Shown piece by piece: positions 1-64,000 of a stretch of DNA of 64,000 nt. The stretch lies in NCBI RefSeq assembly GCF_028693135.1, contig NZ_JAQUVZ010000004.1, forward strand, positions 1 to 64,000. The letters run 5' to 3'. The notes beneath the pieces were generated by a model, which saw nothing but the letters and a program-made list of their open reading frames with translations, ran no database searches and was not told the origin of the DNA. Positions within the stretch are counted from its first letter, which is position 1; the number at the start of each line of letters is the position of its first letter. Source of the DNA: Methanosarcina sp. GTDB taxonomy: Archaea; Halobacteriota; Methanosarcinia; Methanosarcinales; Methanosarcinaceae. Both the position numbers and the translations under genes were made by a program.

Positions 1-2
1 AA

Positions 3-161
3 AGACCTACGATGAGATGGATATTTTTCAATTTTCAGGGAATTACAGAACTTAATACTCATAATGAAGGTGAAATAGAGTCAGAAATATTGAATATGGA
101 GGATATTCACTGGAAGATATTGAGTCTAATGGGAGAAAAATATGAAAATATCTATCTCTAA
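3..161 (+). CDS. C-terminal fragment of an unrecognised protein
   Basis: An open frame enters from the left edge and stops at TAA 159-161, giving about 52 residues ending in MGEKYENIYL. The first in-frame ATG is at 12, but it has no Shine-Dalgarno sequence, so the frame is probably the tail of a gene outside the window. The residues are charged with scattered aromatics (RWIFFNFQGI near the start). The tail style is reminiscent of Methanosarcina transposase C-termini, but I do not recognise it securely. It is followed directly by the tRNA-Cys promoter. Confidence 0.35.
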   Translation, partial: RPTMRWIFFNFQGITELNTHNEGEIESEILNMEDIHWKILSLMGEKYENIYL

Positions 162-186
162 TTACGTTAACCTGCCGAAGGCAGGA

Positions 187-196
187 TTTATATATT
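187..196 (+). promoter_or_regulatory. TATA box for first tRNA-Cys
   Basis: TTTATATATT lies about 50 bp before the mature tRNA 5' end, in an otherwise A+T-rich spacer. It is a typical archaeal box A. The second tRNA copy has its own box (ACTATATATC, about 347-356), so the two genes may be transcribed separately. Confidence 0.5.
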
Positions 197-243
197 AGAA
201 ATTACTTTAATTGCATCTACACGACTGAGACGTGTTCAAAAAT

Positions 244-315
244 GCCAAGATGGCGGAGCGGCTACGCAATCGCCTGCAGAGCGATACCATTCCGGTTCGA
301 ATCCGGATCTTGGCT
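244..315 (+). tRNA. tRNA-Cys (GCA), copy 1
   Basis: The acceptor stem GCCAAGA pairs with TCTTGGC, with discriminator T. The anticodon loop reads CTGCAGA, so the anticodon is GCA (cysteine). The T arm has the standard GGTTCGAATCC loop region. No CCA is encoded. Many methanogens charge tRNA-Cys through SepRS and SepCysS; neither gene is in this window. Copy 2 is identical and lies 72 bp downstream. Confidence 0.95.
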
Positions 316-387
316 TATTATCTTTTAATAACTGATTCAACCTAAAACTATATATCCAATAAAGTTCTTTAAGAGAATCCACCTTAT

Positions 388-459
388 GCCAAGATGGCGG
401 AGCGGCTACGCAATCGCCTGCAGAGCGATACCATTCCGGTTCGAATCCGGATCTTGGCT
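388..459 (+). tRNA. tRNA-Cys (GCA), copy 2
   Basis: This is base-for-base the same 72-nt gene as the copy at 244-315, with anticodon GCA. The spacers before the two copies differ, but each has a TATA-like box about 40-50 bp upstream. The duplication is therefore of the tRNA body, kept identical, rather than a recent duplication of the whole unit. Confidence 0.95.
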
Positions 460-629
460 TTTTAACTCCTTCTTTTTATCAAACACTTCTTGTTCTCAGA
501 TATTTTCTTTTTCTTAAAACATTTTCTGCTTTTCTTTTGAAATTTTTTACATCCTCTTATTTTTTGCTTGATTCTCGAATTACAGTTTTAATTTGGTCTT
601 TTTATATCAAGAGAATACTAACTCTGGAC

Positions 630-1244
630 ATGGACCTTGATGAACTCATGCGGAGGCTTTTCGAACTTTATCCTGAGGGCTATACTGATGGCCCAAGAGA
701 CCCCTTTTTTGTGTTAATCTCCACTGTCATGTCCCACAGGACCCGGGACGATGTAACCTATCCTGCAGCAAAGAGGCTTTTTGAGAGGTTCTCAACCCCT
801 GAGGAAATGGTCGGGGCTGATGTTGAAGAGCTTGAAACGCTCATAAAAGATGTGGGCTTTTACAGGGTCAAAGCCGGGAGGATAAAAGAGATTTCCAGGA
901 TTCTGCTTGAGGAATACAATGGCAGGGTTCCGGATGAGATGGACACTCTTCTGAAACTACCCGGAGTCGGTCGGAAAACAGCTAACTGTGTACTTGCACA
1001 CGCATTCCTTAAAGATGCCCTTGCGGTCGATACACACGTTCACAGGATTTCGAACAGGCTTGGTCTGGTTGAAACGAAAGCTCCTGAAGAGACCGAGATC
1101 GAACTAAAAAAGATATTTCCTCAGAAGTATTGGAAACATATAAATCTCTTACTTGTAAAATTAGGGCAAAATATTTGCCGGCCTATTTCTCCCAGATGCG
1201 GAGTTTGCGTCCTGAACGATATGTGTCCTAAAATTCTCCTTTGA
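630..1244 (+). CDS. nth: Endonuclease III (DNA glycosylase/AP lyase)
   Basis: This base-excision repair enzyme removes oxidised pyrimidines and nicks abasic sites. The helix-hairpin-helix LPGVGRKTANCVL carries the catalytic Lys, and VDTHVHRISNRL carries the catalytic Asp. The C-terminus has the [4Fe-4S] cluster cysteines in the order C-X6-C-X2-C-X5-C. The frame is open from 537, but ATG 630 gives MDLDELMRRLFELYP, the normal Nth N-terminus, and a usual length of 204 residues. The upstream 31 residues are hydrophobic and unlike the family. It is a single gene, followed by a 280-bp spacer before fae-hps. Confidence 0.93.
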   Translation: MDLDELMRRLFELYPEGYTDGPRDPFFVLISTVMSHRTRDDVTYPAAKRLFERFSTPEEMVGADVEELETLIKDVGFYRVKAGRIKEISRILLEEYNGRVPDEMDTLLKLPGVGRKTANCVLAHAFLKDALAVDTHVHRISNRLGLVETKAPEETEIELKKIFPQKYWKHINLLLVKLGQNICRPISPRCGVCVLNDMCPKILL

Positions 1245-1414
1245 TAGGGAGTTTTTAGAAACTCTGTAATTATAGAATCAAAGCGCGGAGAACCTGTACG
1301 CTATCTAAAAACTGTTTGGGATGATACAAGATTATTTATATCAGGCTGGCGTTTAGCAGGCAAAAGGGTTATTCTATCCCTCAGTCCAACGACAAATTCG
1401 TTCTCAAGCAACTA

Positions 1415-1497
1415 ACTATCAAATATACTAATCTACTATCAAATATTCTAATCTAACTATCAAACATTCTAATATAACTATTAAACATTCTAATATT
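1415..1497. repeat. Four tandem ~21-bp repeats in the fae-hps leader
   Basis: Four head-to-tail units of 20-21 bp (1415-1434, 1435-1455, 1456-1476, 1477-1497) follow the pattern ACTATCAAAYATTCTAATCT with a few substitutions. They end 27 bp before the fae-hps start, so they probably lie in its 5' untranslated region. A TATA-like TTATTTATATCA lies near 1330-1342. Confidence 0.8.
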
Positions 1498-1524
1498 ATT
1501 TTCATCGCATTTACGAGGTTAAAC

Positions 1525-2703
1525 ATGTTTCAGATAGGAGAAGCATTAATGGGGCAGGGCGCAGAACTTGCCCATGTTGATTTGATGATAGGAGACAAGG
1601 GAGGTCCCGTAGGGCAGGCTTTTGCAAACGGCCTGACCCAGCTTTCAGCCGGACACACCCCTCTTCTGTCCGTTATAAGGCCAAACCTGCCTGCAAAACC
1701 TTCAACCCTTATTATCCCGAAGGTTACTGTAAAGAATATGGAGCAGGCATCAAGAATTTTCGGGCCTGCCCAGTCAGCAGTTGCAAAGGCAGTAGCAGAC
1801 TCAGTAGAAGAAGGCGTGATCTCAAAGGATCAGGCTGAAGACCTTGTCATTGTAGCTAGTGTCTTTATCCACCCTGATGCCAAGGACTATAGCAAGATCT
1901 ACAGGTACAACTACGGCGCCACAAAACTTGCGCTCAAGAGAGCACTTGAAGGCTTCCCGGACATCAACACTGTGCTTGAGGAGAGCAACAAGTCCACCCA
2001 CGCTATCATGGGCTTTAAAGTCATCAGGCTCTGGGATCCACCTTACCTGCAGATTGCTTTTGATAACCCGAACCTCGAGTTCGTGCTTTCGGCTATTTCC
2101 CAGATCCCGAACAGTGACCATGTCATTATCGAAGCAGGTACCCCCCTTATCAAGCGCTACGGCATGGACGTGATTTCCAAGATCAGGGATGTCAAGCCCG
2201 ATGCCTTTATTGTTGCTGACTTAAAGACCCTGGATACCGGAAACCTTGAAGCAAGAATGGTTGCAGACGCTGCAGGCGATGCAATTGTGGTTTCAGCCCT
2301 TGCTCCGATCAGCACCATTGACAAGCTCATTGAAGAAGCCCACAAGACAGGCATCTATGCGGTCATGGATACTCTCAACCAGCCCGACCCGATTTCGGTC
2401 TTAAAGCAGCTCAAGGTCATGCCTGATGTCATTGAACTCCACCGTGGAATCGATATCGAAGGCACAGAACATGCCTGGGGCAATATTGACGATATCAAGA
2501 AGGTTGCTCCAAAGGCCCTGGTTGCAGTTGCAGGTGGAGTCCGTCTCGACAAGGTGCCGATAGCCCTTAGCCAGGGTGCTGATATCCTTGTGGTCGGACG
2601 TGCTATCACCAACGCAAAGGACATAAGGGATATGGCTGAACAGTTCATTAACAGCCTTAACAAACCTGAAATAGACCAGTTCAGAGTCATGACTGACTTC
2701 TGA
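1525..2703 (+). CDS. fae-hps: Bifunctional formaldehyde-activating enzyme / 3-hexulose-6-phosphate synthase
   Basis: Residues 1 to about 165 are Fae, which condenses formaldehyde with tetrahydromethanopterin; the conserved His sits in [15 protein letters not shown]. Residues of about 170-392 are Hps, an orotidine-decarboxylase-superfamily barrel with the metal and catalytic motif ADLKTLD and a phosphate-binding VAGGVR...VVGRAI. In methanogens the fusion links ribulose-5-phosphate formation by the reversed RuMP route with recycling of the released formaldehyde. Its 392 residues match known archaeal fusions. ATG 1525 follows ACGAGGTTAAAC, with a weak Shine-Dalgarno. tpiA follows in the same direction. 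Confidence 0.96.
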
Positions 2704-2900
2704 GCAGGCTTTAAAAATTTCCCGAAAAAGCTGCCGAAAAAACTGCCAGAACGGTTTGTTATATAAGCTGCTAAAAAAGCTGCTAGTAAACCAACTTTAC
2801 GGCAAAATCTCCGGCAGAAACTATTGAAGAAAGTGTGGTTTTTCACGCTTTTTTCTTTTTCATTTCATTTCATTTCATTTTCTTTTTCATTTCATTTTTC

Positions 2901-2908
2901 AGGAGGGG
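2901..2908 (+). promoter_or_regulatory. Shine-Dalgarno that places the tpiA start at CTG
   Basis: AGGAGGGG is an almost perfect Shine-Dalgarno. Seven bases later comes CTG 2916, exactly where archaeal triosephosphate isomerases begin. No ATG, GTG or TTG lies at a usable distance in this frame. Confidence 0.6.
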
Positions 2909-2915
2909 ATTTTTC

Positions 2916-3584
2916 CTGGGTTCACCATTCATTCTACTGAACTACAAAACTTATTTGCAGGGCACAGGCCACAGTGCAGTCGAGATTGCAAAGGCCTGCA
3001 GAGCCGTATCCGAAGAATCAGGTATCGAGATTGCAGTAGCTCCTCAGCTTCCGGACATTTACAGGGTAGCCTCTGAGGTTGAACTTCCGGTTTTCTCCCA
3101 GCATCTGGATGGGGTAGGAGCAGGAAGTTTTACGGGGCATGTTTTCGGAAAATGCATAAAAGATGCAGGAGCTGTCGGGACTCTTATTAATCACTCTGAA
3201 AGGCGTCTGACCCTTGCAGAAATTGAGGCCTCCTTGAAGGCGGCAAAAGAATTTGGACTCAGGGCAGTTATCTGTACTAACAACGTTCCCACAACTGCAG
3301 CAGCCGCAGCCCTCGGGCCCGATTATGTAGCAATCGAACCGCCGGAGCTTATAGGCAGTGGAATTCCTGTCTCAAAAGCCGACCCTGAAGTTGTAAGTGG
3401 CTCGGTTGAAGCAGTTGCAAAAATCAATCCCGGAGTAAAAGTGCTTTGCGGAGCTGGAATTTCAAAAGGTGAAGACCTCAGGGCAGCTCTTGACCTTGGT
3501 TCGCAGGGTGTACTTCTTGCATCTGGAATTGTTAAAGCTGCAGATCCCAGGGCTGCACTTGAAGACCTTATCAGTTTGATTTAA
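2916..3584 (+). CDS. tpiA: Triosephosphate isomerase (CTG start)
   Basis: This enzyme interconverts dihydroxyacetone phosphate and glyceraldehyde-3-phosphate. The short archaeal barrel has its three active-site residues: Lys in LLNYKTY, His in LINHSERR and Glu in AIEPPELIGSG. The phosphate-binding glycines are in LCGAGISKGED and GVLLASGIV. Starting at CTG 2916 gives 222 residues, the usual archaeal length. The only other in-frame start is GTG 2835. It would add 27 mostly Phe-rich residues encoded by a TTTCA-repeat tract (about 2846-2900) and has no matching Shine-Dalgarno. A terminator follows at 3701. Confidence 0.92.
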   Translation: MGSPFILLNYKTYLQGTGHSAVEIAKACRAVSEESGIEIAVAPQLPDIYRVASEVELPVFSQHLDGVGAGSFTGHVFGKCIKDAGAVGTLINHSERRLTLAEIEASLKAAKEFGLRAVICTNNVPTTAAAAALGPDYVAIEPPELIGSGIPVSKADPEVVSGSVEAVAKINPGVKVLCGAGISKGEDLRAALDLGSQGVLLASGIVKAADPRAALEDLISLI

Positions 3585-3625
3585 GTTTTCTTCCAGAACT
3601 TCATTCCCAGAAAGAAGAAAATTTA

Positions 3626-3668
3626 AATCAAAGACGGATAATCCCTAAAAATCAAAGACGGATAATCC
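3626..3668. repeat. Two direct 19-bp repeats after tpiA
   Basis: AATCAAAGACGGATAATCC occurs at 3626-3644 and again at 3650-3668, separated by five bases, between the tpiA stop and its terminator. No function is visible. Confidence 0.75.
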
Positions 3669-3700
3669 GTAATAATGAACACACCTGGATAAAAAAGAAT

Positions 3701-3727
3701 GCGGCTTTTTCAGCCGCCTTTTTCTTT
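3701..3727 (+). terminator. Hairpin plus U-tract terminator after tpiA
   Basis: GCGGCT (3701-3706) pairs with AGCCGC (3712-3717) across a five-base loop. A run of T, CTTTTTCTTT, follows. It lies between tpiA and the convergent HEAT-repeat gene and may serve both. Confidence 0.65.
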
Positions 3728-3751
3728 GCAATTCTTTTCAGGACTTTTGAA

Positions 3752-5293
3752 TCACTGATAAGCCAGAATAAGAGGCTTAACCGCTTTCTGATCCCCTATT
3801 TCAATAAGAATCAGGGCGGTCTCGTCCTTCACTTTCTGGTCTTCTGTTTTCAGGTTTTCTATAAGAGGGTCAACTGCCGGTTCTCCCATATCTATCAGGG
3901 CCTCTCTGGCACTAACTCCAAAGTCTTTATCTCCCAGTTTTTCTACAAAAAACTCTGCAGTTTCCTGGCTCTTTGTTTTTCCAAGAGCAAGGAGGGCTCC
4001 GTTTCTGATTCCCTTATCCATTTTCTGGTTGTCAAATGCAGTTCTAAGGGTATTTACAGCTTTAGGGCTTCCTATGTTCCCAAGAGCTGAGGCTGCAGCT
4101 ACCCTGACCTCAAGCGTTTCCTCATTATCGTTTAATACGCCGATTAATGCTTCCGTAGCCTCAGAGCCTCCTATTCCTCCAAGGGCAAGGACAACGCTTT
4201 TTCGAATATCTGCATTTGTGTTCACGGTATCTTTTCTTCTTCCTTCAGCCTCTTTTACGCTTTCCAGGACGTCTATCAGGGGTTCTACCGCGGATTCGTC
4301 CCCCATTCTACCAAGTGTGAGGGCTGCATTACTTCTTACCGTAGCTTTCGTGTCTCTCAGCCTCTCGATAAGATAGGGTACGGCTTTTTCTGACCCTATT
4401 TTCCCAAGGGCGACTGCAGCGCTGCTCCTGATATAATCTTTCTCGTTATTTTTCATTTCTGTCATCAGGGTATCTACTGCTCTTTCATCTCCGATTTCTC
4501 CAAGCGCCATAACTGCACTGTATTTCGTCAGAGGGTAATCCCGCAGTAAAATCGCTATTAAGGAATCTATTGCAGCTATTTCCTTTTTTTCTCCAAGAGC
4601 CATTGCAGCTGCAACTCTTACGTTTCCGTTTTCACTTTTAAGGGCTTTAAGAAGTATTTCGTTTTCGTTTCCTGTTTCACCAGAGCCGAACTTTGAAAGT
4701 ACAAAGGAAGTATAGAGAGTTGAATTCTGTTCTTCGGCATTGAGGGCTTCTTCAAGAATATCCGTGTCATCCTGGTATTCACTATTAAGGGACTTTGCAA
4801 GGCTTTCTCGCATAGCTTTATCTTTTGCTTCTATAGTCTGAAGAATATCTTCTGAAACTTCTTTCGGTCTCTGTCTCCCGTCTATACTTTCGTCTGGAGT
4901 CTTACTTGAAGCCTCTTTTTCTCCAAGGCTTCCTGATAGAATATTTTCCGCTCTTTCATCTCCGGTTTCAAGAAGTGCAAGAAGCATATAACTTTTTATC
5001 TCTCCAGAACTCGAATTTCCGGCTTCAATTTTTTCGATAAGAGAATCGGCTGCAGGCTCTCTTAATTTTCCGAGTTCGGTTGCTGCGTTAAATCTAGTTT
5101 CACGGTCACCAGTTTCCAGCTTATTCATGAAATTTATGATCATATTTTCGCTTGAAACTCCAGCTACTGCTGTGGTGTTTGTTGCATTTTCATTTCTTTC
5201 CATAAAATTATCACCGCTTAAAACAAGCGAAATAAATGTGGAAAGAACGATAAGTGCAAATAAAAGAGAAATTTTCAATTTGACCTGTGACAT
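3752..5293 (-). CDS. Secreted or membrane-anchored HEAT-repeat protein
   Basis: This 513-residue protein starts with a signal-like segment (KLKISLLFALIVLSTFISLVLSG). It then has about ten HEAT or PBS-lyase-type repeats built on patterns such as AAMALGEIGDERAVDTL and SAAVALGKIGSEKAVPYL, spaced about 31-33 residues apart. An acidic, less regular stretch of about 100 residues (near 115-210) interrupts the solenoid. HEAT solenoids are protein-binding scaffolds. No phycobilin-lyase role is expected in a methanogen. ATG 5293 lies next to an A+T-rich promoter region. The specific partner is unknown. Confidence 0.85.
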   Translation of the reverse strand: MSQVKLKISLLFALIVLSTFISLVLSGDNFMERNENATNTTAVAGVSSENMIINFMNKLETGDRETRFNAATELGKLREPAADSLIEKIEAGNSSSGEIKSYMLLALLETGDERAENILSGSLGEKEASSKTPDESIDGRQRPKEVSEDILQTIEAKDKAMRESLAKSLNSEYQDDTDILEEALNAEEQNSTLYTSFVLSKFGSGETGNENEILLKALKSENGNVRVAAAMALGEKKEIAAIDSLIAILLRDYPLTKYSAVMALGEIGDERAVDTLMTEMKNNEKDYIRSSAAVALGKIGSEKAVPYLIERLRDTKATVRSNAALTLGRMGDESAVEPLIDVLESVKEAEGRRKDTVNTNADIRKSVVLALGGIGGSEATEALIGVLNDNEETLEVRVAAASALGNIGSPKAVNTLRTAFDNQKMDKGIRNGALLALGKTKSQETAEFFVEKLGDKDFGVSAREALIDMGEPAVDPLIENLKTEDQKVKDETALILIEIGDQKAVKPLILAYQ

Positions 5294-5571
5294 TATGTTT
5301 TGTATTTATTTATTTATTGTTTATATCCATTTCTCTGCTTATCAATGTACAACTCAAAGGTAAGAGTTCTTTTCATTGGTCATCGGTTAAGGAATTTTCT
5401 TGCCTGAAGTCTATCGATTTTGTACCAGAAGTCTGCCTCAAATGTTGCCCTTATTACCTAAAATCGATACCCTTCTCCAGCCCATATTCGGTTAATATCC
5501 TGGATAGCTGTTGTGGAAATAGATGCAATTTATCATGATTCCTCACTTAACCGAAGACGCATGGAGTTCGT

Positions 5572-7002
5572 TTACTCCTTCATACTTTGGTTTTTCTCTC
5601 TTTCCCGGCACCCAAGCCCACAGAGAAGGTCTGTCACCTCAGTTTCGACAGAATCTGCATTACAATCTCCAAAAATAGTTATCCTGTAAGTCACGCCGAG
5701 CCTTTCGGCCCATCTTCTCTTATTTTCAGCTTCTGTCCCCCCTGCCCCATGGTAGATATCACTGATTTGACAGGCTACAAGATGTGTGTTTGTACTTACA
5801 GCTCCCAGGACAACTTCAGGATCGGCGCCTTTGGGGATCAGGACCGAAATATCCCTGGTCGCATGCATCAGATTTTCTTTTCTCCATTCCCTCAATTCGG
5901 ATTCTGAAAGGAGGCGAAGGTTTTCAAGCTTGAGTTTTATGAATTTATTCTTTATATGAAGAGCGGTGCCTTTTGAGGCAATTTTTGTAAGAATCACCTC
6001 ATTCGGGCCAACCTTTTCCAGTGTACCGACATGGACCTTTCCGGAATAAATGTGAGAAAAGCCGATGACTTTTCCGACAGAGTTCAGGATAGTCTCATAC
6101 TCGGTTATTCTGGAGTTAATCAGCTTATCCGACCTTCGCAGGGCATGGGCTGTGTCATCATACTTTCGGGCAGCAGCTTTCATTTTTCTTACAAAGCCCT
6201 CCTCATCATGAGCCCGCACAAGGCTGGAAAGTTCCTCACATTCCTTTATATATGCCTCATGCACCTCCAGAATACTCGGGTTTTCCATCTGGATCAGGGC
6301 GTAGAGGTAGGGATTCTGGCCAAGAATCCTGCCCACAAAGTCAAGCATTATACTGTAAACCGGACTTACGAATTTCCTGGATTTCTTGATATCAAAGTCA
6401 AGCCTGTCAATGGTTGTTCCTATGGCGATATAAGCAAAATGAGTAAGCCCCTGTACTACTGAGACTAGCCCGTCGTGTTCGGCTGCAGTCGTGATTTCAA
6501 CATGTGCGCCGCTTTCCTCAAAAAGTTGCCTGATTACCGGAAACCATTTTTCCGAGTGCCCTCTCACCGGGACAAGGATTACGGTTTGTCCCCGGATGGT
6601 GGGAATTGTGGGGCCGAACATGGGGTGCATCCCAAGAATCTCAACTCCGGCAGGTGCAAATCTCTGCATGGCTTCAACAGGTTTTACCTTGATGGAGGTA
6701 AAATCCATAAGGAGGCTTCCTGCTTTCATCTTCGGGGCAACTTCTTCAATAGTTTCTTCCGTTGCGTTTATTGGAACGGATACTATCACTATATCATTTT
6801 CAGGGATAGCTGCCTCAAGGTCCGAAGCAAAAGGTACATTCAGTTTCCTGGCGATTTCCACCTTGCCCCCTTTTCCCCAGACTGTAACCTCATAGCCTCT
6901 TTCTTTAAAAAAACGAGTGAACCACTGCCCCATCTCTCCGGTTCCGCCAAGGATCAGAACCTTTGTTTTTCCGGAACTCTGTTTCTCAGGGTCTGTGTTC
7001 AT
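5572..7002 (-). CDS. tyrA: Prephenate dehydrogenase with C-terminal FDX-ACB-like domain
   Basis: Residues 1 to about 295 are a TyrA-type prephenate dehydrogenase, which oxidatively decarboxylates prephenate to 4-hydroxyphenylpyruvate. The NAD-binding loop is LGGTGEMGQWF, and conserved histidines lie in GMHPMFGPT and GLTHFAY. Residues of about 296-375 are a basic linker. Residues of about 380-466 contain RDISVLIPKGADP, ISDIYHG and GVTYRITIFGD. That pattern resembles the ferredoxin-fold anticodon-binding domain of the PheRS beta subunit, and it is inferred by eye only. The start overlaps the aroE stop by four bases (ATGA), so it is last in the aroD-aroE-tyrA operon. Confidence 0.9.
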   Translation of the reverse strand: MNTDPEKQSSGKTKVLILGGTGEMGQWFTRFFKERGYEVTVWGKGGKVEIARKLNVPFASDLEAAIPENDIVIVSVPINATEETIEEVAPKMKAGSLLMDFTSIKVKPVEAMQRFAPAGVEILGMHPMFGPTIPTIRGQTVILVPVRGHSEKWFPVIRQLFEESGAHVEITTAAEHDGLVSVVQGLTHFAYIAIGTTIDRLDFDIKKSRKFVSPVYSIMLDFVGRILGQNPYLYALIQMENPSILEVHEAYIKECEELSSLVRAHDEEGFVRKMKAAARKYDDTAHALRRSDKLINSRITEYETILNSVGKVIGFSHIYSGKVHVGTLEKVGPNEVILTKIASKGTALHIKNKFIKLKLENLRLLSESELREWRKENLMHATRDISVLIPKGADPEVVLGAVSTNTHLVACQISDIYHGAGGTEAENKRRWAERLGVTYRITIFGDCNADSVETEVTDLLCGLGCREREKNQSMKE

Positions 7003-7841
7003 GCCTGCAGAGCCTCCAGTACGGTTTTTTTCATGAGTTCTACTGGAGGTTCAACTCCTGTCCAGAGTTTGAAAGCTTCTGCTCCCTGATAGACGAGCAT
7101 TAAAACCCCGCTAACGGTTTTTGCTCCTGCAGCCCTGGCTTCCTTTAAAAGCCTGGTCTCAAGCGGGTTATAGACGATGTCAAAAACAGTAAGGTCGCTG
7201 TGAAGTTCTTCTGCGGTTGCAATAGTTGTATCTATGTTTGGGCGCATCCCGAGAGTTGTGGTATTGATCAGGATATCTGCATCCTTCAACAGTTCTTTTA
7301 AACCTGAAAGCCCGGTCACACTTATTTTTCCCGGAAGGGCTGCAGCCGAAACATCTCTTGCAAGTTCTACTGCCCTTTCTTCTGTTCGGTTTATTATGGT
7401 GATTTCGGCACCGTCGGCTGCAAGCTGGAAAGCAACCGCCCTTGCTGCTCCTCCTGCCCCCGCAACCACCACTCTAGACCCCTCTATTTCCACTGCAGCA
7501 TTCTGAAGTGCCTGCCTTGCTCCCAGTCCGTCAGTGTTGTACCCCCGGATTTCTCCTGTTTTTCCGAAGACTACAGTATTTACTGCTCCAATTTTCTTTG
7601 TAAGAGGATCTGGCTTGATGAAATCCAGTTTCAGAGCTTCTTCTTTTAATGGGACTGTCAGATTAAGTCCTCCAAATCCCATAGCTTCGGCTCCAAGGAG
7701 TGCTTTTTCCAGTTTTTCCGGGCTGACCCTGAAAGCGTGATAGACACAGTCCATTCCAAGGGCTGAAAACGCTGTATTATGCATGGCAGGGGAAAGGGAA
7801 TGACCTATAGGATCTCCAAATACGCCAAAAACTCGCTTCAT
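6999..7841 (-). CDS. aroE: Shikimate dehydrogenase
   Basis: This enzyme reduces 3-dehydroshikimate to shikimate with NADPH. The shikimate-binding SLSPAMHNTAF, catalytic Lys in NLTVPLKEE, Asp in YNTDGLGA, and nucleotide loop VVAGAGGAARAVAF are all present. The frame is open back to 7997, but ATG 7841 gives MKRVFGVFGDPIGHSLSP, the normal AroE start, and a usual 280 residues. That ATG overlaps the aroD stop by four bases, and its own stop overlaps the tyrA start in the same way. This indicates translational coupling. Confidence 0.95.
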   Translation of the reverse strand: MKRVFGVFGDPIGHSLSPAMHNTAFSALGMDCVYHAFRVSPEKLEKALLGAEAMGFGGLNLTVPLKEEALKLDFIKPDPLTKKIGAVNTVVFGKTGEIRGYNTDGLGARQALQNAAVEIEGSRVVVAGAGGAARAVAFQLAADGAEITIINRTEERAVELARDVSAAALPGKISVTGLSGLKELLKDADILINTTTLGMRPNIDTTIATAEELHSDLTVFDIVYNPLETRLLKEARAAGAKTVSGVLMLVYQGAEAFKLWTGVEPPVELMKKTVLEALQA

Positions 7842-8578
7842 TTTAACATTTCCATTATCTTCTTTACGTCGTCTACCGGAAGCTGGCCCGGGGCTGCGGC
7901 TGTACTGCTTTCTACCGAAGCGTATGTCAGGACCGAACCATAAAGAGGGGCAACTACCCTTGTGTGTTTTCCCGGCTTGCCCATTGCAATGGTGCATATT
8001 GATTTTCCTGCGTTCCTGAATTCCAGTGTAACTCTCAGCAGATTAAGAACATCTTCCATTGACTGAGGCATCACTGCAAGTTTGGCAATATCCGCCCTGA
8101 CAAGAAACATTTCTGCAAGAATGGTTTTCATTTCCCGGGGAGACGGAGTTTTTGAAAAATAGTGGGAAGAAACGATTACGGTTTTTCCGTGATCTTTAGC
8201 CGCTTTTATAACTTTATCTCTTTCTTCCCGGCTGGCAGAGAGTTCGATATCAACGGCATCCGGCCCTTCTTCAAGGGAAAATGGGTATTTCAGAAGCCCT
8301 GTCAGAAGTTCTGTTCTGTCTTCCTCTGCCCCCTCCCAGTTTCCCCCTTCTGCCCTGGAACGGTTGGTGGCGATTACAGGAAGCCCGGCTTCGGATTTGA
8401 TTTCCCTGATTATTTCTGCGGCTCTTTCCAGATCCCTGATTCCCAGCAAATCCAGTCGGATTTCAAGGATATCAGCTCCCTTTTTAGCTGCTTTTTTTGA
8501 AGTTTCAAGAGGCTTTTCAAGGATTACTGCAACAACTGCAGCTTTTTTTTTAAGGTCAAATAGGCCTATTTGCGTCAT
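7838..8578 (-). CDS. aroD: 3-Dehydroquinate dehydratase, type I
   Basis: This Schiff-base enzyme converts 3-dehydroquinate to 3-dehydroshikimate. The substrate motif ADILEIRLDLL, the catalytic His in VIVSSHYF and the Schiff-base Lys in ADIAKLAVMPQ are present. MGKPGKHTR and a C-terminal APGQLP segment close the active site. Its 246 residues are slightly longer than the usual 220-230 because of a basic N-terminus (LFDLKKKAAVVAV). It lies 56 bp downstream of aroB' and overlaps aroE by four bases. Confidence 0.95.
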   Translation of the reverse strand: MTQIGLFDLKKKAAVVAVILEKPLETSKKAAKKGADILEIRLDLLGIRDLERAAEIIREIKSEAGLPVIATNRSRAEGGNWEGAEEDRTELLTGLLKYPFSLEEGPDAVDIELSASREERDKVIKAAKDHGKTVIVSSHYFSKTPSPREMKTILAEMFLVRADIAKLAVMPQSMEDVLNLLRVTLEFRNAGKSICTIAMGKPGKHTRVVAPLYGSVLTYASVESSTAAAPGQLPVDDVKKIMEMLK

Positions 8579-8634
8579 TGCTCGCTCCGGGTCCGGGAGT
8601 TAAGGAATCTGGTTACTATTCAGTTTTCCCTGGT

Positions 8635-9777
8635 TCATTTCTCTATGATTGTCTCTTCAATTTTTTTGCCGAAATGCCTGGCTCCTTCCTCGAGGCGGAC
8701 CAGGACCTCATCTCCTTTCTTTAGTTTTGCAACTGAGATAGGGCTTCCATCTTTTCCTACCAGTTTGATGGTTTCGGCATTTTGCAGGATCGCAGTTAAA
8801 GTTCTGTCTCTGGCTTTTGCTTCTATTAACATGAGAGGGCGGCTTTCGATCTTTACTCTGCCAACTATACCTTCCCGCTGTTTCCCTTTTGAGTCTACAA
8901 TAGTTACGGCATCTCCGGTCCGGAGTTCCGAAAGATAGCGGGTTTTATCCCCAATTTTGATGTAAGAGTGAACCGCACCTGCATTTACCCTGAAGGGACG
9001 GGCTGCCACGTAAGGGCTTTCATCGGACTCCGAGTTTACCAGGAACATCCCGCCGGCCTGTGAACCTATGAGCATGCCTTCTCCACGCTGCATGAGATTG
9101 CATGTATCCACGCAGACCCGGTCTCCCATTCCGAGGGGTTCTACTCTGGTTACAACCGCAGCCTCAAGTTCGGCACTTTCGCTTTCCAGTTCTCTTGCAG
9201 CCTTGATCGTATCTTTTATTTCCTGAGGGTTTCCACTATCCAGAAGGACCCCATCAGCTCCTGTTTCAAGAGTCTGGAAGGCGAGTTTTGCTTCCTCTGC
9301 ACTTTTTACTCCGAAAATGATCTTTACCTTCTCTCGCTGGAGATCAGCTATCAGGTTCTCGAGAGGGATGACTTTCCAGTCAGTACCTGTAACAAGCAGA
9401 TAATTGCAGATTTTTCCCATTTCGGCTGCGAAGCGTTCATAATGTTTGTCCTTTATGATTACGTATCCGCCTACGGTTAAGCCTTTTTCCATGAGCAGGG
9501 TTGCTGCGTTTACGTCTAAAGAACCAGGAATTTCCAGGGGCAGGGGTTTTGTCCCGTCACCTTCTCCTCTCTTTCCTACGATCACGATGTCAGCTCCGGA
9601 TTTGTTGTCGCGGGCAAAGGCTGCTACTGTAATGTTTCCCAGTTCCCGGACTTTTTCCACCTCTCCCGGGTTTACCAGTATACAGTCGGCTCCGGATTCC
9701 AGGCCTGTCGTGATCCTCTCTTTCTGTTCTTCCCATCCGCCTTCATCGGCTTTTATCCAGACGCTTTTCTTTTTCAA
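8635..9777 (-). CDS. aroB': 3-Dehydroquinate synthase II
   Basis: This archaeal enzyme uses NAD to oxidatively deaminate and cyclise 2-amino-3,7-dideoxyheptulosonate into 3-dehydroquinate. It replaces bacterial AroB. Its 380 residues carry typical blocks: N-terminal KSVWIKADEGGWEEQK, the central EPLGMGDRVCVDTCNLMQ and GEGMLIGSQAGGMFLV, and C-terminal VNAGAVHSYIKIGD. It follows the aroA' enzyme in the same orientation after a 312-bp gap and precedes aroD. M. jannaschii MJ1249 is the characterised family member. Confidence 0.93.
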   Translation of the reverse strand: MKKKSVWIKADEGGWEEQKERITTGLESGADCILVNPGEVEKVRELGNITVAAFARDNKSGADIVIVGKRGEGDGTKPLPLEIPGSLDVNAATLLMEKGLTVGGYVIIKDKHYERFAAEMGKICNYLLVTGTDWKVIPLENLIADLQREKVKIIFGVKSAEEAKLAFQTLETGADGVLLDSGNPQEIKDTIKAARELESESAELEAAVVTRVEPLGMGDRVCVDTCNLMQRGEGMLIGSQAGGMFLVNSESDESPYVAARPFRVNAGAVHSYIKIGDKTRYLSELRTGDAVTIVDSKGKQREGIVGRVKIESRPLMLIEAKARDRTLTAILQNAETIKLVGKDGSPISVAKLKKGDEVLVRLEEGARHFGKKIEETIIEK

Positions 9778-9859
9778 AGGCTTTCAACCCCGTTCATAAT
9801 TCTGTTTTTTATTCCAGCTTTAATCCGGTATTTTTTTTGTTTTTATTTTCAGTCGAATA

Positions 9860-9880
9860 CCCCGCTAGCTTGCTGCGGGG
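9860..9880. repeat. GC-rich hairpin 1 in the aroA'-aroB' spacer
   Basis: CCCCGC (9860-9865) pairs with GCGGGG (9875-9880) around TAGCTTGCT. It sits in the A+T-rich spacer between aroA' and aroB'. A related hairpin with the same loop core (GCTTGC) occurs about 155 bp away. Both look like dispersed Methanosarcina palindromic elements, possibly transposon-end derived, that inserted into or shaped the operon spacer. Confidence 0.6.
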
Positions 9881-10005
9881 ATGGAAAACTTCCCCGGTAA
9901 CCGTTAATAATAATATGATTTATCAATTCAATTTTTTGGTTGTTAACTCCTGCTCAAACTAAAGTTTTTAGGGTTATTGTCTTCTTTAACGGAATTTGGA
10001 GCGGT

Positions 10006-10043
10006 GGCGCGAACATACCCCGTTGCTTGCGGCGGGGTGCGCC
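10006..10043. repeat. GC-rich hairpin 2 in the aroA'-aroB' spacer
   Basis: A two-tier hairpin. The outer GGCGC (10006-10010) pairs with GCGCC (10039-10043), and the inner CCCCG (10018-10022) pairs with CGGGG (10033-10037) around TTGCTTGCGG. Together with hairpin 1 it fills the only long gap (9778-10089) in the minus-strand aro cluster. It could act as an attenuator or an mRNA stabiliser between aroA' and aroB', or it may be a mobile remnant. Confidence 0.6.
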
Positions 10044-10089
10044 AGCGCAACTTTGATTTCGGGCTTAATTTTGCTTCTCAATATCATTT

Positions 10090-10887
10090 TTACTTTAACT
10101 GTTCCAGAGCTTCTTCTACAGGCCTTCTATGGTGCACGATTTCGCAAATAGCCCGGGTCAGCCTGACAGGATCACGGTGCTGGAATACATTTCTTCCGAT
10201 TGCAGCTCCTCTTGCTCCTGCTTCCATTGCCCCGTCAATCATTTCCAGAAGTCCCAGGTCGGTTGAGGTCTTCGGCCCACCTGCAATTACTACCGGCACA
10301 GGGCAGCCCCTTACCACGTCTCTGAAACTGTCAGGATCTCCGGTGTATACGGTTTTTACAACGTCAGCCCCCAGTTCAGCTCCAATCCTGGCAGCATGTG
10401 CCACATTTACAGGATCGTGGGGATTTGTGATCTTTTTACCTCTTGGGTACATCATAGCGAGAAGAGGCACGCCCCATTCCGTGCAGTCCCTGGAGATTGT
10501 TCCAAGCTTTTCTAGCTGGTCGGTTTCTGTATCAGACCCTATGTTGATATGCATGGAAACTGCATCAGCTCCCATCTTTATCACTTCTTCAACAGTACAG
10601 ACCTGTACCTTGGCGTTGGGGTCAGGGCTCAGAACAGAAGAGGCACTGATATGCACAACAAGCCCGATATCATGGCCGTATCCTCTATGCCCGTACCTGA
10701 CCATACCTTTCTGCATGAGAACTGCGTTTGCTCCTCCTTCGGCAACCCTATTAACTGTATCGGTAATGTTGATAAGCCCCTCAATAGGTCCGTCGGAGAG
10801 CCCATGATCCATGGGAATAATGACCATGTTTCTGCTCTCTCGATTCATCAGCCTTTCTATGCGTATTTTTTTGCCAATTTCTGACAT
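10090..10887 (-). CDS. aroA': 2-Amino-3,7-dideoxy-D-threo-hept-6-ulosonate synthase
   Basis: This class I aldolase starts the archaeal aromatic pathway by joining a 6-deoxy-5-ketofructose-1-phosphate unit with aspartate semialdehyde. It replaces DAHP synthase. Family landmarks are [16 protein letters not shown] at the N-terminus, the Schiff-base Lys in [21 protein letters not shown] and a C-terminal [11 protein letters not shown] phosphate site. Its 265 residues are standard. It is the first gene of the minus-strand aro cluster. The upstream region contains a short inverted repeat (10969-10985). Confidence 0.94.
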
Positions 10888-11445
10888 TGTGGTTCCCCTA
10901 AATTCTGAATTGGTTTCCTTTATTTGTACTTTTTATTAATTTTTGTTAATCGACTCGTTCTAGCGTGCTAGTATGTCACATACTAACACACATCTCATAT
11001 TTAAACCTATTCAATAACTATTCAAGCCCTGACCCCTGTCAAGTTTTCCAGTCACTATGTGTTTGTTAGATTGCAACCAGTGAACTAATCTGTACATCTA
11101 TGTACTATAATGTTCAGTTATTAAAGTTTTCTATTATTTGACAGTTTATTCTGGTTAGATGGTTCTGCCTCATTTCAATTCCTGTATTTTAATTCCTGTA
11201 GTTCAATTCCTGTGATAGTGACCCTGGGGTATCTTCTCTTTTTGAAGTTGCTGCATGAGCCTAAAAACTGTGGATTTGAAGAGTCCGAAAAGAGTAAGAA
11301 AAGAGTAAGAAAGATCTGAAGTAAAGCCAGGAAGATACAAAAATTAAAATAGGATAACACGGGCTAAAATAAGAGAACATAGGCTAATAGAATAATCTCA
11401 GAGCTAAGAATCATTTCATATTTGTAAAAAGGAACGGAAGGAACT
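10888..11445. other. Divergent promoter region between aroA' and guaAA
   Basis: This 558-bp A+T-rich spacer holds no convincing gene; a short minus-strand frame near 11175-11360 has no family features. An inverted repeat, TAGTATG-TCA-CATACTA (10969-10985), lies about 80 bp upstream of aroA'. It is a candidate operator for the aro cluster. The guaAA side is purine-rich and ends with GGAAGGAACT directly before ATG 11446. Confidence 0.5.
10969..10985 (-). promoter_or_regulatory. Inverted repeat upstream of the aro cluster
   Basis: Seven-base arms, TAGTATG and CATACTA, flank TCA about 80 bp before the aroA' start. The size and position suit a dimeric repressor site. The regulator is unknown. Confidence 0.35.
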
Positions 11446-12015
11446 ATGAAAGAATTAAAAATCCTTGTTGTAAATAATTACGGACAATTTTGTCACCTTA
11501 TTCACAGAGCTGTCCGGGATCTTGACATGGATACAAAAATTATTCCCAATGTAACCCCTATAGAAGATATTCTGGCAGAAGAGCCTGACGGGATGATCCT
11601 GAGCGGAGGGCCGGAGATGGAAAGGGCAGGTCTTTGTTTTGACTATGCCCGGGAAATCGATATCCCTATTCTGGGGATCTGTCTCGGGCACCAGGCAATT
11701 GCCCTGGCTTACGGGGGACACGTCCATGCAGGGAAAAAAGGCGGGTATGCCGAGATTGAAATAGAGGTCATTGAAGAAGATGACATACTCAGGGGACTTG
11801 GCCCAAAAACAACTGTATGGGCTTCCCACGCTGACGAGGTTGCTATTCTTCCTGAAGGCTTTATCCATCTTGCCCGTTCAGATGTCTGCGAGATTGAAGC
11901 TATGCGGCACCCAACAAAACCGATTTATGGTGTTCAATGGCACCCTGAAGTTTCCCACACAAAGAAGGGAGAAGAGCTGCTGATGAACTTCTTTGAGGTC
12001 TGTGATCAGTACTGA
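11446..12015 (+). CDS. guaAA: GMP synthase glutamine amidotransferase subunit A
   Basis: This class I glutaminase supplies ammonia to a separate GMP synthetase subunit (guaAB, not in the window). The catalytic Cys is in [11 protein letters not shown] and the His-Glu pair is in YGVQWHPEV. The oxyanion region is [13 protein letters not shown]. Its 189 residues are the usual size for the archaeal split enzyme. ATG 11446 follows the strong Shine-Dalgarno AAGGAAC. It is transcribed convergently with srp54. Confidence 0.95.
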
Positions 12016-12183
12016 TATTTCTCTAATTCTATAACCAGGGCTCTAAACGGATCAGGGTTCTCTAAAAGGATTATGCTTCTCTAAAAAAATCTGAATTCTA
12101 TGTGAAAATCCTGTAAGTTTTAAGAATCACAGAAAAAGCTGCAAAGATAATAAAAGTATAAAGAAAAAAGAAAGTATAAAGAA

Positions 12184-12203
12184 AAATGAAAAAAGTCCCG
12201 GGA
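12184..12203 (-). terminator. Probable U-rich terminator of srp54
   Basis: Just after the srp54 stop on the minus strand comes the self-complementary TCCCGGGA (12196-12203), followed by an uninterrupted T run and further T-rich sequence. Archaeal termination needs mainly the oligo-U stretch. Confidence 0.4.
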
Positions 12204-12206
12204 TTA

Positions 12207-13538
12207 TTACATCCCCATTTTCTTCTTCATCATTTTCTGAATATTGAATTTTCCGCCTCTAAAGCCTTTCAAAGCCGTCTGCATGGTTTTGTGGTACTTC
12301 AGAAGCTCTCTTATATCTTCCGGGCTGCAGCCCGAACCCCTTGCGATTCTCTTGATCCTTGAACCACCTATAAGTTTGGGGTCTGTCATTTCCTCTTCTG
12401 TCATTGAGTCCATGATGACCTTGTAGTTTTTCATCTTGTCACTGGTAGCCTGGAACATTTCGTCTGAGAGCTTCATGCCTCCCATGCCTCCCATACCCAT
12501 TGGGAGCATTGACATGATCTGTTTCAGAGGCCCCATCTTATTCATTGCTTCGAGCTGCTTGTACATATCCTTCAGGGTGAAGCGTCCCTGCATAAGGGCT
12601 TCAACATTTACGTCTTCTTCACTCAGGCTCTCCTCTGCCTTTTCCATCAGGCTCTTAAGGTCTCCCATTCCGAGCAGCCTCGAAATAAACCTGTCAGCTT
12701 CGAACTTTTCAAAGTCTTCCGGGGTTTCCCCAACTCCTATAAAAGCAATCGGAGCTTTTGTTTCGGAAACGGCTGAAAGGGCTCCACCACCTTTTGCTGT
12801 TCCGTCCAGTTTTGTGATGATAACTCCTGTGATCCCCACAGAGTTATTGAAAGCATGAGCCTGCTGGCTTGCCTGCTGCCCTATGCCTGCGTCCAGAACC
12901 ATGAACTTGTGGTCGGGTTTTGCAACAGCATTGATCTGTTCCATTTCTTCTATCAGTTCGGCTTCAAGAGCGTGCCTGCCCGCAGTGTCTACAATTTTTA
13001 TATCGTATTTATCAAGTTCTTTAAGGCCGTTTCTGGTAATCTCGATGGCATCGGGGTTTCCTTCTTCCCCGTAAAATGCCACATTAAGCTTTTCACAGAG
13101 GGTCTTGAGCTGGTGGTAGGCCCCGGGACGGAAGGTATCTGCGGCAATAACTCCTGCTTTGAGTCCCTTTCTCTGGAAGTAGCGGGCAAGTTTTGCAGTA
13201 CTTGTAGTTTTTCCGCTCCCCTGCAGCCCCACCATCATTATGGTCTGGGGTTTGAGCTGTATCTCCGCTCCCTTCCCGATGATTTCCATCAGTTCCTGAT
13301 ACACAATGCGGATTACATGCTCCCTCGGATTCATACCCGCAGGAGGTTCTTCTTTCATTGCACGTTCTTTGATTCTCTGGGACATCCCCATGACAAGTTT
13401 TACGTTAACGTCGGCCTGGAGCAGAGCCCGTTGAATATCCTTTACCACTTCGTTGACCGTGCGCTCATCAATTCTCCCTGCGCCGATCAGTTTCTTGAGT
13501 GCCCCCTGTAAGGAGTCTCCGAGTTTTTCCATTACCAT
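12207..13538 (-). CDS. srp54: Signal recognition particle 54 kDa protein
   Basis: This GTPase binds signal sequences and 7S RNA and targets ribosomes to the membrane. The N domain (about 1-85) is followed by the G domain with [15 protein letters not shown] (P-loop), DTAGRHALE (G3) and [10 protein letters not shown] (G4). The M domain (from about 300) is methionine-rich, with [13 protein letters not shown] and the SRP-RNA-binding [13 protein letters not shown]. The start may be ATG 13538 or the second Met at 13532 (MEKLGDSL). Its 443 residues are normal. Confidence 0.96.
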
Positions 13539-13781
13539 ATGAGAATCGTCCTGCTTAATTTTGAGAATGGATAAAAAGGTAGTTTAAGTTCTGTTTATTA
13601 GCCTGTGCAAGAAGGTTATTTTTTCCTGCGTTTATTTTTTCCGAATATCAGAAAGTGGTTTTTTGAATTTATTTCAACCTGTATAAAATTTATTTCAATC
13701 CTGTATAAGAAAGTGATCTTTACTTAATAAGCCTTTGAGTTTCTTACGCTTTAAAAAGGTATGATAGAACGCATAATATGG

Positions 13782-13890
13782 GATTGATTAGTCAAGATAT
13801 GATTGATTAGTCAAGATATTATTGATTAGTCAAGATATTATTGATTAGTCAAGATATTATTGATTAGTCAAAATATGATTGATTAATCTG
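13782..13890. repeat. Five-copy 19-bp tandem repeat
   Basis: Exact 19-bp periodicity: 13782-13800, 13801-13819, 13820-13838, 13839-13857 and 13858-13876, plus a decayed partial unit to about 13890. The unit is GATTGATTAGTCAAGATAT, with TATT replacing GATT at the start of later copies. It lies between srp54 and the initiator tRNA genes. There are no spacers, so it is not CRISPR. It may be iterated protein-binding sites or slippage-generated. Confidence 0.9.
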
Positions 13891-13999
13891 GGTATAATGA
13901 GTGCCCGGATATAAAAAATAGAGGTATGGTACAAAATCTGAGCTAATGCAAAATTATCGGGTACGGAAAAACGAAACCAATTTTTAAAAGAATTGTAGA

Positions 14000-14074
14000 T
14001 AGCGGGGGATGGATTCGAACCATCGGTCTACGGGTTATGAGCCCGTCGGGATCTCCTGGCTACCCCACCCCGCT
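14000..14074 (-). tRNA. Initiator tRNA-Met (CAU), copy 1
   Basis: On the minus strand the acceptor AGCGGGG pairs with CCCCGCT, with discriminator A. The anticodon loop is CTCATAA (CAT). Three consecutive G-C pairs close the anticodon stem (GGG/CCC) and the molecule starts with an A-U pair. Both are initiator signatures. It has 75 nt, no intron and no encoded CCA. Confidence 0.93.
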
Positions 14075-14144
14075 ACGGGGCTTTTCGATTTATTTTATCC
14101 AAAAGGATAATTATCAGGAAAAGAGTTATCTGAAATTTCTCTGA

Positions 14145-14219
14145 TAGCGGGGGATGGATTCGAACCATCGGTCTACGGGTTATGAGCCCGTCGGGATCTC
14201 CTGGCTACCCCACCCCGCT
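14145..14219 (-). tRNA. Initiator tRNA-Met (CAU), copy 2
   Basis: This is identical in sequence to the copy at 14000-14074 and separated from it by 70 bp. It is the promoter-proximal copy; a TATA box lies at about 14278-14293. The two are probably co-transcribed or independently driven initiator genes. Confidence 0.93.
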
Positions 14220-14277
14220 ACAGGGTTTTAGGTCAGGCACCTTGCCTGAGACAACTACCTGAACATACTAACGATTA

Positions 14278-14293
14278 CTTATATACTTTTCGC
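14278..14293 (-). promoter_or_regulatory. TATA box for the initiator tRNA pair
   Basis: On the minus strand GCGAAAAGTATATAAG lies about 60-75 bp before the first tRNA-Met 5' end. It is a clear archaeal box A in a spacer with no other gene. Confidence 0.5.
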
Positions 14294-14453
14294 TTGACCC
14301 ATCGATCTTTCCGGGAAATCTGGAAAATTTATGGTCTGCTTTAGAGGCTTCACAGTCTCAATCCAACGTTTCATATTTTTTTATTTCTTGTTTTGCTAGC
14401 TAACCGGGACTTTTCGGGAAAGATATTTGAAAGCTGGAGCCCCACATTATATT

Positions 14454-14645
14454 ATGACAAGATGTTTGTTTTGCGGAGCTTATTGTGAAGTAAAATGCGG
14501 AGTCTACTGCGAAAGCTATCCAGGAAACCCGGAAGAAAAAGAACACAGGGAAGATGTAAATATACTCGGGTGTACCCAGATAGGCACGTCGTACGTCTGC
14601 GACAGTTGCCTCAAAGACTTAAAACAGGCTCTGGGGATCCCGTGA
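14454..14645 (+). CDS. Small eight-cysteine zinc-binding protein
   Basis: A 63-residue protein begins MTRCLFCGAYCEVKC. It has eight cysteines in two groups: the N-terminal C-X2-C, C-X3-C, C region, and the C-terminal GC...VCDSC. That is enough for two zinc sites. The open frame begins at 14427, but ATG 14454 gives a compact protein starting at the first Cys motif. It has no signal peptide or membrane segment. I do not recognise the family. Confidence 0.65.
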   Translation: MTRCLFCGAYCEVKCGVYCESYPGNPEEKEHREDVNILGCTQIGTSYVCDSCLKDLKQALGIP

Positions 14646-14758
14646 GCCCGCTGGAAAACGAGACTATTGCTGCCTGAATATAATTTTTTTATGCCCTCAC
14701 TCTCTTACTTGAGATAAGAGAAAAAAGGAAGTAGAGGCTTGAAAAGAGATAATGCAGT

Positions 14759-15589
14759 TCAGACCACTTCAACATTAAGTGTAAATTTGTTTTCCGTGCC
14801 AGTTTCATTTTCCCAGGACCTTCTATATACCGCTGTTACCTGCTGGTCGCCTTCGGAATCGGCTTTGATTTCCCACAGATGAACCCCTCCAGCACCAATA
14901 AGAGGCTGTTCCCCTTCTTTCAACTCCGGAGGATAATATATTCCAGAGACATTAGTGGTGTTGAGTCCCTGGCTCAGGTTAAGTTGCCAGGAATAGCCTG
15001 TAGTCGGGTTTTCCTTAAGTCTCAGGTAAAAAGTCTCTCCCTTTTTGAGACTTATAGTTGTTCCGTTATTAGCTTCGGTTATAATCTGCTGTCTCGGTGG
15101 CATAGGGCTTGTCGGTCCATCTAATGTATTATCAATAGCAAGCTCAAATGATCCGGTTACCCCGTTTACATTTACAGTATAGTTTCCGGCGCTGAGTCCC
15201 TGGACTTCAAGAGGAATCGTTTTTGTAAAGTTCTCTATAGCCTGGGTACACATTGCATCTGTTGGGCGCTTCGTCGTGATGTTGATATTGAAAGTGTTTC
15301 CTTCCCTTTCAGGCTTTATTTCGTCAATCTCAGTGCATCCGTCAGGCAGGTAGCCTTCTGCTATCACGTGTATCTGTACGGGAAAAGATTCAAGAGTCAG
15401 AATCTCGACACTTTCCACGTTTGCCATACCATATGTGTATTCTTCCTCAGTGGTATTATTCTGCCCATCCCCAACACAGCCGGAAAGAGCAACTGTAAAG
15501 ATCACGAATAGGATTGTTGCCAGTCTCACAGTTTTTATAGAACTGCTATTAGAACTGCTATCAGAATTGATATTTATCCTTCTTTTCAT
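14759..15589 (-). CDS. Lipoprotein with chagasin-type (I42) protease-inhibitor domain
   Basis: An N-terminal hydrophobic segment ends in a lipobox-like FTVALSGCVGDG, pointing to lipid anchoring on the outer face. Residues of about 35-160 are an unassigned beta-rich region with several cysteines. Residues of about 175-276 match the chagasin fold: NPTTGYSW loop, GAGGVHLWEIKA, and AVYRRSWE near the end. These are the three cysteine-protease-contacting loops. The family inhibits papain-like proteases. The target here is unknown. ATG 15589 has the Shine-Dalgarno GAGGA. Confidence 0.85.
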   Translation of the reverse strand: MKRRININSDSSSNSSSIKTVRLATILFVIFTVALSGCVGDGQNNTTEEEYTYGMANVESVEILTLESFPVQIHVIAEGYLPDGCTEIDEIKPEREGNTFNINITTKRPTDAMCTQAIENFTKTIPLEVQGLSAGNYTVNVNGVTGSFELAIDNTLDGPTSPMPPRQQIITEANNGTTISLKKGETFYLRLKENPTTGYSWQLNLSQGLNTTNVSGIYYPPELKEGEQPLIGAGGVHLWEIKADSEGDQQVTAVYRRSWENETGTENKFTLNVEVV

Positions 15590-15974
15590 TTATCTTCCTC
15601 TTGCTTCTTCTAATTTATATATGGAAGGATAAGCCTGTTTGAATTTATCCTTTGCTTAAACTTCAGTTCTGTTCGCAGCTTTAACAGTAAGTTTATTTTT
15701 TCTGTTTTAATTAAAAATAATCCTGCCACTTATTCGAGAATACATAGTCCTGTGATTTTAAAATTATATAAACTACATCTCTTATCTTTAAAATAAGTGT
15801 TTTTGCAAACAGAATCGAATATCCGGAATTGGCATTCAGGGAGGCTTTCAATTTGAATTCGCAAAAAATAACTACAATAGGCGCAAAGTGCAGGTTGAAA
15901 GAGGGGTTAAAAGAAGTATCCGTAGCAGGCTTTGTTTTTATCTGGTGCCAGTTGACATTTTTGGTGGGATTCAA
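15590..15974. other. Divergent promoter spacer
   Basis: This A+T-rich 385-bp spacer lies between the lipoprotein and the formyltransferase-like gene. A minus-strand TATA (CCATATATAAATT, about 15611-15623) probably serves the lipoprotein. A plus-strand AAATTATATAAACT (about 15761-15774) probably serves the downstream gene. No gene is visible. Confidence 0.5.
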
Positions 15975-16931
15975 TTGAGGATTGTGGTTATCACACAGGG
16001 CATCACGCAAGTTCTACAATCAGTTATAGAATCGAAACACAAAGTAGTGGGAATTGTTGATTGTGCTCCAATAAACGAACCAAATAAATTTATTAGAGCC
16101 GCAGGAAGGTTTCTTACAGGTATTCACTATTCGTTTACCTCAAATCCTTTAAGCTTAAAACTTTTTTCCCGAAAACTGCAGATCCCTTATTATTATCTCA
16201 GAAAAGGGGACAGTAAGGGTCTGGAAATATGGGTCAGGAGGGTAGAACCTGATCTTATCGTTATATATTCTATGTCTCACCTGTTGAAGGAGAATATCTT
16301 CAATATTCCTTTATATGGTACTATTAACATTCATTATTCGTACCTTCCGGAGTACAGGGGACCAAATCCGCTGTTCTGGGAATATTATGACTATATACTC
16401 GATCTCGGTGTAACCCTCCACTACGTGGATAAGGGAGAAGATACAGGGGACATAATCTGCCAGGAACGTGTAATTATAAGCTCTGGGGAGAAACTTGAAG
16501 AAACCGGTCAAAAGTTAGTCTCTACCGGGATTAAACTACTCTCAGAGGCGATGGAAGCTCTTGAAAACGGAAGCGTTGGGATTAAACAGCAGCCAGTTGA
16601 CACTCCAACCCCAAGGGCCAGAAAAATCAAACCCGAAGAATATAATAAGCTAATAAAGTGGGAGGATTGGGGTGTAGAGAGGGTCTTTCATTTTTTAAAC
16701 GGCACTCCGAAGTATCATTCTGCTCTGTTGAAGAAAAACAGCCTGTGCAGGCTGGGGTTCAGTATCAGGGTTCTTGATTACGAAAACTGCAATACTTTCG
16801 GATATAAAGTTGGCAACCTCTATAAAGATAAATCCATATATTTTTTCGCCTGTAAAGACGGAAAAATATATGTTGAGATAAAACCTTTCCTTGATAACCT
16901 TTTTGCCAGGATTTATCCCTTAATCTCCTGA
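15975..16931 (+). CDS. Formyltransferase-fold protein (methionyl-tRNA formyltransferase-like)
   Basis: The fold and catalytic core of 10-formyl-THF formyltransferases are visible: NIHYSYLPEYRGPNP (Asn, His), LGVTLHYVDKGEDTGDI (Asp) and a C-terminal extension of about 100 residues. Archaea do not formylate initiator Met-tRNA. The likely role is therefore transfer to an amino-sugar or other amine in surface glycan synthesis, which is inference. The start is taken as TTG 15975 behind GGTGGG, giving LRIVVITQGI, a normal N-terminal strand. The upstream GTG 15888 adds a poor basic stretch. Its 3' end overlaps the convergent regulator gene by 19 bp. Confidence 0.78.
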   Translation: MRIVVITQGITQVLQSVIESKHKVVGIVDCAPINEPNKFIRAAGRFLTGIHYSFTSNPLSLKLFSRKLQIPYYYLRKGDSKGLEIWVRRVEPDLIVIYSMSHLLKENIFNIPLYGTINIHYSYLPEYRGPNPLFWEYYDYILDLGVTLHYVDKGEDTGDIICQERVIISSGEKLEETGQKLVSTGIKLLSEAMEALENGSVGIKQQPVDTPTPRARKIKPEEYNKLIKWEDWGVERVFHFLNGTPKYHSALLKKNSLCRLGFSIRVLDYENCNTFGYKVGNLYKDKSIYFFACKDGKIYVEIKPFLDNLFARIYPLIS

Positions 16932-17695
16932 GCCTGCTCTTTATAATGGAGAATAAGGTCTTCAGCCCACTTCAAAGGAGCAGGTTCAAAGCTTATGACC
17001 CTCTCCTGATCATAGGCTCCTTTCCATGTAAGGAAATCAGCCATCATGAAATGTTCAGTTTTTGTCAGCATGGCTATTTTTATTTCGTCAGCGCAGACAA
17101 AAAGTCTCTTCTTTTCCTGGGTCAGATAAAATTTTAGTTCTTTCTTAAAGTCGTTTTTCAGCCTTTCATAAATTTTTTTTGTTACTATAAGGGTAATTTC
17201 GACATCGTTATTCTCAGTCCTCAGAAACGTTTCTGGAAATACCGGATGGAATATCGAAGATAGATGAAGTATGTTTTTTGATTTTTCCACGTTTTCCAGA
17301 AACACTGCAGGAGTCTCAAAAATTTTATTGGGGTCGGGGTTTACAAGAGAATAAGGTTCTAATTCGTTAAGTCTCTCAAGAAAGGCTGGAGGCAAACCAC
17401 TCAAATCACGCTCCTGCCAGAAATCCTTATGTTCCTCAATAACCCCAAGAATGTCAAGCAGGGGTTTCATTTTTTCTACAAGGACTTCTGCCAGGGGGGT
17501 AAGCCTGTATTCCTTATCATCCTGCAAAACCAGAAACTCCTCCTTTAATTTTTTGATCTGGGGAAGCATCCCTGTTGGGGTAACATCAAGAATATCTACT
17601 ATCTCTTCTAGTGTTTTCCCACCGTTTCTTAGAAGGAGCATAAGATCCCTTCTTTTCTGGGACATAAAGAGCAGGTCTATCAGTATTTTATCCAT
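16913..17695 (-). CDS. HTH transcriptional regulator with FilR1 (DUF1724) domain
   Basis: The N-terminal winged helix (about 1-80; GGKTLEEIVDILDVTPTGML recognition region) is followed by a FilR1-type C-terminal domain. Hallmarks are SLVNPDPNKIFETPAVF, ILHLSSIFHPVFPE and a closing KGAYDQERVISFEP. The family is large in Methanosarcina and controls metabolic gene sets; the ligand is unknown. ATG 17695 (MDKILIDLLFMSQKRRDLM) fits the family better than the in-frame ATG 17758, which would add 21 residues. It is convergent and overlapping with the formyltransferase-like gene. Confidence 0.85.
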   Translation of the reverse strand: MDKILIDLLFMSQKRRDLMLLLRNGGKTLEEIVDILDVTPTGMLPQIKKLKEEFLVLQDDKEYRLTPLAEVLVEKMKPLLDILGVIEEHKDFWQERDLSGLPPAFLERLNELEPYSLVNPDPNKIFETPAVFLENVEKSKNILHLSSIFHPVFPETFLRTENNDVEITLIVTKKIYERLKNDFKKELKFYLTQEKKRLFVCADEIKIAMLTKTEHFMMADFLTWKGAYDQERVISFEPAPLKWAEDLILHYKEQAQEIKG

Positions 17696-17881
17696 TGCAC
17701 TCACTTTCCATACTCCCTTTTCTACTGGAGAATTTATACTGAGAAGCGTAAAATCCATGAAATCTTTATTTCAGGGGATATAAGTGTCAACATCGTCAAC
17801 ATCGTCAACATTCTTTTAGTCATCTTTTTCCTTAATATTCTAAACCCAATTAATATATATTACATAATTTTTCATCCCTGG

Positions 17882-17969
17882 GACAGGGAGTAGGGCTTGC
17901 GTGACTTGTCTCATTAGGCGGAGGGATGACTCAAGAAGCCACTCAGTCTTTAGCTGAGGGGTAGTTGAC
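17882..17969 (+). mobile_element. Solo IS200/IS605-type right end (omega-RNA-like 3' hairpin)
   Basis: The segment ends in AAGCC, a hairpin with CTCAG (17942-17946) and CTGAG (17954-17958) arms, then GGGGTAGTTGAC. This hairpin-plus-GTAGTTGAC layout is typical of right ends and omega-RNA 3' ends of IS200/IS605 tnpB elements. No tnpA or tnpB frame adjoins it. It is therefore a remnant or a solo, possibly mobilisable, end. It lies in the promoter region between the FilR1 regulator and the phosphoribosyltransferase. Confidence 0.55.
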
Positions 17970-18268
17970 TTTTGACTCCTCCTGAACGCATGACGTTTTC
18001 TAAAAGGGGTCTGTCTTTCCGGAAATAGTAATTGAAGGTTTTTAATTTAAAGGTCTTTAATTTAAAGGCTTTTTTGAAATAATATTTTAATTGCATCAAA
18101 TTAAACCGGCAAGGCTTTTTAATTTGTTTTTAAAGCATTTCTTTTTTCAGTCTTTTTCTGAACTATTTTTTTAATAAAATAAGAAAACTTAAAGTCTATG
18201 GTCTGAATTATATAATCTCGAAAGTGGAGCCTGGAATGAGTGCTCCTTAAACAGTATATTTCCTTGCA
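17970..18268. other. Spacer before the phosphoribosyltransferase
   Basis: An A+T-rich spacer with short imperfect duplications (GGTCTTTAATTTAAAGG type, about 18030-18070). A possible TATA region, ATTATATAATCTCG, lies near 18207-18220, about 50 bp before the gene. No coding sequence is seen. At 17786-17812, before the IS remnant, GTCAACATC is repeated three times. Confidence 0.4.
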
Positions 18269-18994
18269 ATGTACCGGGCTCCGGATCCGGGAGGGTTTTA
18301 CATAGAATCGTTTAGATGTGTGCTTACTAACTGGGATTACATTTACAACCTGTGCCGAAACATCTCAAGAGAAATCAAAAGTTCGGGGTATGAGCCGGAC
18401 GTTATTATCGCGCTTGCTAGAGGAGGCTGGTTTGCAGGACGGGTTCTATGTGATTTTCTGGGGCTTGATGACCTGTCCAGTCTGAAAATAGAGCACTACA
18501 TAGGGACTGCAGCCATTGACACTGGCGAACCCTATATACGATATCCCCTCTCAAACAACGTAATGGAAGGCAAAAAAGTGCTTATCGTAGATGACATTGT
18601 AGATACCGGGGAAAGTATGATAAGTGCTAAGACTTACGTAGAAGGCAGAAACCCCAAAGAGGTTCGAACCGCTTCCTTACAATACCTGGGGAGCTCGAAA
18701 ATCGATCCTGATTATGTGGGGGAGCGGCTCGAAGATTGGGCCTGGATTGTCTATCCCTGGAACTTTATGGAAGATATGATCAGTATTCTGACAAAAAGCA
18801 TGAGAAAATACCCTAAAAAACTCTGGAGCCTTGAAGATTTTAAACACAGCCTCTACGTGAACCATGCTCTTGATCCAGTAGTTTTTGAAATCACTCAACC
18901 TGGCAGGCTTCAGGAAATTCTGGAAGAAATGGTTCGAATCCATAGAACCAGTTCTGAGGTTATTGAGGGGAAAAAGTACTGGAAACTTCTATAA
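18269..18994 (+). CDS. Phosphoribosyltransferase-family protein
   Basis: Type I PRTase core: the PRPP-binding loop KVLIVDDIVDTGESM (about residues 103-117), preceded by the flexible-loop strand DVIIALARGGWFAGRVLCD. It resembles archaeal COG2236 purine PRTases and related proteins. The C-terminal 100 residues are a longer helical tail than in minimal hypoxanthine or xanthine PRTases. The start is uncertain. ATG 18269 is used here, but GTG 18320 (VLTNWDYIYN) would remove an 18-residue lead that looks non-domain. The substrate base cannot be assigned. Confidence 0.82.
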   Translation: MYRAPDPGGFYIESFRCVLTNWDYIYNLCRNISREIKSSGYEPDVIIALARGGWFAGRVLCDFLGLDDLSSLKIEHYIGTAAIDTGEPYIRYPLSNNVMEGKKVLIVDDIVDTGESMISAKTYVEGRNPKEVRTASLQYLGSSKIDPDYVGERLEDWAWIVYPWNFMEDMISILTKSMRKYPKKLWSLEDFKHSLYVNHALDPVVFEITQPGRLQEILEEMVRIHRTSSEVIEGKKYWKLL

Positions 18995-19007
18995 CAAGTT
19001 CGGCTAT

Positions 19008-19067
19008 TAGTTTGTTTATCAGTAGTTTGTTTATTGGTAGTTTGTTTATCAGTAGTTTGCATATCGA
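19008..19067. repeat. Four tandem 15-bp repeats
   Basis: TAGTTTGTTTATCAG type units at 19008-19022, 19023-19037, 19038-19052 and 19053-19067. The last unit is diverged. They start 13 bp after the phosphoribosyltransferase stop. They are perfectly periodic and non-coding. Confidence 0.85.
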
Positions 19068-19282
19068 TGGCTTACTTTAGATATCAGGAGAACTAAGAAT
19101 TATGCCTTCTGCAGAAAGCAGGAGGGTTGCAGTCGATAAGGACAAAAAGCCTTCCTGTCGAAAACAAATCTTTCGTTTAAAGCTACTAATAAAAAAGTCG
19201 TAAATACAAATATACATATTTATTAACGGTATCTATTTAAGAGACCATTTAAGGTATACGATATAAGCGTCAATCTAGTATA

Positions 19283-19318
19283 AGAGTAAATCTCATATTC
19301 AGAGTAAATCTCATATTC
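19283..19318. repeat. Two tandem 18-bp repeats
   Basis: AGAGTAAATCTCATATTC occurs twice in succession (19283-19300, 19301-19318), about 130 bp before the zinc-ribbon gene. The position would suit a promoter-proximal protein-binding site. The rest of the 18995-19446 spacer shows no gene. Confidence 0.8.
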
Positions 19319-19446
19319 CTTTAAGTCACCCGTTTAAGTTACCTATTTTAATATCAATTTAAGAAATGTATCTAGGTAAGCTATTTACTGTTACGGTCAT
19401 AAAACTTGCAGCAATTAAGTTCATATTATTGATTACCGGTGAACTC

Positions 19447-19905
19447 ATGCCCCATAGATGTACCAGATGCGGAACCATTTTTGAAGACGGGGATTCTGTA
19501 GTCCTCAGCGGCTGCCCGAACTGCGGCTGGAATAAGTTCCTCTACGTGAAAATAGAGCCAGAAGGTTTGGAACACCAGGGAAGGCCTCCTCTGGAAGAAC
19601 AAAAACTGGATCTTGAAGCCTCTCTGGATGAGGTTGTCAGGAACATTGACGAGGCCCTTGCATCCGGAGAAAAAGATAGGGGGCAGCAGTCAGAAAATGA
19701 AAATAAACCTGATGAAGATAGGGTGGAATCTGTAAGGATTCTCGGCCCTGGCTCTTATGAACTTAATCTGGATTCCCTTTTAGAGCGAAGAGAACTTGTT
19801 ATGGCAATCAGGGAGGAAGGTTCATATGCCCTCCATTTGCCCTCTGTTTTTAACCAGCAGAAGGAAAGAAAAAAAGATAAATCAAAAGCAAAAAAGCAGA
19901 AATAA
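19447..19905 (+). CDS. Archaeal zinc-ribbon protein with basic tail
   Basis: This 152-residue protein starts MPHRCTRCGTIFEDG and continues to SGCPNCGWN, a C-X2-C...C-X2-C zinc ribbon in the first 35 residues. A charged linker (about 50-95) leads to a conserved block RILGPGSYELNLDSLLERR. The end is Lys-rich (KERKKDKSKAKKQK). It matches the COG3364-type archaeal zinc-ribbon proteins of unknown function. ATG 19447 has the Shine-Dalgarno GGTGA, and the open frame upstream to 19366 encodes an unrelated hydrophobic stretch. The basic tail suggests nucleic acid contact. Confidence 0.8.
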   Translation: MPHRCTRCGTIFEDGDSVVLSGCPNCGWNKFLYVKIEPEGLEHQGRPPLEEQKLDLEASLDEVVRNIDEALASGEKDRGQQSENENKPDEDRVESVRILGPGSYELNLDSLLERRELVMAIREEGSYALHLPSVFNQQKERKKDKSKAKKQK

Positions 19906-20204
19906 TTTCAGATATTTACTTCTTTTGTCAAGCTTTCCATTTTAAACCCTTCTTCAAAACTCTCTAACTTTTATTCATTATATCTTTTTTAAGTCTAATG
20001 TTTATATTATTTCTATTCTCCGATGGGTTTTTATTTTTTTATTGATTCAACAGTTCAAATGTGTAAAAACATGAAATGAAATAACAACCCAACTCTCTAA
20101 ACTATGAAGTTATTCTATAAAGAACAAAGTTCTTCTACAAAGAACTCATATACTCTTTTTGTTGGACGATTCGATCTTTATCATCTTGGAGTTTGGGGAT
20201 TCAA

Positions 20205-20588
20205 ATGAAAGTAGATAGTACAATAGTAGTACTTGCAGCCTTCCCGGCACCAGTTGCTTTTTCAGGATTTCTGGTTTTAACCGATGACAATAGTAAAGCT
20301 AAAACTTCTGAATATACTGGAACGCAACTTGATAAAATTGCTTCCAATGAAAGTTCGTTCAAGGAATTTTCTTCAGAATCGTTGAGTTCGGGCAACGAAA
20401 TTTCCTCTCCTGAGATTAGCGTGGAACCTGGAATTTACAGGTGTGAGATTACTCTGGACAACAATTTTTCCTTCGAACAGGAAGTAAGGGCTGAACATGC
20501 TACCGAGCCTGGCTCCTCTGAAAAACTGCGTATTGACCTCATAGACCACCCGGAATATCCGATAGATATCGGGATTGAATCTGCTTGA
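20205..20588 (+). CDS. Small secreted or anchored protein of unknown function
   Basis: About 127 residues. An N-terminal hydrophobic helix (STIVVLAAFPAPVAFSGFLVL) is followed by a Ser/Thr-rich acidic region. A C-terminal beta-type segment has GIYRCEITLDNNFSFEQEV and ends near IDIGIESA. ATG 20205 is preceded by TTGGGGATTCAA. The next gene starts only 15 bp after the stop, so the two probably form one unit with an extracytoplasmic role. The family is not recognised. Confidence 0.6.
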   Translation: MKVDSTIVVLAAFPAPVAFSGFLVLTDDNSKAKTSEYTGTQLDKIASNESSFKEFSSESLSSGNEISSPEISVEPGIYRCEITLDNNFSFEQEVRAEHATEPGSSEKLRIDLIDHPEYPIDIGIESA

Positions 20589-20603
20589 GGGGGTTCAATA
20601 CAT

Positions 20604-21275
20604 ATGCAGGAAAAAACAAAAGGTGTAATTGCAATCATCATTGGCATGGCAGTATTATACTGTGCTTTTCCTTTTTTCTATGAGACTTTCAATTATTATC
20701 CTCCCATGAAAGAAGATATGCCTTACAGAAAGACTACACAGATATGGAACACTTTTACAAATCAAAGAGTAACCCTTGACACTCAAATTCCTTCAATACC
20801 TGTAAATCAGTTCCCTATGTATCAGGGGAAATCTTCCTCAAGCACCCTGAATGTCAGTTTTATTTCCTCGAGTGAGTCTTATAATAACATATATCCCGGA
20901 GAAATCTATTTTCTTGTCGCGAATAATGAGATTGTGGAAAGCAGATTTAACTTAACCGATAGTGCTACAGGTTTGAAACCCATAAAAATAACCAGTTTCC
21001 AAACAGCGGGTTTCAATGACTCAGGTAGTTTCAATGACTCGGGTAAATACATAATCCAGCAGGTAAGAAACAGAAATTTCGTCGCTCAGAAAGGTAATCT
21101 GCCAAGGTTTTCACTTGGAAGGGTCAGGATCACTGATGTAAAATTTGTTTATTTCAACGGTTTTGACACTTATCCCTACAGATATGAAGGCCAAACTAAA
21201 TATTACCCCGCCTGGAAAATCACGGCTGAAACCTCAAATTACGGGGATGAAGTTTTGATGATTAAGGCATTTTAA
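20604..21275 (+). CDS. Membrane-anchored extracytoplasmic protein of unknown function
   Basis: 223 residues with one N-terminal membrane helix (GVIAIIIGMAVLYCAFPFF), after which the chain is soluble and rich in Asn, Ser and Tyr. A short internal duplication, FNDSGSFNDSG, comes from tandem bases at about 21003-21045. It is co-directional with and 15 bp from the upstream small gene, and shares its Shine-Dalgarno type GAGGGGG. No enzymatic motif is seen. Confidence 0.6.
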   Translation: MQEKTKGVIAIIIGMAVLYCAFPFFYETFNYYPPMKEDMPYRKTTQIWNTFTNQRVTLDTQIPSIPVNQFPMYQGKSSSSTLNVSFISSSESYNNIYPGEIYFLVANNEIVESRFNLTDSATGLKPIKITSFQTAGFNDSGSFNDSGKYIIQQVRNRNFVAQKGNLPRFSLGRVRITDVKFVYFNGFDTYPYRYEGQTKYYPAWKITAETSNYGDEVLMIKAF

Positions 21276-21284
21276 GTTTGGAAG

Positions 21285-21347
21285 CGAGGAGGCACAGCGT
21301 GAAGTCCCATTCTTCTCCTTCATCAGAAGGCAGATGGGGTAGTTCAC
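21285..21347 (+). mobile_element. Solo IS200/IS605-type right end (omega-RNA-like)
   Basis: GAAGTCCCAT begins a two-tier hairpin. CCCAT (21306-21310) pairs with ATGGG (21334-21338), with TCTTCT/AGAAG nested inside. It ends directly in GGTAGTTCAC. That end motif is the usual 3' boundary of IS200/IS605 tnpB elements and their omega-RNA. No transposase frame is nearby. It sits ten bases after the stop of the preceding gene, and may now act as its terminator hairpin. Confidence 0.55.
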
Positions 21348-21896
21348 CGAGCTAAAGAGTAAAACATTTTAGTAAAATCTTTTTCTCCCAGTTTAGTAAT
21401 TCCTTTTAATGACCTCATCTTCGTTTTTTTCGTTCATCTATTTTTTAACAAACAACTTTTCCTCTCATCTATTTTTTAACAAACTGATTTTCCTCTCTAC
21501 AGTCCCTGATAATACTGAAAAAGCTGGTACTATCGGGAAATTTCTGCTAAATTCCTGGGGAATTTCTTATATTATCAGCTTTACAGAAAATTTTATATAC
21601 AATTAGTGCTAACTAATGGTTACTAACTATTGTGCATTAGCAATATTTAGTATTCTTGTCAGGGATTTCCGATAACTTCTGTCATACGAACTCATAAATT
21701 TTCTTTACCGGAGATTTGAGTAGCAGGAAGACAACAATTCAAACGAACTGTAGAAAGGATCTAAGCTACTATTTAATCTATGTTAAATATAAAGTATATA
21801 TCATAATAATTATTACAAAAATATATAAAAAATACAATTCAAAACTTATCACTAATTATACATCATAATATTTCAATAATTACCAGAGGGAAAAAC
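21348..21896. other. A+T-rich promoter region before the HTH-cdc48 cluster
   Basis: This 549-bp spacer has a weak frame at 21409-21606 that is Phe-rich and has no Shine-Dalgarno, and I reject it. A direct repeat, CTCATCTATTTTTTAACAAAC, occurs twice in imperfect form around 21430-21485. A TATA-like ATATATAAAA (21821-21830) lies about 65 bp before ATG 21897 and probably drives the cluster. Confidence 0.45.
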
Positions 21897-22589
21897 ATGG
21901 ACCCAGCAAAACTACTTGACATCCTGGGGAATGAAAACCGCAGGAAGATTATTCAGCTTCTTGCAAACCGCCCCTGCTATGTCAGTGAAATTTCAGGCAG
22001 GCTGGGGGTCGGGCCAAAGGCGATTATCAGTCATCTGAGCCTGTTAGAACAGTCAGGGCTGATCGAGTTCAGTGTGGATGAACAGAGGCGCAAGTACTTC
22101 AATATTGCAAATAACATGAGGCTTGAGGTGTCCGTATCACCTTATGCGTATACAGTGTCTCTTCAGGACATTAATTTTGACAGGGAGAAAAAAGGGGAAA
22201 TATCTGCTGTCGAGAAGAAAGAAACTGTTGTTAGAGATGAATCCTCCTGCTTCTTCCTGAAACTTAGCAACGAGCTCCGGGAACTTAAAGTAAAGCAGGA
22301 AGAGCTTGTGCAAATGCAGAAACAGCTACAGGTTGAATATATGGAACTGATGGACCGATGCCTGGACTCAGTTGAAGAGGTTGCAAGAAACCCTGTAGAA
22401 TGCGAGCTCCTGTTTGAGCTTCTGAAAAACGAGGCGACAGTGGCTGTCCTCTGCTATAACCTGCGCCTTCACCCTAGTATTATTACATCTAACCTTGTGG
22501 ATCTGGAAGAAAGAGGGTTTGTTGAATACACGATTAAAAATAACCAGCAGTACTGGAAAGTCTGTGAGACGGAGGTTGAGAAGAAATGA
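21897..22589 (+). CDS. ArsR-like transcriptional regulator
   Basis: 230 residues. The N-terminal winged helix is [17 protein letters not shown], with recognition region [21 protein letters not shown] central coiled coil (about 120-160; [16 protein letters not shown]) leads to a second winged-helix-like C-terminal region ([20 protein letters not shown]). The Shine-Dalgarno is CAGAGGG. Its stop overlaps the cdc48 start by four bases, so it is co-translated with the AAA ATPase and probably regulates this cluster. The signal sensed is unknown. Confidence 0.85.
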
Positions 22590-24850
22590 CTGAAGAAATG
22601 AATCTGAGAGTCGCTGAAGCGTATCATAAAGATGTGGGTAGGGGAATTGCAAGAATTGATACCCGTTTGATGCAGCAAATGGATCTTGTGAGCGGAGATA
22701 TAATTGAAATCTTAGGTAAATCCAGGACTTATGCAATTGTCTGGCCTAACGTCGAGCATGGGCAGGAGAACAGGATCCGAATAGACGGAAACCTGCGCAG
22801 TAATGCAAAGGTTGGAATTGATGACAAAGTTACAGTCCAGAAGGTCGAGGTAAAACATGCGCAAAGGGTCACACTTGCTCCATCCCAGCCTGTCCGGCTT
22901 GTGGGTGGTGCCCATTACATCCTGAGAATAATCGAGGGCAGACCTCTGAACAAAGGTCAGCAGATCAGGGTTGAAACTGTAAATAACCCCCTTACTTTCG
23001 TTGTAGCATCTACAAGACCCGCAGGGCCGGTTGTCGTCACCAAAGACACTGAAATTGTTATCAAGGAAAAATCAATTGAGGAAATCCAGGCTCCGGAAGG
23101 CATCTCATACGAGGACATCGGGGGGCTCAGGCGGGAAATCCAGCTTGTCAGGGAAATGATTGAGCTGCCAATGAGGCACCCTGAACTCTTCCAGAAGCTG
23201 GGGATCGAGCCTCCCAAAGGGGTCCTTCTTCACGGGCCCCCCGGAACGGGCAAGACAATGATTGCAAAGGCAGTTGCAAGTGAAACTGATGCCAATTTCA
23301 TCACCATAAGCGGGCCTGAAATCGTTTCCAAATATTATGGAGAAAGTGAACAAAAACTCCGTGAGATCTTCGAAGAGGCTGAGAAGGATGCACCTTCCAT
23401 TATCTTCATAGATGAAATTGACTCCATTGCTCCCAAACGCGGTGAAGTAACCGGAGAAATGGAACGAAGAGTAGTTGCCCAGCTGCTTTCCCTGATGGAC
23501 GGGCTCCAGTCCAGGGGGGAAGTCGTGGTCATAGCTGCCACAAACCGTCCGAATTCCATTGATGAAGCTCTCCGCCGCGGCGGAAGGTTTGACCGGGAAA
23601 TTGAAATTGGAGTTCCTGACCGGAAAGGCAGAAAGCAGATTCTTCTGATCCACACCAGAGGTATGCCTCTTGAAGATGAAGTGAACCTTGGTGAAATTGC
23701 AGATGTGACCCACGGTTTTGTGGGAGCTGACCTGTCATCTCTCTGCAAGGAAGCCGCTATGCATGCCCTTAGAAGGATCACCCCTGAAATCGATATTGAA
23801 GAGGAGATCCCACAGGAAATCATTGACAACCTGGTGGTTACGAAGGAGGACTTCAGGGAAGCGCTGAAGAACATCGAGCCTTCAGCCATGCGAGAAGTCT
23901 ACGTTGAAGTTCTGCATGTGGGCTGGGATGATATAGGCGGGCTGGAGGATGCAAAACAGGAACTTCTCGAGTCTGTGGAATGGCCCCTCAAGTATCCCGA
24001 AATGTTCGCGGCTGTCAGTATAAAGCCCCCGAGGGGTATACTGCTTTTCGGGCCTCCGGGTACGGGCAAGACTTTGCTTGCAAAAGCTGTTGCAAGCGAA
24101 AGTGAAGCCAATTTTATAAGTATAAAAGGCCCTGAACTGCTCAGTAAATATGTGGGTGAATCCGAGCGTGCAGTTAGGGAAACATTCCGAAAAGCAAAGC
24201 AGTCTGCTCCGACTGTAATTTTCTTTGATGAAATTGACTCCATTGCTCCTCAAAGAAGCTCTGTTTCCGATACCCACGTCTCCGAAAGAGTGGTAAGCCA
24301 GATCCTGACAGAACTTGACGGGGTAGAGGAACTCAAGGACGTGATCATAGTTGCTGCTACAAACCGGCCGGATATGGTAGACCCAGCCCTTCTGAGGCCT
24401 GGCCGTTTTGACAGGCTTATTTACATCAAGCCGCCTGGCAAAGAAGGCAGGGAGAAGATCTTTGAGATCCACACAAAAGAAAAACCTCTTGCAGAAGACG
24501 TAAACATCTCCGAGCTTGCTGATATGACCGAGGGATATGTGGGTGCGGATATCGAAGGCATCTGCAGGGAAGCGGCAATGCTCGCCCTCAGGGAAATAGT
24601 TACCCCGGGTATCGACCGAAAGGACCTCCAGGAAAAGGTAGGAGATGTCCGGATTTCCAAAAAACACTTCGAAAAAGCAATCCGCCGTGTAAGGCCTACA
24701 ACATCCAGAGAAACCCTGAGTGTGTATGAAAAGAGCGCCGAACTCTTTGCCAGGTATGCAACTAAGTTTGAGGAAGAATCTCCCGAAGCAAAAGAACAGA
24801 CAAAGGAAAGCGAGGAAAAAGAAGTTCCGAGTTTTCTACAGGCTAAATGA
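22586..24850 (+). CDS. cdc48: Cdc48/VAT-type AAA+ ATPase
   Basis: This hexameric unfoldase feeds substrates to the proteasome. Order: N-terminal double-psi barrel and four-strand domain (about 1-185), D1 with Walker [16 protein letters not shown] and Walker [13 protein letters not shown], and D2 with [15 protein letters not shown] and [12 protein letters not shown]. Arg fingers lie in the RPGRFDR-type motifs, although D1 shows RRGGRFDR. The C-terminus is acidic ([17 protein letters not shown]). Its 754 residues are normal. Two Hsp20 genes follow. Confidence 0.96.
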
Positions 24851-24989
24851 GGTTTTGCCTGACATGCCGGTAAATATCGGCCTTTTTAATTTTAGTGGAA
24901 AAAATAACCATTTCAATTAATTACCAACTGATTTGAGTAGTACTCACTTAAGAAACTCAAGACGCATAACTTAATAATGATGTGATGAG

Positions 24990-25514
24990 ATGGACAGAGA
25001 CAGGAGAAAAAGAAGTTTTTTCGATGAAATATTCGGAATTGACCCCCTCCAGGATATGGACGAAATGTTCGATCGCCTTAGTAAGGCTATGGGCATGAGT
25101 ATGGATAACTTCGGGCAGCACCCTTTTGTTTACGGATTTTCCGTAACCCAGAGGGCAGGGGAAGAGCCTGAAATCCGGGAATTTGGGAATCTCCCGATGT
25201 TTGAGCAGGCGGAAACCGGAGAAAAACGTTACCTTGACATAAGAAAACCCCTTATTGATGTACTGGAAACCGAGGAAAAGGTTCATGTGATTGCCGAGAT
25301 GCCAGGCATCGAGAAAGAATATATCCAACTGAACGCAACTGATTTAATACTTGACATCGAAACATTAGATGGGAATCCAAAATATTCCGAACGTATTGAA
25401 CTGCCAGTGAAGGTAGACCCCCAGAGTGCGAAAGCCACATATCAGAATGGTGTGCTGGAAGTTACCTTTAAGAGGCTGGAGTCCAGTTCTCGAACTTCTA
25501 TCAATATCGAATGA
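24990..25514 (+). CDS. hsp20: Hsp20-family small heat-shock protein, copy 1
   Basis: 174 residues. A charged N-terminal region with a GFSVTQRAGEEPEIREFGN block is followed by an alpha-crystallin-type domain from about residue 85. Visible strands are KPLIDVLETEEKVHVIAEMPG, YIQLNATDLILDIET and ERIELPVKVD. It closes with YQNGVLEVTFKRL. ATP-independent holdase role. It lies 139 bp after cdc48 and 33 bp before a paralog. The context suggests a joint role in protein quality control. Confidence 0.88.
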   Translation: MDRDRRKRSFFDEIFGIDPLQDMDEMFDRLSKAMGMSMDNFGQHPFVYGFSVTQRAGEEPEIREFGNLPMFEQAETGEKRYLDIRKPLIDVLETEEKVHVIAEMPGIEKEYIQLNATDLILDIETLDGNPKYSERIELPVKVDPQSAKATYQNGVLEVTFKRLESSSRTSINIE

Positions 25515-25547
25515 TCTTCGAGAGCGTCAGGAAAATCAGAGGTAATA

Positions 25548-26045
25548 ATGGTGGGCACAAGAAAAAAAAAGGATTTCTTTGAAGATTTTGGGTCTGAACT
25601 TTTTGATAACCTGGAAGAGATGATCGAAGCCCTCCTGGAAGAAATGGGGGAGTCCGTTCCCTTTGTTTACGGATTTTCTATCATTCACCGCCCGGGGGAA
25701 GATACTGAACTCCGGGAATTTGGAAACGTTCCGGAATACTCTCAAAAAGAAGAGAATTTCTTTTCTCCGGAAACAAAAGAACCTTTAATTGACATATTTG
25801 AAAATGAGGACATGGTGCATGTACTTGTAGAATTCCCGGAGGTTGAAAAGAAAGATCTCCTGCTGCACGCTACCGCTCAGCACCTTGAAATTAAAGTCAT
25901 TGGGCTTTCTGAGTATTCGGAAGATGTAGAACTCCCTGTCCTCGTGGACCCAAAGAGTGCAAAAGCAAGTTACAAAAATGGAGTGCTTGAGGTTACCTTC
26001 AGGCGCTGCCCCGAGGAAAGTCCTGTAGCAATAGAGATCAATTAA
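25548..26045 (+). CDS. hsp20: Hsp20-family small heat-shock protein, copy 2
   Basis: 165 residues and clearly paralogous to the preceding gene. Shared blocks are FVYGFSIIHRPGEDTELREF, KEPLIDIFENEDMVHVLVEF, DVELPVLVDPKSAKASYKN and GVLEVTFRR. The Shine-Dalgarno is CAGAGG, six bases before ATG 25548. Sequence identity is moderate, so the duplication is old. The second copy has a shorter N-terminal arm. Probably co-transcribed with copy 1. Confidence 0.87.
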   Translation: MVGTRKKKDFFEDFGSELFDNLEEMIEALLEEMGESVPFVYGFSIIHRPGEDTELREFGNVPEYSQKEENFFSPETKEPLIDIFENEDMVHVLVEFPEVEKKDLLLHATAQHLEIKVIGLSEYSEDVELPVLVDPKSAKASYKNGVLEVTFRRCPEESPVAIEIN

Positions 26046-26070
26046 TTAGAATAGATAGAGGGCCGTTTCA

Positions 26071-26410
26071 GGGTCAACTACCCGTCACTAAAGTGGCAGG
26101 CATGTAATAGTGCCCCGGTTGACCAGCCTGAGTCTTAATTGACTACGTTGGAAATGTCATGATACCTGCGAATGCTTCCTCAGTTTGTAGCTCTATCGTG
26201 TAGCATTAAAAGTCCTGAGAGGTAGGGGCGGTGTGTTACACATAACAAGCATATCCAACATTGGCGAGAGGAGATACGAAAGTACGTTACCTGCTACGGA
26301 AATTCTTTTCCAAAGCAGAGTGGAGAAATCCAAACATGAAAGGAATGCCAGAAAATTGACGGCATTCCTCTCATGACTAAAGTCAAAAGCATCCTGCCTT
26401 ATTTTTTCGT
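26071..26410 (-). mobile_element. Internally deleted IS200/IS605-type element without tnpB
   Basis: Read on the minus strand, the right end finishes with a hairpin ATGCCTGCCACTTTAGTGA, then CGGGTAGTTGAC (boundary about 26072). A conserved-looking omega-RNA-type stretch lies before it, with ACAAACTGAGGAAGC, GGTATCATGAC and GACTCAGGCTGGTC. The other end (about 26350-26410) has GACTTTAGTC and a GGAATGCC...GGCATTCC hairpin, as expected for a left end. No tnpA or tnpB coding sequence remains in the roughly 340 bp. It looks like a MITE-like derivative that could still be moved in trans. Confidence 0.55.
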
Positions 26411-27614
26411 GAAGGGCAGGAAACAAAAGCCTGAACCCTGATAAATATGCTGAGTATAGAATCAGCAGCATAGAACAATTATTGTTTTTCTTCTTCTATA
26501 CTTGTACTTTTTTTATATTAGCACGGTAATTTTTTAAATATCATGTCCTTTTACAAGACGACTGGAGTTTTTAACGTGCCGCTCGTTGATTTTTTAATAT
26601 CCCTTCTTTTATCGAAAAACCCAATTCCAAAACATTTCCAGAGCATTTCTCTGACAGTTTCAAAGCCAGAATGTTTCGAATAATTATGTTAGATATACTC
26701 TTTTCCTTTTGGTGATCTTTTTTTGCCCTGCTTTTCTTTTTTTAGACAATAAGCATTCTTTCGAGTTTCTCTCTATTTTGATTTTTTTTACTTTCAATGC
26801 GCATATTTCTCTTTTTTATCTATTTGATTCATTTTACATACAAGTGTCAATTTTTTGAGATATAATCCTATATATTTTAATATTGAATTAATTTAAATGA
26901 ATCTGTTACTGAATCATTCTCTATTGCTTTCTCAAATTAAATCTTCTGATACACAGTTTTAGTGATCGAAATAAATTATACTGATTGAGGGGGTAACTTA
27001 CCAATTAATTTAACCAATTATCCTGATTAAATTGCTACTCAAAAAGGGAAAAACTTTTCTCTGACCTTTATTTCCCTGTTTTTTTCCTCGAAATTGCTGT
27101 TTTTCTTGATAGTGTTTTTTGGAAATATTCAAATATTTGGGAATCCACATGGAATTTAGTGAACCTGATGCTATCGGTTTTAGATCTTTATATTTATTTA
27201 GTTCTGATCTGGAATATTGCACATAGTTCCATTAAACCCCTATACTGATAAAATCGATAGCATTAAAGGCTGAGTAAAGCTAAAATTTCAACGAGAAAAG
27301 TGGGATGTAATTTAAGTTATGTAAAAATCTGCAGTTTTGAAAGGGAGGTATTTGCTGTAATCAGGGAATTATTTTGGGAGATTTCGTGTGCAATTTTGGA
27401 CGCAAAATAGTTTGCTTGATACTGATGATGTGTCAAACAAAAACCGAAACATTTTTACTATATGAAAAAAGAGTATACGCGAGGGAAATATAATATTACA
27501 TTATATCTTTATTTCCTATGTGGATTGAATTCTAAATTGAAACTTTTGAACCTGACTAGTATTCACTATTAATTATCAATGACCAAAAAACTAAAGAGGT
27601 TGGGTTGATGATTC
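26411..27614. other. Long A+T-rich non-coding region before mrpA
   Basis: About 1.2 kb of very A+T-rich sequence without a supported gene. The minus-strand frame at 27010-27222 has no motifs, no Shine-Dalgarno and a biased composition. The last 150 bp carry TATA-like stretches (ATTACATTATATC near 27494-27506) and probably hold the mrp promoter. ATG 27615 follows GAGGTTGGGTTGATGATTC. Confidence 0.45.
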
Positions 27615-30035
27615 ATGGATCCATTTAATGCAATAGTAATAGCTGTCTTTTTACCATTTATACTTGCATGGACATTACCTGCGTTATATAAAGTATTTAA
27701 ACAGAGGATTGGCTGGATTGCAGCACTTATCGCATTTACGTGTTTTGTGTTGAACGTCCAGGTAATCCCGTACGCTATGGCGGGTACTCCTGTAAAAGGT
27801 TCGTTTGCCTGGTTACCGGCAGCGGGTCTATCCTTAGACTTTTATGGAGACGGCATGGCCGTTCTCCTGGCATTAATCGTTTCAGGCATTGGTGTTATCA
27901 TCATGTCCTATTCAAACGGTTATATGTCCATAAAGGAAGACCTGCCAAGGTATTACCAGTGGCTCTTACTCTTTATGGGTGCAATGCTGGGTATTGCCTA
28001 CACAGATAATACGATCCAGATGTTTATTTTCTGGGAACTGACTAGTATAACATCTTTTATGCTTATCGGATACTGGAGAGAAAGACCAGAATCCGTATAC
28101 GGCGCAACCAAAGCCTTTCTGGTAACTGCCGGTGGCGGACTTTTCATGTTCGCAGGCTTCCTGGTGCTCAGGGTCATTACGGGCACTTATGCGATCTCTG
28201 GATTGGCTCAGAACTCTGAACTCCTTGGAGTCCTCCATGGAAGCAACTTATACGTTGCAGCTCTGATCCTGATCTTCATAGGGGCTGCTTCCAAATCTGC
28301 ACAGGGGCCATTTTATATTTGGTTGCCTAACGCTATGGAAGCTCCGACTCCTGTGAGCGCGTTCCTCCACTCGGCTACAATGGTCAAGGCTGGTGTCTAT
28401 CTGGTTGCAAGGATGCACCCCATCCTTTCGGGAACCACCGAATGGCTGGTCCTGGTTGCCGGGACAGGGATGATCACCATGGTTATGGCGGGCTTCATGG
28501 CTTTCCGGCAGACCGATATCAAAGCCATCCTGGCTTACTCGACAATCAGCCAGCTGGCCTACCTGATGACTATGTATGGTTATAGTACGGCCGAACACCC
28601 AGGACTGGGCTTTGCGGCAGCAACTTTCCATATGCTGAATCACTCTACCTTCAAAGCTACCCTCTTCCTTGTAGCAGGTATCGTGGCTCACGAGACGACA
28701 ACCCGAGATATCAGAAAACTGGGTGGTTTGCGTAAGGAAATGCCAAAAACGTTTATAGTTGCGGTGATCGCAGCAGCCTCAATGGCTGGTGTCCCTCCAC
28801 TCAACGGGTTCCTGAGCAAGGAAATGTTCTATGAAACATCCCTTGAGATAGGCAAGCTGGTTTCAGAAACTTACGGAGGACCGTGGGCTATTGTCTTCCC
28901 GGCTGTTGCAGTGCTTGGTGGTGTATTCACCCTTATGTACTCTATCAAACTGATAGACGGGATCTTCCTTGGAGAGAGGACACATGATCACGATGTCCCT
29001 CACCATGTTCACGAAGCTCCCTGGGTTATGCTGGGCCCGGCAGTTTTCCTTGTAGGTCTGATCATCTTTTTCGGGCTCTATCCCAAGTTCCCGATCGAAA
29101 CCCTGATCCAGCCTGCTTATAGTGGCCTTGTCCCCCACGCAGAACACTTGCATGTAGCGCTGTGGCATGGAGTAACCACGCCGCTTTTGATGACGATAGC
29201 AACCTTTGCCATCGGTATTGTGCTTTACAAGTTCTATGACTCAATTGCTGCCTGGCAGAACAGTTTCAACGCCAAGCTTCCCTGGGTCAGCACGAACTAC
29301 TGGTACGATGCAATCGTAAACAACGCAAGGGAAATAACCCACAAGTTCGCAGCGTTTGCCCAGCCAGGACCCATTGGAGTGTATGTCAAGATGACACTAC
29401 TCTTTATGATTTTCCTGATATTCTGGCCGGTCTATAAGTTTAGTATAGGCATGGGTATAGGAATTGGCAATCTTCTGCCTGCAGGGATAAACTATGCGGC
29501 ACAGCCTTATGAAATTGTACTGTACTCCCTGATGATTCTGGCAGCGCTTGGTGCTGCAGTCCTGCCGAAATATCTGCCTGCGGTCATATCCCTATCAGAG
29601 CTTGGTTTCCTGGTATCCCTGCTTTACATATACCTCAAAGCCCCTGACCTTGCAATGACCCAGGTCTGTGTAGAAACACTGTCCACCATTATCTTCATCC
29701 TGGTACTCATGAAGATTCCCCAGAAGTTCAAGGAGCCTATGCCGGTAGGTAAGGTTACGGTGAACCTGCTAATCTCAGGCGTTGTCGCGTTTGGTGTTCT
29801 CGCCGTAATGTTAAATGCAAACATTGGGGTATTGGCCCCGTTCGAGACCTTCAATTACTACTTCATGGAGAAGGCTCTGGCAATGACCGGCGGACTCAAT
29901 GTGGTCAACGTGATAGTCGTGGACTTCAGAGGATATGATACCATCGGAGAAATTTCAGTCCTTTCCTTAGCAGCCCTTGGGGTGTACAACCTTATCCTGA
30001 GCAGAGCAAAAAAGGTGAAGGGAGGTAAGGAATAA
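27615..30035 (+). CDS. mrpA: Mrp Na+/H+ antiporter subunit A
   Basis: 806 residues and about 20 membrane helices. Residues of about 60-480 form an ND5-like antiporter module with the proton-channel motifs MFIFWELTSITSFMLIGYW, PTPVSAFLHSATMVKAGVYL (Lys) and FHMLNHSTFKATLF (His, Lys). The C-terminal part contains an MbhD-like domain (SELGFLVSLLYIYLKAPDLAMTQ) and an MbhE-like tail. First gene of mrpABCDEFG. In M. acetivorans the Mrp complex aids Na+/H+ balance during acetate growth. The stop and the mrpB start overlap (TAATG). Confidence 0.96.
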   Translation: MDPFNAIVIAVFLPFILAWTLPALYKVFKQRIGWIAALIAFTCFVLNVQVIPYAMAGTPVKGSFAWLPAAGLSLDFYGDGMAVLLALIVSGIGVIIMSYSNGYMSIKEDLPRYYQWLLLFMGAMLGIAYTDNTIQMFIFWELTSITSFMLIGYWRERPESVYGATKAFLVTAGGGLFMFAGFLVLRVITGTYAISGLAQNSELLGVLHGSNLYVAALILIFIGAASKSAQGPFYIWLPNAMEAPTPVSAFLHSATMVKAGVYLVARMHPILSGTTEWLVLVAGTGMITMVMAGFMAFRQTDIKAILAYSTISQLAYLMTMYGYSTAEHPGLGFAAATFHMLNHSTFKATLFLVAGIVAHETTTRDIRKLGGLRKEMPKTFIVAVIAAASMAGVPPLNGFLSKEMFYETSLEIGKLVSETYGGPWAIVFPAVAVLGGVFTLMYSIKLIDGIFLGERTHDHDVPHHVHEAPWVMLGPAVFLVGLIIFFGLYPKFPIETLIQPAYSGLVPHAEHLHVALWHGVTTPLLMTIATFAIGIVLYKFYDSIAAWQNSFNAKLPWVSTNYWYDAIVNNAREITHKFAAFAQPGPIGVYVKMTLLFMIFLIFWPVYKFSIGMGIGIGNLLPAGINYAAQPYEIVLYSLMILAALGAAVLPKYLPAVISLSELGFLVSLLYIYLKAPDLAMTQVCVETLSTIIFILVLMKIPQKFKEPMPVGKVTVNLLISGVVAFGVLAVMLNANIGVLAPFETFNYYFMEKALAMTGGLNVVNVIVVDFRGYDTIGEISVLSLAALGVYNLILSRAKKVKGGKE

Positions 30036-30490
30036 TGGCCGATACCACGATAATTACCAAAACAATCGCAAAGATCTGTTTGATGATCGATATGCTCTAT
30101 TCAATCGATCTTCTGCTCATCGGAGGTAACAGGCCAGGTGGAGGTTTCATCGGCGGTGTGCTGTGTGCGGCTGGGATCGGATTGATCTATGTCGCATACG
30201 GGGTTGATGAGATCAAAAAAATCTGGAACCCGGACTGGCACATGTGGTTTGGATACGGGCTCCTGTTTGCAAGCATAACTGCCTGGACTCCCTTATTTGC
30301 AGGCCACAAATTCTTCAGAAGCGCCTGGGATTTCATTCCCGTAGAAGTAGGAGGTATTCACCTGTTTGAGATTGAACTGGTTTCATCCGGGTTCTTTGAC
30401 CTTGGTGTGTACTTCGTAGTGATTGGAGGTCTGCTGTTTATTGCAACTAAATTAGGAACCGATAACGGCTCGGAGGGAGAACATGAATAA
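30035..30490 (+). CDS. mrpB: Mrp antiporter subunit B
   Basis: 151 residues, MnhB/MbhF-like, with about four helices. The conserved loop GGNRPGGGFIGGVLCAAGIGL is near residue 30. The frame starts within the mrpA stop and its end overlaps mrpC by eight bases. The core follows the B-subunit pattern, with a longer middle loop (HKFFRSAWDFIPVEVGG). Confidence 0.93.
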   Translation: MADTTIITKTIAKICLMIDMLYSIDLLLIGGNRPGGGFIGGVLCAAGIGLIYVAYGVDEIKKIWNPDWHMWFGYGLLFASITAWTPLFAGHKFFRSAWDFIPVEVGGIHLFEIELVSSGFFDLGVYFVVIGGLLFIATKLGTDNGSEGEHE

Positions 30491-30908
30491 TTTTTTCCTT
30501 GAGCTTACGATCGCTCTGCTCTTCGGAATCGGAACTTTCCTGGTTCTTCGCAGGGACATGATGAAAATTATCATCGGTTTCGGTATAATTTCCCATGCCA
30601 TTAACCTGTATATCGTTGGAGGTGGAGTTTTCAGTGACGGTACTCTTGTACCGATTCTGGAGCACGAGCAGGCTATAGAAGGTCTTGGCCAGGGCCTTAT
30701 CTATAATGATAACCTGGCAGCTGGAATTCTCGGGCCGATAACAACCACTCCATATACAGAATTCGTGGACCCTCTTGTGCAGGCTCTCGTACTCACAGCC
30801 ATCGTGATCGGGCTTGCGACCACAGCATTCGTATTGACTCTTTGCTACCGCATCAATGAGGAATATGGTACTATTGATGTCCAGGAACTCAGGAGGCTTC
30901 GAGAATGA
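30483..30908 (+). CDS. mrpC: Mrp antiporter subunit C (NuoK-like)
   Basis: 141 residues with three helices and the NuoK/MnhC pattern GIGTFLVLRRDMMKIIIGF and ALVLTAIVIGLATTAF, the last containing the conserved DPLVQALVLTAIVIG. The Shine-Dalgarno GGAGGG lies before ATG 30483. Overlaps mrpB by eight bases and mrpD by four (ATGA). Confidence 0.94.
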   Translation: MNNFFLELTIALLFGIGTFLVLRRDMMKIIIGFGIISHAINLYIVGGGVFSDGTLVPILEHEQAIEGLGQGLIYNDNLAAGILGPITTTPYTEFVDPLVQALVLTAIVIGLATTAFVLTLCYRINEEYGTIDVQELRRLRE

Positions 30909-32473
30909 GCTTTTTAATGGATAATTTGCCGATCTTCCTGATTGCTATCCCTCTGTTAATGGCTCCGATCACAATCCTGACCAAAGGCAGTCCAGGGCTG
31001 CAAAAGGTAATCGACATCGTAGTTGGCTTTGGTTTATTGTGCTTAAGCGCGCTCCTGATCACAACCGTCTGGAAGCACGGAATTATTGCATATGATGTAG
31101 GAGAATTCGGAAAGTATGGAATCGTAATTGTAGCCGATCTGCTGGGTGCCGGGATGGTTGTCCTGAACTGCCTAATTGGCTTTTTGGGTTTAGTTTATTC
31201 CTATGATTACATAGAAGACAAATCCCTGAACCAGACCTACCACTCCCTTTACAACCTGATGCTTGCAGGCATCAACGGGATATTCCTGACAGGGGATATC
31301 TTCAACATGTTCGTCTTCTTCGAAATAATGCTGCTTTCCTCGGCAGCTTTGATAGTTTCAAACGAAAACTCAAAGGTTACGAAGATTTCGGACAAGATGG
31401 AAGCTACAATGAAGTACCTGGTCCTGAACATTCTCGGGGGCAATGTGATGCTGATTGCAGTCACATCACTGTACGCATCCATCGGTTCCCTGAACATGGC
31501 AGATATTACCCTTAAGATCAGGGTGCTTGCTGAGGCAGGGGCTGTCCCATGGCATCTGTATGCAGTGGGTTTGCTCTTTATCATTGTATTTGGTGGTAAG
31601 GCAGCAATGTTCCCTCTGCACTACTGGCTTCCGGATGTGCACCCTACAGCTCCGTCCCCGATCAGTGCAATGCTCAGTGGTGTGATCATAAAGATCGGAG
31701 CTTACGGTATACTCAGGGTCCTCTTTATGATGTTTGCTCCTTTCCAGGCAGTGTACGGACCAGTCATTCTCTTCATGGCTCTGGTCACCCTGGGCCTGGG
31801 GGCAACTTCGGCAATAGGGCAGACGGATGTTAAGCGTATGCTGGCTTATTCCAGTGTATCCCAGATAGGATATGTCTTCTTAGGCTTTGGGATGGCAGCA
31901 ATGGCAAATGCAGCCGGTGAGGCTGAGGCTGCAACTCTAATCCTTGGCGCGTCCGTGGTCTACCTGATAAACCATGCACTTGCAAAGAGCATGTTGTTCC
32001 TTACCTCGGGTGGAATCATCCACACTGCCGAGACAAGGGATATGCGGCAGATGGGAGGCATGGTCAGCAAAGCTCCTATGATGGGTGTTGCTTTCCTTGT
32101 GGGAGCCATGTCAATTGGTGGAGTTCCCCCTATGGGAGGATTCATCTCCAAGTTCCTGCTCTTTGATGCAGGTCTTAGATCTCAGTTTTACATGCCCATA
32201 GGGATAGCTCTGATCTTTGCGGTCTTTACCCTCTTCTACATGTTTAGAGGCTGGATGCTTATATTCTGGGGAGAACGGGACCCACAGTACGGGGAATATT
32301 CTCACCACAAACTGTCTCCCTTGATTGTAGCTCCAGTCCTGATACTGGCAGCTATTGTGCTGATCCTTGGACTGTACCCTGAACCTGTTGTGCAGTTATC
32401 ACAGACCATTGCAAACCAGATTATTGATCCTCAGCCTTATATTGATGCAGTAATGGTGAGGGTGATAAGATGA
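30905..32473 (+). CDS. mrpD: Mrp antiporter subunit D (ND2/4-like)
   Basis: 522 residues and about 14 helices. Antiporter-module motifs include DIFNMFVFFEIMLLSSAAL (Glu in TM5), KAAMFPLHYWLPDVHPTAPS (Lys in TM7), and the TM12 region LINHALAKSMLFL with a functional Lys. It pairs with MrpA in the complex. Four-base overlaps on both sides (mrpC and mrpE) show tight operon coupling. Confidence 0.95.
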   Translation: MSFLMDNLPIFLIAIPLLMAPITILTKGSPGLQKVIDIVVGFGLLCLSALLITTVWKHGIIAYDVGEFGKYGIVIVADLLGAGMVVLNCLIGFLGLVYSYDYIEDKSLNQTYHSLYNLMLAGINGIFLTGDIFNMFVFFEIMLLSSAALIVSNENSKVTKISDKMEATMKYLVLNILGGNVMLIAVTSLYASIGSLNMADITLKIRVLAEAGAVPWHLYAVGLLFIIVFGGKAAMFPLHYWLPDVHPTAPSPISAMLSGVIIKIGAYGILRVLFMMFAPFQAVYGPVILFMALVTLGLGATSAIGQTDVKRMLAYSSVSQIGYVFLGFGMAAMANAAGEAEAATLILGASVVYLINHALAKSMLFLTSGGIIHTAETRDMRQMGGMVSKAPMMGVAFLVGAMSIGGVPPMGGFISKFLLFDAGLRSQFYMPIGIALIFAVFTLFYMFRGWMLIFWGERDPQYGEYSHHKLSPLIVAPVLILAAIVLILGLYPEPVVQLSQTIANQIIDPQPYIDAVMVRVIR

Positions 32474-32967
32474 AGCGTCGTACACTTACCTATATGGCAC
32501 TTCCAGTTGTTTGGTGCCTTGTCAGCGGACAAATAACCCTTGGCAGCATTCTACTTGGTCTCCTCTTTGGAGTCATAGTTGTATCGCCCTTCAGCAAGCT
32601 GTACAGGCTGGACGAGGTGGTACACCCCACGGGAGACTGGATTTCAAAGATTCCGAAGAAAATCATATATCTTTACGTTCTGATCAAGGAGATCATAAAG
32701 GCCAACATAGCAGTCGCAAAGATCGTCATCAAACCCACGATAGACATCAAACCGGGAATTATCGCGGTTCCTATCCGGACCAAAACCAATATTGGAATTA
32801 CGGGTATTGCTAACACCATTACCCTTACCCCCGGAACCCTTACCGTGGATATTTCGGACGACAAAACGATCCTCTATGTGCATTCTATCGATGCAACAGA
32901 TCCCCAGGGCATTCGTGATTCCATTCGGGATGATCTTGAACACTATGTACTGGAGGCATTCGAATGA
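32470..32967 (+). CDS. mrpE: Mrp antiporter subunit E
   Basis: 165 residues with two N-terminal helices, then a soluble domain. The MnhE pattern VLIKEIIKANIAVAKIV, GIANTITLTPGTLTVDI and LYVHSIDATDP is present. Overlaps mrpD and mrpF by four bases each. Confidence 0.93.
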   Translation: MKRRTLTYMALPVVWCLVSGQITLGSILLGLLFGVIVVSPFSKLYRLDEVVHPTGDWISKIPKKIIYLYVLIKEIIKANIAVAKIVIKPTIDIKPGIIAVPIRTKTNIGITGIANTITLTPGTLTVDISDDKTILYVHSIDATDPQGIRDSIRDDLEHYVLEAFE

Positions 32968-33239
32968 TTATTACACTGGAACAGGCAGATTTCCTGGCGC
33001 TGGTTGTTATGGTAGTCGCTCTGGTGCCGAGTACGTACAGAGTTCTGTACGGCCCGACCCTCCCTGACAGGATTGCAGCATCAGATGCTGTGGGTAACGT
33101 CCTTGCAATGATATTTGCTCTCTATGCTTTCCAGGGGAGGTCGATCTTCCTCATGGACGTAGCCATGCTACTTTCAGTCATCTCCTTTGTGGGGACAGTA
33201 ATAGTAGCAAAGTATATCGATACAGGGGAGGTGCTGTGA
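32964..33239 (+). CDS. mrpF: Mrp antiporter subunit F
   Basis: 91 residues with three helices. The MnhF motif GPTLPDRIAASDAVGN and the closing VAKYID are recognisable. Overlaps mrpE and mrpG by four bases. Confidence 0.93.
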   Translation: MIITLEQADFLALVVMVVALVPSTYRVLYGPTLPDRIAASDAVGNVLAMIFALYAFQGRSIFLMDVAMLLSVISFVGTVIVAKYIDTGEVL

Positions 33240-33646
33240 TGACTATAATCGCGACTATACTGGATATAATCAGTATATTCTTCCTTGTAGTAGGGCTTAT
33301 ATTCCTCTGTCTTGGAATGCTCGGCCTGCTGCGTTTACCTGATGTATACAACAGGTTGCACGCAACAACCAAGGTTGCAACTCTGGGTGCTCTCGGAGTC
33401 CTGGCGAGTATCATCATCCAGGAGGGCTATACGCCAATGGGAGTAAAGGCGCTGACTGTAGCGATCTTTATCATGCTTACAGCCCCCATTTCAGGCCATA
33501 TGATCGGCAAGGCAGCCTACCACTCAGGAGTAAAACTCTGTGAAGGTACCTGCCTGGACGAATACGGACCTGAACACGGGCCAAAAAGCGTACCAAAAAG
33601 CGTACCAAAAAATGGATCAAAAAGCGTACCAAAGAGACAAAAATAA
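33236..33646 (+). CDS. mrpG: Mrp antiporter subunit G with Lys-rich repeat tail
   Basis: 136 residues with three helices and the MnhG core GMLGLLRLPDVYNRLHATTK and LTAPISGHMIGKAAY. After residue of about 108 a hydrophilic tail repeats KSVP (KSVPKSVPKNGSKSVPK), encoded by slipped copies of AAAAAGCGTACC. Typical MnhG proteins end soon after the third helix, so the tail looks like a slippage extension. It is the last gene of the operon, and a strong terminator follows. Confidence 0.93.
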   Translation: MMTIIATILDIISIFFLVVGLIFLCLGMLGLLRLPDVYNRLHATTKVATLGALGVLASIIIQEGYTPMGVKALTVAIFIMLTAPISGHMIGKAAYHSGVKLCEGTCLDEYGPEHGPKSVPKSVPKNGSKSVPKRQK

Positions 33647-33653
33647 AAATAAA

Positions 33654-33690
33654 ATGAATGTGTTTTTCAAACACATTCATCATTTTGTTT
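33654..33690 (+). terminator. Hairpin terminator of the mrp operon
   Basis: A perfect 12-bp stem, ATGAATGTGTTT (33654-33665), pairs with AAACACATTCAT (33669-33680) across a three-base loop. A T-rich run (TTTTGTTTTTTAT) follows. It begins seven bases after the mrpG stop. Confidence 0.75.
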
Positions 33691-34551
33691 TTTATCGGGG
33701 TTTTGTTTTTCCGATTTATATCTATTCTATCAGGCGTTTGCTTCTTTTTTATCCAGTTTTAATTCGGTTTTTTGGTTCAATCGAATTTCTGTTTTCAGAT
33801 TCTTTTTCGTTTTCCATATAATATCTGTAAAAAATTATACGGCTTTAAATTTGAGGGGACGAGTTTATTTCAGCAAGATAAAAATCACCCTCTATGTAAA
33901 AAAGGCTTATTTTGAAATTGAGAGTCTAATGTTTTTTTACACATAATCAAATTTTTTTTGCCTTCTAAAAAGAGAGTCGGTTATGTTATCTATTTTTATA
34001 TCTCACTTACATATGCCAGTGAATCCCGGATAAATTAAGGCTTTCTTTGTCAGGTACGCAGAAGTTGGATTCTTTTTTTGGGAACCAACTTGAAGATGGA
34101 TCAAAATGGATCTGAAAAAAGGTCTAAACAGGATTCTACAGAAGATAAGGCCAAATTGGAACTACGGAAAATCTCGAGTCCGAAAAGTTCTGATACAGGG
34201 AAAAACCGGTCTTAAAAGAGTCTAATTGGGCCGAAAAACGAATCAGAGCCACCTTTTAACAAGTGATTCGTCACTGAATATCCCTGAAGTAAAAATCATG
34301 GATGGAATATTTCCGGGATTTAAACTGGCTTTTTTAAGGGATTAAAGCATTTTCAAGCTATTTTTCAGCCAGAATATTATCAGATATACAGGTTCTCTGG
34401 CATTGTTGGTATATAGATCCTTTCTGAATGTCTCTCTTTTTCTTACTTATATAGACTATATCGAATAACTATATATCCATCCCCCCGAATTCTAACCCTG
34501 AAAAAGTCAGAAATGTGAACAGCAGGACAGAGAGGAATAGATATTATAAGA
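33691..34551. other. Non-coding region between mrp and the metallophosphoesterase
   Basis: About 860 bp, T-rich then A-rich, without a credible gene. Two short plus-strand frames at the left edge are Phe-rich. TATA-like boxes (TTATATAGACTATATCG near 34446-34462 and ACTATATATCC near 34469) lie about 80-100 bp before the next gene. Nothing else is seen. Confidence 0.45.
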
Positions 34552-35286
34552 ATGGTACATCTTTCAGACATCCATTTCTCAGAGGCATACTATATGCCGG
34601 AAATTGCAGATGCAATGCTCGAAAAAATAAATCAGGATAGCCCTGATATTGTTGTAATTACAGGCGATCTTACAGAAAACGGACTCGCAGCCGAGTATAA
34701 TGGGGCAAAAAACTTCATTGACAGGATTGAATGCAAAAACAAGGTGATAGTTCCCGGAAATCATGACTCCAGAAATGCAGGTTATCTTTTCTTCGAGGAC
34801 ATTTTCAAGGCCAGGTCTTCTTTTGGGCGCTTTGGGGAAGTCACAGTTGTAGGGCTTGATTCTTCCCAGCCGGAACTTGAAGAAGGGCACATCGGAAGGG
34901 AAAACTACGGCTGGATAGAGAAGGCTCTCTCAGCAGGCGGTTTTAAGGTTTTTGCCCTTCACCACCATCTGATTCCAATTCCCCGGACAGGCAGGGGAAA
35001 TAATGTGCTTGTGGACGCAGGAGACGTTCTTGAGCTTCTGGACCGTTCAGGTGTGAACCTTGTGCTCTGCGGGCACTGGCATATTCCCTGGGCCTGGAGA
35101 TTAAACGACATGCTTGTTGTCAGTGCAGGAACAGTCTGTTCGTCCAAGGTCCGGGGAAAAGTCTCACAGTGTTACAACTACATTGAGCTTGAAGCGCCTG
35201 AACCTGGATGTACTCGCTGGCACCTGCAAGTTCACAGAGTTTTCGCCGGAGGAGAAAAAGAGCGGGTTGTGGACAGTATAATATAA
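34552..35286 (+). CDS. Calcineurin-like metallophosphoesterase
   Basis: 244 residues with the full set of dimetal-binding motifs: HLSDIHF, VVITGDLTENG, VVPGNHDS, FALHHHLIP and LCGHWHIPW. Substrate is unknown; cyclic-nucleotide, nucleotide and DNA-repair phosphoesterases share this core. ATG 34552 places Met immediately before VHLSDIHF, two or three residues shorter than usual. The Shine-Dalgarno-like GAGAGGA (34530-34536) is 15 bases upstream of that ATG. A start at ATT 34543 or ATA 34546 (reading IIRMVHLSD) would fit the spacing better. Confidence 0.85.
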   Translation: MVHLSDIHFSEAYYMPEIADAMLEKINQDSPDIVVITGDLTENGLAAEYNGAKNFIDRIECKNKVIVPGNHDSRNAGYLFFEDIFKARSSFGRFGEVTVVGLDSSQPELEEGHIGRENYGWIEKALSAGGFKVFALHHHLIPIPRTGRGNNVLVDAGDVLELLDRSGVNLVLCGHWHIPWAWRLNDMLVVSAGTVCSSKVRGKVSQCYNYIELEAPEPGCTRWHLQVHRVFAGGEKERVVDSII

Positions 35287-35492
35287 TAGGGGGGTTAAGA
35301 ATTGAAATAGTCCTGGAAACTTCAGATTTCTTTTATCCGTTTCCTCCATCTTACTCATCTTTTTTTACTGCTCCTTCCCATATTTCCCTGATTCTTTTCT
35401 TTCAATATTTCGTCTCCTCTATTATTTCGTCCCCATCAATATTTTACCCTCCTCCAGAACCTTATACTCCTGCAAAATCCCGGTCGGCTATG

Positions 35493-35500
35493 TTATATTT
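35493..35500 (+). promoter_or_regulatory. TATA box implying a leaderless hydantoinase-family mRNA
   Basis: TTATATTT lies 21-28 bases before ATG 35521. Since archaeal transcription starts about 25-27 bases after box A, the mRNA would start at or next to the ATG. There is no Shine-Dalgarno before that ATG. Confidence 0.5.
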
Positions 35501-35520
35501 TTGGAAATAACTTATAAACT

Positions 35521-37479
35521 ATGAAACTTGGTTTAGGAATCGATACTGGTGGGACATACACTGACGCCGTTTTAATGAACCTTGCAGACGGCAGCATTCT
35601 TGATTCTAATAAAGCACTAACTACGCATTCCAATCTGGTTGAAGGGATAGAAAAAGTAGTTGCAGGCTTAAAACAGGAGTATCTGGAGGATATAAAACTT
35701 GTTTCGGTATCCACAACTCTTTCTACAAACTCCACACTGGAAGGCAAAGGCCATCCTGCAGGCCTGATTCTGGTAGGCTATAAAGTCAATGGAAATATCC
35801 CGGCTAGTGAGATAATTTCCATAGATGGCGGCCACGATTCAAAAGGAAACGAAGTTAGTTGCCTTGAACTTAATTCTGCGGAACAATTCGTTAACAGCAC
35901 CAGAGGCAGGCTCTTTTCATATGCCGTATCTTCTTATTTTTCCGTACGGAACCCGGAACATGAGCTTTCAGTAAAAAAAGCAATAGAAAGGTTGACCGAT
36001 AAGCCTGTTGTCTGCGGGCACGAACTTTCCCTGAGCCTGGGAGCTTACGAAAGGGCAGTAACTGCAGTTCTGAACGCTCGCTTGATCCCGATAACCACTC
36101 AGTTCATCCGGGCCGTTCTATCGGTAATGGAAGCACGAAATATCAAAGCTCCCATGATGGTAATGAAATGCGACGGTTCCCTTGCCCGCATTGAAGAGGC
36201 TCTTGAAAAGCCCGTAGAGTCTATTTTTTCAGGCCCTGCCGCAAGCCTTGTAGGGGCTGCCCATATAAGCGGCTTGAAAACCTGCGTGGCTGTGGATGTG
36301 GGAGGCACGAGCACCGATATTGCTCTGATAGAGGGCGGAGTTCCCGAGATCAGTGAAAATGGGGCTGTAGTGGGAAACTGGAAAACTATGGTCAGGGCGG
36401 TCAGGATCAGAACCTCGGCTATGGGAGGGGACAGCCACGTCGGGGTACAGAGAAAAATCTATATTGGCCCGAACAGGGTTATTCCTCTCTGCCTTGCAGC
36501 TTCAGACTATCCTTTCCTTGAAGACAAGTTGAGGAAAGCTGAAAAAATTTCGGACAGGATAATGGATGATATTTTCCAGCCAGCAAGTTTCTTTGTCAGA
36601 AGCGGGAATGCGGGGGCAGATGATGACGTACATGCTCTTAATTACTCCATCGAATTTGAACTGGAAAATTATGAACGTCAGATCTTTGATGTTATAGGAT
36701 ATGAGCCGGTTTCGGTATCCGATATTTCTGAAACAGTTGGAAAACATCCTCTGCAGTTTGTAAAGGCTCTGCGTTCTCTGGTCCAGAAGCGCTGCATCTA
36801 CCATATAGGTTTCACACCTACGGATGCCCTCCATGTGCTTGGAGAGTATGAAATGTGGAACAGTACTGCTTCCTGGCTGGGAGCAAAAATTCTTGGCAAC
36901 TATCTCGGGCTGGATCCTGAAAGTTTTTCCCGGGAAATAAAACGAAATTTTGCAAAAAATATTGCTCTTGACCTGCTGGCATTCTTTGCCAAAGACTTCA
37001 AGCGGGAAGACCTTGAAAAACTGCTGGAAAACACTCGCTTCACAAAGTTCAAAATCAATATTCCGGTCGTAATGATCGGAGCGCCTGTCAAAGCCTATGT
37101 GCCCGAACTCAGAGAATTTATCGATGCGGATATCAGGGTTCCCGAATTCCATGAAGTGGGCAATGCCGCAGGAGCCCTGGCTGGTAACGTCATCAAGAGA
37201 AGTGAAATTTTAATTCGGCCGGTAGGTTTCGGAACCGAGCAGTATCATGTGTTCTCTGAAGTAGAAAGGAAGGTTGCAGATAATTATCTTGAGGCTGTGG
37301 ATTATGGGACGGAGCTTATGGAAAAACTGATTTTCGATCATATGGATGGGTACGGGCTGCAGAAAGATCAGATCCGTTTTGACTTTGAAAGAAAGGATTT
37401 CAATCCTGGTTTCGGAGCCCATAAAGAGACTCGTTTGACGGGGCTTGGTATAGGAAACCCTTTGAGGCTGGAGCAGTAA
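35521..37479 (+). CDS. Hydantoinase/oxoprolinase (HyuA)-family protein
   Basis: 652 residues. The N-terminal ASKHA-type phosphate loop LGLGIDTGGTYTDAVL and a second VAVDVGGTSTDIALIEGG mark an ATP-dependent hydantoinase or 5-oxoprolinase A-type subunit. The conserved SIFSGPAASLVGA and RTSAMGGDSHVG are present. No B subunit adjoins, and the C-terminal 200 residues differ from bacterial HyuA. The substrate is therefore uncertain. Archaeal members often occur alone. It is monocistronic, with rbcL downstream under its own promoter. Confidence 0.85.
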   Translation: MKLGLGIDTGGTYTDAVLMNLADGSILDSNKALTTHSNLVEGIEKVVAGLKQEYLEDIKLVSVSTTLSTNSTLEGKGHPAGLILVGYKVNGNIPASEIISIDGGHDSKGNEVSCLELNSAEQFVNSTRGRLFSYAVSSYFSVRNPEHELSVKKAIERLTDKPVVCGHELSLSLGAYERAVTAVLNARLIPITTQFIRAVLSVMEARNIKAPMMVMKCDGSLARIEEALEKPVESIFSGPAASLVGAAHISGLKTCVAVDVGGTSTDIALIEGGVPEISENGAVVGNWKTMVRAVRIRTSAMGGDSHVGVQRKIYIGPNRVIPLCLAASDYPFLEDKLRKAEKISDRIMDDIFQPASFFVRSGNAGADDDVHALNYSIEFELENYERQIFDVIGYEPVSVSDISETVGKHPLQFVKALRSLVQKRCIYHIGFTPTDALHVLGEYEMWNSTASWLGAKILGNYLGLDPESFSREIKRNFAKNIALDLLAFFAKDFKREDLEKLLENTRFTKFKINIPVVMIGAPVKAYVPELREFIDADIRVPEFHEVGNAAGALAGNVIKRSEILIRPVGFGTEQYHVFSEVERKVADNYLEAVDYGTELMEKLIFDHMDGYGLQKDQIRFDFERKDFNPGFGAHKETRLTGLGIGNPLRLEQ

Positions 37480-37738
37480 CGAACCTTAAAAGTAAAGAAC
37501 CTTAAAAGTATTTTCCAATTAGAGAGCTGACCTTATCAGGGGATTATAAAAGATTTCCGAATAGGACTTCAGTTCTCATAATATCCTTTTTGTTTCCTTT
37601 CCCTTTTTCTGGAGATTACAGGAGTTCCCTCTTTTTTCCTTCTCCTCCAGCCCCTTTTCCCGTTCGGTCAGGTTTTTCGGTTCTGATAAACAAATTTTTA
37701 TTTATGTTTAGTTACCTCCTTCTATCAGAACTATTATT

Positions 37739-37747
37739 CTATATAAC
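37739..37747 (+). promoter_or_regulatory. TATA box for rbcL
   Basis: CTATATAAC lies about 50 bases before the rbcL ATG, in an A+T-rich stretch after a C+T-rich region. The Shine-Dalgarno AAAGGAGTGA (37777-37786) follows. Confidence 0.5.
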
Positions 37748-37792
37748 TGAATTTTATTCTGTAAAAGTGCTTATTCCAAAGGAGTGAAGAAA

Positions 37793-39079
37793 ATGCGCAG
37801 GGACTACATAGACAGGGACTATAGCCCAAAAGACACAGATCTGATCTGTGAATTCCATATCGAACCGTCGGCAGGAGTGAATTTTGAGGAAGCTGCCACC
37901 CACATGGCAGGGGAAAGCTCTATAGACTCCTGGACTGAGATTTCCACATTGAGTCCCGAACTTGCAGCGAAATTAAAACCTCACGTTTTTTACCTGGACG
38001 AAGAATCACAGACCGTAAGGGTGGCTTACTCGGAAGACCTTTTTGAACTGGGTTCCGTCCCCCAGGTGCTGAGTGCTGTTGCAGGAAACATCTTCAGTAT
38101 GAAAATCGTTGACAACCTCAGGCTGCAGGATATAGCCTTTCCCAGGTCAATGCTCCGCGAGTTCAAAGGTCCGAACTTCGGGCTGCAGGGGATCAGGAAA
38201 CTTGTGGGTGTGTATGACCGCCCCCTTATCGGGACTATCGTTAAGCCGAAGGTAGGCTTGACCTCTGAGAAACATGCGGAAGTTGCGTACAATTCTTTTG
38301 CCGGAGGCTGTGACCTCGTTAAAGATGATGAGAACCTTACCGACCAGAAGTTCAATGGCTTTGACAGAAGGGCTGAACTCACCCTGAAAATCGCAGAAAA
38401 AGCTGAAGTCGAGACTGGGGAGAAGAAGATGTATCTCTGCAACATCACAGCCCCGACCTGTAAGGAAATGTTCCGGCGCTTAAATGTCCTCAAAGACCTA
38501 GGGGCCAGCTATGCAATGATCGATATCGTGCCGGTAGGCTGGACTGCTCTTCAGACCCTGCGGGAAGAGGCTGAAGATGCGGGTCTTGCCCTTCATGCCC
38601 ACCGCTGCATGCATTCAGCGTATACTCGAAACCCCCGCCATGGGATAAGCATGGTTCTCGTTGCCAAGCTCTGCAGGTTGATAGGGCTTGACCAGCTCCA
38701 TATAGGCACGGTTGTCGGGAAGATGCACGGAGAGAAGCATGAAGTCCTGTCTCTAAGGGACGAGTGCGTGCTCGAGAAAGTGCCTGCGGATGAGAGCCAG
38801 CATGTTCTTACCCAGGACTGGGGGGGATTAAAGCCAATGTTCCCGGTAGCATCCGGAGGGCTCGCTCCTACAATGATTCCTGACCTTTACTCCATCTTCG
38901 GAAAAGATGTTATTATGCAATTCGGTGGCGGAATCCATGCGCATCCGATGGGTACGGCAGCCGGAGCTACTGCCTGCAGGCAGGCTCTTGATGCAAGCCT
39001 TGAAGGAGTCAGCATGCAGGACTATGCAAAGGACCACAAAGAACTTGAAGCTGCTCTCGGGAAGTGGCTTCAGAAATAA
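37793..39079 (+). CDS. rbcL: Ribulose-bisphosphate carboxylase, type III
   Basis: This archaeal RuBisCO acts in AMP/nucleoside salvage, turning ribulose-1,5-bisphosphate and CO2 into 3-phosphoglycerate rather than in a Calvin cycle. Active-site blocks: GTIVKPKVGLT (proton-abstracting Lys), GGCDLVKDDENLTD (carbamylated Lys with Asp-Asp-Glu), HAHRCMHSAYTR, loop-6-type VGKMHGEK, and phosphate site VASGGLAPTM / FGGGIHAHPMG. ATG 37793, not GTG 37784, is favoured by the Shine-Dalgarno AAAGGAGTGA. 428 residues. Neighbours hyuA-like and sua5 have no obvious pathway link. Confidence 0.96.
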   Translation: MRRDYIDRDYSPKDTDLICEFHIEPSAGVNFEEAATHMAGESSIDSWTEISTLSPELAAKLKPHVFYLDEESQTVRVAYSEDLFELGSVPQVLSAVAGNIFSMKIVDNLRLQDIAFPRSMLREFKGPNFGLQGIRKLVGVYDRPLIGTIVKPKVGLTSEKHAEVAYNSFAGGCDLVKDDENLTDQKFNGFDRRAELTLKIAEKAEVETGEKKMYLCNITAPTCKEMFRRLNVLKDLGASYAMIDIVPVGWTALQTLREEAEDAGLALHAHRCMHSAYTRNPRHGISMVLVAKLCRLIGLDQLHIGTVVGKMHGEKHEVLSLRDECVLEKVPADESQHVLTQDWGGLKPMFPVASGGLAPTMIPDLYSIFGKDVIMQFGGGIHAHPMGTAAGATACRQALDASLEGVSMQDYAKDHKELEAALGKWLQK

Positions 39080-39189
39080 GCTACGCAGCGACCAGGATGT
39101 ATAATAAGAACCAGTTGCTAAGAGCAATTTACAAGCTGTAAAACACATAAACAATAGCAGGATACTTATCAATAAGGAGTTTACCTTCG

Positions 39190-40281
39190 GTGCAGGCAGA
39201 AAACGGAAATAAAATAAAGACCCGGATTTTCCGGATCTCTGAAGAGAACTTTGACGTCATTCTTGAAGAGGCTGCGGCGATTATCAGAAGGGGCGGGACA
39301 GTTGCCTTCCCCACGGAAACTGTTTATGGGCTTGGAGCTGACGGGTTGGACCCTGATGCTGTCCGGAAAATCTTTGAAGCAAAGGAACGCCCGCCTGGCA
39401 ATCCTCTTAGCCTGCTCGTCCATTCCAGGGAAGACCTCGGAAAGATTACAAAAAACATCCCTGAAAAAGCTTTCAGGCTTATGGACGCTTTCTGGCCTGG
39501 GCCCCTTACGATTGTTCTGGAGAAAAATGACATTGTCCCGGGAATTACCTCGGGAAACCTGCCGTCGATAGGGCTCCGCATGCCTGACCACAGGATTCCT
39601 CTGGAGCTTATAAAGAGGGCAGGCACTCCTCTGGCTGCTCCGAGTGCGAACCTCTCGGGAAAGCCCAGTCCCAGTCTGGCAGCCCATGTCCTGGCTGACC
39701 TTACAGGCAGAATTGATGCGGTTATTGACGGAGGGGGAGCAGCTATAGGGCTTGAGTCAACTGTTGTTGATATGACAGTTGAACCTCCGGTGGTGTTGCG
39801 GCCCGGAGCCGTGGGAATTGAAGAGCTTGAAAGGGTTATAGGTAAAGTCAGGTCCGCTTATGGGGGGACTGAAGCTGGGACTGGAGGGGCTATGCCTGAA
39901 AAGCAGGCAGGTCAGAAATACGGGCATTATGCCCCGGATGCGCAGGTCGTGCTTATGGAAGGGGAAATGAAAAAAGTTTCCGAAAAGATTGATACCCTGC
40001 TCGAAAATTACCGACGCGAGGGCAAGAAAGTCGGACTTCTGCTTAGCGATGAGACCGCAGGCTTTTTTGCTTCTGAAAGATTGAGTGCATATGAATGCTT
40101 TTTACTGGGGTCCCGCGAAGAGCCTGAGGAAGCTGCCAGAAGACTATTTGAAGGGCTCAGGGTTCTGGACACGAAAAGTCTGGATGTAATTCTGGCTGAC
40201 GGCTCTTTTTCCCCTTCAGGACTTGGAACTGCACTCCTTAACCGGTTAAGAGAAGCTGCCTCCGTAAGGCATGCTGTTTAA
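39190..40281 (+). CDS. sua5: L-threonylcarbamoyladenylate synthase (Sua5)
   Basis: This enzyme makes TC-AMP from threonine, bicarbonate and ATP for tRNA t6A37. The YrdC domain (about 10-210) has GGTVAFPTETVYGLGADG, KERPPGNPLSLLVHS and the SANLSGKPSPS and GLESTVVDMT blocks. The C-terminal Sua5 domain (about 245-360) follows the linker GQKYGHYAPDA. The start is GTG 39190 with AAGGAG ten bases upstream. 363 residues is the long Sua5 form. Confidence 0.94.
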   Translation: MQAENGNKIKTRIFRISEENFDVILEEAAAIIRRGGTVAFPTETVYGLGADGLDPDAVRKIFEAKERPPGNPLSLLVHSREDLGKITKNIPEKAFRLMDAFWPGPLTIVLEKNDIVPGITSGNLPSIGLRMPDHRIPLELIKRAGTPLAAPSANLSGKPSPSLAAHVLADLTGRIDAVIDGGGAAIGLESTVVDMTVEPPVVLRPGAVGIEELERVIGKVRSAYGGTEAGTGGAMPEKQAGQKYGHYAPDAQVVLMEGEMKKVSEKIDTLLENYRREGKKVGLLLSDETAGFFASERLSAYECFLLGSREEPEEAARRLFEGLRVLDTKSLDVILADGSFSPSGLGTALLNRLREAASVRHAV

Positions 40282-40327
40282 GTCGGTTGTACCTGTTAAA
40301 TTGCAATATTATAAGCGAGAATTTGAC

Positions 40328-40366
40328 AGTCAGATTTGATAGTCAGATTTGATAGTCAGATTTGAT
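40328..40366. repeat. Three tandem 13-bp repeats
   Basis: AGTCAGATTTGAT at 40328-40340, 40341-40353 and 40354-40366, with no mismatches. They lie in the 120-bp spacer between sua5 and the small membrane protein. Confidence 0.9.
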
Positions 40367-40401
40367 AGTTATTGATTTTTTAGATACCTGGAGAGATCTT
40401 C

Positions 40402-40647
40402 TTGAAAGCAGAAAAAAAAGAACAGATGGAAAAAATGCGGGCTTATAAAAAAGTTCGGAAGCAGAACAACAAAACAACAGGAGTAAGCCTTGCGATCCTG
40501 GCTGCAGGTCTGCTTTTGAAGACTCTTAATATAGTTATTCTTGGTATTGATGTCGGGTACTATATTCTCTGGGCAGGGGTTTTTGTCTTCTTTGTGACTT
40601 CGATGTCAGGTCTCTTCGCTGCGGGAGCCCTGCGTAAGCAGAAATAA
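40402..40647 (+). CDS. Small two-helix membrane protein
   Basis: 81 residues. A highly charged N-terminal 25 residues (KAEKKEQMEKMRAYKKVRKQ) are followed by two hydrophobic helices, GVSLAILAAGLLLKTLNIVIL and YYILWAGVFVFFVTSMSGLFAA, and a basic end. Start TTG 40402 is seven bases after GGAGAG. It lies 36 bp before the polymerase gene in the same direction and is probably co-transcribed. Family not recognised. Confidence 0.7.
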   Translation: MKAEKKEQMEKMRAYKKVRKQNNKTTGVSLAILAAGLLLKTLNIVILGIDVGYYILWAGVFVFFVTSMSGLFAAGALRKQK

Positions 40648-40683
40648 TCTTTTTCCTTCTTTTCCAAAAAGGGACTTTTCAAC

Positions 40684-43600
40684 ATGGGTGAAACAATTGC
40701 AAGTGAGGAAATGCATGAGTACTTCAATGGGCTTGAGGCAAGGCTAAAAGAGGCAATAGATGTTGCAAATAGGGCTCGGGCCCGGGGTGGAGATCCGAAG
40801 CCCACTGTGGAAATTCCTCTTGCCAAAGACCTTGCAGATAGGGTTGAAAACCTTATAGGAGTCAAAGGGGTTGCTGCAAAGATCCGGGAGCTTGAGGTCA
40901 ACATGTCCAGGGAAGAAGCTGCCCTTGAAATCGGGCGCCAGGTCGCCGAAGGGATGGTAGGAAGCTTTCCAACAAAGAAAGATGCCGTGGAAGCTGCTAT
41001 CCGTGTTTCCATGGCGGTCCTGACCGAAGGGGTAGTTGCAGCTCCTATCGAAGGAATCGATAAGGTAGATCTCGGGAAAAATGACGACGGTTCTCAGTAT
41101 ATCCGGATATTTTATTCGGGACCCATCAGGAGTGCAGGAGGGACTGCGCAGGCGCTTTCCGTGCTGGTTGGCGACTATGTGAGGCGCGGGATAGGAATTG
41201 ATCGCTACAAGCCAAGAGATGAGGAAGTAGAGCGCTATGTGGAAGAAATCCTGCTTTACAAGAGGGTCGCAAGCCTTCAGTACATGCCTTCCGAAGACGA
41301 AATCCGTCTGATAGTCCGGAACTGCCCGGTTTGCATTGACGGGGATCCGACTGAAGAAGCCGAGGTCGAAGGGCACAGGAATCTTGAGAGGATAGGGACA
41401 AACCGTGTCCGGGGGGGAATGTGTCTCGTGCTTGCCGAAGGTCTTGCCCTCAAGGCCCCCAAGGTCAAAAAGCACGTCAACAAGTTGAAGATAGATGGAT
41501 GGGACTGGCTGGAGACACTTATCGGGGGTGCTAAAAGTGAGGAAAGTGCTGAAGATGAGCACAAAAACAAGATCAAGCCAAAGGATAAATATATCCGTGA
41601 CCTGATCGCCGGAAGGCCTGTTTTCTCTCATCCTTCAAGGCCAGGAGGTTTCAGGCTGCGGTACGGGCGGTCAAGAAATACTTCATTTGCTTCGGCAGGA
41701 ATAAGTCCTGCCAGCATGGTCTTGCTTGACGATTTTATAGCTAACGGGACTCAGCTTAAGGTTGAAAGGCCCGGAAAAGCTGCAGCCATGTCTGCCGTGG
41801 ATTCCATAGAGGGACCTACGGTAAGGCTTTTTTCGGGAGACCTTGTCCGTATAGATAATATAAAGGAGGCGTATGAAATTCGCCCACAGGTTGAGGTAAT
41901 TGTTGATATCGGGGAAATTCTGATCAATTATGGGGACTTCCTTGAAAATAATCATCCTCTTATGCCTTCCCCTTATGTTTTCGAATGGTGGCAGTACGAT
42001 TACCAGGCAGCCTGCCCTGAACAAATTCCCGAGGAAGAGCTGAAAAACCCCTCCGCTGCCCTTGCTCTCAGGCTTGCAGAGGAGTTTAATGTGCCGTTGC
42101 ACCCAAAGTTTACCTATCTCTGGCACGACATAAACCGGCACGAGTTTGAAGCTCTCAGAAAATTTGTGGCTGAAAAAGGGAGCTTTCTGGCAGGCGAAGT
42201 GGCTGGGGGAGGAGTCCTTAAACTGCCCCTGGAAGCTTCTCTTGAAGAGGAAATAAAGCCGGTGCTTGAAAAACTCCTAGTCCTGCACAGGGTAAAAAAT
42301 GGAGAAATCCTTATCGAAGAGGCTCTTCCGTTTATTTTCTGCCTTGGGCTTGACAATTCTCTCAAAGAAAAAGCCAGTATGCCAGACATAGATGATATGG
42401 TGGAAGTTGCAGGTGTTTTGAGCGGGTTTAAGGTTTATCCGAGAGCTCCTTCAAGGATAGGGGCACGGATGGGAAGACCGGAAAAATCTAACCTGCGCAA
42501 GATGTCTCCTGCAGCCCAGGTTCTCTTCCCGATAAACAATTCTGGGGGAATTACGCGGAATCTTGTCTCTGCCTCCGACTACACATCCTGCATGAATGCG
42601 AAGATCGGAGAAATTGAAGTGGAATTAGGGCGGAGGGAATGCCCTTCCTGCGGGAAAGAATCTTATTTCTGGCGCTGCGAATGCGGAGAATTCACGAATC
42701 CCAAACTTTCCTGCTCTCGCTGCAAGATCGATGTAAAGGGTGCTGAGACCTGCCCCAAGTGCGGGAAAAAGCTGACTTCCGTTGCAAACGTAAAACTGGA
42801 TTTCCGTTCCATTTACAAGCAGGCTTTTGAGAACTTAGGGGAAAGGGAAAAAAAGGATCTAATTAAGGGAGTAAAGCGGCTCATGAACGGGCAAATGACG
42901 CCCGAGCCCCTGGAAAAAGGAATTCTGCGCGCAAAACATAATGTTTACGTTTTTAAAGATGGGACTATACGCTACGACATGTCAGATATTCCCCTTACTC
43001 ATATCAGGGCTGATGAACTGGGAATTACGGCAGCCAAACTCCGAGAACTCGGGTACAGTGAGGATATTTGTGGAAAACCCCTTGAGAGGGACGATCAGAT
43101 TGTCTGCCTGAAGGTTCAGGATCTTGTGATCTCTTATGATGGGGCTGAGTATATGCTGCGTACTGCAAAATATGTGGATGACCTTCTTGTGAAGTATTAC
43201 AAGATTGAGCCCTATTACAATGCCGAAACTATTCAGGACCTTGTGGGAGCACTGCTCATAGGGCTTGCTCCCCATACTTCCGCAGGAGTACTCGGGCGCC
43301 TTATAGGGTTTACGAGAGCTTCCGTAGGCTATGCTCATCCTTTTTTCCATGCTTCAAAACGCAGGAATTGTGACGGAGATGAAGATTGCATAATGCTTCT
43401 TATGGATGGGATTCTCAATTTTTCCAGGTCATATCTGCCCGACAAAAGGGGGGGGAAGATGGATGCTCCTCTGGTGCTAACTACCAGGATTGACCCCAAG
43501 GAAGTGGATAAGGAAGCCCATAATATTGATGTTTCTGCGTGCTATCCTCTTGAGTTTTACAGGGCTACGCAGGAAATCAAAAATCCCACTGAAATTGAGA

Positions 43601-44136
43601 GTATTATGGACCTGGTTAGCAGCCGGCTTGGGACGCCCGAGCAGTACGAACATTTCATGTTTACCCATGATACATCGGACATTGCTGCAGGCCCTCTTAA
43701 TTCTTCATATAAGACCCTCGGAAGTATGATTGAGAAAATGGAGGCTCAACTCGCCCTGGCTAGCAGGATACGGGCAGTAGACGCACCTGACGTAGCTGAA
43801 AGGGTGCTCAAGTCTCATTTCCTTCCGGACCTGATAGGAAATCTGCGTTCTTTTTCCAGACAGCGGATGCGCTGTATCAAATGTGGAGAAAAATTCAGGC
43901 GTCCCCCCCTTACCGGAGCTTGCCCGAAATGCGGAGGCAATGTGATACTTACCGTGCATGAGGGATCTGTCCGCAAATATCTTGAAATTTCAAAAGAGAT
44001 CGGTGAAAGGTACGGGGTCTCCAGCTATACCAGACAGAGGATAGAGCTTCTTGATTATGATATCAGCTCTCTGTTTGAAAACCACAGGGTTAAACAGCTG
44101 GGACTTTCAGATTTTATGTCCGGGTCTGCGCGCTGA
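40684..44136 (+). CDS. polC: DNA polymerase D (Pol II) large subunit DP2
   Basis: Catalytic subunit of the euryarchaeal replicative polymerase; DP1 is not in the window. 1150 residues, with no intein apparent. The catalytic Asp cluster is in [17 protein letters not shown]. Zinc sites: [18 protein letters not shown] with CSRCK and CPKCGKK (about 640-700), and [20 protein letters not shown] near the C-terminus. The N-terminal helical region begins [24 protein letters not shown]-like C-terminal segment, KQLGLSDFM, is present. The last gene before a small convergent intergenic region. Confidence 0.97.
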
Positions 44137-44416
44137 GTCAAGAGCAGAGTGTGTTAAGAATATGAAATGACTTCATACGGCTAGCGAGGAGGAGATAGGG
44201 CAGTCTAAAAGTCTGAAGAAATTGGGATGTTTTCAATAATGATCCAGGCTTTTCTGCAGAATTTTTTCTTCAGGAAAAGAGGTCGTTTCATACACCCACA
44301 GCAGGAAACCCGTTAAATCTTTTGATTTAGCGGGCAATTGTCTCTCTTTCTCAGTTTTGTATTAATATTCGGCTCTCTCCAGAGTGCGATTCTAACGCCT
44401 CTCTTACACCGAGTCT
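44137..44416. other. Convergent spacer with a hairpin resembling an IS200/IS605 end
   Basis: Between polC and mmp10, which converge. CCCG plus TAAATC (44309-44319) pairs with GATTTA plus CGGG (44324-44334). The downstream GGGCAATTGTC resembles a degraded GGGTAGTTGAC transposon end. It may instead simply be a shared terminator, since a T-rich stretch follows. Confidence 0.35.
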
Positions 44417-45652
<1,236 letters not shown>

Positions 45653-45841
45653 ATTAAACTTTCGTATTACGAGGATATTACTAATTCTTTTTGGTATGAT
45701 TATCTTTATTGGATATGAACATTTTAATAAAAATACTGTTATACTAATCGTTTTTCGGTAAAATACTTAAATAAGTGGGTATGGGTATTGTCGGTAGTTT
45801 TAAGTAACCTTAAAATGTCCTTTTCCTTTTGATGCCGTTTT

Positions 45842-45852
45842 TTTATATATTT
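45842..45852 (+). promoter_or_regulatory. TATA box of the mcr operon
   Basis: TTTATATATTT lies about 220 bases before the mcrB GTG, with a second A+T-rich box at about 45857-45870. Transcription would start near 45875, leaving a leader of about 200 nt. Confidence 0.5.
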
Positions 45853-45932
45853 TGATAAAAATATATTCTATCTGAATAAAATACCTTTTAAAAAAATACG
45901 TGAATTCATCTAGCTGAGAACACAAAAGATTT

Positions 45933-46040
45933 AAGTACCTTCTAAACGAATGAGATTTCATTGGGAAAGTGGACACTTAAAAACGATGCGGTACTTGATT
46001 TGTGAGTGCTATTTGCACTCGAGTAGGTGACCAGTCCCAA
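45933..46040 (+). promoter_or_regulatory. Structured 5' leader of the mcr operon
   Basis: Three exact pairings can be drawn. AAGTACC (45933-45939) pairs with GGTACTT (45990-45996). TTGGGA (45961-45966) pairs with TCCCAA (46035-46040). The hairpin GAGTGC (46004-46009) pairs with GCACTC (46015-46020). The first two cross, so they form a pseudoknot or are alternatives, as in a switch. The mcrB Shine-Dalgarno AAGGAGGA (46059-46066) lies just outside. Ligand or factor unknown; based on reading only. Confidence 0.45.
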
Positions 46041-46073
46041 AATGATTTTAATAAATTAAGGAGGAAATTATAA

Positions 46074-47378
46074 GTGTCTGACACAGTAGACATCTACGAC
46101 GACAGAGGAAAACTGCTCGAGAGCAATGTCGATATTATGAACCTTGCTCCAACAAGAAACGCAGCAATTAAAAAAATTATATTGGACACCAAGAGGTCCG
46201 TTGCAATCAACCTTGCAGGTATTCAGGGCGCACTTGCAAGCGGCAAGATGGGCGGCAAAGGTCGTCAGATCTTAGGCCGTGGGCTTAACTACGATATCGT
46301 AGGCAACGTTGATGCAATTGCAGCAAGCGTTAAGGATCTTATCAAAGTCGATGAAGGCGACGACGCAAATGTAAAGATCCTCAAGGGCGGAAAGAGCTTG
46401 CTCGTCCAGGTCCCAGAGTCCAGGATACTCTCTGGCGCTGACTACATGTCCGCAACCACCGTCGGTGCAGCAGCAGTCACCCAGACAGTTCTGGATATGT
46501 TCAAAACCGACATGTACGATGCACCCATTGTAAAGTCCGCTATCTGGGGAAGCTACCCACAGACAATGGACCTCATGGGCGGAAACGTTGCAGGTATCCT
46601 GAACATCCCCCAGAACAACGAAGGTCTTGGCTTCTCCCTCAGGAACATTATGGCCAACCACGTTGCAGCAATCACCAACCGCGGTGCAATGAACGCCGCA
46701 GCTCTCTCCTCAATCTATGAACAGTCCGGTATCTTTGAGATGGGTGGCGCAGTTGGTATGTTCGAGAGGCATCAGCTCCTCGGTCTTGCTTGCCAGGGTC
46801 TCAACGCCAACAATGTCGTATACGACACTGTAAAGCAGAACGGTAAGGACGGTACCATTGGAACCGTTATCCAGTCTATTGTCGGAAGGGCAATTGAAGA
46901 CGGTGTAATCTCCGTTGACAAGACCGCACCATCCGGATACAAATTCTACAAGGCAAACGACGTCCCAATGTGGAACGCCTATGCAGCAGCAGGTACCCTT
47001 GCAGCCACTCTTGTGAACTGTGGTGCAGGCCGTGCAGCCCAGAACGTCTCCTCAACACTTCTGTACTTCAACGATATGCTTGAGAAGGAAACCGGTCTCC
47101 CAGGATGCGACTATGGTAAAGTACAGGGTGTCGCAGTAGGATTCTCCTTCTTCAGCCACTCAATCTATGGTGGCGGTGGACCCGGTGTCTTCAACGGTAA
47201 CCACGTCGTTACCAGGCACTCAAGAGGCTTTGCAATCCCCTGCGTATGCGCAGCAGTAGCCCTTGATGCAGGTACTCAGATGTTCACAATCGAATCAACA
47301 TCTGGCCTCATTGGTGACGTGTTTGGTGGAATAAAGGAATTCCGCGAGCCGATTAAGGCAGTTGCAGGAGCGCTCTAA
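46074..47378 (+). CDS. mcrB: Methyl-coenzyme M reductase beta subunit
   Basis: One of three subunits of MCR, which makes methane from methyl-CoM and CoB (alpha2 beta2 gamma2, nickel F430). 434 residues, starting with GTG 46074 behind AAGGAGGA. Conserved blocks include [17 protein letters not shown] and [19 protein letters not shown], the latter shaping the F430/CoB channel. First gene of mcrBDCGA. Codon use is strongly biased, as expected for a very highly expressed gene. Confidence 0.98.
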
Positions 47379-47402
47379 AAATATAACTCGAAAGGTCTAA
47401 AG

Positions 47403-47915
47403 ATGTCAGACTCTGCTTCAAACACGGAAGATCCTATTCAAATCGAAATCTTTCCCAGTAGAATCCTGTCTCCTGAAACTGCTCAGAAGCTTATTACTGA
47501 GCTTTATCGGATTGACGGGATAATCCGCGTTATGGTCCAGGGCTCAAGACTCCCCGAAAGGGTGTCTGCAGGCCCGGGTACCGGGGAAAAGGTGGACCAC
47601 CCCCTAAGGAAGCCTATTCAGATCGGAGATCAGGTTATTGAACTTAAGATCAGTGTAGGCAGGATCAGGCTTGAAATCTCAAATGCCGAAACTAAAGAAG
47701 AGGTCAGGTCAGTATGCGATAAAGTGTTCCCGTTTGCTTTTGAATTCAGGGAAGGACACTTCTTCAGGAAACAGCCTACTGTGACTGACTATGCAAAATT
47801 TGGTCCTGATTCCGACACTTCCTTGCTTGGTATGGTAGATGCTAAAGCCAATATCGACCAGCTCGTCTTTATCGAGAAACAAAAGAAAGAAGGTCACAAA
47901 GATACAGATGAGTGA
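47403..47915 (+). CDS. mcrD: Methyl-coenzyme M reductase operon protein D
   Basis: 170-residue accessory protein, not part of mature MCR, associated with its assembly. Family blocks IEIFPSRILSPETAQKLI and KVFPFAFEFREGHFFRKQPTVTDY are present. It lies 24 bases after mcrB and six bases before mcrC. Codon bias is weaker than in mcrB, G and A. Confidence 0.95.
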   Translation: MSDSASNTEDPIQIEIFPSRILSPETAQKLITELYRIDGIIRVMVQGSRLPERVSAGPGTGEKVDHPLRKPIQIGDQVIELKISVGRIRLEISNAETKEEVRSVCDKVFPFAFEFREGHFFRKQPTVTDYAKFGPDSDTSLLGMVDAKANIDQLVFIEKQKKEGHKDTDE

Positions 47916-47921
47916 AAAGAT

Positions 47922-48542
47922 ATGATGATCGATCGGGAAACACAGGTAGTTGACTGCCGATGCGGCGGAGGACTGGGCAAAGGAGGAGGGCTTGCTCAAA
48001 GGGGCACTCTTTCGGAAGCCGGCCGTGCCGATGTGGTAGCTATTGCTATGAGTCCCGGCCAGAGGCATATCACAAAACCGGTATGCGAGATCACATACGG
48101 AATGAGGAAGGAAAACATTCAGGTGAGTGTACTTGTACTTTACTCCGGTTCAGGGATTCCCGAATCAGGCATGAGGACAGGGTCATTTGTACTGAGTCCG
48201 GTAGAAGTTGCACAGATTGAAATGCACAAACTGGCTGTTATTCACCTCGGAAATATTAAGGACCATGTAATTAGAAAAACCAGGGAGATCCTGAGCCAGG
48301 CTGATATTCCGGCAATTGTTGTCAGCCAGATTCCGGTGGATTTTGAGGATTTTGCAGAAGCAGGGATAAAGACGAGATTAGTGATGCCAAGGGATGAAAA
48401 TATTCGTACCAAGGGAATTGTAATGGATATGGTAAGTGGAGTTACACGTGGTGACTTCTGTCCCAGGGATAAACTAAATTCAATCGTAAAATACGTCAAG
48501 ACGACATTAGACCAGTTAGAAAATCATAAAGGAGTTGCATGA
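47922..48542 (+). CDS. mcrC: Methyl-coenzyme M reductase operon protein C
   Basis: 206-residue McrC, reported as a component of the MCR activation complex. Key block: VDCRCGGGLGKGGGLAQRGTL, with Cys and Gly-rich loop near the N-terminus. Also SPGQRHITKPVCEITYG. The start may be ATG 47922 or the next codon, 47925. The stop is one base before the mcrG ATG. Confidence 0.95.
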   Translation: MMIDRETQVVDCRCGGGLGKGGGLAQRGTLSEAGRADVVAIAMSPGQRHITKPVCEITYGMRKENIQVSVLVLYSGSGIPESGMRTGSFVLSPVEVAQIEMHKLAVIHLGNIKDHVIRKTREILSQADIPAIVVSQIPVDFEDFAEAGIKTRLVMPRDENIRTKGIVMDMVSGVTRGDFCPRDKLNSIVKYVKTTLDQLENHKGVA

Positions 48543-48543
48543 G

Positions 48544-49290
48544 ATGGCATACGAACCACAGTTTTATCCAGGCGCTACATCAGTTGGCGCTAACCGAAGA
48601 AAACACATGTCCGGGAAACTTGAGAAAATCAGGGAGATTTCAGACGAAGACTTAACTGCAGTCCTCGGACACCGTGCACCAGGGAGCGACTACCCAAGCA
48701 CCCACCCACCACTTGCAGAGATGGGAGAACCCGCATGCTCGGTCCGCGAGGCTGTAGCAGCAACACCCGGTGCAGCAGCAGGAGACAGAGTCAGATACGT
48801 TCAGTTCGCTGACTCCATGTACAACGCTCCAGCTACCCCATACTTCAGATCATACTTCGCAGCAATTAACTTCAGAGGTGTGGACCCAGGTACCCTTTCC
48901 GGTCGTCAGATTGTTGAAGCCCGTGAAAGAGACATGGAACAGTGCGCAAAAGTTCAGATGGAAACCGAAATGAGCTGCCCTGCACTTTCCGGTATGCGCG
49001 GTGCAACAGTGCACGGTCACTCTGTCCGTCTTCAGGAAGACGGCGTAATGTTCGACATGCTTGACAGGAGGAGACTCGAAGGCGGCACCATCATCATGGA
49101 CAAGGACCAGGTTGCAATTCCACTCGACAGGAAAGTAGACCTCGGCAAACCTATGTCTGAAGAAGAAGCCGCAAAGAGAACCACCATCTACCGTGTGGAC
49201 AATGTATCCTTCAGGGAAGATGCAGAAGTCATTGAATGGATACACAGAGTATTTGATCAGAGGACTAGCTTCGGATTCCAGCCGAAATGA
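48544..49290 (+). CDS. mcrG: Methyl-coenzyme M reductase gamma subunit
   Basis: 248 residues: [20 protein letters not shown] start, [13 protein letters not shown]-like block (residues about 45-60) and the [19 protein letters not shown]-like F430/CoB region. ATG 48544 is preferred because AAAGGAG lies nine bases upstream; the TTG at 48535 is in frame but is not needed. Ten bases before mcrA. Confidence 0.98.
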
Positions 49291-49300
49291 GGTGACCACA

Positions 49301-51013
49301 ATGTCAGCAGATATTTTCTCAAAATTCAAAAAGTCAATGGAAGTCAAGTTCACACAGGAATACGGTTCAAACCAGCAGTCCACAACGGACATCACAGGCA
49401 AGACCGAGAAGTTCCTGAGACTTGGACCTGCACAGGACGCAAGAAAGGCCGAAATGATTAAGGCCGGAAAAGAAATCGCAGAGAAGAGAGGCCTTGTAGG
49501 CTACAACCCAATGATGCACACCGGTGCACCCCTTGGTCAGCGTGCAATCACTCCTTACACCATCTCTGGCACTGACATTGTCTGTGAACCAGATGACCTG
49601 CACTACGTCAACAACGCTGCAATGCAGCAGATGTGGGATGATATCAGGAGAACCTGTATTGTCGGTCTTGACATGGCTCACGAAACCCTCGAGAAGAGGC
49701 TGGGTAAGGAAGTTACTCCTGAAACCATCAACCACTATCTTGAGACCCTCAACCACGCCATGCCCGGTGCAGCAGTGGTTCAGGAAATGATGATCGAAAC
49801 CCACCCCGCACTTGTTGATGACTGCTATGTAAAGGTCTTCACCGGTGACGACGAGCTTGCAGATGAAATCGACAAGCAGTACGTAATCAACATCAACAAG
49901 ATGTTCAATGAAGAGCAGGCCGCCCAGATTAAGGCCTCCATCGGCAAGACCACCTGGCAGGCAATCCACATCCCAACAATTGTCTCCAGGACAACTGATG
50001 GTGCCCAGACCTCCAGGTGGGCTGCAATGCAGATCGGTATGTCTTTCATCTCCGCATACAACATGTGTGCTGGTGAAGCAGCCGTCGCTGACCTGTCCTT
50101 CGCTGCAAAGCACGCATCTCTGGTTTCCATGGGTGAAATGCTCCCCGCAAGGCGTGCACGTGGTCCCAACGAGCCCGGTGGACTTTCCTTCGGTCACATG
50201 GCAGATATCATCCAGACCAGCCGTGTAAAAGCAGAAGATCCCGCAAAGGTTTCCCTTGAGGTAGTCGGTGCTGGATGTATGCTCTACGACCAGATCTGGC
50301 TCGGATCCTACATGTCCGGTGGTGTCGGTTTCACTCAGTATGCAACAGCTGCATACACCGATGATATCCTCGACAACAACACCTACTACGACGTTGACTA
50401 CATCAACGACAAGTACAATGGTGCAGCAAACGTGGGCCAGCCGACCGTAAAGGCCAGCCTCGAAGTCATAAAGGACATCGCAACAGAGTCCACAATCTAT
50501 GGTATCGAGACCTACGAGAAGTTCCCAACCGCCCTTGAAGACCACTTCGGTGGCTCCCAGAGAGCAACTGTGCTCGCAGCCGCATCAGGTGTTGCATGCG
50601 CTCTTGCAACCGGAAACGGAAACGCCGGTCTCTCAGGCTGGTACCTCTCCATGTATGTCCACAAGGAAGCATGGGGCCGTCTCGGCTTCTTCGGATTCGA
50701 CCTGCAGGACCAGTGCGGTGCAACCAACATCTGTACCTACCAGGGTGACGAAGGTCTCGCAGGCGAACTGCGTGGTCCAAACTACCCCAACTATGCAATG
50801 AACGTCGGTCACCAGGGTGGCTACGGTGGTATCGCTTCCGCAGCTCACTCGACCCGCGGAGACGCATTCGCTGTCAACCCGCTGATCAAGGTCTGCTTCG
50901 CCGACGATCTCATGCCCTTTGACTTCACCGCACCCAGGAGAGAATTTGGCCGCGGTGCCATCAGAGAGTTCGTGCCTGCTGGTGAGAGATCCCTCATCAT
51001 CCCGGCAAAATAA
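49301..51013 (+). CDS. mcrA: Methyl-coenzyme M reductase alpha subunit
   Basis: 570-residue catalytic subunit. Gln, Tyr and CoM/F430 contact regions include [16 protein letters not shown] (residues about 337-352). Known modification sites fall at His271 (FAAKHASL), Arg285 (LPARRARGP), Gly465 ([10 protein letters not shown]) and Cys472 ([10 protein letters not shown]), the same numbers as in M. acetivorans. The open frame from 49193 overlaps mcrG; ATG 49301 is the true start after GAGGTGACCACA. The modifiers mmp10 (Arg) and mcmA (Cys) flank the operon; the thioglycine enzymes are not in the window. Confidence 0.99.
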
Positions 51014-51042
51014 ACTCAATAAATTAAACACTTTAAAACAGA

Positions 51043-51078
51043 GTAGGCCTTCTGGCCTGCTTTTTTCTCTTTTTTCTA
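51043..51078 (+). terminator. Terminator of the mcr operon
   Basis: GTAGGCC (51043-51049) pairs with GGCCTGC (51054-51060) around TTCT, followed by TTTTTTCTCTTTTTTCT. It begins 30 bases after mcrA. Confidence 0.75.
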
Positions 51079-51291
51079 TTCTGGCTTTTCTTTACTGTTT
51101 TTCCGGAAGTCGCTATTTATATACCTTTGATCGCGATAGATCTCCTGATCCTCCAAAAAATCTAAAATATAATACTATAATATGTATGCAACTTATTGTA
51201 TGCATCAGGCTTTTTCATAATAGCATAATTCCAGCATTGGATAATGGTCCCCATCTTTTTATTGGATAAGGGCCATCAAACAATATTTCTC

Positions 51292-51350
51292 CCCATTCTA
51301 AGCTTATATTTCCCATTCTAAGCTTATATTTCCCATTCTAAGCTTATATA
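51292..51350. repeat. Three tandem 20-bp repeats at the 3' end of mcmA
   Basis: CCCATTCTAAGCTTATATTT at 51292-51311, 51312-51331 and 51332-51350, the last shortened. They lie between the mcr terminator and the mcmA stop. Non-coding. The spacer 51014-51291 holds no gene. Confidence 0.9.
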
Positions 51351-51355
51351 ATTCT

Positions 51356-52390
51356 TCAAATCACGACAACTTTTTTACCTAATTTGCCTGCGGCTTCCAC
51401 AAATTCTGTTGTATCTACACCAGGAAATGTATCTATAATACAAATATCAAATTTTTCATCTAAACAATTTGCTAATTCTCTTATATCCATACTATAGACT
51501 TCAAATTTGTCTCCAGATGCTATTAATTCGCCTTCACTGCCTGGAAGTTTGACTGGAAATCCATTAGCTTCCAAATTAATCAAAGTAGTTTCTATTGCAG
51601 GATTCCATATATCATTAAAAACTACTTTATGCGCGCCGGCTTTAAGGCTTGCGATTCCTAAAGTCCCGGGGCCACATGTACAATCAAAAACAGTAGGCCT
51701 ATCATAATCTTTCAAAGCGTTTTTAAGGATCTCTATTTTGGGTGATTCTACCTTTGGAAACTCTATATGAATTTCATGCTGATATTTGTATATTCCTAAA
51801 GTACCGTAAGGAGTCTGTATAATATCACATCTCAAATCGCATCCGGCAAGAAGTTCATATACATGAGGATTAGAATCAGAATCTTTTATACCCACGGTTT
51901 GTCTTATATCTCCCTTTAAAACCCCTTTAACTTCCCCAACTTCCTTTACAATTGTTTCAGCACATCTTTTATCCACTTCATTAGATAATATTACTAAAGA
52001 ATCCTCAGGCAAATAGGGAACAGAATTAATTGGATATCCAGGAGTCACAAGAGGAACACATGCATTCCTTAAATTAGCTTTTTTATCTTTTATTCCTTCA
52101 TCGATCATTACTTTTAACACGTGAGACATTACAATATCAAGTTGCCTCTTACCACATTTACAACTTCCAAAATCGTTATCTATTTCATCTAAGTTAATCT
52201 GTTCTGCTAGAGGAGAAAATTTCCTTATTTTTTCTGTTTTGCAATCGTTGCATGGTTTGTAGAATAATTCAATATCTTTTAGTGCTTCCGAAATAGGCTT
52301 TATGCACGTATCTCCACACCTACATCTTATTTCCATATGCTTAAATATGGATATTTCATGTAAAAGTACTTTCTCAAGGTCAGAATTCAC
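51356..52390 (-). CDS. mcmA: McmA: SAM-dependent methyltransferase for McrA cysteine
   Basis: 344 residues. Position directly downstream of, and convergent with, the mcr operon matches the M. acetivorans gene shown to be needed for S-methylcysteine at McrA Cys472. The N-terminal region has zinc-type cysteines (CRCGDTC, PCNDC, SCKCGK). The C-terminal Rossmann fold has motif I VFDCTCGPGTLGIASL and acidic FNDIWNP. The gene is much richer in A+T (ATA, AAA, AGA codons) than its mcr neighbours. ATG 52390 has the Shine-Dalgarno GTGAA nearby. Confidence 0.85.
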   Translation of the reverse strand: MNSDLEKVLLHEISIFKHMEIRCRCGDTCIKPISEALKDIELFYKPCNDCKTEKIRKFSPLAEQINLDEIDNDFGSCKCGKRQLDIVMSHVLKVMIDEGIKDKKANLRNACVPLVTPGYPINSVPYLPEDSLVILSNEVDKRCAETIVKEVGEVKGVLKGDIRQTVGIKDSDSNPHVYELLAGCDLRCDIIQTPYGTLGIYKYQHEIHIEFPKVESPKIEILKNALKDYDRPTVFDCTCGPGTLGIASLKAGAHKVVFNDIWNPAIETTLINLEANGFPVKLPGSEGELIASGDKFEVYSMDIRELANCLDEKFDICIIDTFPGVDTTEFVEAAGKLGKKVVVI

Positions 52391-53131
52391 TATTCAGGGC
52401 GTGGTCCATTTCATAGGCTTCAAGGTTCATGTGAGTCTCAAACTCTCAAATTTTTTTAGATTAAAATCCCCCTGTTCGTTTAATATCTTTGGTCTATTTT
52501 TGTGAATGTCCCCCTCCCCTACTATAATCCCCACATCTGTAAGCATCTGTAATTATTCAGATGCATCCTGCCCAATAGCCGCTTTCTCCCTTTATAAAAG
52601 CTCCACCCTCAGTTATTTTTATGTGTAAGGTACGTGGATATATTTTATTGATTTGAAGCTAAATGAGCCTGTTTTTCAATTCGGCACAAGCAAGTAATTT
52701 AACTTTACTGAATGAACAAAATCGTAATCAATAGGGTTAATTCTTTTGGTTATCCGGCTGGTTGCTCGGCTGGTTGCTCGGCTGGCTGCCCGTTTTTTAT
52801 ATCCCTTTCTTCTGCATATGTTTTCTTTAAAAATAAACTAAACTAAACTGTTTATTGATACTGTTTTTTAGTTTTGTACAAGCATATCGGCGATTTTATA
52901 TTTCTTATTTATTTTTTAAATATTTGTATACGTTTCCAGTTTAATTACTTTTAAATACCACTTCTTACATAATTAGATACCAATACAGTATCAAATAATT
53001 TGTTCAGGCTTACCGGGGAAAGGGGGTAGCCTTGAGCTCGAGATTTGGGGGTATTATCCGGGCTTCAGGCAGTTAATTTCGTGCAGTCACTGCGACGGAA
53101 GTCCTCCTTTTTCCTTTTGTATGAGGTTACA
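52391..53131. other. Non-coding region before the pilin paralogs
   Basis: About 740 bp, A+T-rich, without a credible gene. It contains the 12-bp triplication at 52755-52790 and a G-rich stretch (about 53010-53060). The promoter for the pilin genes is probably in the A+T-rich part before 53000. Confidence 0.45.
52755..52790. repeat. Three tandem 12-bp repeats
   Basis: CGGCTGGTTGCT at 52755-52766 and 52767-52778, then CGGCTGGCTGCC at 52779-52790. It is an isolated GC-rich triplet repeat in an A+T-rich spacer. Non-coding as far as can be seen. Confidence 0.9.
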
Positions 53132-53176
53132 ATGTCTGAGATTTGTATGTGTAGGGGGTATTTATCTGGTATTTAA
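53132..53176 (+). CDS. Leader ORF overlapping the first pilin gene
   Basis: ATG 53132, preceded by GAGGTTACA, opens a 14-codon frame ending in Ser-Gly-Ile and TAA at 53174-53176. It overlaps the CTG start of the pilin gene (53166) by eleven bases in a different frame. A leader in the same relative frame, also ending Ser-Gly-Ile, precedes the second paralog. This suggests translational coupling or frameshifting. Short, so uncertain. Confidence 0.4.
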   Translation: MSEICMCRGYLSGI

Positions 53177-54221
53177 AAAATTAAAAAGAAACTCCAGCGG
53201 AGTTTCATCTGTCCTGGGTGAGATTCTTATTACAGGGGTTTTTGTTCTTTCGCTCGGTTCGATATTTGTATTTGTGAATTCTATGGACAAACCTGTCGAT
53301 TCTACTCACCTCGGGGTTGAAGAATGGGTAGACGCTCCTTCTGATATCATTTACCTGCTTCACGCCGGAGGAGAGCCTATTGATACAAAAGATCTGAAAA
53401 TCAATGTCAATATAGATGGGAAAACCTATGTCTATCCCTCAGCCAACATTTCCGCAAACCTGGGTGGAAAAAGCTTCTGGGAACTTTCAGATGTCATTGA
53501 AATCAACACAAGTAAGGAGTGGGGCGTCAGCGTTCCAGACGAAGATGATCTGGTTGTGAAAGTGGTCGATACGGATTCAAGGGAAGTTCTCCCTAAATGC
53601 CGGATCAGCTTCACGCCTAAAGATCCATTAGCTCCTGTTAACTTTACGATAATTAACGATACAGTAGTTCCAAACGGTACCTTTATCAGCAGTTTTACGG
53701 TGCTCGGGGCCGCAATAACTAATGGTGAGAACGGTTATGACCTGATGGTGACTACCCAGCTCAAGGTTGGAGACGACATTTTTGCTCCATGGGGAAATTA
53801 CAACCTGGCGGTGACTGGCAATGTCAATGACAAAACCACTCATTCATGGAACCCTACATCCACCTATCCGGCAGGTACACCTGTAACGATAGGCGGCAAG
53901 TCCTGGAACCATCTAAATACCGGCTTAAATTATACTCTCGATAGCTCCTGGGCTCAGCATATGGAGGTTAGTTCTACGGGTGATTCTAAATATTTAATAG
54001 TACTCAGGAACGGAGACGCTGTCCCTACAATCAAAGGTTTCTCGAACCAGGACTCCATTGCCAAGTTTGTAAAGGGTTATGTTAAAGACGACAAGATCTT
54101 ACTGGAGGATAACGAGGCTATCTTCCTGTTTGAGCTTGGAGTGACAGATCTGACCAGTGACGCAGCTGATTTCCAGGACCTGGTAATTCTGATGGAAATA
54201 AATCCAGCGCCTGCAAGTTAA
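53166..54221 (+). CDS. Archaeal type IV pilin-like protein, copy 1 (CTG start)
   Basis: 351 residues if started at CTG 53166, seven bases after AGGGGG. A short basic N-terminus (VFKKLKRNSSG) followed by VSSVLGEILITGVFVLSLGS is the archaeal pilin N-terminal domain, with a prepilin-peptidase-type site after Gly. The rest is extracellular, beta-rich, with a repeated core (LGAAITNGENGYDLMVTTQL). No ATG, GTG or TTG lies between the Shine-Dalgarno and the signal. The ATG at 53121 is in frame, but the upstream frame is not shared with the paralog. Probably surface adhesin or pilin. Confidence 0.82.
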   Translation: MVFKKLKRNSSGVSSVLGEILITGVFVLSLGSIFVFVNSMDKPVDSTHLGVEEWVDAPSDIIYLLHAGGEPIDTKDLKINVNIDGKTYVYPSANISANLGGKSFWELSDVIEINTSKEWGVSVPDEDDLVVKVVDTDSREVLPKCRISFTPKDPLAPVNFTIINDTVVPNGTFISSFTVLGAAITNGENGYDLMVTTQLKVGDDIFAPWGNYNLAVTGNVNDKTTHSWNPTSTYPAGTPVTIGGKSWNHLNTGLNYTLDSSWAQHMEVSSTGDSKYLIVLRNGDAVPTIKGFSNQDSIAKFVKGYVKDDKILLEDNEAIFLFELGVTDLTSDAADFQDLVILMEINPAPAS

Positions 54222-54263
54222 TCCTGCAGAAACTGATATTTTTCGTCAAAAAACTCAGGGTCA

Positions 54264-54305
54264 GAGCCTGAAACCGAACCATTCTCGGTTTTGGTTTTCA
54301 GGCTC
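54264..54305 (+). terminator. Long hairpin after pilin copy 1
   Basis: GAGCCTGAAA (54264-54273) pairs with TTTCAGGCTC (54296-54305), with CCGA/TCGG inside. A near-copy follows the second paralog (55505-55547), so it was duplicated with the gene. There is no U-tract after it, so it may be an mRNA stabiliser rather than a classical terminator. Confidence 0.5.
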
Positions 54306-54331
54306 AGATCAAATAATCCGGGGAGATAATA

Positions 54332-54415
54332 ATGGGTCAATTGAATCTGACTTTTCGTTTAGGACGACAAAGCCTGAGGGTTGTATTTTCAGGGGGTATT
54401 TATTCTGGTATTTGA
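54332..54415 (+). CDS. Leader ORF overlapping the second pilin gene
   Basis: ATG 54332 follows GGGGAGATAATA (good Shine-Dalgarno, spacing six). It opens a 27-codon frame that ends Ser-Gly-Ile-TGA at 54413-54415, overlapping the CTG start at 54405 by eleven bases. The relative frame is the same as for the first paralog. Its peptide starts MGQLNLTFRLGRQSL. The coupling role is inference. Confidence 0.45.
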   Translation: MGQLNLTFRLGRQSLRVVFSGGIYSGI

Positions 54416-55454
54416 AAAATTAAAAAGAAACTCCAGCGGAGTTTCGTCTGTCCTGGGTGAGGTTCTTATCGCAGGGGTTTTTGTTCTTTCGCTCGGTTCG
54501 CTATTTGTATTTGTGAATTCTATTGACACGCCTGTCGATTCCGCTCATCTCGCGGTTGAGGAATGGATTGACACTTCTTCCGATACCATTTACCTGCATC
54601 ACGTTGGAGGAGAGCCAATTGATACAAAAGACCTGAAAATCAATGTCAATATACGTGGTACAAACCATATGTATCCCTCAGCCAATATTTCTGAAAACCT
54701 GGGTGGAAAAAGCTTCTGGGATCTTTCAGATGTCATTGAAATCAACACCAGTGAGGAGTGGGGCATCAGTATTCTAAACGAAAAGGATGTAACTGTGAAA
54801 TTGATTAATTCGGATTCAAGGGAAATTATTAACCCCAAATACAGGGTCTGCCTCAATCCGGAATCTCCTGCACCTTCAATTGACTTTGATATCGCGGGAA
54901 AATCAGTAGTTCCAAACGGTGCCTTTATCAGCGGTTTTACGGTGCTCGGGGCCGCAATTACTAATGGCGCGGGTGGCGATGACCTGATGGTGACTACCCG
55001 GCTCAAGGTTGGAAACGATACTTTTGATCCCTGGGGAGATTACAACTTGGCAGTGACTGGCAATGTCAATGACCACACTACTCATTCATGGAACCTCCCA
55101 GCCACCTATCCGGCAGGTACGCCAGTTTCGATAAGTGGGAAGTCCTGGAATCTCATCAAGTCCCCCAATTCTCTCGATAGCTCATGGGCTGAGAGGATAG
55201 AGGTTAGTTCTATGGATGATTCTGAGTATTTGATTGTACTCAGGAACGGAGACGCTGTCCCTCAAATAAAAGGTTTCTCGGACCAGAATTCCATTACCGA
55301 TTTTGTAGATGCCTATGTTGAAGATGACAAGATCGTATTGGAGGAGAATGAGGTTATCTTCCTGTTTGAGCTGGGGAACGGGCCCCTTACAGACCCATCT
55401 TCTGATTTCCAGGACCTTGTAATTCTGATGGAGATAGATTCGGCACCTGCCTAA
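54405..55454 (+). CDS. Archaeal type IV pilin-like protein, copy 2 (CTG start)
   Basis: 349 residues from CTG 54405, eight bases after AGGGGG. N-terminus VFEKLKRNSSGVSSVLGEVL again gives a pilin signal. It is about two-thirds identical to copy 1 throughout, by eye. One base more than copy 1 lies between the Shine-Dalgarno and CTG, so upstream frames are out of register while the coding frame is kept. That argues the start is at or after CTG. The in-frame TTG 54381 lies too close to its upstream GAGGG to be a good start. Confidence 0.83.
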   Translation: MVFEKLKRNSSGVSSVLGEVLIAGVFVLSLGSLFVFVNSIDTPVDSAHLAVEEWIDTSSDTIYLHHVGGEPIDTKDLKINVNIRGTNHMYPSANISENLGGKSFWDLSDVIEINTSEEWGISILNEKDVTVKLINSDSREIINPKYRVCLNPESPAPSIDFDIAGKSVVPNGAFISGFTVLGAAITNGAGGDDLMVTTRLKVGNDTFDPWGDYNLAVTGNVNDHTTHSWNLPATYPAGTPVSISGKSWNLIKSPNSLDSSWAERIEVSSMDDSEYLIVLRNGDAVPQIKGFSDQNSITDFVDAYVEDDKIVLEENEVIFLFELGNGPLTDPSSDFQDLVILMEIDSAPA

Positions 55455-55504
55455 GTTTTTTCAGTGAAATCAGGGGTCTTGCGTCAAACAGAAACTCAAG
55501 ATCA

Positions 55505-55547
55505 GAGCCTGAAACCGGGCCATTTCTCGGCTTTGGTTTTCGGGCTC
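55505..55547 (+). terminator. Long hairpin after pilin copy 2
   Basis: GAGCCTGAAA (55505-55514) pairs with TTTTCGGGCTC (55537-55547). It is a diverged copy of the hairpin after the first pilin gene. Both are followed by CAAATAATCCGGGGAGATAAT, so the duplicated unit extends through about 55572. Confidence 0.5.
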
Positions 55548-55713
55548 GGATCAAATAATCCGGGGAGATAATATTGATTTCCTCCGCTTTTTTTCATTAT
55601 GGGGATGGAAAAGCCTGGTTTTGTAATCTGAATAAGGCGGTACCCTATGAAAAGCTTACAGGAACCGTTCATCTCTGGAGGTTCCCGTTTTTCTACGGAG
55701 AGCGGGAAACTGT

Positions 55714-55739
55714 AAAAACGGCTGCAGGAAGTCCTGCAG
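55714..55739 (-). terminator. Terminator of aroA
   Basis: On the minus strand the perfect hairpin CTGCAGGA (55739-55732) with TCCTGCAG (55729-55722) is followed by CCGTTTTTACAG. It starts four bases after the aroA stop. Confidence 0.7.
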
Positions 55740-55742
55740 GAT

Positions 55743-57035
55743 TTATTCTTCAGAAATCTCCTCTATTTTTGCCCCAAGGTTACGCATTTCTTTAAAGAAA
55801 TCAGGGTAAGAGATCGAAACTGATTCTGTAGTGTCAATTGTCGTATTTCCTGCCACCATCCCTGCAATTGCAAGGGACATAACAATTCTGTGGTCATCCC
55901 AGCCGTGGACTGCTGCCCCTTTCAGTTCTCCCCCTGTAATTGTCAGGCTGTCCTTCTCTTCTTTAAGGATGACTCCAAACTTTGGAAGTTCAATCGCAAG
56001 GGCGCGAAGCCGATCGGTTTCCTTGTAGCGGACATGCTCGGCATTTTCTATCCTGCTCGTCCCTTCGGCAACCGAAGCCAGGACGGCAACAGTGGGCACA
56101 AGGTCCGGGGTTGCGCCGGCATCGAAGGTGATGGCTTTGAGGGGTTTTCCTCCCCTTACCGTAACCTTTCCGGCTTTTCTGTCCCAGGTGATATCTGCTC
56201 CCATGCGTTCCAGGGTTTCGATTATCACAAGATCTCCCTGTTTTGAAGGGAAGAGGTTTTTGACTGTAACTTCTGATCCTTCGATCATGGCTGCAGATGC
56301 AAGCAGGTAGGAAGCAGAGGAAAAATCACCTGGAATGGTATACTCTTTGAGATTATATTTTTGTTTTCCAGGGATGATGAATCTGATGCCGTTATTATCA
56401 TCGGTATGGATTTTGACTCCTGCCAGTTCGAGCATTTCCAGAGTCACGTCAACATAGGGCTTTGATTTAAGCTCTCCGACGATTGAGAGGGTGGTACTGT
56501 TTTCTGCAAGAGGGCAGGCTATAAGGAGGGCGGAGATAAATTGCGAACTGATAGACCCATCAATTGTCACAATAGCTCCTCCAAGCCCCCCTTTAACCAC
56601 AATAGGAGCTCTTTCGTTTCCGCGAGTCGAGAACGCTTTTACCCCCAGCTTGTTAAGGACCTCGAGGAGGGGTCCGTTGGGCCTTGTACGAAGGGAAGCA
56701 TCTCCCGTAAGCACGGTGATCCCTTCAGTGAGGGCTGCAATTGCCGTCATGAAGCGGAGGGTTGTCCCGGAGTTTGCAGCATCAATTACATCATTCGGAA
56801 CTTTGGGTTTTCCATTCACGCCCTGGATGAAGAGATCATCTTCCTTCTGTTCTATGGAAGCTCCGAACATCCTGGATGCCTGGATGGTAGCGAGGGTGTC
56901 AGCGGAGAGCAGGGGGCGGTGGATGACTGCTCCTTTAGATAGGGCTGCCAGGGTTATGGCCCTGTGAGTATAACTCTTTGAAGGGGGTGCAAAGACTTCC
57001 CCTTTAATCGACGATTTGTTGATCGAAACACGCAT
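55743..57035 (-). CDS. aroA: EPSP synthase (3-phosphoshikimate 1-carboxyvinyltransferase)
   Basis: This enzyme joins shikimate-3-phosphate with phosphoenolpyruvate on the way to chorismate. 430 residues with N-terminal PPSKSYTHRAITLAALSKG, DAANSGTTLRFMTA, TGDASLRTRPNGPLLEVL, the ISSQFISALL block, and C-terminal VRYKETDRLRALA and WDDHRIVMSLAIAG. It stands alone about 45 kb from the other aro genes. Shikimate kinase and chorismate synthase are not in the window. Confidence 0.97.
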   Translation of the reverse strand: MRVSINKSSIKGEVFAPPSKSYTHRAITLAALSKGAVIHRPLLSADTLATIQASRMFGASIEQKEDDLFIQGVNGKPKVPNDVIDAANSGTTLRFMTAIAALTEGITVLTGDASLRTRPNGPLLEVLNKLGVKAFSTRGNERAPIVVKGGLGGAIVTIDGSISSQFISALLIACPLAENSTTLSIVGELKSKPYVDVTLEMLELAGVKIHTDDNNGIRFIIPGKQKYNLKEYTIPGDFSSASYLLASAAMIEGSEVTVKNLFPSKQGDLVIIETLERMGADITWDRKAGKVTVRGGKPLKAITFDAGATPDLVPTVAVLASVAEGTSRIENAEHVRYKETDRLRALAIELPKFGVILKEEKDSLTITGGELKGAAVHGWDDHRIVMSLAIAGMVAGNTTIDTTESVSISYPDFFKEMRNLGAKIEEISEE

Positions 57036-57160
57036 TTACAACAGGACTCCAGGTTTTTCTACTGTTTATTCTGATAGCTGCATGGAATATTTATTCTGAT
57101 ATTCTCATGGAATACTTACTCTTACCAGGTTTTTCTATCTAAATTCGTATGATTTGAGAT

Positions 57161-57814
57161 TCAGCACACGCCTTTCACGATATTTTCTACCGTATCCCAG
57201 TCGTGGTCGTAAACATGGGCGGAAATGCTGACCGTGGTGATTGTTCCTGGTTCTATTCCGACCCTTTTGGCAACGTATTCAAGGAGCCTGGAAAGCCCGT
57301 AAAGGTTTGCAGGGTAGGCTCCTCCGAAATCGTGGCTCCTGAAGAGTGTGGTAAGGTGAATCTTTCCGTCCCTTATCTTGAAGTCGTCGAGTATCATGCA
57401 GGGAACTTCATTGACTTTAGTGTCCACAGGCGGGATCCAGGTTACAGCTGTGGCCCGCCGGGAAGTGGGGCTCTCCTTTAACTTCTCGATTACATATTCG
57501 ATCTGGTCTACTTCCCCATTCCAGTTCCTGAGGCGCTGCCCGTAGGTGTACTCAAAGTCCTGGACGTTTTCGCCCGAAATCAGCTGCTTTGCATACTCTT
57601 CAAGCCTTTCTTCATTCCAGGCAGTATCTTCGGGAATTCTGTCCGTATAGGGGTCTTCAATTACCACCATCAAATCCATAAATTCCCTGATCTGGCTGCC
57701 CCGTTCGTCGGTAATTACCTGTCCGTGGTTCCAGATGATGTTAAGCCCGCGGTACCATGCATCAGAGATATTCTTTGCTCTGATGATCCTGCCAATCTCA
57801 AACTTGTCTTCCAT
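57161..57814 (-). CDS. thyA: Thymidylate synthase (archaeal type)
   Basis: 217 residues, shorter than bacterial ThyA (264) as in other methanogens. The catalytic Cys is in NEVPCMILDDFKI, and the substrate-binding Arg and Asn-type residues are in FRSHDFGGAYPANLYGL. It methylates dUMP with a folate or methanopterin-like donor. ATG 57814, with AGATAGGATG-type A+T-rich sequence upstream. The 125-bp gap to aroA has no gene. Confidence 0.93.
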   Translation of the reverse strand: MEDKFEIGRIIRAKNISDAWYRGLNIIWNHGQVITDERGSQIREFMDLMVVIEDPYTDRIPEDTAWNEERLEEYAKQLISGENVQDFEYTYGQRLRNWNGEVDQIEYVIEKLKESPTSRRATAVTWIPPVDTKVNEVPCMILDDFKIRDGKIHLTTLFRSHDFGGAYPANLYGLSRLLEYVAKRVGIEPGTITTVSISAHVYDHDWDTVENIVKGVC

Positions 57815-58318
57815 AGAAAATTCCCCGATCAGGTTAAGATAGGATGTGGATAATCAACATAATAAGTTACATAATAATTTATTATTGCGAAAACACTTTC
57901 CAGACCCGATTTTTTTATCTGCCTTCCAAATATTTTCTTACTAACGGCAAATAAGAACGGTAAATATGCTGTTTTGTTGGGTCCGGTTTTCTTATCTTTT
58001 TGTCAGCACATTAATAATAAACTGATGCTTTTGCTGACTGTCTTTTATTGACTGTCTTTTATTGACTATTTGTCCTTTCCATTTTATCTATCGCTTTCTT
58101 TTATAAGTGCTTTTTCTTATGTGCAATCTGATAACATATGGCATGCTAAATTTAAAAAAATACCGGGCAAACTTTCAGAGAGAAAATAATGCAAGAAAAA
58201 TGAATAAATAATGCAGGGGAGCGAAAAACAAAAATGAAAACGTAAAGAGGTAATAGGAAAACATGAAAAACAAAAACGAAAAAGATAAAAAATAAAAAGA
58301 AAAAAAGATTTGAGGGAT
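57815..58318. other. A+T-rich spacer between thyA and htpX
   Basis: 504 bp without a gene. TGACTGTCTTTTAT is tandemly repeated with a partial third copy (about 58036-58070). The stretch from 58180 to 58318 is A-rich on the plus strand and so gives U-rich minus-strand RNA after htpX, likely its terminator. Confidence 0.5.
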
Positions 58319-59179
58319 TTAGAATCTCATTGCCCTCAGGCGCTTTACACGCTCATCGGTTACCGGGTGGGTCCTGAAGAGAGACTGGAGTATTCCACCC
58401 TTTAGGGGGTTTACAATGAACATGTGTGCTGTGGTCTCTTTTGCCTGGACATCCCTGATGCTTGGCTGGAAGTGGGAGTTTCCGTATTCCAGTTTTTCCA
58501 GGGCATTTGCAAGTGCCCAGGGTTTTTTGCACATCCTGGCGCCCTCGTAATCCGCAGCAAATTCCCTTGAACGGGAGATTGCAAGCTGGATCAGGGTTGC
58601 AGCCAGAGGCGCGAGAACCGCCATCACTATAAAGCCTACTATTCCCCCGTTGTCATCATCCCTGCCACCAAAACCGCCGAAGATTGCAGCCCAGCGGGCC
58701 CAGGTGGCAAGCATGGTGATCACACCGGCAATTGTTGCAGCCACTGCACTGATAAGGGTGTCGCGGTTTTTGACGTGGGCCAGCTCGTGGGCCAGCACCC
58801 CTTCGATCTCTTCATTCGAGAGCAGGTTGAGAATTCCGGTTGTAACAGCCACAGCTGCATGCTGTGGGTTCCTGCCTGTTGCAAAGGCATTTGGCATCCC
58901 GGACTCAACGATATAAACCTTAGGTTTTGGAAGTCCTCCCTTCATTGCAAGGTCGCTCACGATCCTGTGCAGGTTCGGGGACTCTGCTGGAGTAACCTCC
59001 CTTGCCTTGTACATTTTCAGCACGATCGTATCGCTGTACCAGTAACTTCCAAAGTTTATGACGACCGCAAACAAGAATGCGATTATCATCCCGCCCGTCC
59101 CACCGAAGTAGTTTCCGATAAGGACCAGAAGCCCTGTAAGGGAAGCGAGCAGAATTGTGGTTTTAAACATGTTCTTCAT
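58319..59179 (-). CDS. htpX: HtpX-family membrane zinc metalloprotease
   Basis: 286 residues. The zinc motif [10 protein letters not shown] (HExxH) lies at about residue 130, with the third ligand Glu in [10 protein letters not shown]. There are two N-terminal helices ([18 protein letters not shown] and [17 protein letters not shown]) and two more helices after the active site. It degrades damaged membrane proteins. The C-terminus carries the [21 protein letters not shown] motif of the family. Confidence 0.94.
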
Positions 59180-59791
59180 GACTTCTCACACGACGTCCTC
59201 CCAGGCTAACGTCTGGGTTTTCAGTCTTTTGATTTATCTGTCTTTATTTCTTTCAATAAGTTAGATCAGGTAGAACCAATGGTATATACTCTGATTGCGT
59301 ATATATATTTTTTATCTTCCATATGGATGTTTTTCCTTTTTGTATCATTTATCATTCCAATTTTATCTAAAAAAGCCCTTAAATTCTATAAAGTGGAAAG
59401 TTTATTTCCTGGATTGGAAGTTCGATTTTTATACAAAAAGTTTTATCCTGCTTTCTGTGGCAATCCCCATATTTTAAATTCGCAGCAGCCTTTAAAATAT
59501 CTGTTTGGGGATATTTATTTTGCTTTTGTCTTTGAATGTATGTTTTAGTTTGATTTCAAACTAATTATTGGGTTACAGGTATATATATTTATTGAAAAAA
59601 ATTTTACTAAATTAGTTTCAATGAAAATGAATGAAGCTTAGATTTTGCCATTACTGCAGTTGCTATTACTGTAGTTGCCATTACTAAAGATCTTTGATTC
59701 TTTATTACAGTTTCAATAAGTTACATGTTTATGCTTAACTTTCAAAGCGAATCAGAAGTATGATGCTTCTTGTGAGACGAATACCCAATAT
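59180..59791. other. Spacer with an IS-like hairpin
   Basis: 612 bp without a credible gene; a short frame at 59279-59548 is Phe- and Tyr-rich with no motifs. Close to htpX, CCCAG (59200-59204) pairs with CTGGG (59213-59217) beside GACGTCCTC. This resembles hairpins found at Methanosarcina transposon ends. Triplet-like repeats (GTTGCCATTACT, GTTGCTATTACT) occur near 59644-59690. Confidence 0.4.
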
Positions 59792-60721
59792 TCAGATTAC
59801 TCCATCTTCAAAATAATCCGTATCCATTTTTTTAACATCGTAAGACTTTACTTTAGAAACTCCGGCCCCATATTCAATCATCAGCCTTGCAAGCATTTCC
59901 CCCTCCACCAAGATAATATTCCCGGTGAGATCGGCATATTCAATAGCCTCTTTTGAAAAACCTGAGGTCGTTATGAAAACTCCCTTCTTCGCCTTTTTCC
60001 CTATCAGGGCTCCGGCAAATTTCTGGATTTCAGGTCTTGGGACTGTGCCTTCCCATCGTTTTGCCTGTATGTAGATGACATCAAGCCCGAGCCTGTCTTC
60101 CTTTATGATACCGTCAATCCCACCATCATGACTTTTGCCAACTGCTTTCCCGGCATCAGCTCTTGAACCTCCATAACCCATTTTTGTCAGGACATCAACG
60201 ACCAGTGATTCAAAGAAGTCAGGTGAGCATTTTTTTATGATAGAGAGAATTTCGGAAACGAGTTCGTTGTGAAGTTTCTGGTATGCGATTTCGAGGGACT
60301 CTTCAGGATCAAGATCTTTTTTTATCTCTACAGATTCTGTTCTTGGAATATCTGGCTTATCGATCACAGGCTGTTTATCTTTGTTGTAAAATCCGTTAAA
60401 CTCTTCGTATCGCTTCAAAAAATTGACATCAATGGAAGGAGGTTTCTCTCTCAGAACATCCAATCCTCTCCGGGTAATAGAAAAATATCCCTTTTTTCCG
60501 GAATTCAATAGTCCAGCTTTTTTCAGATAAGTGCTAGCCCATCCGACTCTGTTCTTAAAAATCGCCTGCTGGCCGCTTGGTAGAAGCTCATTTCTTTCCT
60601 CTTCACTTAGCCTGAATTCTTCGGCTAGCTTTTCTACCGCATCGCGGATTCTATGTTCTTTTCCGTCTCCTGCATATTTTAGCAAAGGAAGCATTACGGA
60701 TTGATAATCTGGAATTACCAT
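59792..60721 (-). CDS. mrr: Mrr-type restriction endonuclease
   Basis: 309 residues. The N-terminal Mrr winged-helix region (about 10-90; PLLKYAGDGKEHRIRDAVE, WASTYLKKAGLLNSGKKGYF) is followed by a PD-(D/E)XK domain (about 170-280). Its active site is SHDGGIDGIIKEDRLGLD and VIYIQAKRW, giving Asp and the Gln-x-Lys pair. The family cuts modified foreign DNA (type IV). No methylase adjoins. ATG 60721 is chosen over TTG 60733; GTGAT precedes it. Confidence 0.9.
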   Translation of the reverse strand: MVIPDYQSVMLPLLKYAGDGKEHRIRDAVEKLAEEFRLSEEERNELLPSGQQAIFKNRVGWASTYLKKAGLLNSGKKGYFSITRRGLDVLREKPPSIDVNFLKRYEEFNGFYNKDKQPVIDKPDIPRTESVEIKKDLDPEESLEIAYQKLHNELVSEILSIIKKCSPDFFESLVVDVLTKMGYGGSRADAGKAVGKSHDGGIDGIIKEDRLGLDVIYIQAKRWEGTVPRPEIQKFAGALIGKKAKKGVFITTSGFSKEAIEYADLTGNIILVEGEMLARLMIEYGAGVSKVKSYDVKKMDTDYFEDGVI

Positions 60722-60802
60722 TAGATCACTCAAAAGGCTATATTATTTCATAAAAACTTTGAGTGTCTATCTTGTTATAGTTTGTTATTTTGTTATGTAT
60801 CT

Positions 60803-61342
60803 CTAAATTTCGTACTCCACCCTCACCAACCCACTCTCATACCTCTCCGTATTAATCAACTTGAGCCCGATTTCCTTTTGAATCTGGTCAAACAGTGGAA
60901 TCCCACTTCCAAGAATAACCGGAACCACGAAAATAATCAAATCCTGCACAAGGTCTTCTTCGAGAAACACCTTGATAATCTGGGACCCGCCTATGAGCCA
61001 GATATCTTCCTCAGTATTTTCCTTCAGCCGGCGCGCAAACTCCTCTATGTCTCCGGAAATAAATTCTACGTTTTTTTCGCGGCGCAGGGGCTCTTCTTGT
61101 CTTGTAAAAACATACGCTTTCTTCTCTCCGTAAGGCCAGTCTCCGAAGCCCAATACCTGTTCGTAGGTTTTTCTGCCCATGAGGACTGTGTCGATAGATG
61201 CGTAAAATTCGGAATAACCGTAGTCGGTTTCGGAACTGTTTTCGTATTTGGTTAACCAGTCTATGCTGCCGTTTTCACGGGCTATGAATCCGTCGAGGCT
61301 GCAGGCTATGTAAAGCTTTATTCTGGGTGTGTTATCTTTCAT
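60803..61342 (-). CDS. Dihydrofolate-reductase-like (RibD C-terminal) protein
   Basis: About 179 residues. N-terminal IKLYIACSLDGFIARENGSID, DTVLMGRKTYEQVLGFGDWP, and the nucleotide loop DIWLIGGSQIIKVFLE define the RibD_C/DHFR-like fold. VPVILGSGIPLFD is a typical later strand and loop. The substrate is unknown; methanogens make methanopterin rather than folate. ATG 61342 follows GGGGAAAGGGAAA, which favours it over ATG 61357. Confidence 0.85.
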   Translation of the reverse strand: MKDNTPRIKLYIACSLDGFIARENGSIDWLTKYENSSETDYGYSEFYASIDTVLMGRKTYEQVLGFGDWPYGEKKAYVFTRQEEPLRREKNVEFISGDIEEFARRLKENTEEDIWLIGGSQIIKVFLEEDLVQDLIIFVVPVILGSGIPLFDQIQKEIGLKLINTERYESGLVRVEYEI

Positions 61343-61432
61343 TTTCCCTTTCCCCATTTAGTGACATATTATGGTTTTATGTTGATTTTGCTTCTTATTT
61401 ATTGTTTCATTTCTGTTGTTGTACGGCTCAGG

Positions 61433-61450
61433 CCGTTCGCTAGCGAACGG
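61433..61450. repeat. Perfect 18-bp palindrome
   Basis: CCGTTCGCTAGCGAACGG is fully self-complementary. It lies between the DHFR-like gene and the tandem operator-like sites. It could be a protein site or a dispersed palindromic element. Confidence 0.7.
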
Positions 61451-61561
61451 GACAAGACAGACGGAGATAAGCTATTCACGCAGCCTGGGTGAAGTTTTTG
61501 CTCTGTTTTTTGCTTGCTTTTTTCCAGATTAAGCTGGGAAATACATACTTTCTATCATAGT

Positions 61562-61613
61562 GGTCTCCTATAGAAGACCATAATAAGGCAAAATTGGTCT
61601 TTTATAGAAGACC
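61562..61613. promoter_or_regulatory. Two tandem near-palindromic operators
   Basis: GGTCTCCTATAGAAGACC (61562-61579) and GGTCTTTTATAGAAGACC (61596-61613) are copies of one 18-bp palindrome, each with a single deviation. They are centred 34 bp apart, about three helical turns. The second contains TTTTATAG, a possible TATA box for the cysteine-rich membrane protein whose ATG is 63 bp on. This is the arrangement of a repressor that blocks TBP. Confidence 0.65.
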
Positions 61614-61676
61614 GTTTTCCATCAAAACTCCACGAAATCCAAACCTTTTTACCTTTCCTTCCTCTAAAATTCTTCC

Positions 61677-62189
61677 ATGTCCCCACTGAATTCCGGCATC
61701 CCCCTCAAAACCGAGCACTCCACCAGAGACCGCCTCTACTGGAATTTCTTCAATATAATCCCTTTTCTAATCGGCTCCATAGCAATTGCCAGAGATTCTC
61801 TCAAATGGGTGGCAGTTTACATAGGTATAGCTCTTTTTTTCTTCCTCGTAATCGAATTCCGTTTTACCTGCACCCACTGCCTGTACTACATCCGGAGCAA
61901 GGGTTGTGTAAAGTGCATGATGCTTTCGGGAGTGCCAAAGATTTTCAAAGCTCGTCCCGGCCCACATAGCCCTTTTGAAAAGGTAATGACTGTGCTTGGA
62001 GCCCTTCCCATGTTTTTCTTTCCGGTTTACTGGCTGGTCAGGGACCCTCTGCTGCTGGGAGGATATGTTGTTTCCTGGGCGCTGTTCTTTTTGACAGCAA
62101 GGAGGTATGAGTGCGTCCGTTGCATCAATTTTGAGTGCCCTATGAATCGGGTGCCTGTTGAGGTAAGGAGAGAGTTCAAGACAAATTAA
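61677..62189 (+). CDS. Cysteine-rich four-helix membrane protein
   Basis: 170 residues. About four hydrophobic segments (IIPFLIGSIAIA, VAVYIGIALFFFLVIEF, VMTVLGALPMFFFPVYWLV, LLGGYVVSWALFFLT) alternate with two cysteine clusters: CTHCLYYIRSKGCVKCM and CVRCINFECPMN. Six or seven Cys in each half suggest metal or disulfide exchange at the membrane. No heme CXXCH. Directly behind the tandem operators. Family unknown. Confidence 0.68.
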   Translation: MSPLNSGIPLKTEHSTRDRLYWNFFNIIPFLIGSIAIARDSLKWVAVYIGIALFFFLVIEFRFTCTHCLYYIRSKGCVKCMMLSGVPKIFKARPGPHSPFEKVMTVLGALPMFFFPVYWLVRDPLLLGGYVVSWALFFLTARRYECVRCINFECPMNRVPVEVRREFKTN

Positions 62190-62281
62190 GGAAAACCTAT
62201 TTATAGTTTAACTAGGAAATAGGATTCTGTGTTCCTGTAACTAATTAAGGAACTGCAAAACCAGAAAAGGAGATCCAGAAA

Positions 62282-62416
62282 ATGAAAGAAAAAGTGCAGA
62301 AACAGGCTCAAAAACCCGTTTTGCATGGGTTTTTGTTTGGTAACGGCATGTTTATCACTCCCGCGGAAATGAGAATCATGGAAAGCCTCGGGGTAGTCCC
62401 GGCAACACGAGCATGA
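62282..62416 (+). CDS. Small 44-residue protein
   Basis: ATG 62282 follows AAAAGGAGATCCAGAAA, a strong Shine-Dalgarno. The frame ends TGA 62414-62416. The peptide begins MKEKVQKQAQKPVLHGFLFG, is basic, and has a central GNGMFITPAEMRIMES. It lies 93 bases after the cysteine-rich membrane protein in the same direction and could belong with it. No family recognised. Confidence 0.5.
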   Translation: MKEKVQKQAQKPVLHGFLFGNGMFITPAEMRIMESLGVVPATRA

Positions 62417-62814
62417 ACTCGAAAGGTGAACCGGGAAAGGGCATATTGTAAAAGGGTCAAATAACTCGTCAATAAACAATCTGTAACCAACTTCCTAAAT
62501 CTCGAGCTACCTATTAACTAACCTCCAAAAATCCAACAAAATAACTTCCTAATAGTTAAATCGATCTTCCCATTACCAGTGATTTGCTCCAGACCATACT
62601 TAAGCTCAATAAGATGGCTATGGAAGTTGAATCAATAAAAAAAGAAGCATATGAAAATTTACTGAAAATTATCTTGTTGACCTGTTAAGCTTTGTTATCT
62701 TGTTGACCCGTTAAGCTTTGTGCTTTTTCTGAGTTCAGATTCTTTCATTTCTTTCTTTTACTTTTTTATTGTTTTTTGGCAGTATAAATGAACAGGTACA
62801 CGCCTGCACCTGAA
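62417..62814. other. Spacer with a 26-bp tandem duplication
   Basis: 398 bp, no gene seen. The most notable feature is the direct repeat at 62669-62720. A T-rich run at 62740-62770 could terminate transcription from the left. Confidence 0.45.
62669..62720. repeat. Two tandem 26-bp repeats
   Basis: TTATCTTGTTGACCTGTTAA and the following GCTTTG (62669-62694) are repeated at 62695-62720 with one C for T change. Non-coding. Confidence 0.9.
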
Positions 62815-63348
62815 TTAACTTCCGTCCTTTTTAAAGGAGTATGTCTTTTTGCCCTTCTTTTTCAGCTTGAAAAGTTTTTTCCGGGTTACACCTTCCATGA
62901 TTTCTTCCTCTTTCATGTGATGGTCACTAAAAGAAAGTGTCCCTTCGGGCTTCAGGACGCGGTGCAATTCTTTCATAACAAGTTCCGGCTTGTTCAGGGT
63001 ATGATATGTATCATAGAAAAGGACTATATCCAGGCTCTCGCCGGGCAAGCCGGTATCGTAATCGGAAAGTATAGTCTCTATGTTTTTCAGCTGTTTTATC
63101 GAAGTCAGGTGCCGGACCATCTCAACAGCAACCGGATTGATGTCCAGGGCATAGACTTTTCCTGAAGGGCCCACCATTTCGGAAGCGTCACGGATATAGG
63201 AACCTGACCCGCAGCCGTAATCCAGAATTTTGAAACCGGGCTTTATCCCTGCTTCTTCCATGATTTTTCTGCGGGGGAAAAAGAAGTCCCGGAACTTGAA
63301 GATAAGGGTCGTTGCGTGAAATCGAAAATCAGAAGCTGGCTCTTCCGT
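62815..63348 (-). CDS. SAM-dependent methyltransferase (apparent ACG start)
   Basis: Class I methyltransferase: motif I FKILDYGCGSGSYI, acidic motif KVYALDINP, motif IV DIVLFYDTYH and post-motif HRVLKPEGTLSFSDHH. An open frame with good coding character extends upstream of ATG 63261 (residues FRDFFFPRRKIMEEAGIKPG). It has no ATG, GTG or TTG before a stop. ACG 63348 lies eight bases after the perfect Shine-Dalgarno AAGGAGG (63357-63363). From there it is 177 residues. ATG 63261 has no Shine-Dalgarno. Substrate unknown. Confidence 0.82.
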   Translation of the reverse strand, partial: TEEPASDFRFHATTLIFKFRDFFFPRRKIMEEAGIKPGFKILDYGCGSGSYIRDASEMVGPSGKVYALDINPVAVEMVRHLTSIKQLKNIETILSDYDTGLPGESLDIVLFYDTYHTLNKPELVMKELHRVLKPEGTLSFSDHHMKEEEIMEGVTRKKLFKLKKKGKKTYSFKKDGS

Positions 63349-63705
63349 GGTGTTTTCCTCCTTATGGTCAGTCCTTGATTAAGTAATGTTTCAGGTCTTT
63401 TTTTTGCAGACGGCTTTTTTCTTCAAGCCTATTTTGAGGTTGACATGCTTTATATTTTTCCTAAGGAAAGTTTTCATGATTTTTTTTCTATCAGATTTTT
63501 GTTCTATCAGATATTCGGATACATGTATAATCAAAGTACTGCCTGATAATCAAGGTGCTGCCTGAAGTAGCTATCCGGACTTAGGGTCACCATTGTTATA
63601 ATGCAGCACAAAACCTTAATGTAAAATCAAAAAGTAGAATAATCTCATAAAGTATCTAAGTAAAGCAATCAAATTTTCTTAATTGAAGGAATGAAAGTGA
63701 CAAGC
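63349..63705. other. Divergent spacer before the nitrilase-family gene
   Basis: 357 bp without a gene. It holds the Shine-Dalgarno of the methyltransferase (63357-63363, minus strand). T-rich and A-rich tracts follow (63400-63500). A direct repeat, ATAATCAA-type GTRCTGCCTGA, is found around 63530-63565. Promoters for both flanking genes probably lie here. Confidence 0.4.
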
Positions 63706-64000
63706 ATGAAAGCTGCCTGCATCCAGATGAATATCTCGCTTTGCTCTAAACATGAAAACCTTGAGCGTGCCCTCTCCCTTGCAGAAGAAGCAGTTTCAAG
63801 AGGAGCTGAACTACTTGTCTTTCCGGAAGTATTCTCAACCGGCTTTTGTTATGACCATATAGAGGAAGTGGCTGAAACCGTTTCCGGCCCCACGCTTGAA
63901 GCTCTCCGTGCTTTTTCCAGAGAATATGACTGTATTTTTGCAGGCTCAATGATAGAAAAGCTCGAAAGGAATGAAAAGGATACAGTAAGTTCAGAAAAGA
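63706..64000 (+). CDS. Carbon-nitrogen hydrolase (nitrilase family), N-terminal part
   Basis: The frame runs off the right edge with no stop, giving 98 visible residues. MKAACIQMNISLCSKHENLE is the usual start of the family. GAELLVFPEVFSTGF contains the first catalytic Glu. ATG 63706 has AAAGTGA six bases upstream; ATG 63691 is also in frame (MKVTSMKAACI). The catalytic Lys and Cys lie beyond the window, so amidase or carbamoylase specificity cannot be judged. Confidence 0.85.
   Translation, partial: MKAACIQMNISLCSKHENLERALSLAEEAVSRGAELLVFPEVFSTGFCYDHIEEVAETVSGPTLEALRAFSREYDCIFAGSMIEKLERNEKDTVSSEK

Follow-up and report, generated by a model that had tools for sequence, protein, structure and literature searches.

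In the window (the whole 64,000-nucleotide stretch of Methanosarcina DNA analyzed here), two tandem pilin genes are best explained by plain Shine-Dalgarno-led initiation at CTG, without coupling to a leader ORF; from sequence comparison, we give this reading a probability of about 0.83. The CTG is most likely a TTG-derived start that would have been inherited through several duplications and species splits. The position of the codon, its conservation, its TTG counterpart, the spacing to the Shine-Dalgarno sequence, and purifying selection on the genes were established by comparison.

Two tandem pilin genes

The reading frame of copy 1 runs through 54218 (stop codon, 54219-54221) and that of copy 2 through 55451 (stop codon, 55452-55454). 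The products, each of about 350 residues, are 71% identical. Both match Pilin_N PF07790 (E values of 3e-16 and 5e-17; 60.5 and 62.9 bits, with a cut-off of 25.2), which classifies them by sequence as archaeal type IV pilin-like proteins. From the proposed start, both genes read CTG GTA TTT [AG]AA AAA TTA AAA AGA AAC TCC AGC and continue into the GVSSVLGE signal (L-V-F-[KE]-K-L-K-R-N-S-S/GVSSVLGE). A short basic leader and a hydrophobic segment are seen in both sequences. As the preliminary description of this DNA had stated, AGGGGG followed by 7 or 8 bases and CTG GTA TTT occurs in both copies (CTG at 53166 and 54405), and no ATG, GTG, or TTG separates CTG from the pilin signal in either copy. 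Feature coordinates are collected in Table 1.

Table 1. Features of the tandem pilin locus (positions in the window)
Feature	Position	Strand	Remark
Pilin copy 1	53166..54221	+	351 codons, counted from CTG, and a stop; Pilin_N PF07790
Pilin copy 2	54405..55454	+	349 codons, counted from CTG, and a stop; Pilin_N PF07790
Proposed CTG start, copy 1	53166..53168	+	Same alignment column: CTG in five homologs, TTG in two
Proposed CTG start, copy 2	54405..54407	+	From the alignment of homologs
Shine-Dalgarno AGGGGG, copy 1	53153..53158	+	7 bases before CTG
Shine-Dalgarno AGGGGG, copy 2	54391..54396	+	8 bases before CTG
In-frame ATG and 15-codon extension, copy 1	53121..53165	+	Judged accidental; no ribosome-binding site
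Leader ORF 1 (MSEICMCRGYLSGI, then stop)	53132..53176	+	Overlaps copy 1 by 11 bases; frame not conserved
Leader ORF 2 (27 aa)	54332..54415	+	Starts at the junction behind the downstream hairpin of copy 1; not homologous to leader ORF 1

The large C-terminal part of the proteins had no Pfam or NCBIfam match, and the structure prediction was too poor for use (pLDDT of 51.7). Residues ∼157 to 350, the C-terminal half, match Methanosarcina proteins of ∼270 to 500 aa at 45 to 51% identity (L014, L017, L021, and L022). Since the pilin half is not matched in these proteins, the C-terminal half may constitute a domain in its own right.

A candidate start column shared by homologs

A genus-wide protein search and a DNA search, for which the 5' region was the query, identified the homologs. 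Close homologs occur in genomes G008 (three tandem copies), G011 (one copy, interrupted), G001, and G007. When the 5' regions of the eight homologs were aligned, a single column held CTG in six (two in the window, three in G008, and one in G011) and TTG in two (G001 and G007); the codon is therefore either conserved or swapped only for another start codon, and the conserved pilin signal follows it in all eight. The CTG copies span three Methanosarcina genomes (G000, G008, and G011). G001 and G007 carry the two next-closest orthologs, in which the TTG lies at the same distance from the ribosome-binding site (AGGGAG and AGGAGG, respectively) and is followed by one extra codon (AAT ATA versus GTA). 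The preliminary description had suggested that translation starts at CTG and had named an ATG, GTG, or TTG at this site in close relatives as a refutation. Taken literally, such a TTG was found, yet it marks the site as a start; the proposed start itself is well supported by CTG in all six of the nearest copies, TTG in the two next orthologs, and the best ribosome-binding site of the region.

Variable alignment columns amounted to 35 of 56 before the ribosome-binding site, 3 of 15 in the Shine-Dalgarno sequence and spacer, 0 of 3 at CTG, and 6 of 54 in the first coding part. The conserved stretch therefore starts with the ribosome-binding site. Under neutrality, three columns would stay unchanged across the six CTG copies ∼19% of the time, so the invariance of CTG is by itself weak evidence; judged from the alignment, the case draws its strength from the TTG that relatives have in this column, from the spacing, and from the closed frames.

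All CTG copies probably derive from one change, i.e., one evolutionary event. A decayed pilin remnant in genome G009 (L104, about 1500-1600, minus strand) reads TAGGGGGATTTACT CTG AAT ATT; its CTG is followed by AAT, as TTG is in the orthologs, a state intermediate between the two forms. Because of this combination, the remnant suggests that the T-to-C change preceded the one-codon loss; in G009, the change may postdate the decay.

Other Pilin_N paralogs of the genus have a likely start (TTG, ATG, or GTG) ∼11 to 16 codons before the same signal, and a paralog in the same genome as the window (L085) begins with ATG GTA. Two further candidates were rejected. The ATT directly before CTG in copy 2 and in the second G008 copy (G008b) is not conserved, being TAT, ACT, or AAT elsewhere. 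In a different Pilin_N subfamily (L064, G021), a CTG also considered as a start has an in-frame ATG seven codons earlier with its own GAGG at 7 bases.

Some flanking and repeat features were also observed. One and the same hairpin-like segment (AGAGCCTGAAACC...GGTTTTCAGGCTC...AAATAATCCGGGGAGATAATA) lies behind each pilin copy of the window (54251-54340 and 55492-55576). In G008, a longer 5' region of its own precedes each copy; copy 2 of the window lacks such a region and may for that reason rely on transcription from copy 1. In the first G008 copy (L038:4370-4510), a Pro-Thr-Glu-Thr unit (ACAGAGACACCA) is repeated about ten times in the linker from the pilin domain to the C-terminal part; these repeats are absent from the other copies.

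Shine-Dalgarno sequence and spacing

AGGGGG is present in all six CTG copies, while the spacer and remaining leader vary. With the following T, it pairs with the 3' end of 16S rRNA in the AGGAGG register with one G-U pair. The one-base difference between the window copies is a deletion in the copy 1 spacer, and the 5' alignment shows that this indel was tolerated with the coding frame maintained. Long ORFs of the window likewise have spacings of 7 to 8 bases most often, in a table that selects starts by score and is only a rough yardstick.

For the eight genes, every ATG, GTG, and TTG within 60 bases upstream was scored against a presumed sequence of the 16S 3' end. The main CTG or TTG start had the top score in 8/8 genes, with 15 to 17 for CTG copies, 12 to 16 for TTG copies, and at most 13 for all other candidate starts. 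The motif AGGGGG-N6..9-CTG matched five times in the window, compared to 2.3 matches expected by chance; it is unremarkable alone, and what exceeds chance is its cross-species conservation. The case therefore rests on the comparison of homologs. RNA folding around the start gave no common structure hiding it, and an Rfam search of the upstream regions returned nothing credible.

In-frame codons upstream of CTG

Canonical codons do exist in frame farther upstream, namely, ATG at 53121 in copy 1 and TTG at 54381 in copy 2. Were these the true starts, the proteins would carry extensions of 15 and 8 residues, and the G008 and G011 genes would start at a TTG at −24 and read through a TAG as pyrrolysine. 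That TTG is in frame in 5/6 CTG copies. TAG can encode pyrrolysine in Methanosarcina, and PylS is encoded in the genome, so an in-frame TAG is no absolute barrier in the genus. Accordingly, the TAG at −15 in G008a, G008c, and G011, which lies within TAGGGGG and leaves GGG GTA TTT ACT/AAT CTG, was not taken as proof that the frame is closed.

Initiation at these codons nevertheless appears improbable. For both ATG 53121 and TTG 54381, a suitably spaced ribosome-binding site is lacking (Shine-Dalgarno scores of 5 to 8 versus 15 to 17 for CTG), and a strong Shine-Dalgarno sequence would be left unused inside the coding region. The spacer indel puts the copies in different upstream frames; ATG 53121 is in frame only through the deletion in copy 1, and its counterpart in G008a and G011 falls in the frame that ends Ser-Gly-Ile-stop. 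No ribosome-binding site precedes the TTG at −24, which copy 1 has in a different frame and which G001 and G007 lack. In-frame upstream starts of the remaining copies are not common to all. Thus, with pyrrolysine as a caveat on TAG, the homologous copies share no ATG, GTG, or TTG able to serve as a start.

Overlapping leader ORFs

The preliminary description had also reported a short leader ORF at each gene, both ending Ser-Gly-Ile-stop in the same relative frame, and had proposed that initiation is coupled to leader translation or that ribosomes shift frame from the leader. Both ORFs exist and end 11 bases into their pilin gene. Their frames agree solely past the indel, where the DNA is homologous; before it they differ (AGG GGG TAT TTA in copy 1 and TCA GGG GGT ATT TAT in copy 2), and the starts are unrelated. 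The common ending arises because both ORFs run into homologous, conserved DNA, TCTGGTATTTRA.

For the pilin start to depend on termination-reinitiation at, or frameshifting from, a leader is, in our estimation, highly improbable. In most copies, an ORF of some kind does overlap the start: the Ser-Gly-Ile-stop frame (frame 2) ends just after CTG in both window copies, G008a, G008b, and G011, and frame 1 ends further in for G008a, G008c, and G011. The leader ATG at 53132 also has GAGGT 5 bases away. However, the ORF is not conserved among orthologs in frame, overlap, start codon, or length, nor are the ribosome-binding sites of the leader starts conserved among the copies. The counterpart of leader ORF 1 in G008a, G008c, and G011 lies in the other frame and ends deeper inside the gene, while the Ser-Gly-Ile-stop frame has no start codon in G001, stops just before CTG in G008c, or begins at a different start. 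In addition, the pilin gene has a strong Shine-Dalgarno sequence of its own. Because leader frame and start are not conserved, a conserved coupling or frameshift is unlikely. Of what the proposed alignment of orthologous loci was to examine, CTG and the spacing proved conserved; the leader was absent or ended before CTG in some copies. From these comparisons, the overlapping ORFs are probably incidental, and an unconserved influence on expression is conceivable.

Purifying selection

Among intact CTG copies, dN/dS was 0.31 to 0.51, with 0.31 for copy 1 versus its nearest intact ortholog. Such values point to genes that evolve fast but are kept under purifying selection. These data bear on the possibility that the start codon was lost and that the genes are decaying, little-translated pseudogenes. 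CTG is a poor start, the G011 gene is interrupted, and only a remnant is left in G009; reduced function in some copies is possible. As an account of the family, though, decay is extremely unlikely given five intact copies with zero stops, four pairs with fewer amino acid changes than the minimum of 500 neutral simulations, and the conserved Shine-Dalgarno sequence, spacing, and CTG.

Proposed mode of initiation

Under direct CTG initiation, AGGGGGT 7 to 8 bases upstream would place the translation start directly at CTG. Initiator tRNA would read this codon, such that the protein begins with methionine (M-V-F-K-K-L-K-R-N-S-S-G), and class III signal peptidase would then remove the short basic leader. 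Because the leader is cut off, the first residue would be irrelevant to the mature pilin. One transition would have turned TTG into CTG in the ancestor of three Methanosarcina lineages and been retained since. Low initiation efficiency, partly compensated by the strong Shine-Dalgarno sequence, would give modest expression. We infer the direction of change, the roles of initiator tRNA and methionine, peptidase cleavage, and the expression level from this scheme.

CTG might also be selected rather than just tolerated. A weak start with a strong Shine-Dalgarno sequence would keep the duplicated pilins at low, tunable levels, possibly modulated by the variable overlapping leader ORFs, as a regulatory feature conserved in this Methanosarcina clade. 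We regard this idea as doubtful.

Comparison with known systems

Like other archaeal type IV pilins (PF07790), the window proteins have a short basic leader, the GVSSVLGE signal, a hydrophobic segment, and a start position that matches those of paralogs; they differ in their CTG start and in the unmatched C-terminal part. The starts named in a review of archaeal initiation are AUG, GUG, and UUG; the term CUG was not found there (PMC7531240). There is precedent within the genus, as Ribo-seq of Methanosarcina mazei assigned CTG starts to 5% of detected unannotated small ORFs (PMC11456600). Those ORFs are unannotated and encode at most 70 aa, whereas the present case concerns a conserved family of ∼350 aa with TTG orthologs.

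A study of 36 genome groups of prokaryotes counted no more than four switches to a CUG start; one was from UUG, among 2,468 ancestral UUG starts (PMC5622118). As in those switches, a start codon was replaced by CTG here, but the pilin CTG has persisted in six copies across duplications and species splits. Non-AUG starts tend toward stronger Shine-Dalgarno sequences (PMC5622118), a trend that fits the higher scores of the CTG copies relative to their TTG orthologs. CTG initiation is thus a rare but known kind, of which the pilin pair is, at the sequence level, a comparative example that is well documented and concerns a full-size protein.

Such cases matter for annotation as well. Standard gene finders usually permit only ATG, GTG, and TTG as starts; consequently, genes that begin with CTG tend to receive wrong annotated N termini or to be lost. 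The pilin pair belongs to a genetically workable genus and provides a clean case in which CTG initiation can be tested on a conserved, full-size archaeal protein; the TTG orthologs serve as natural controls.
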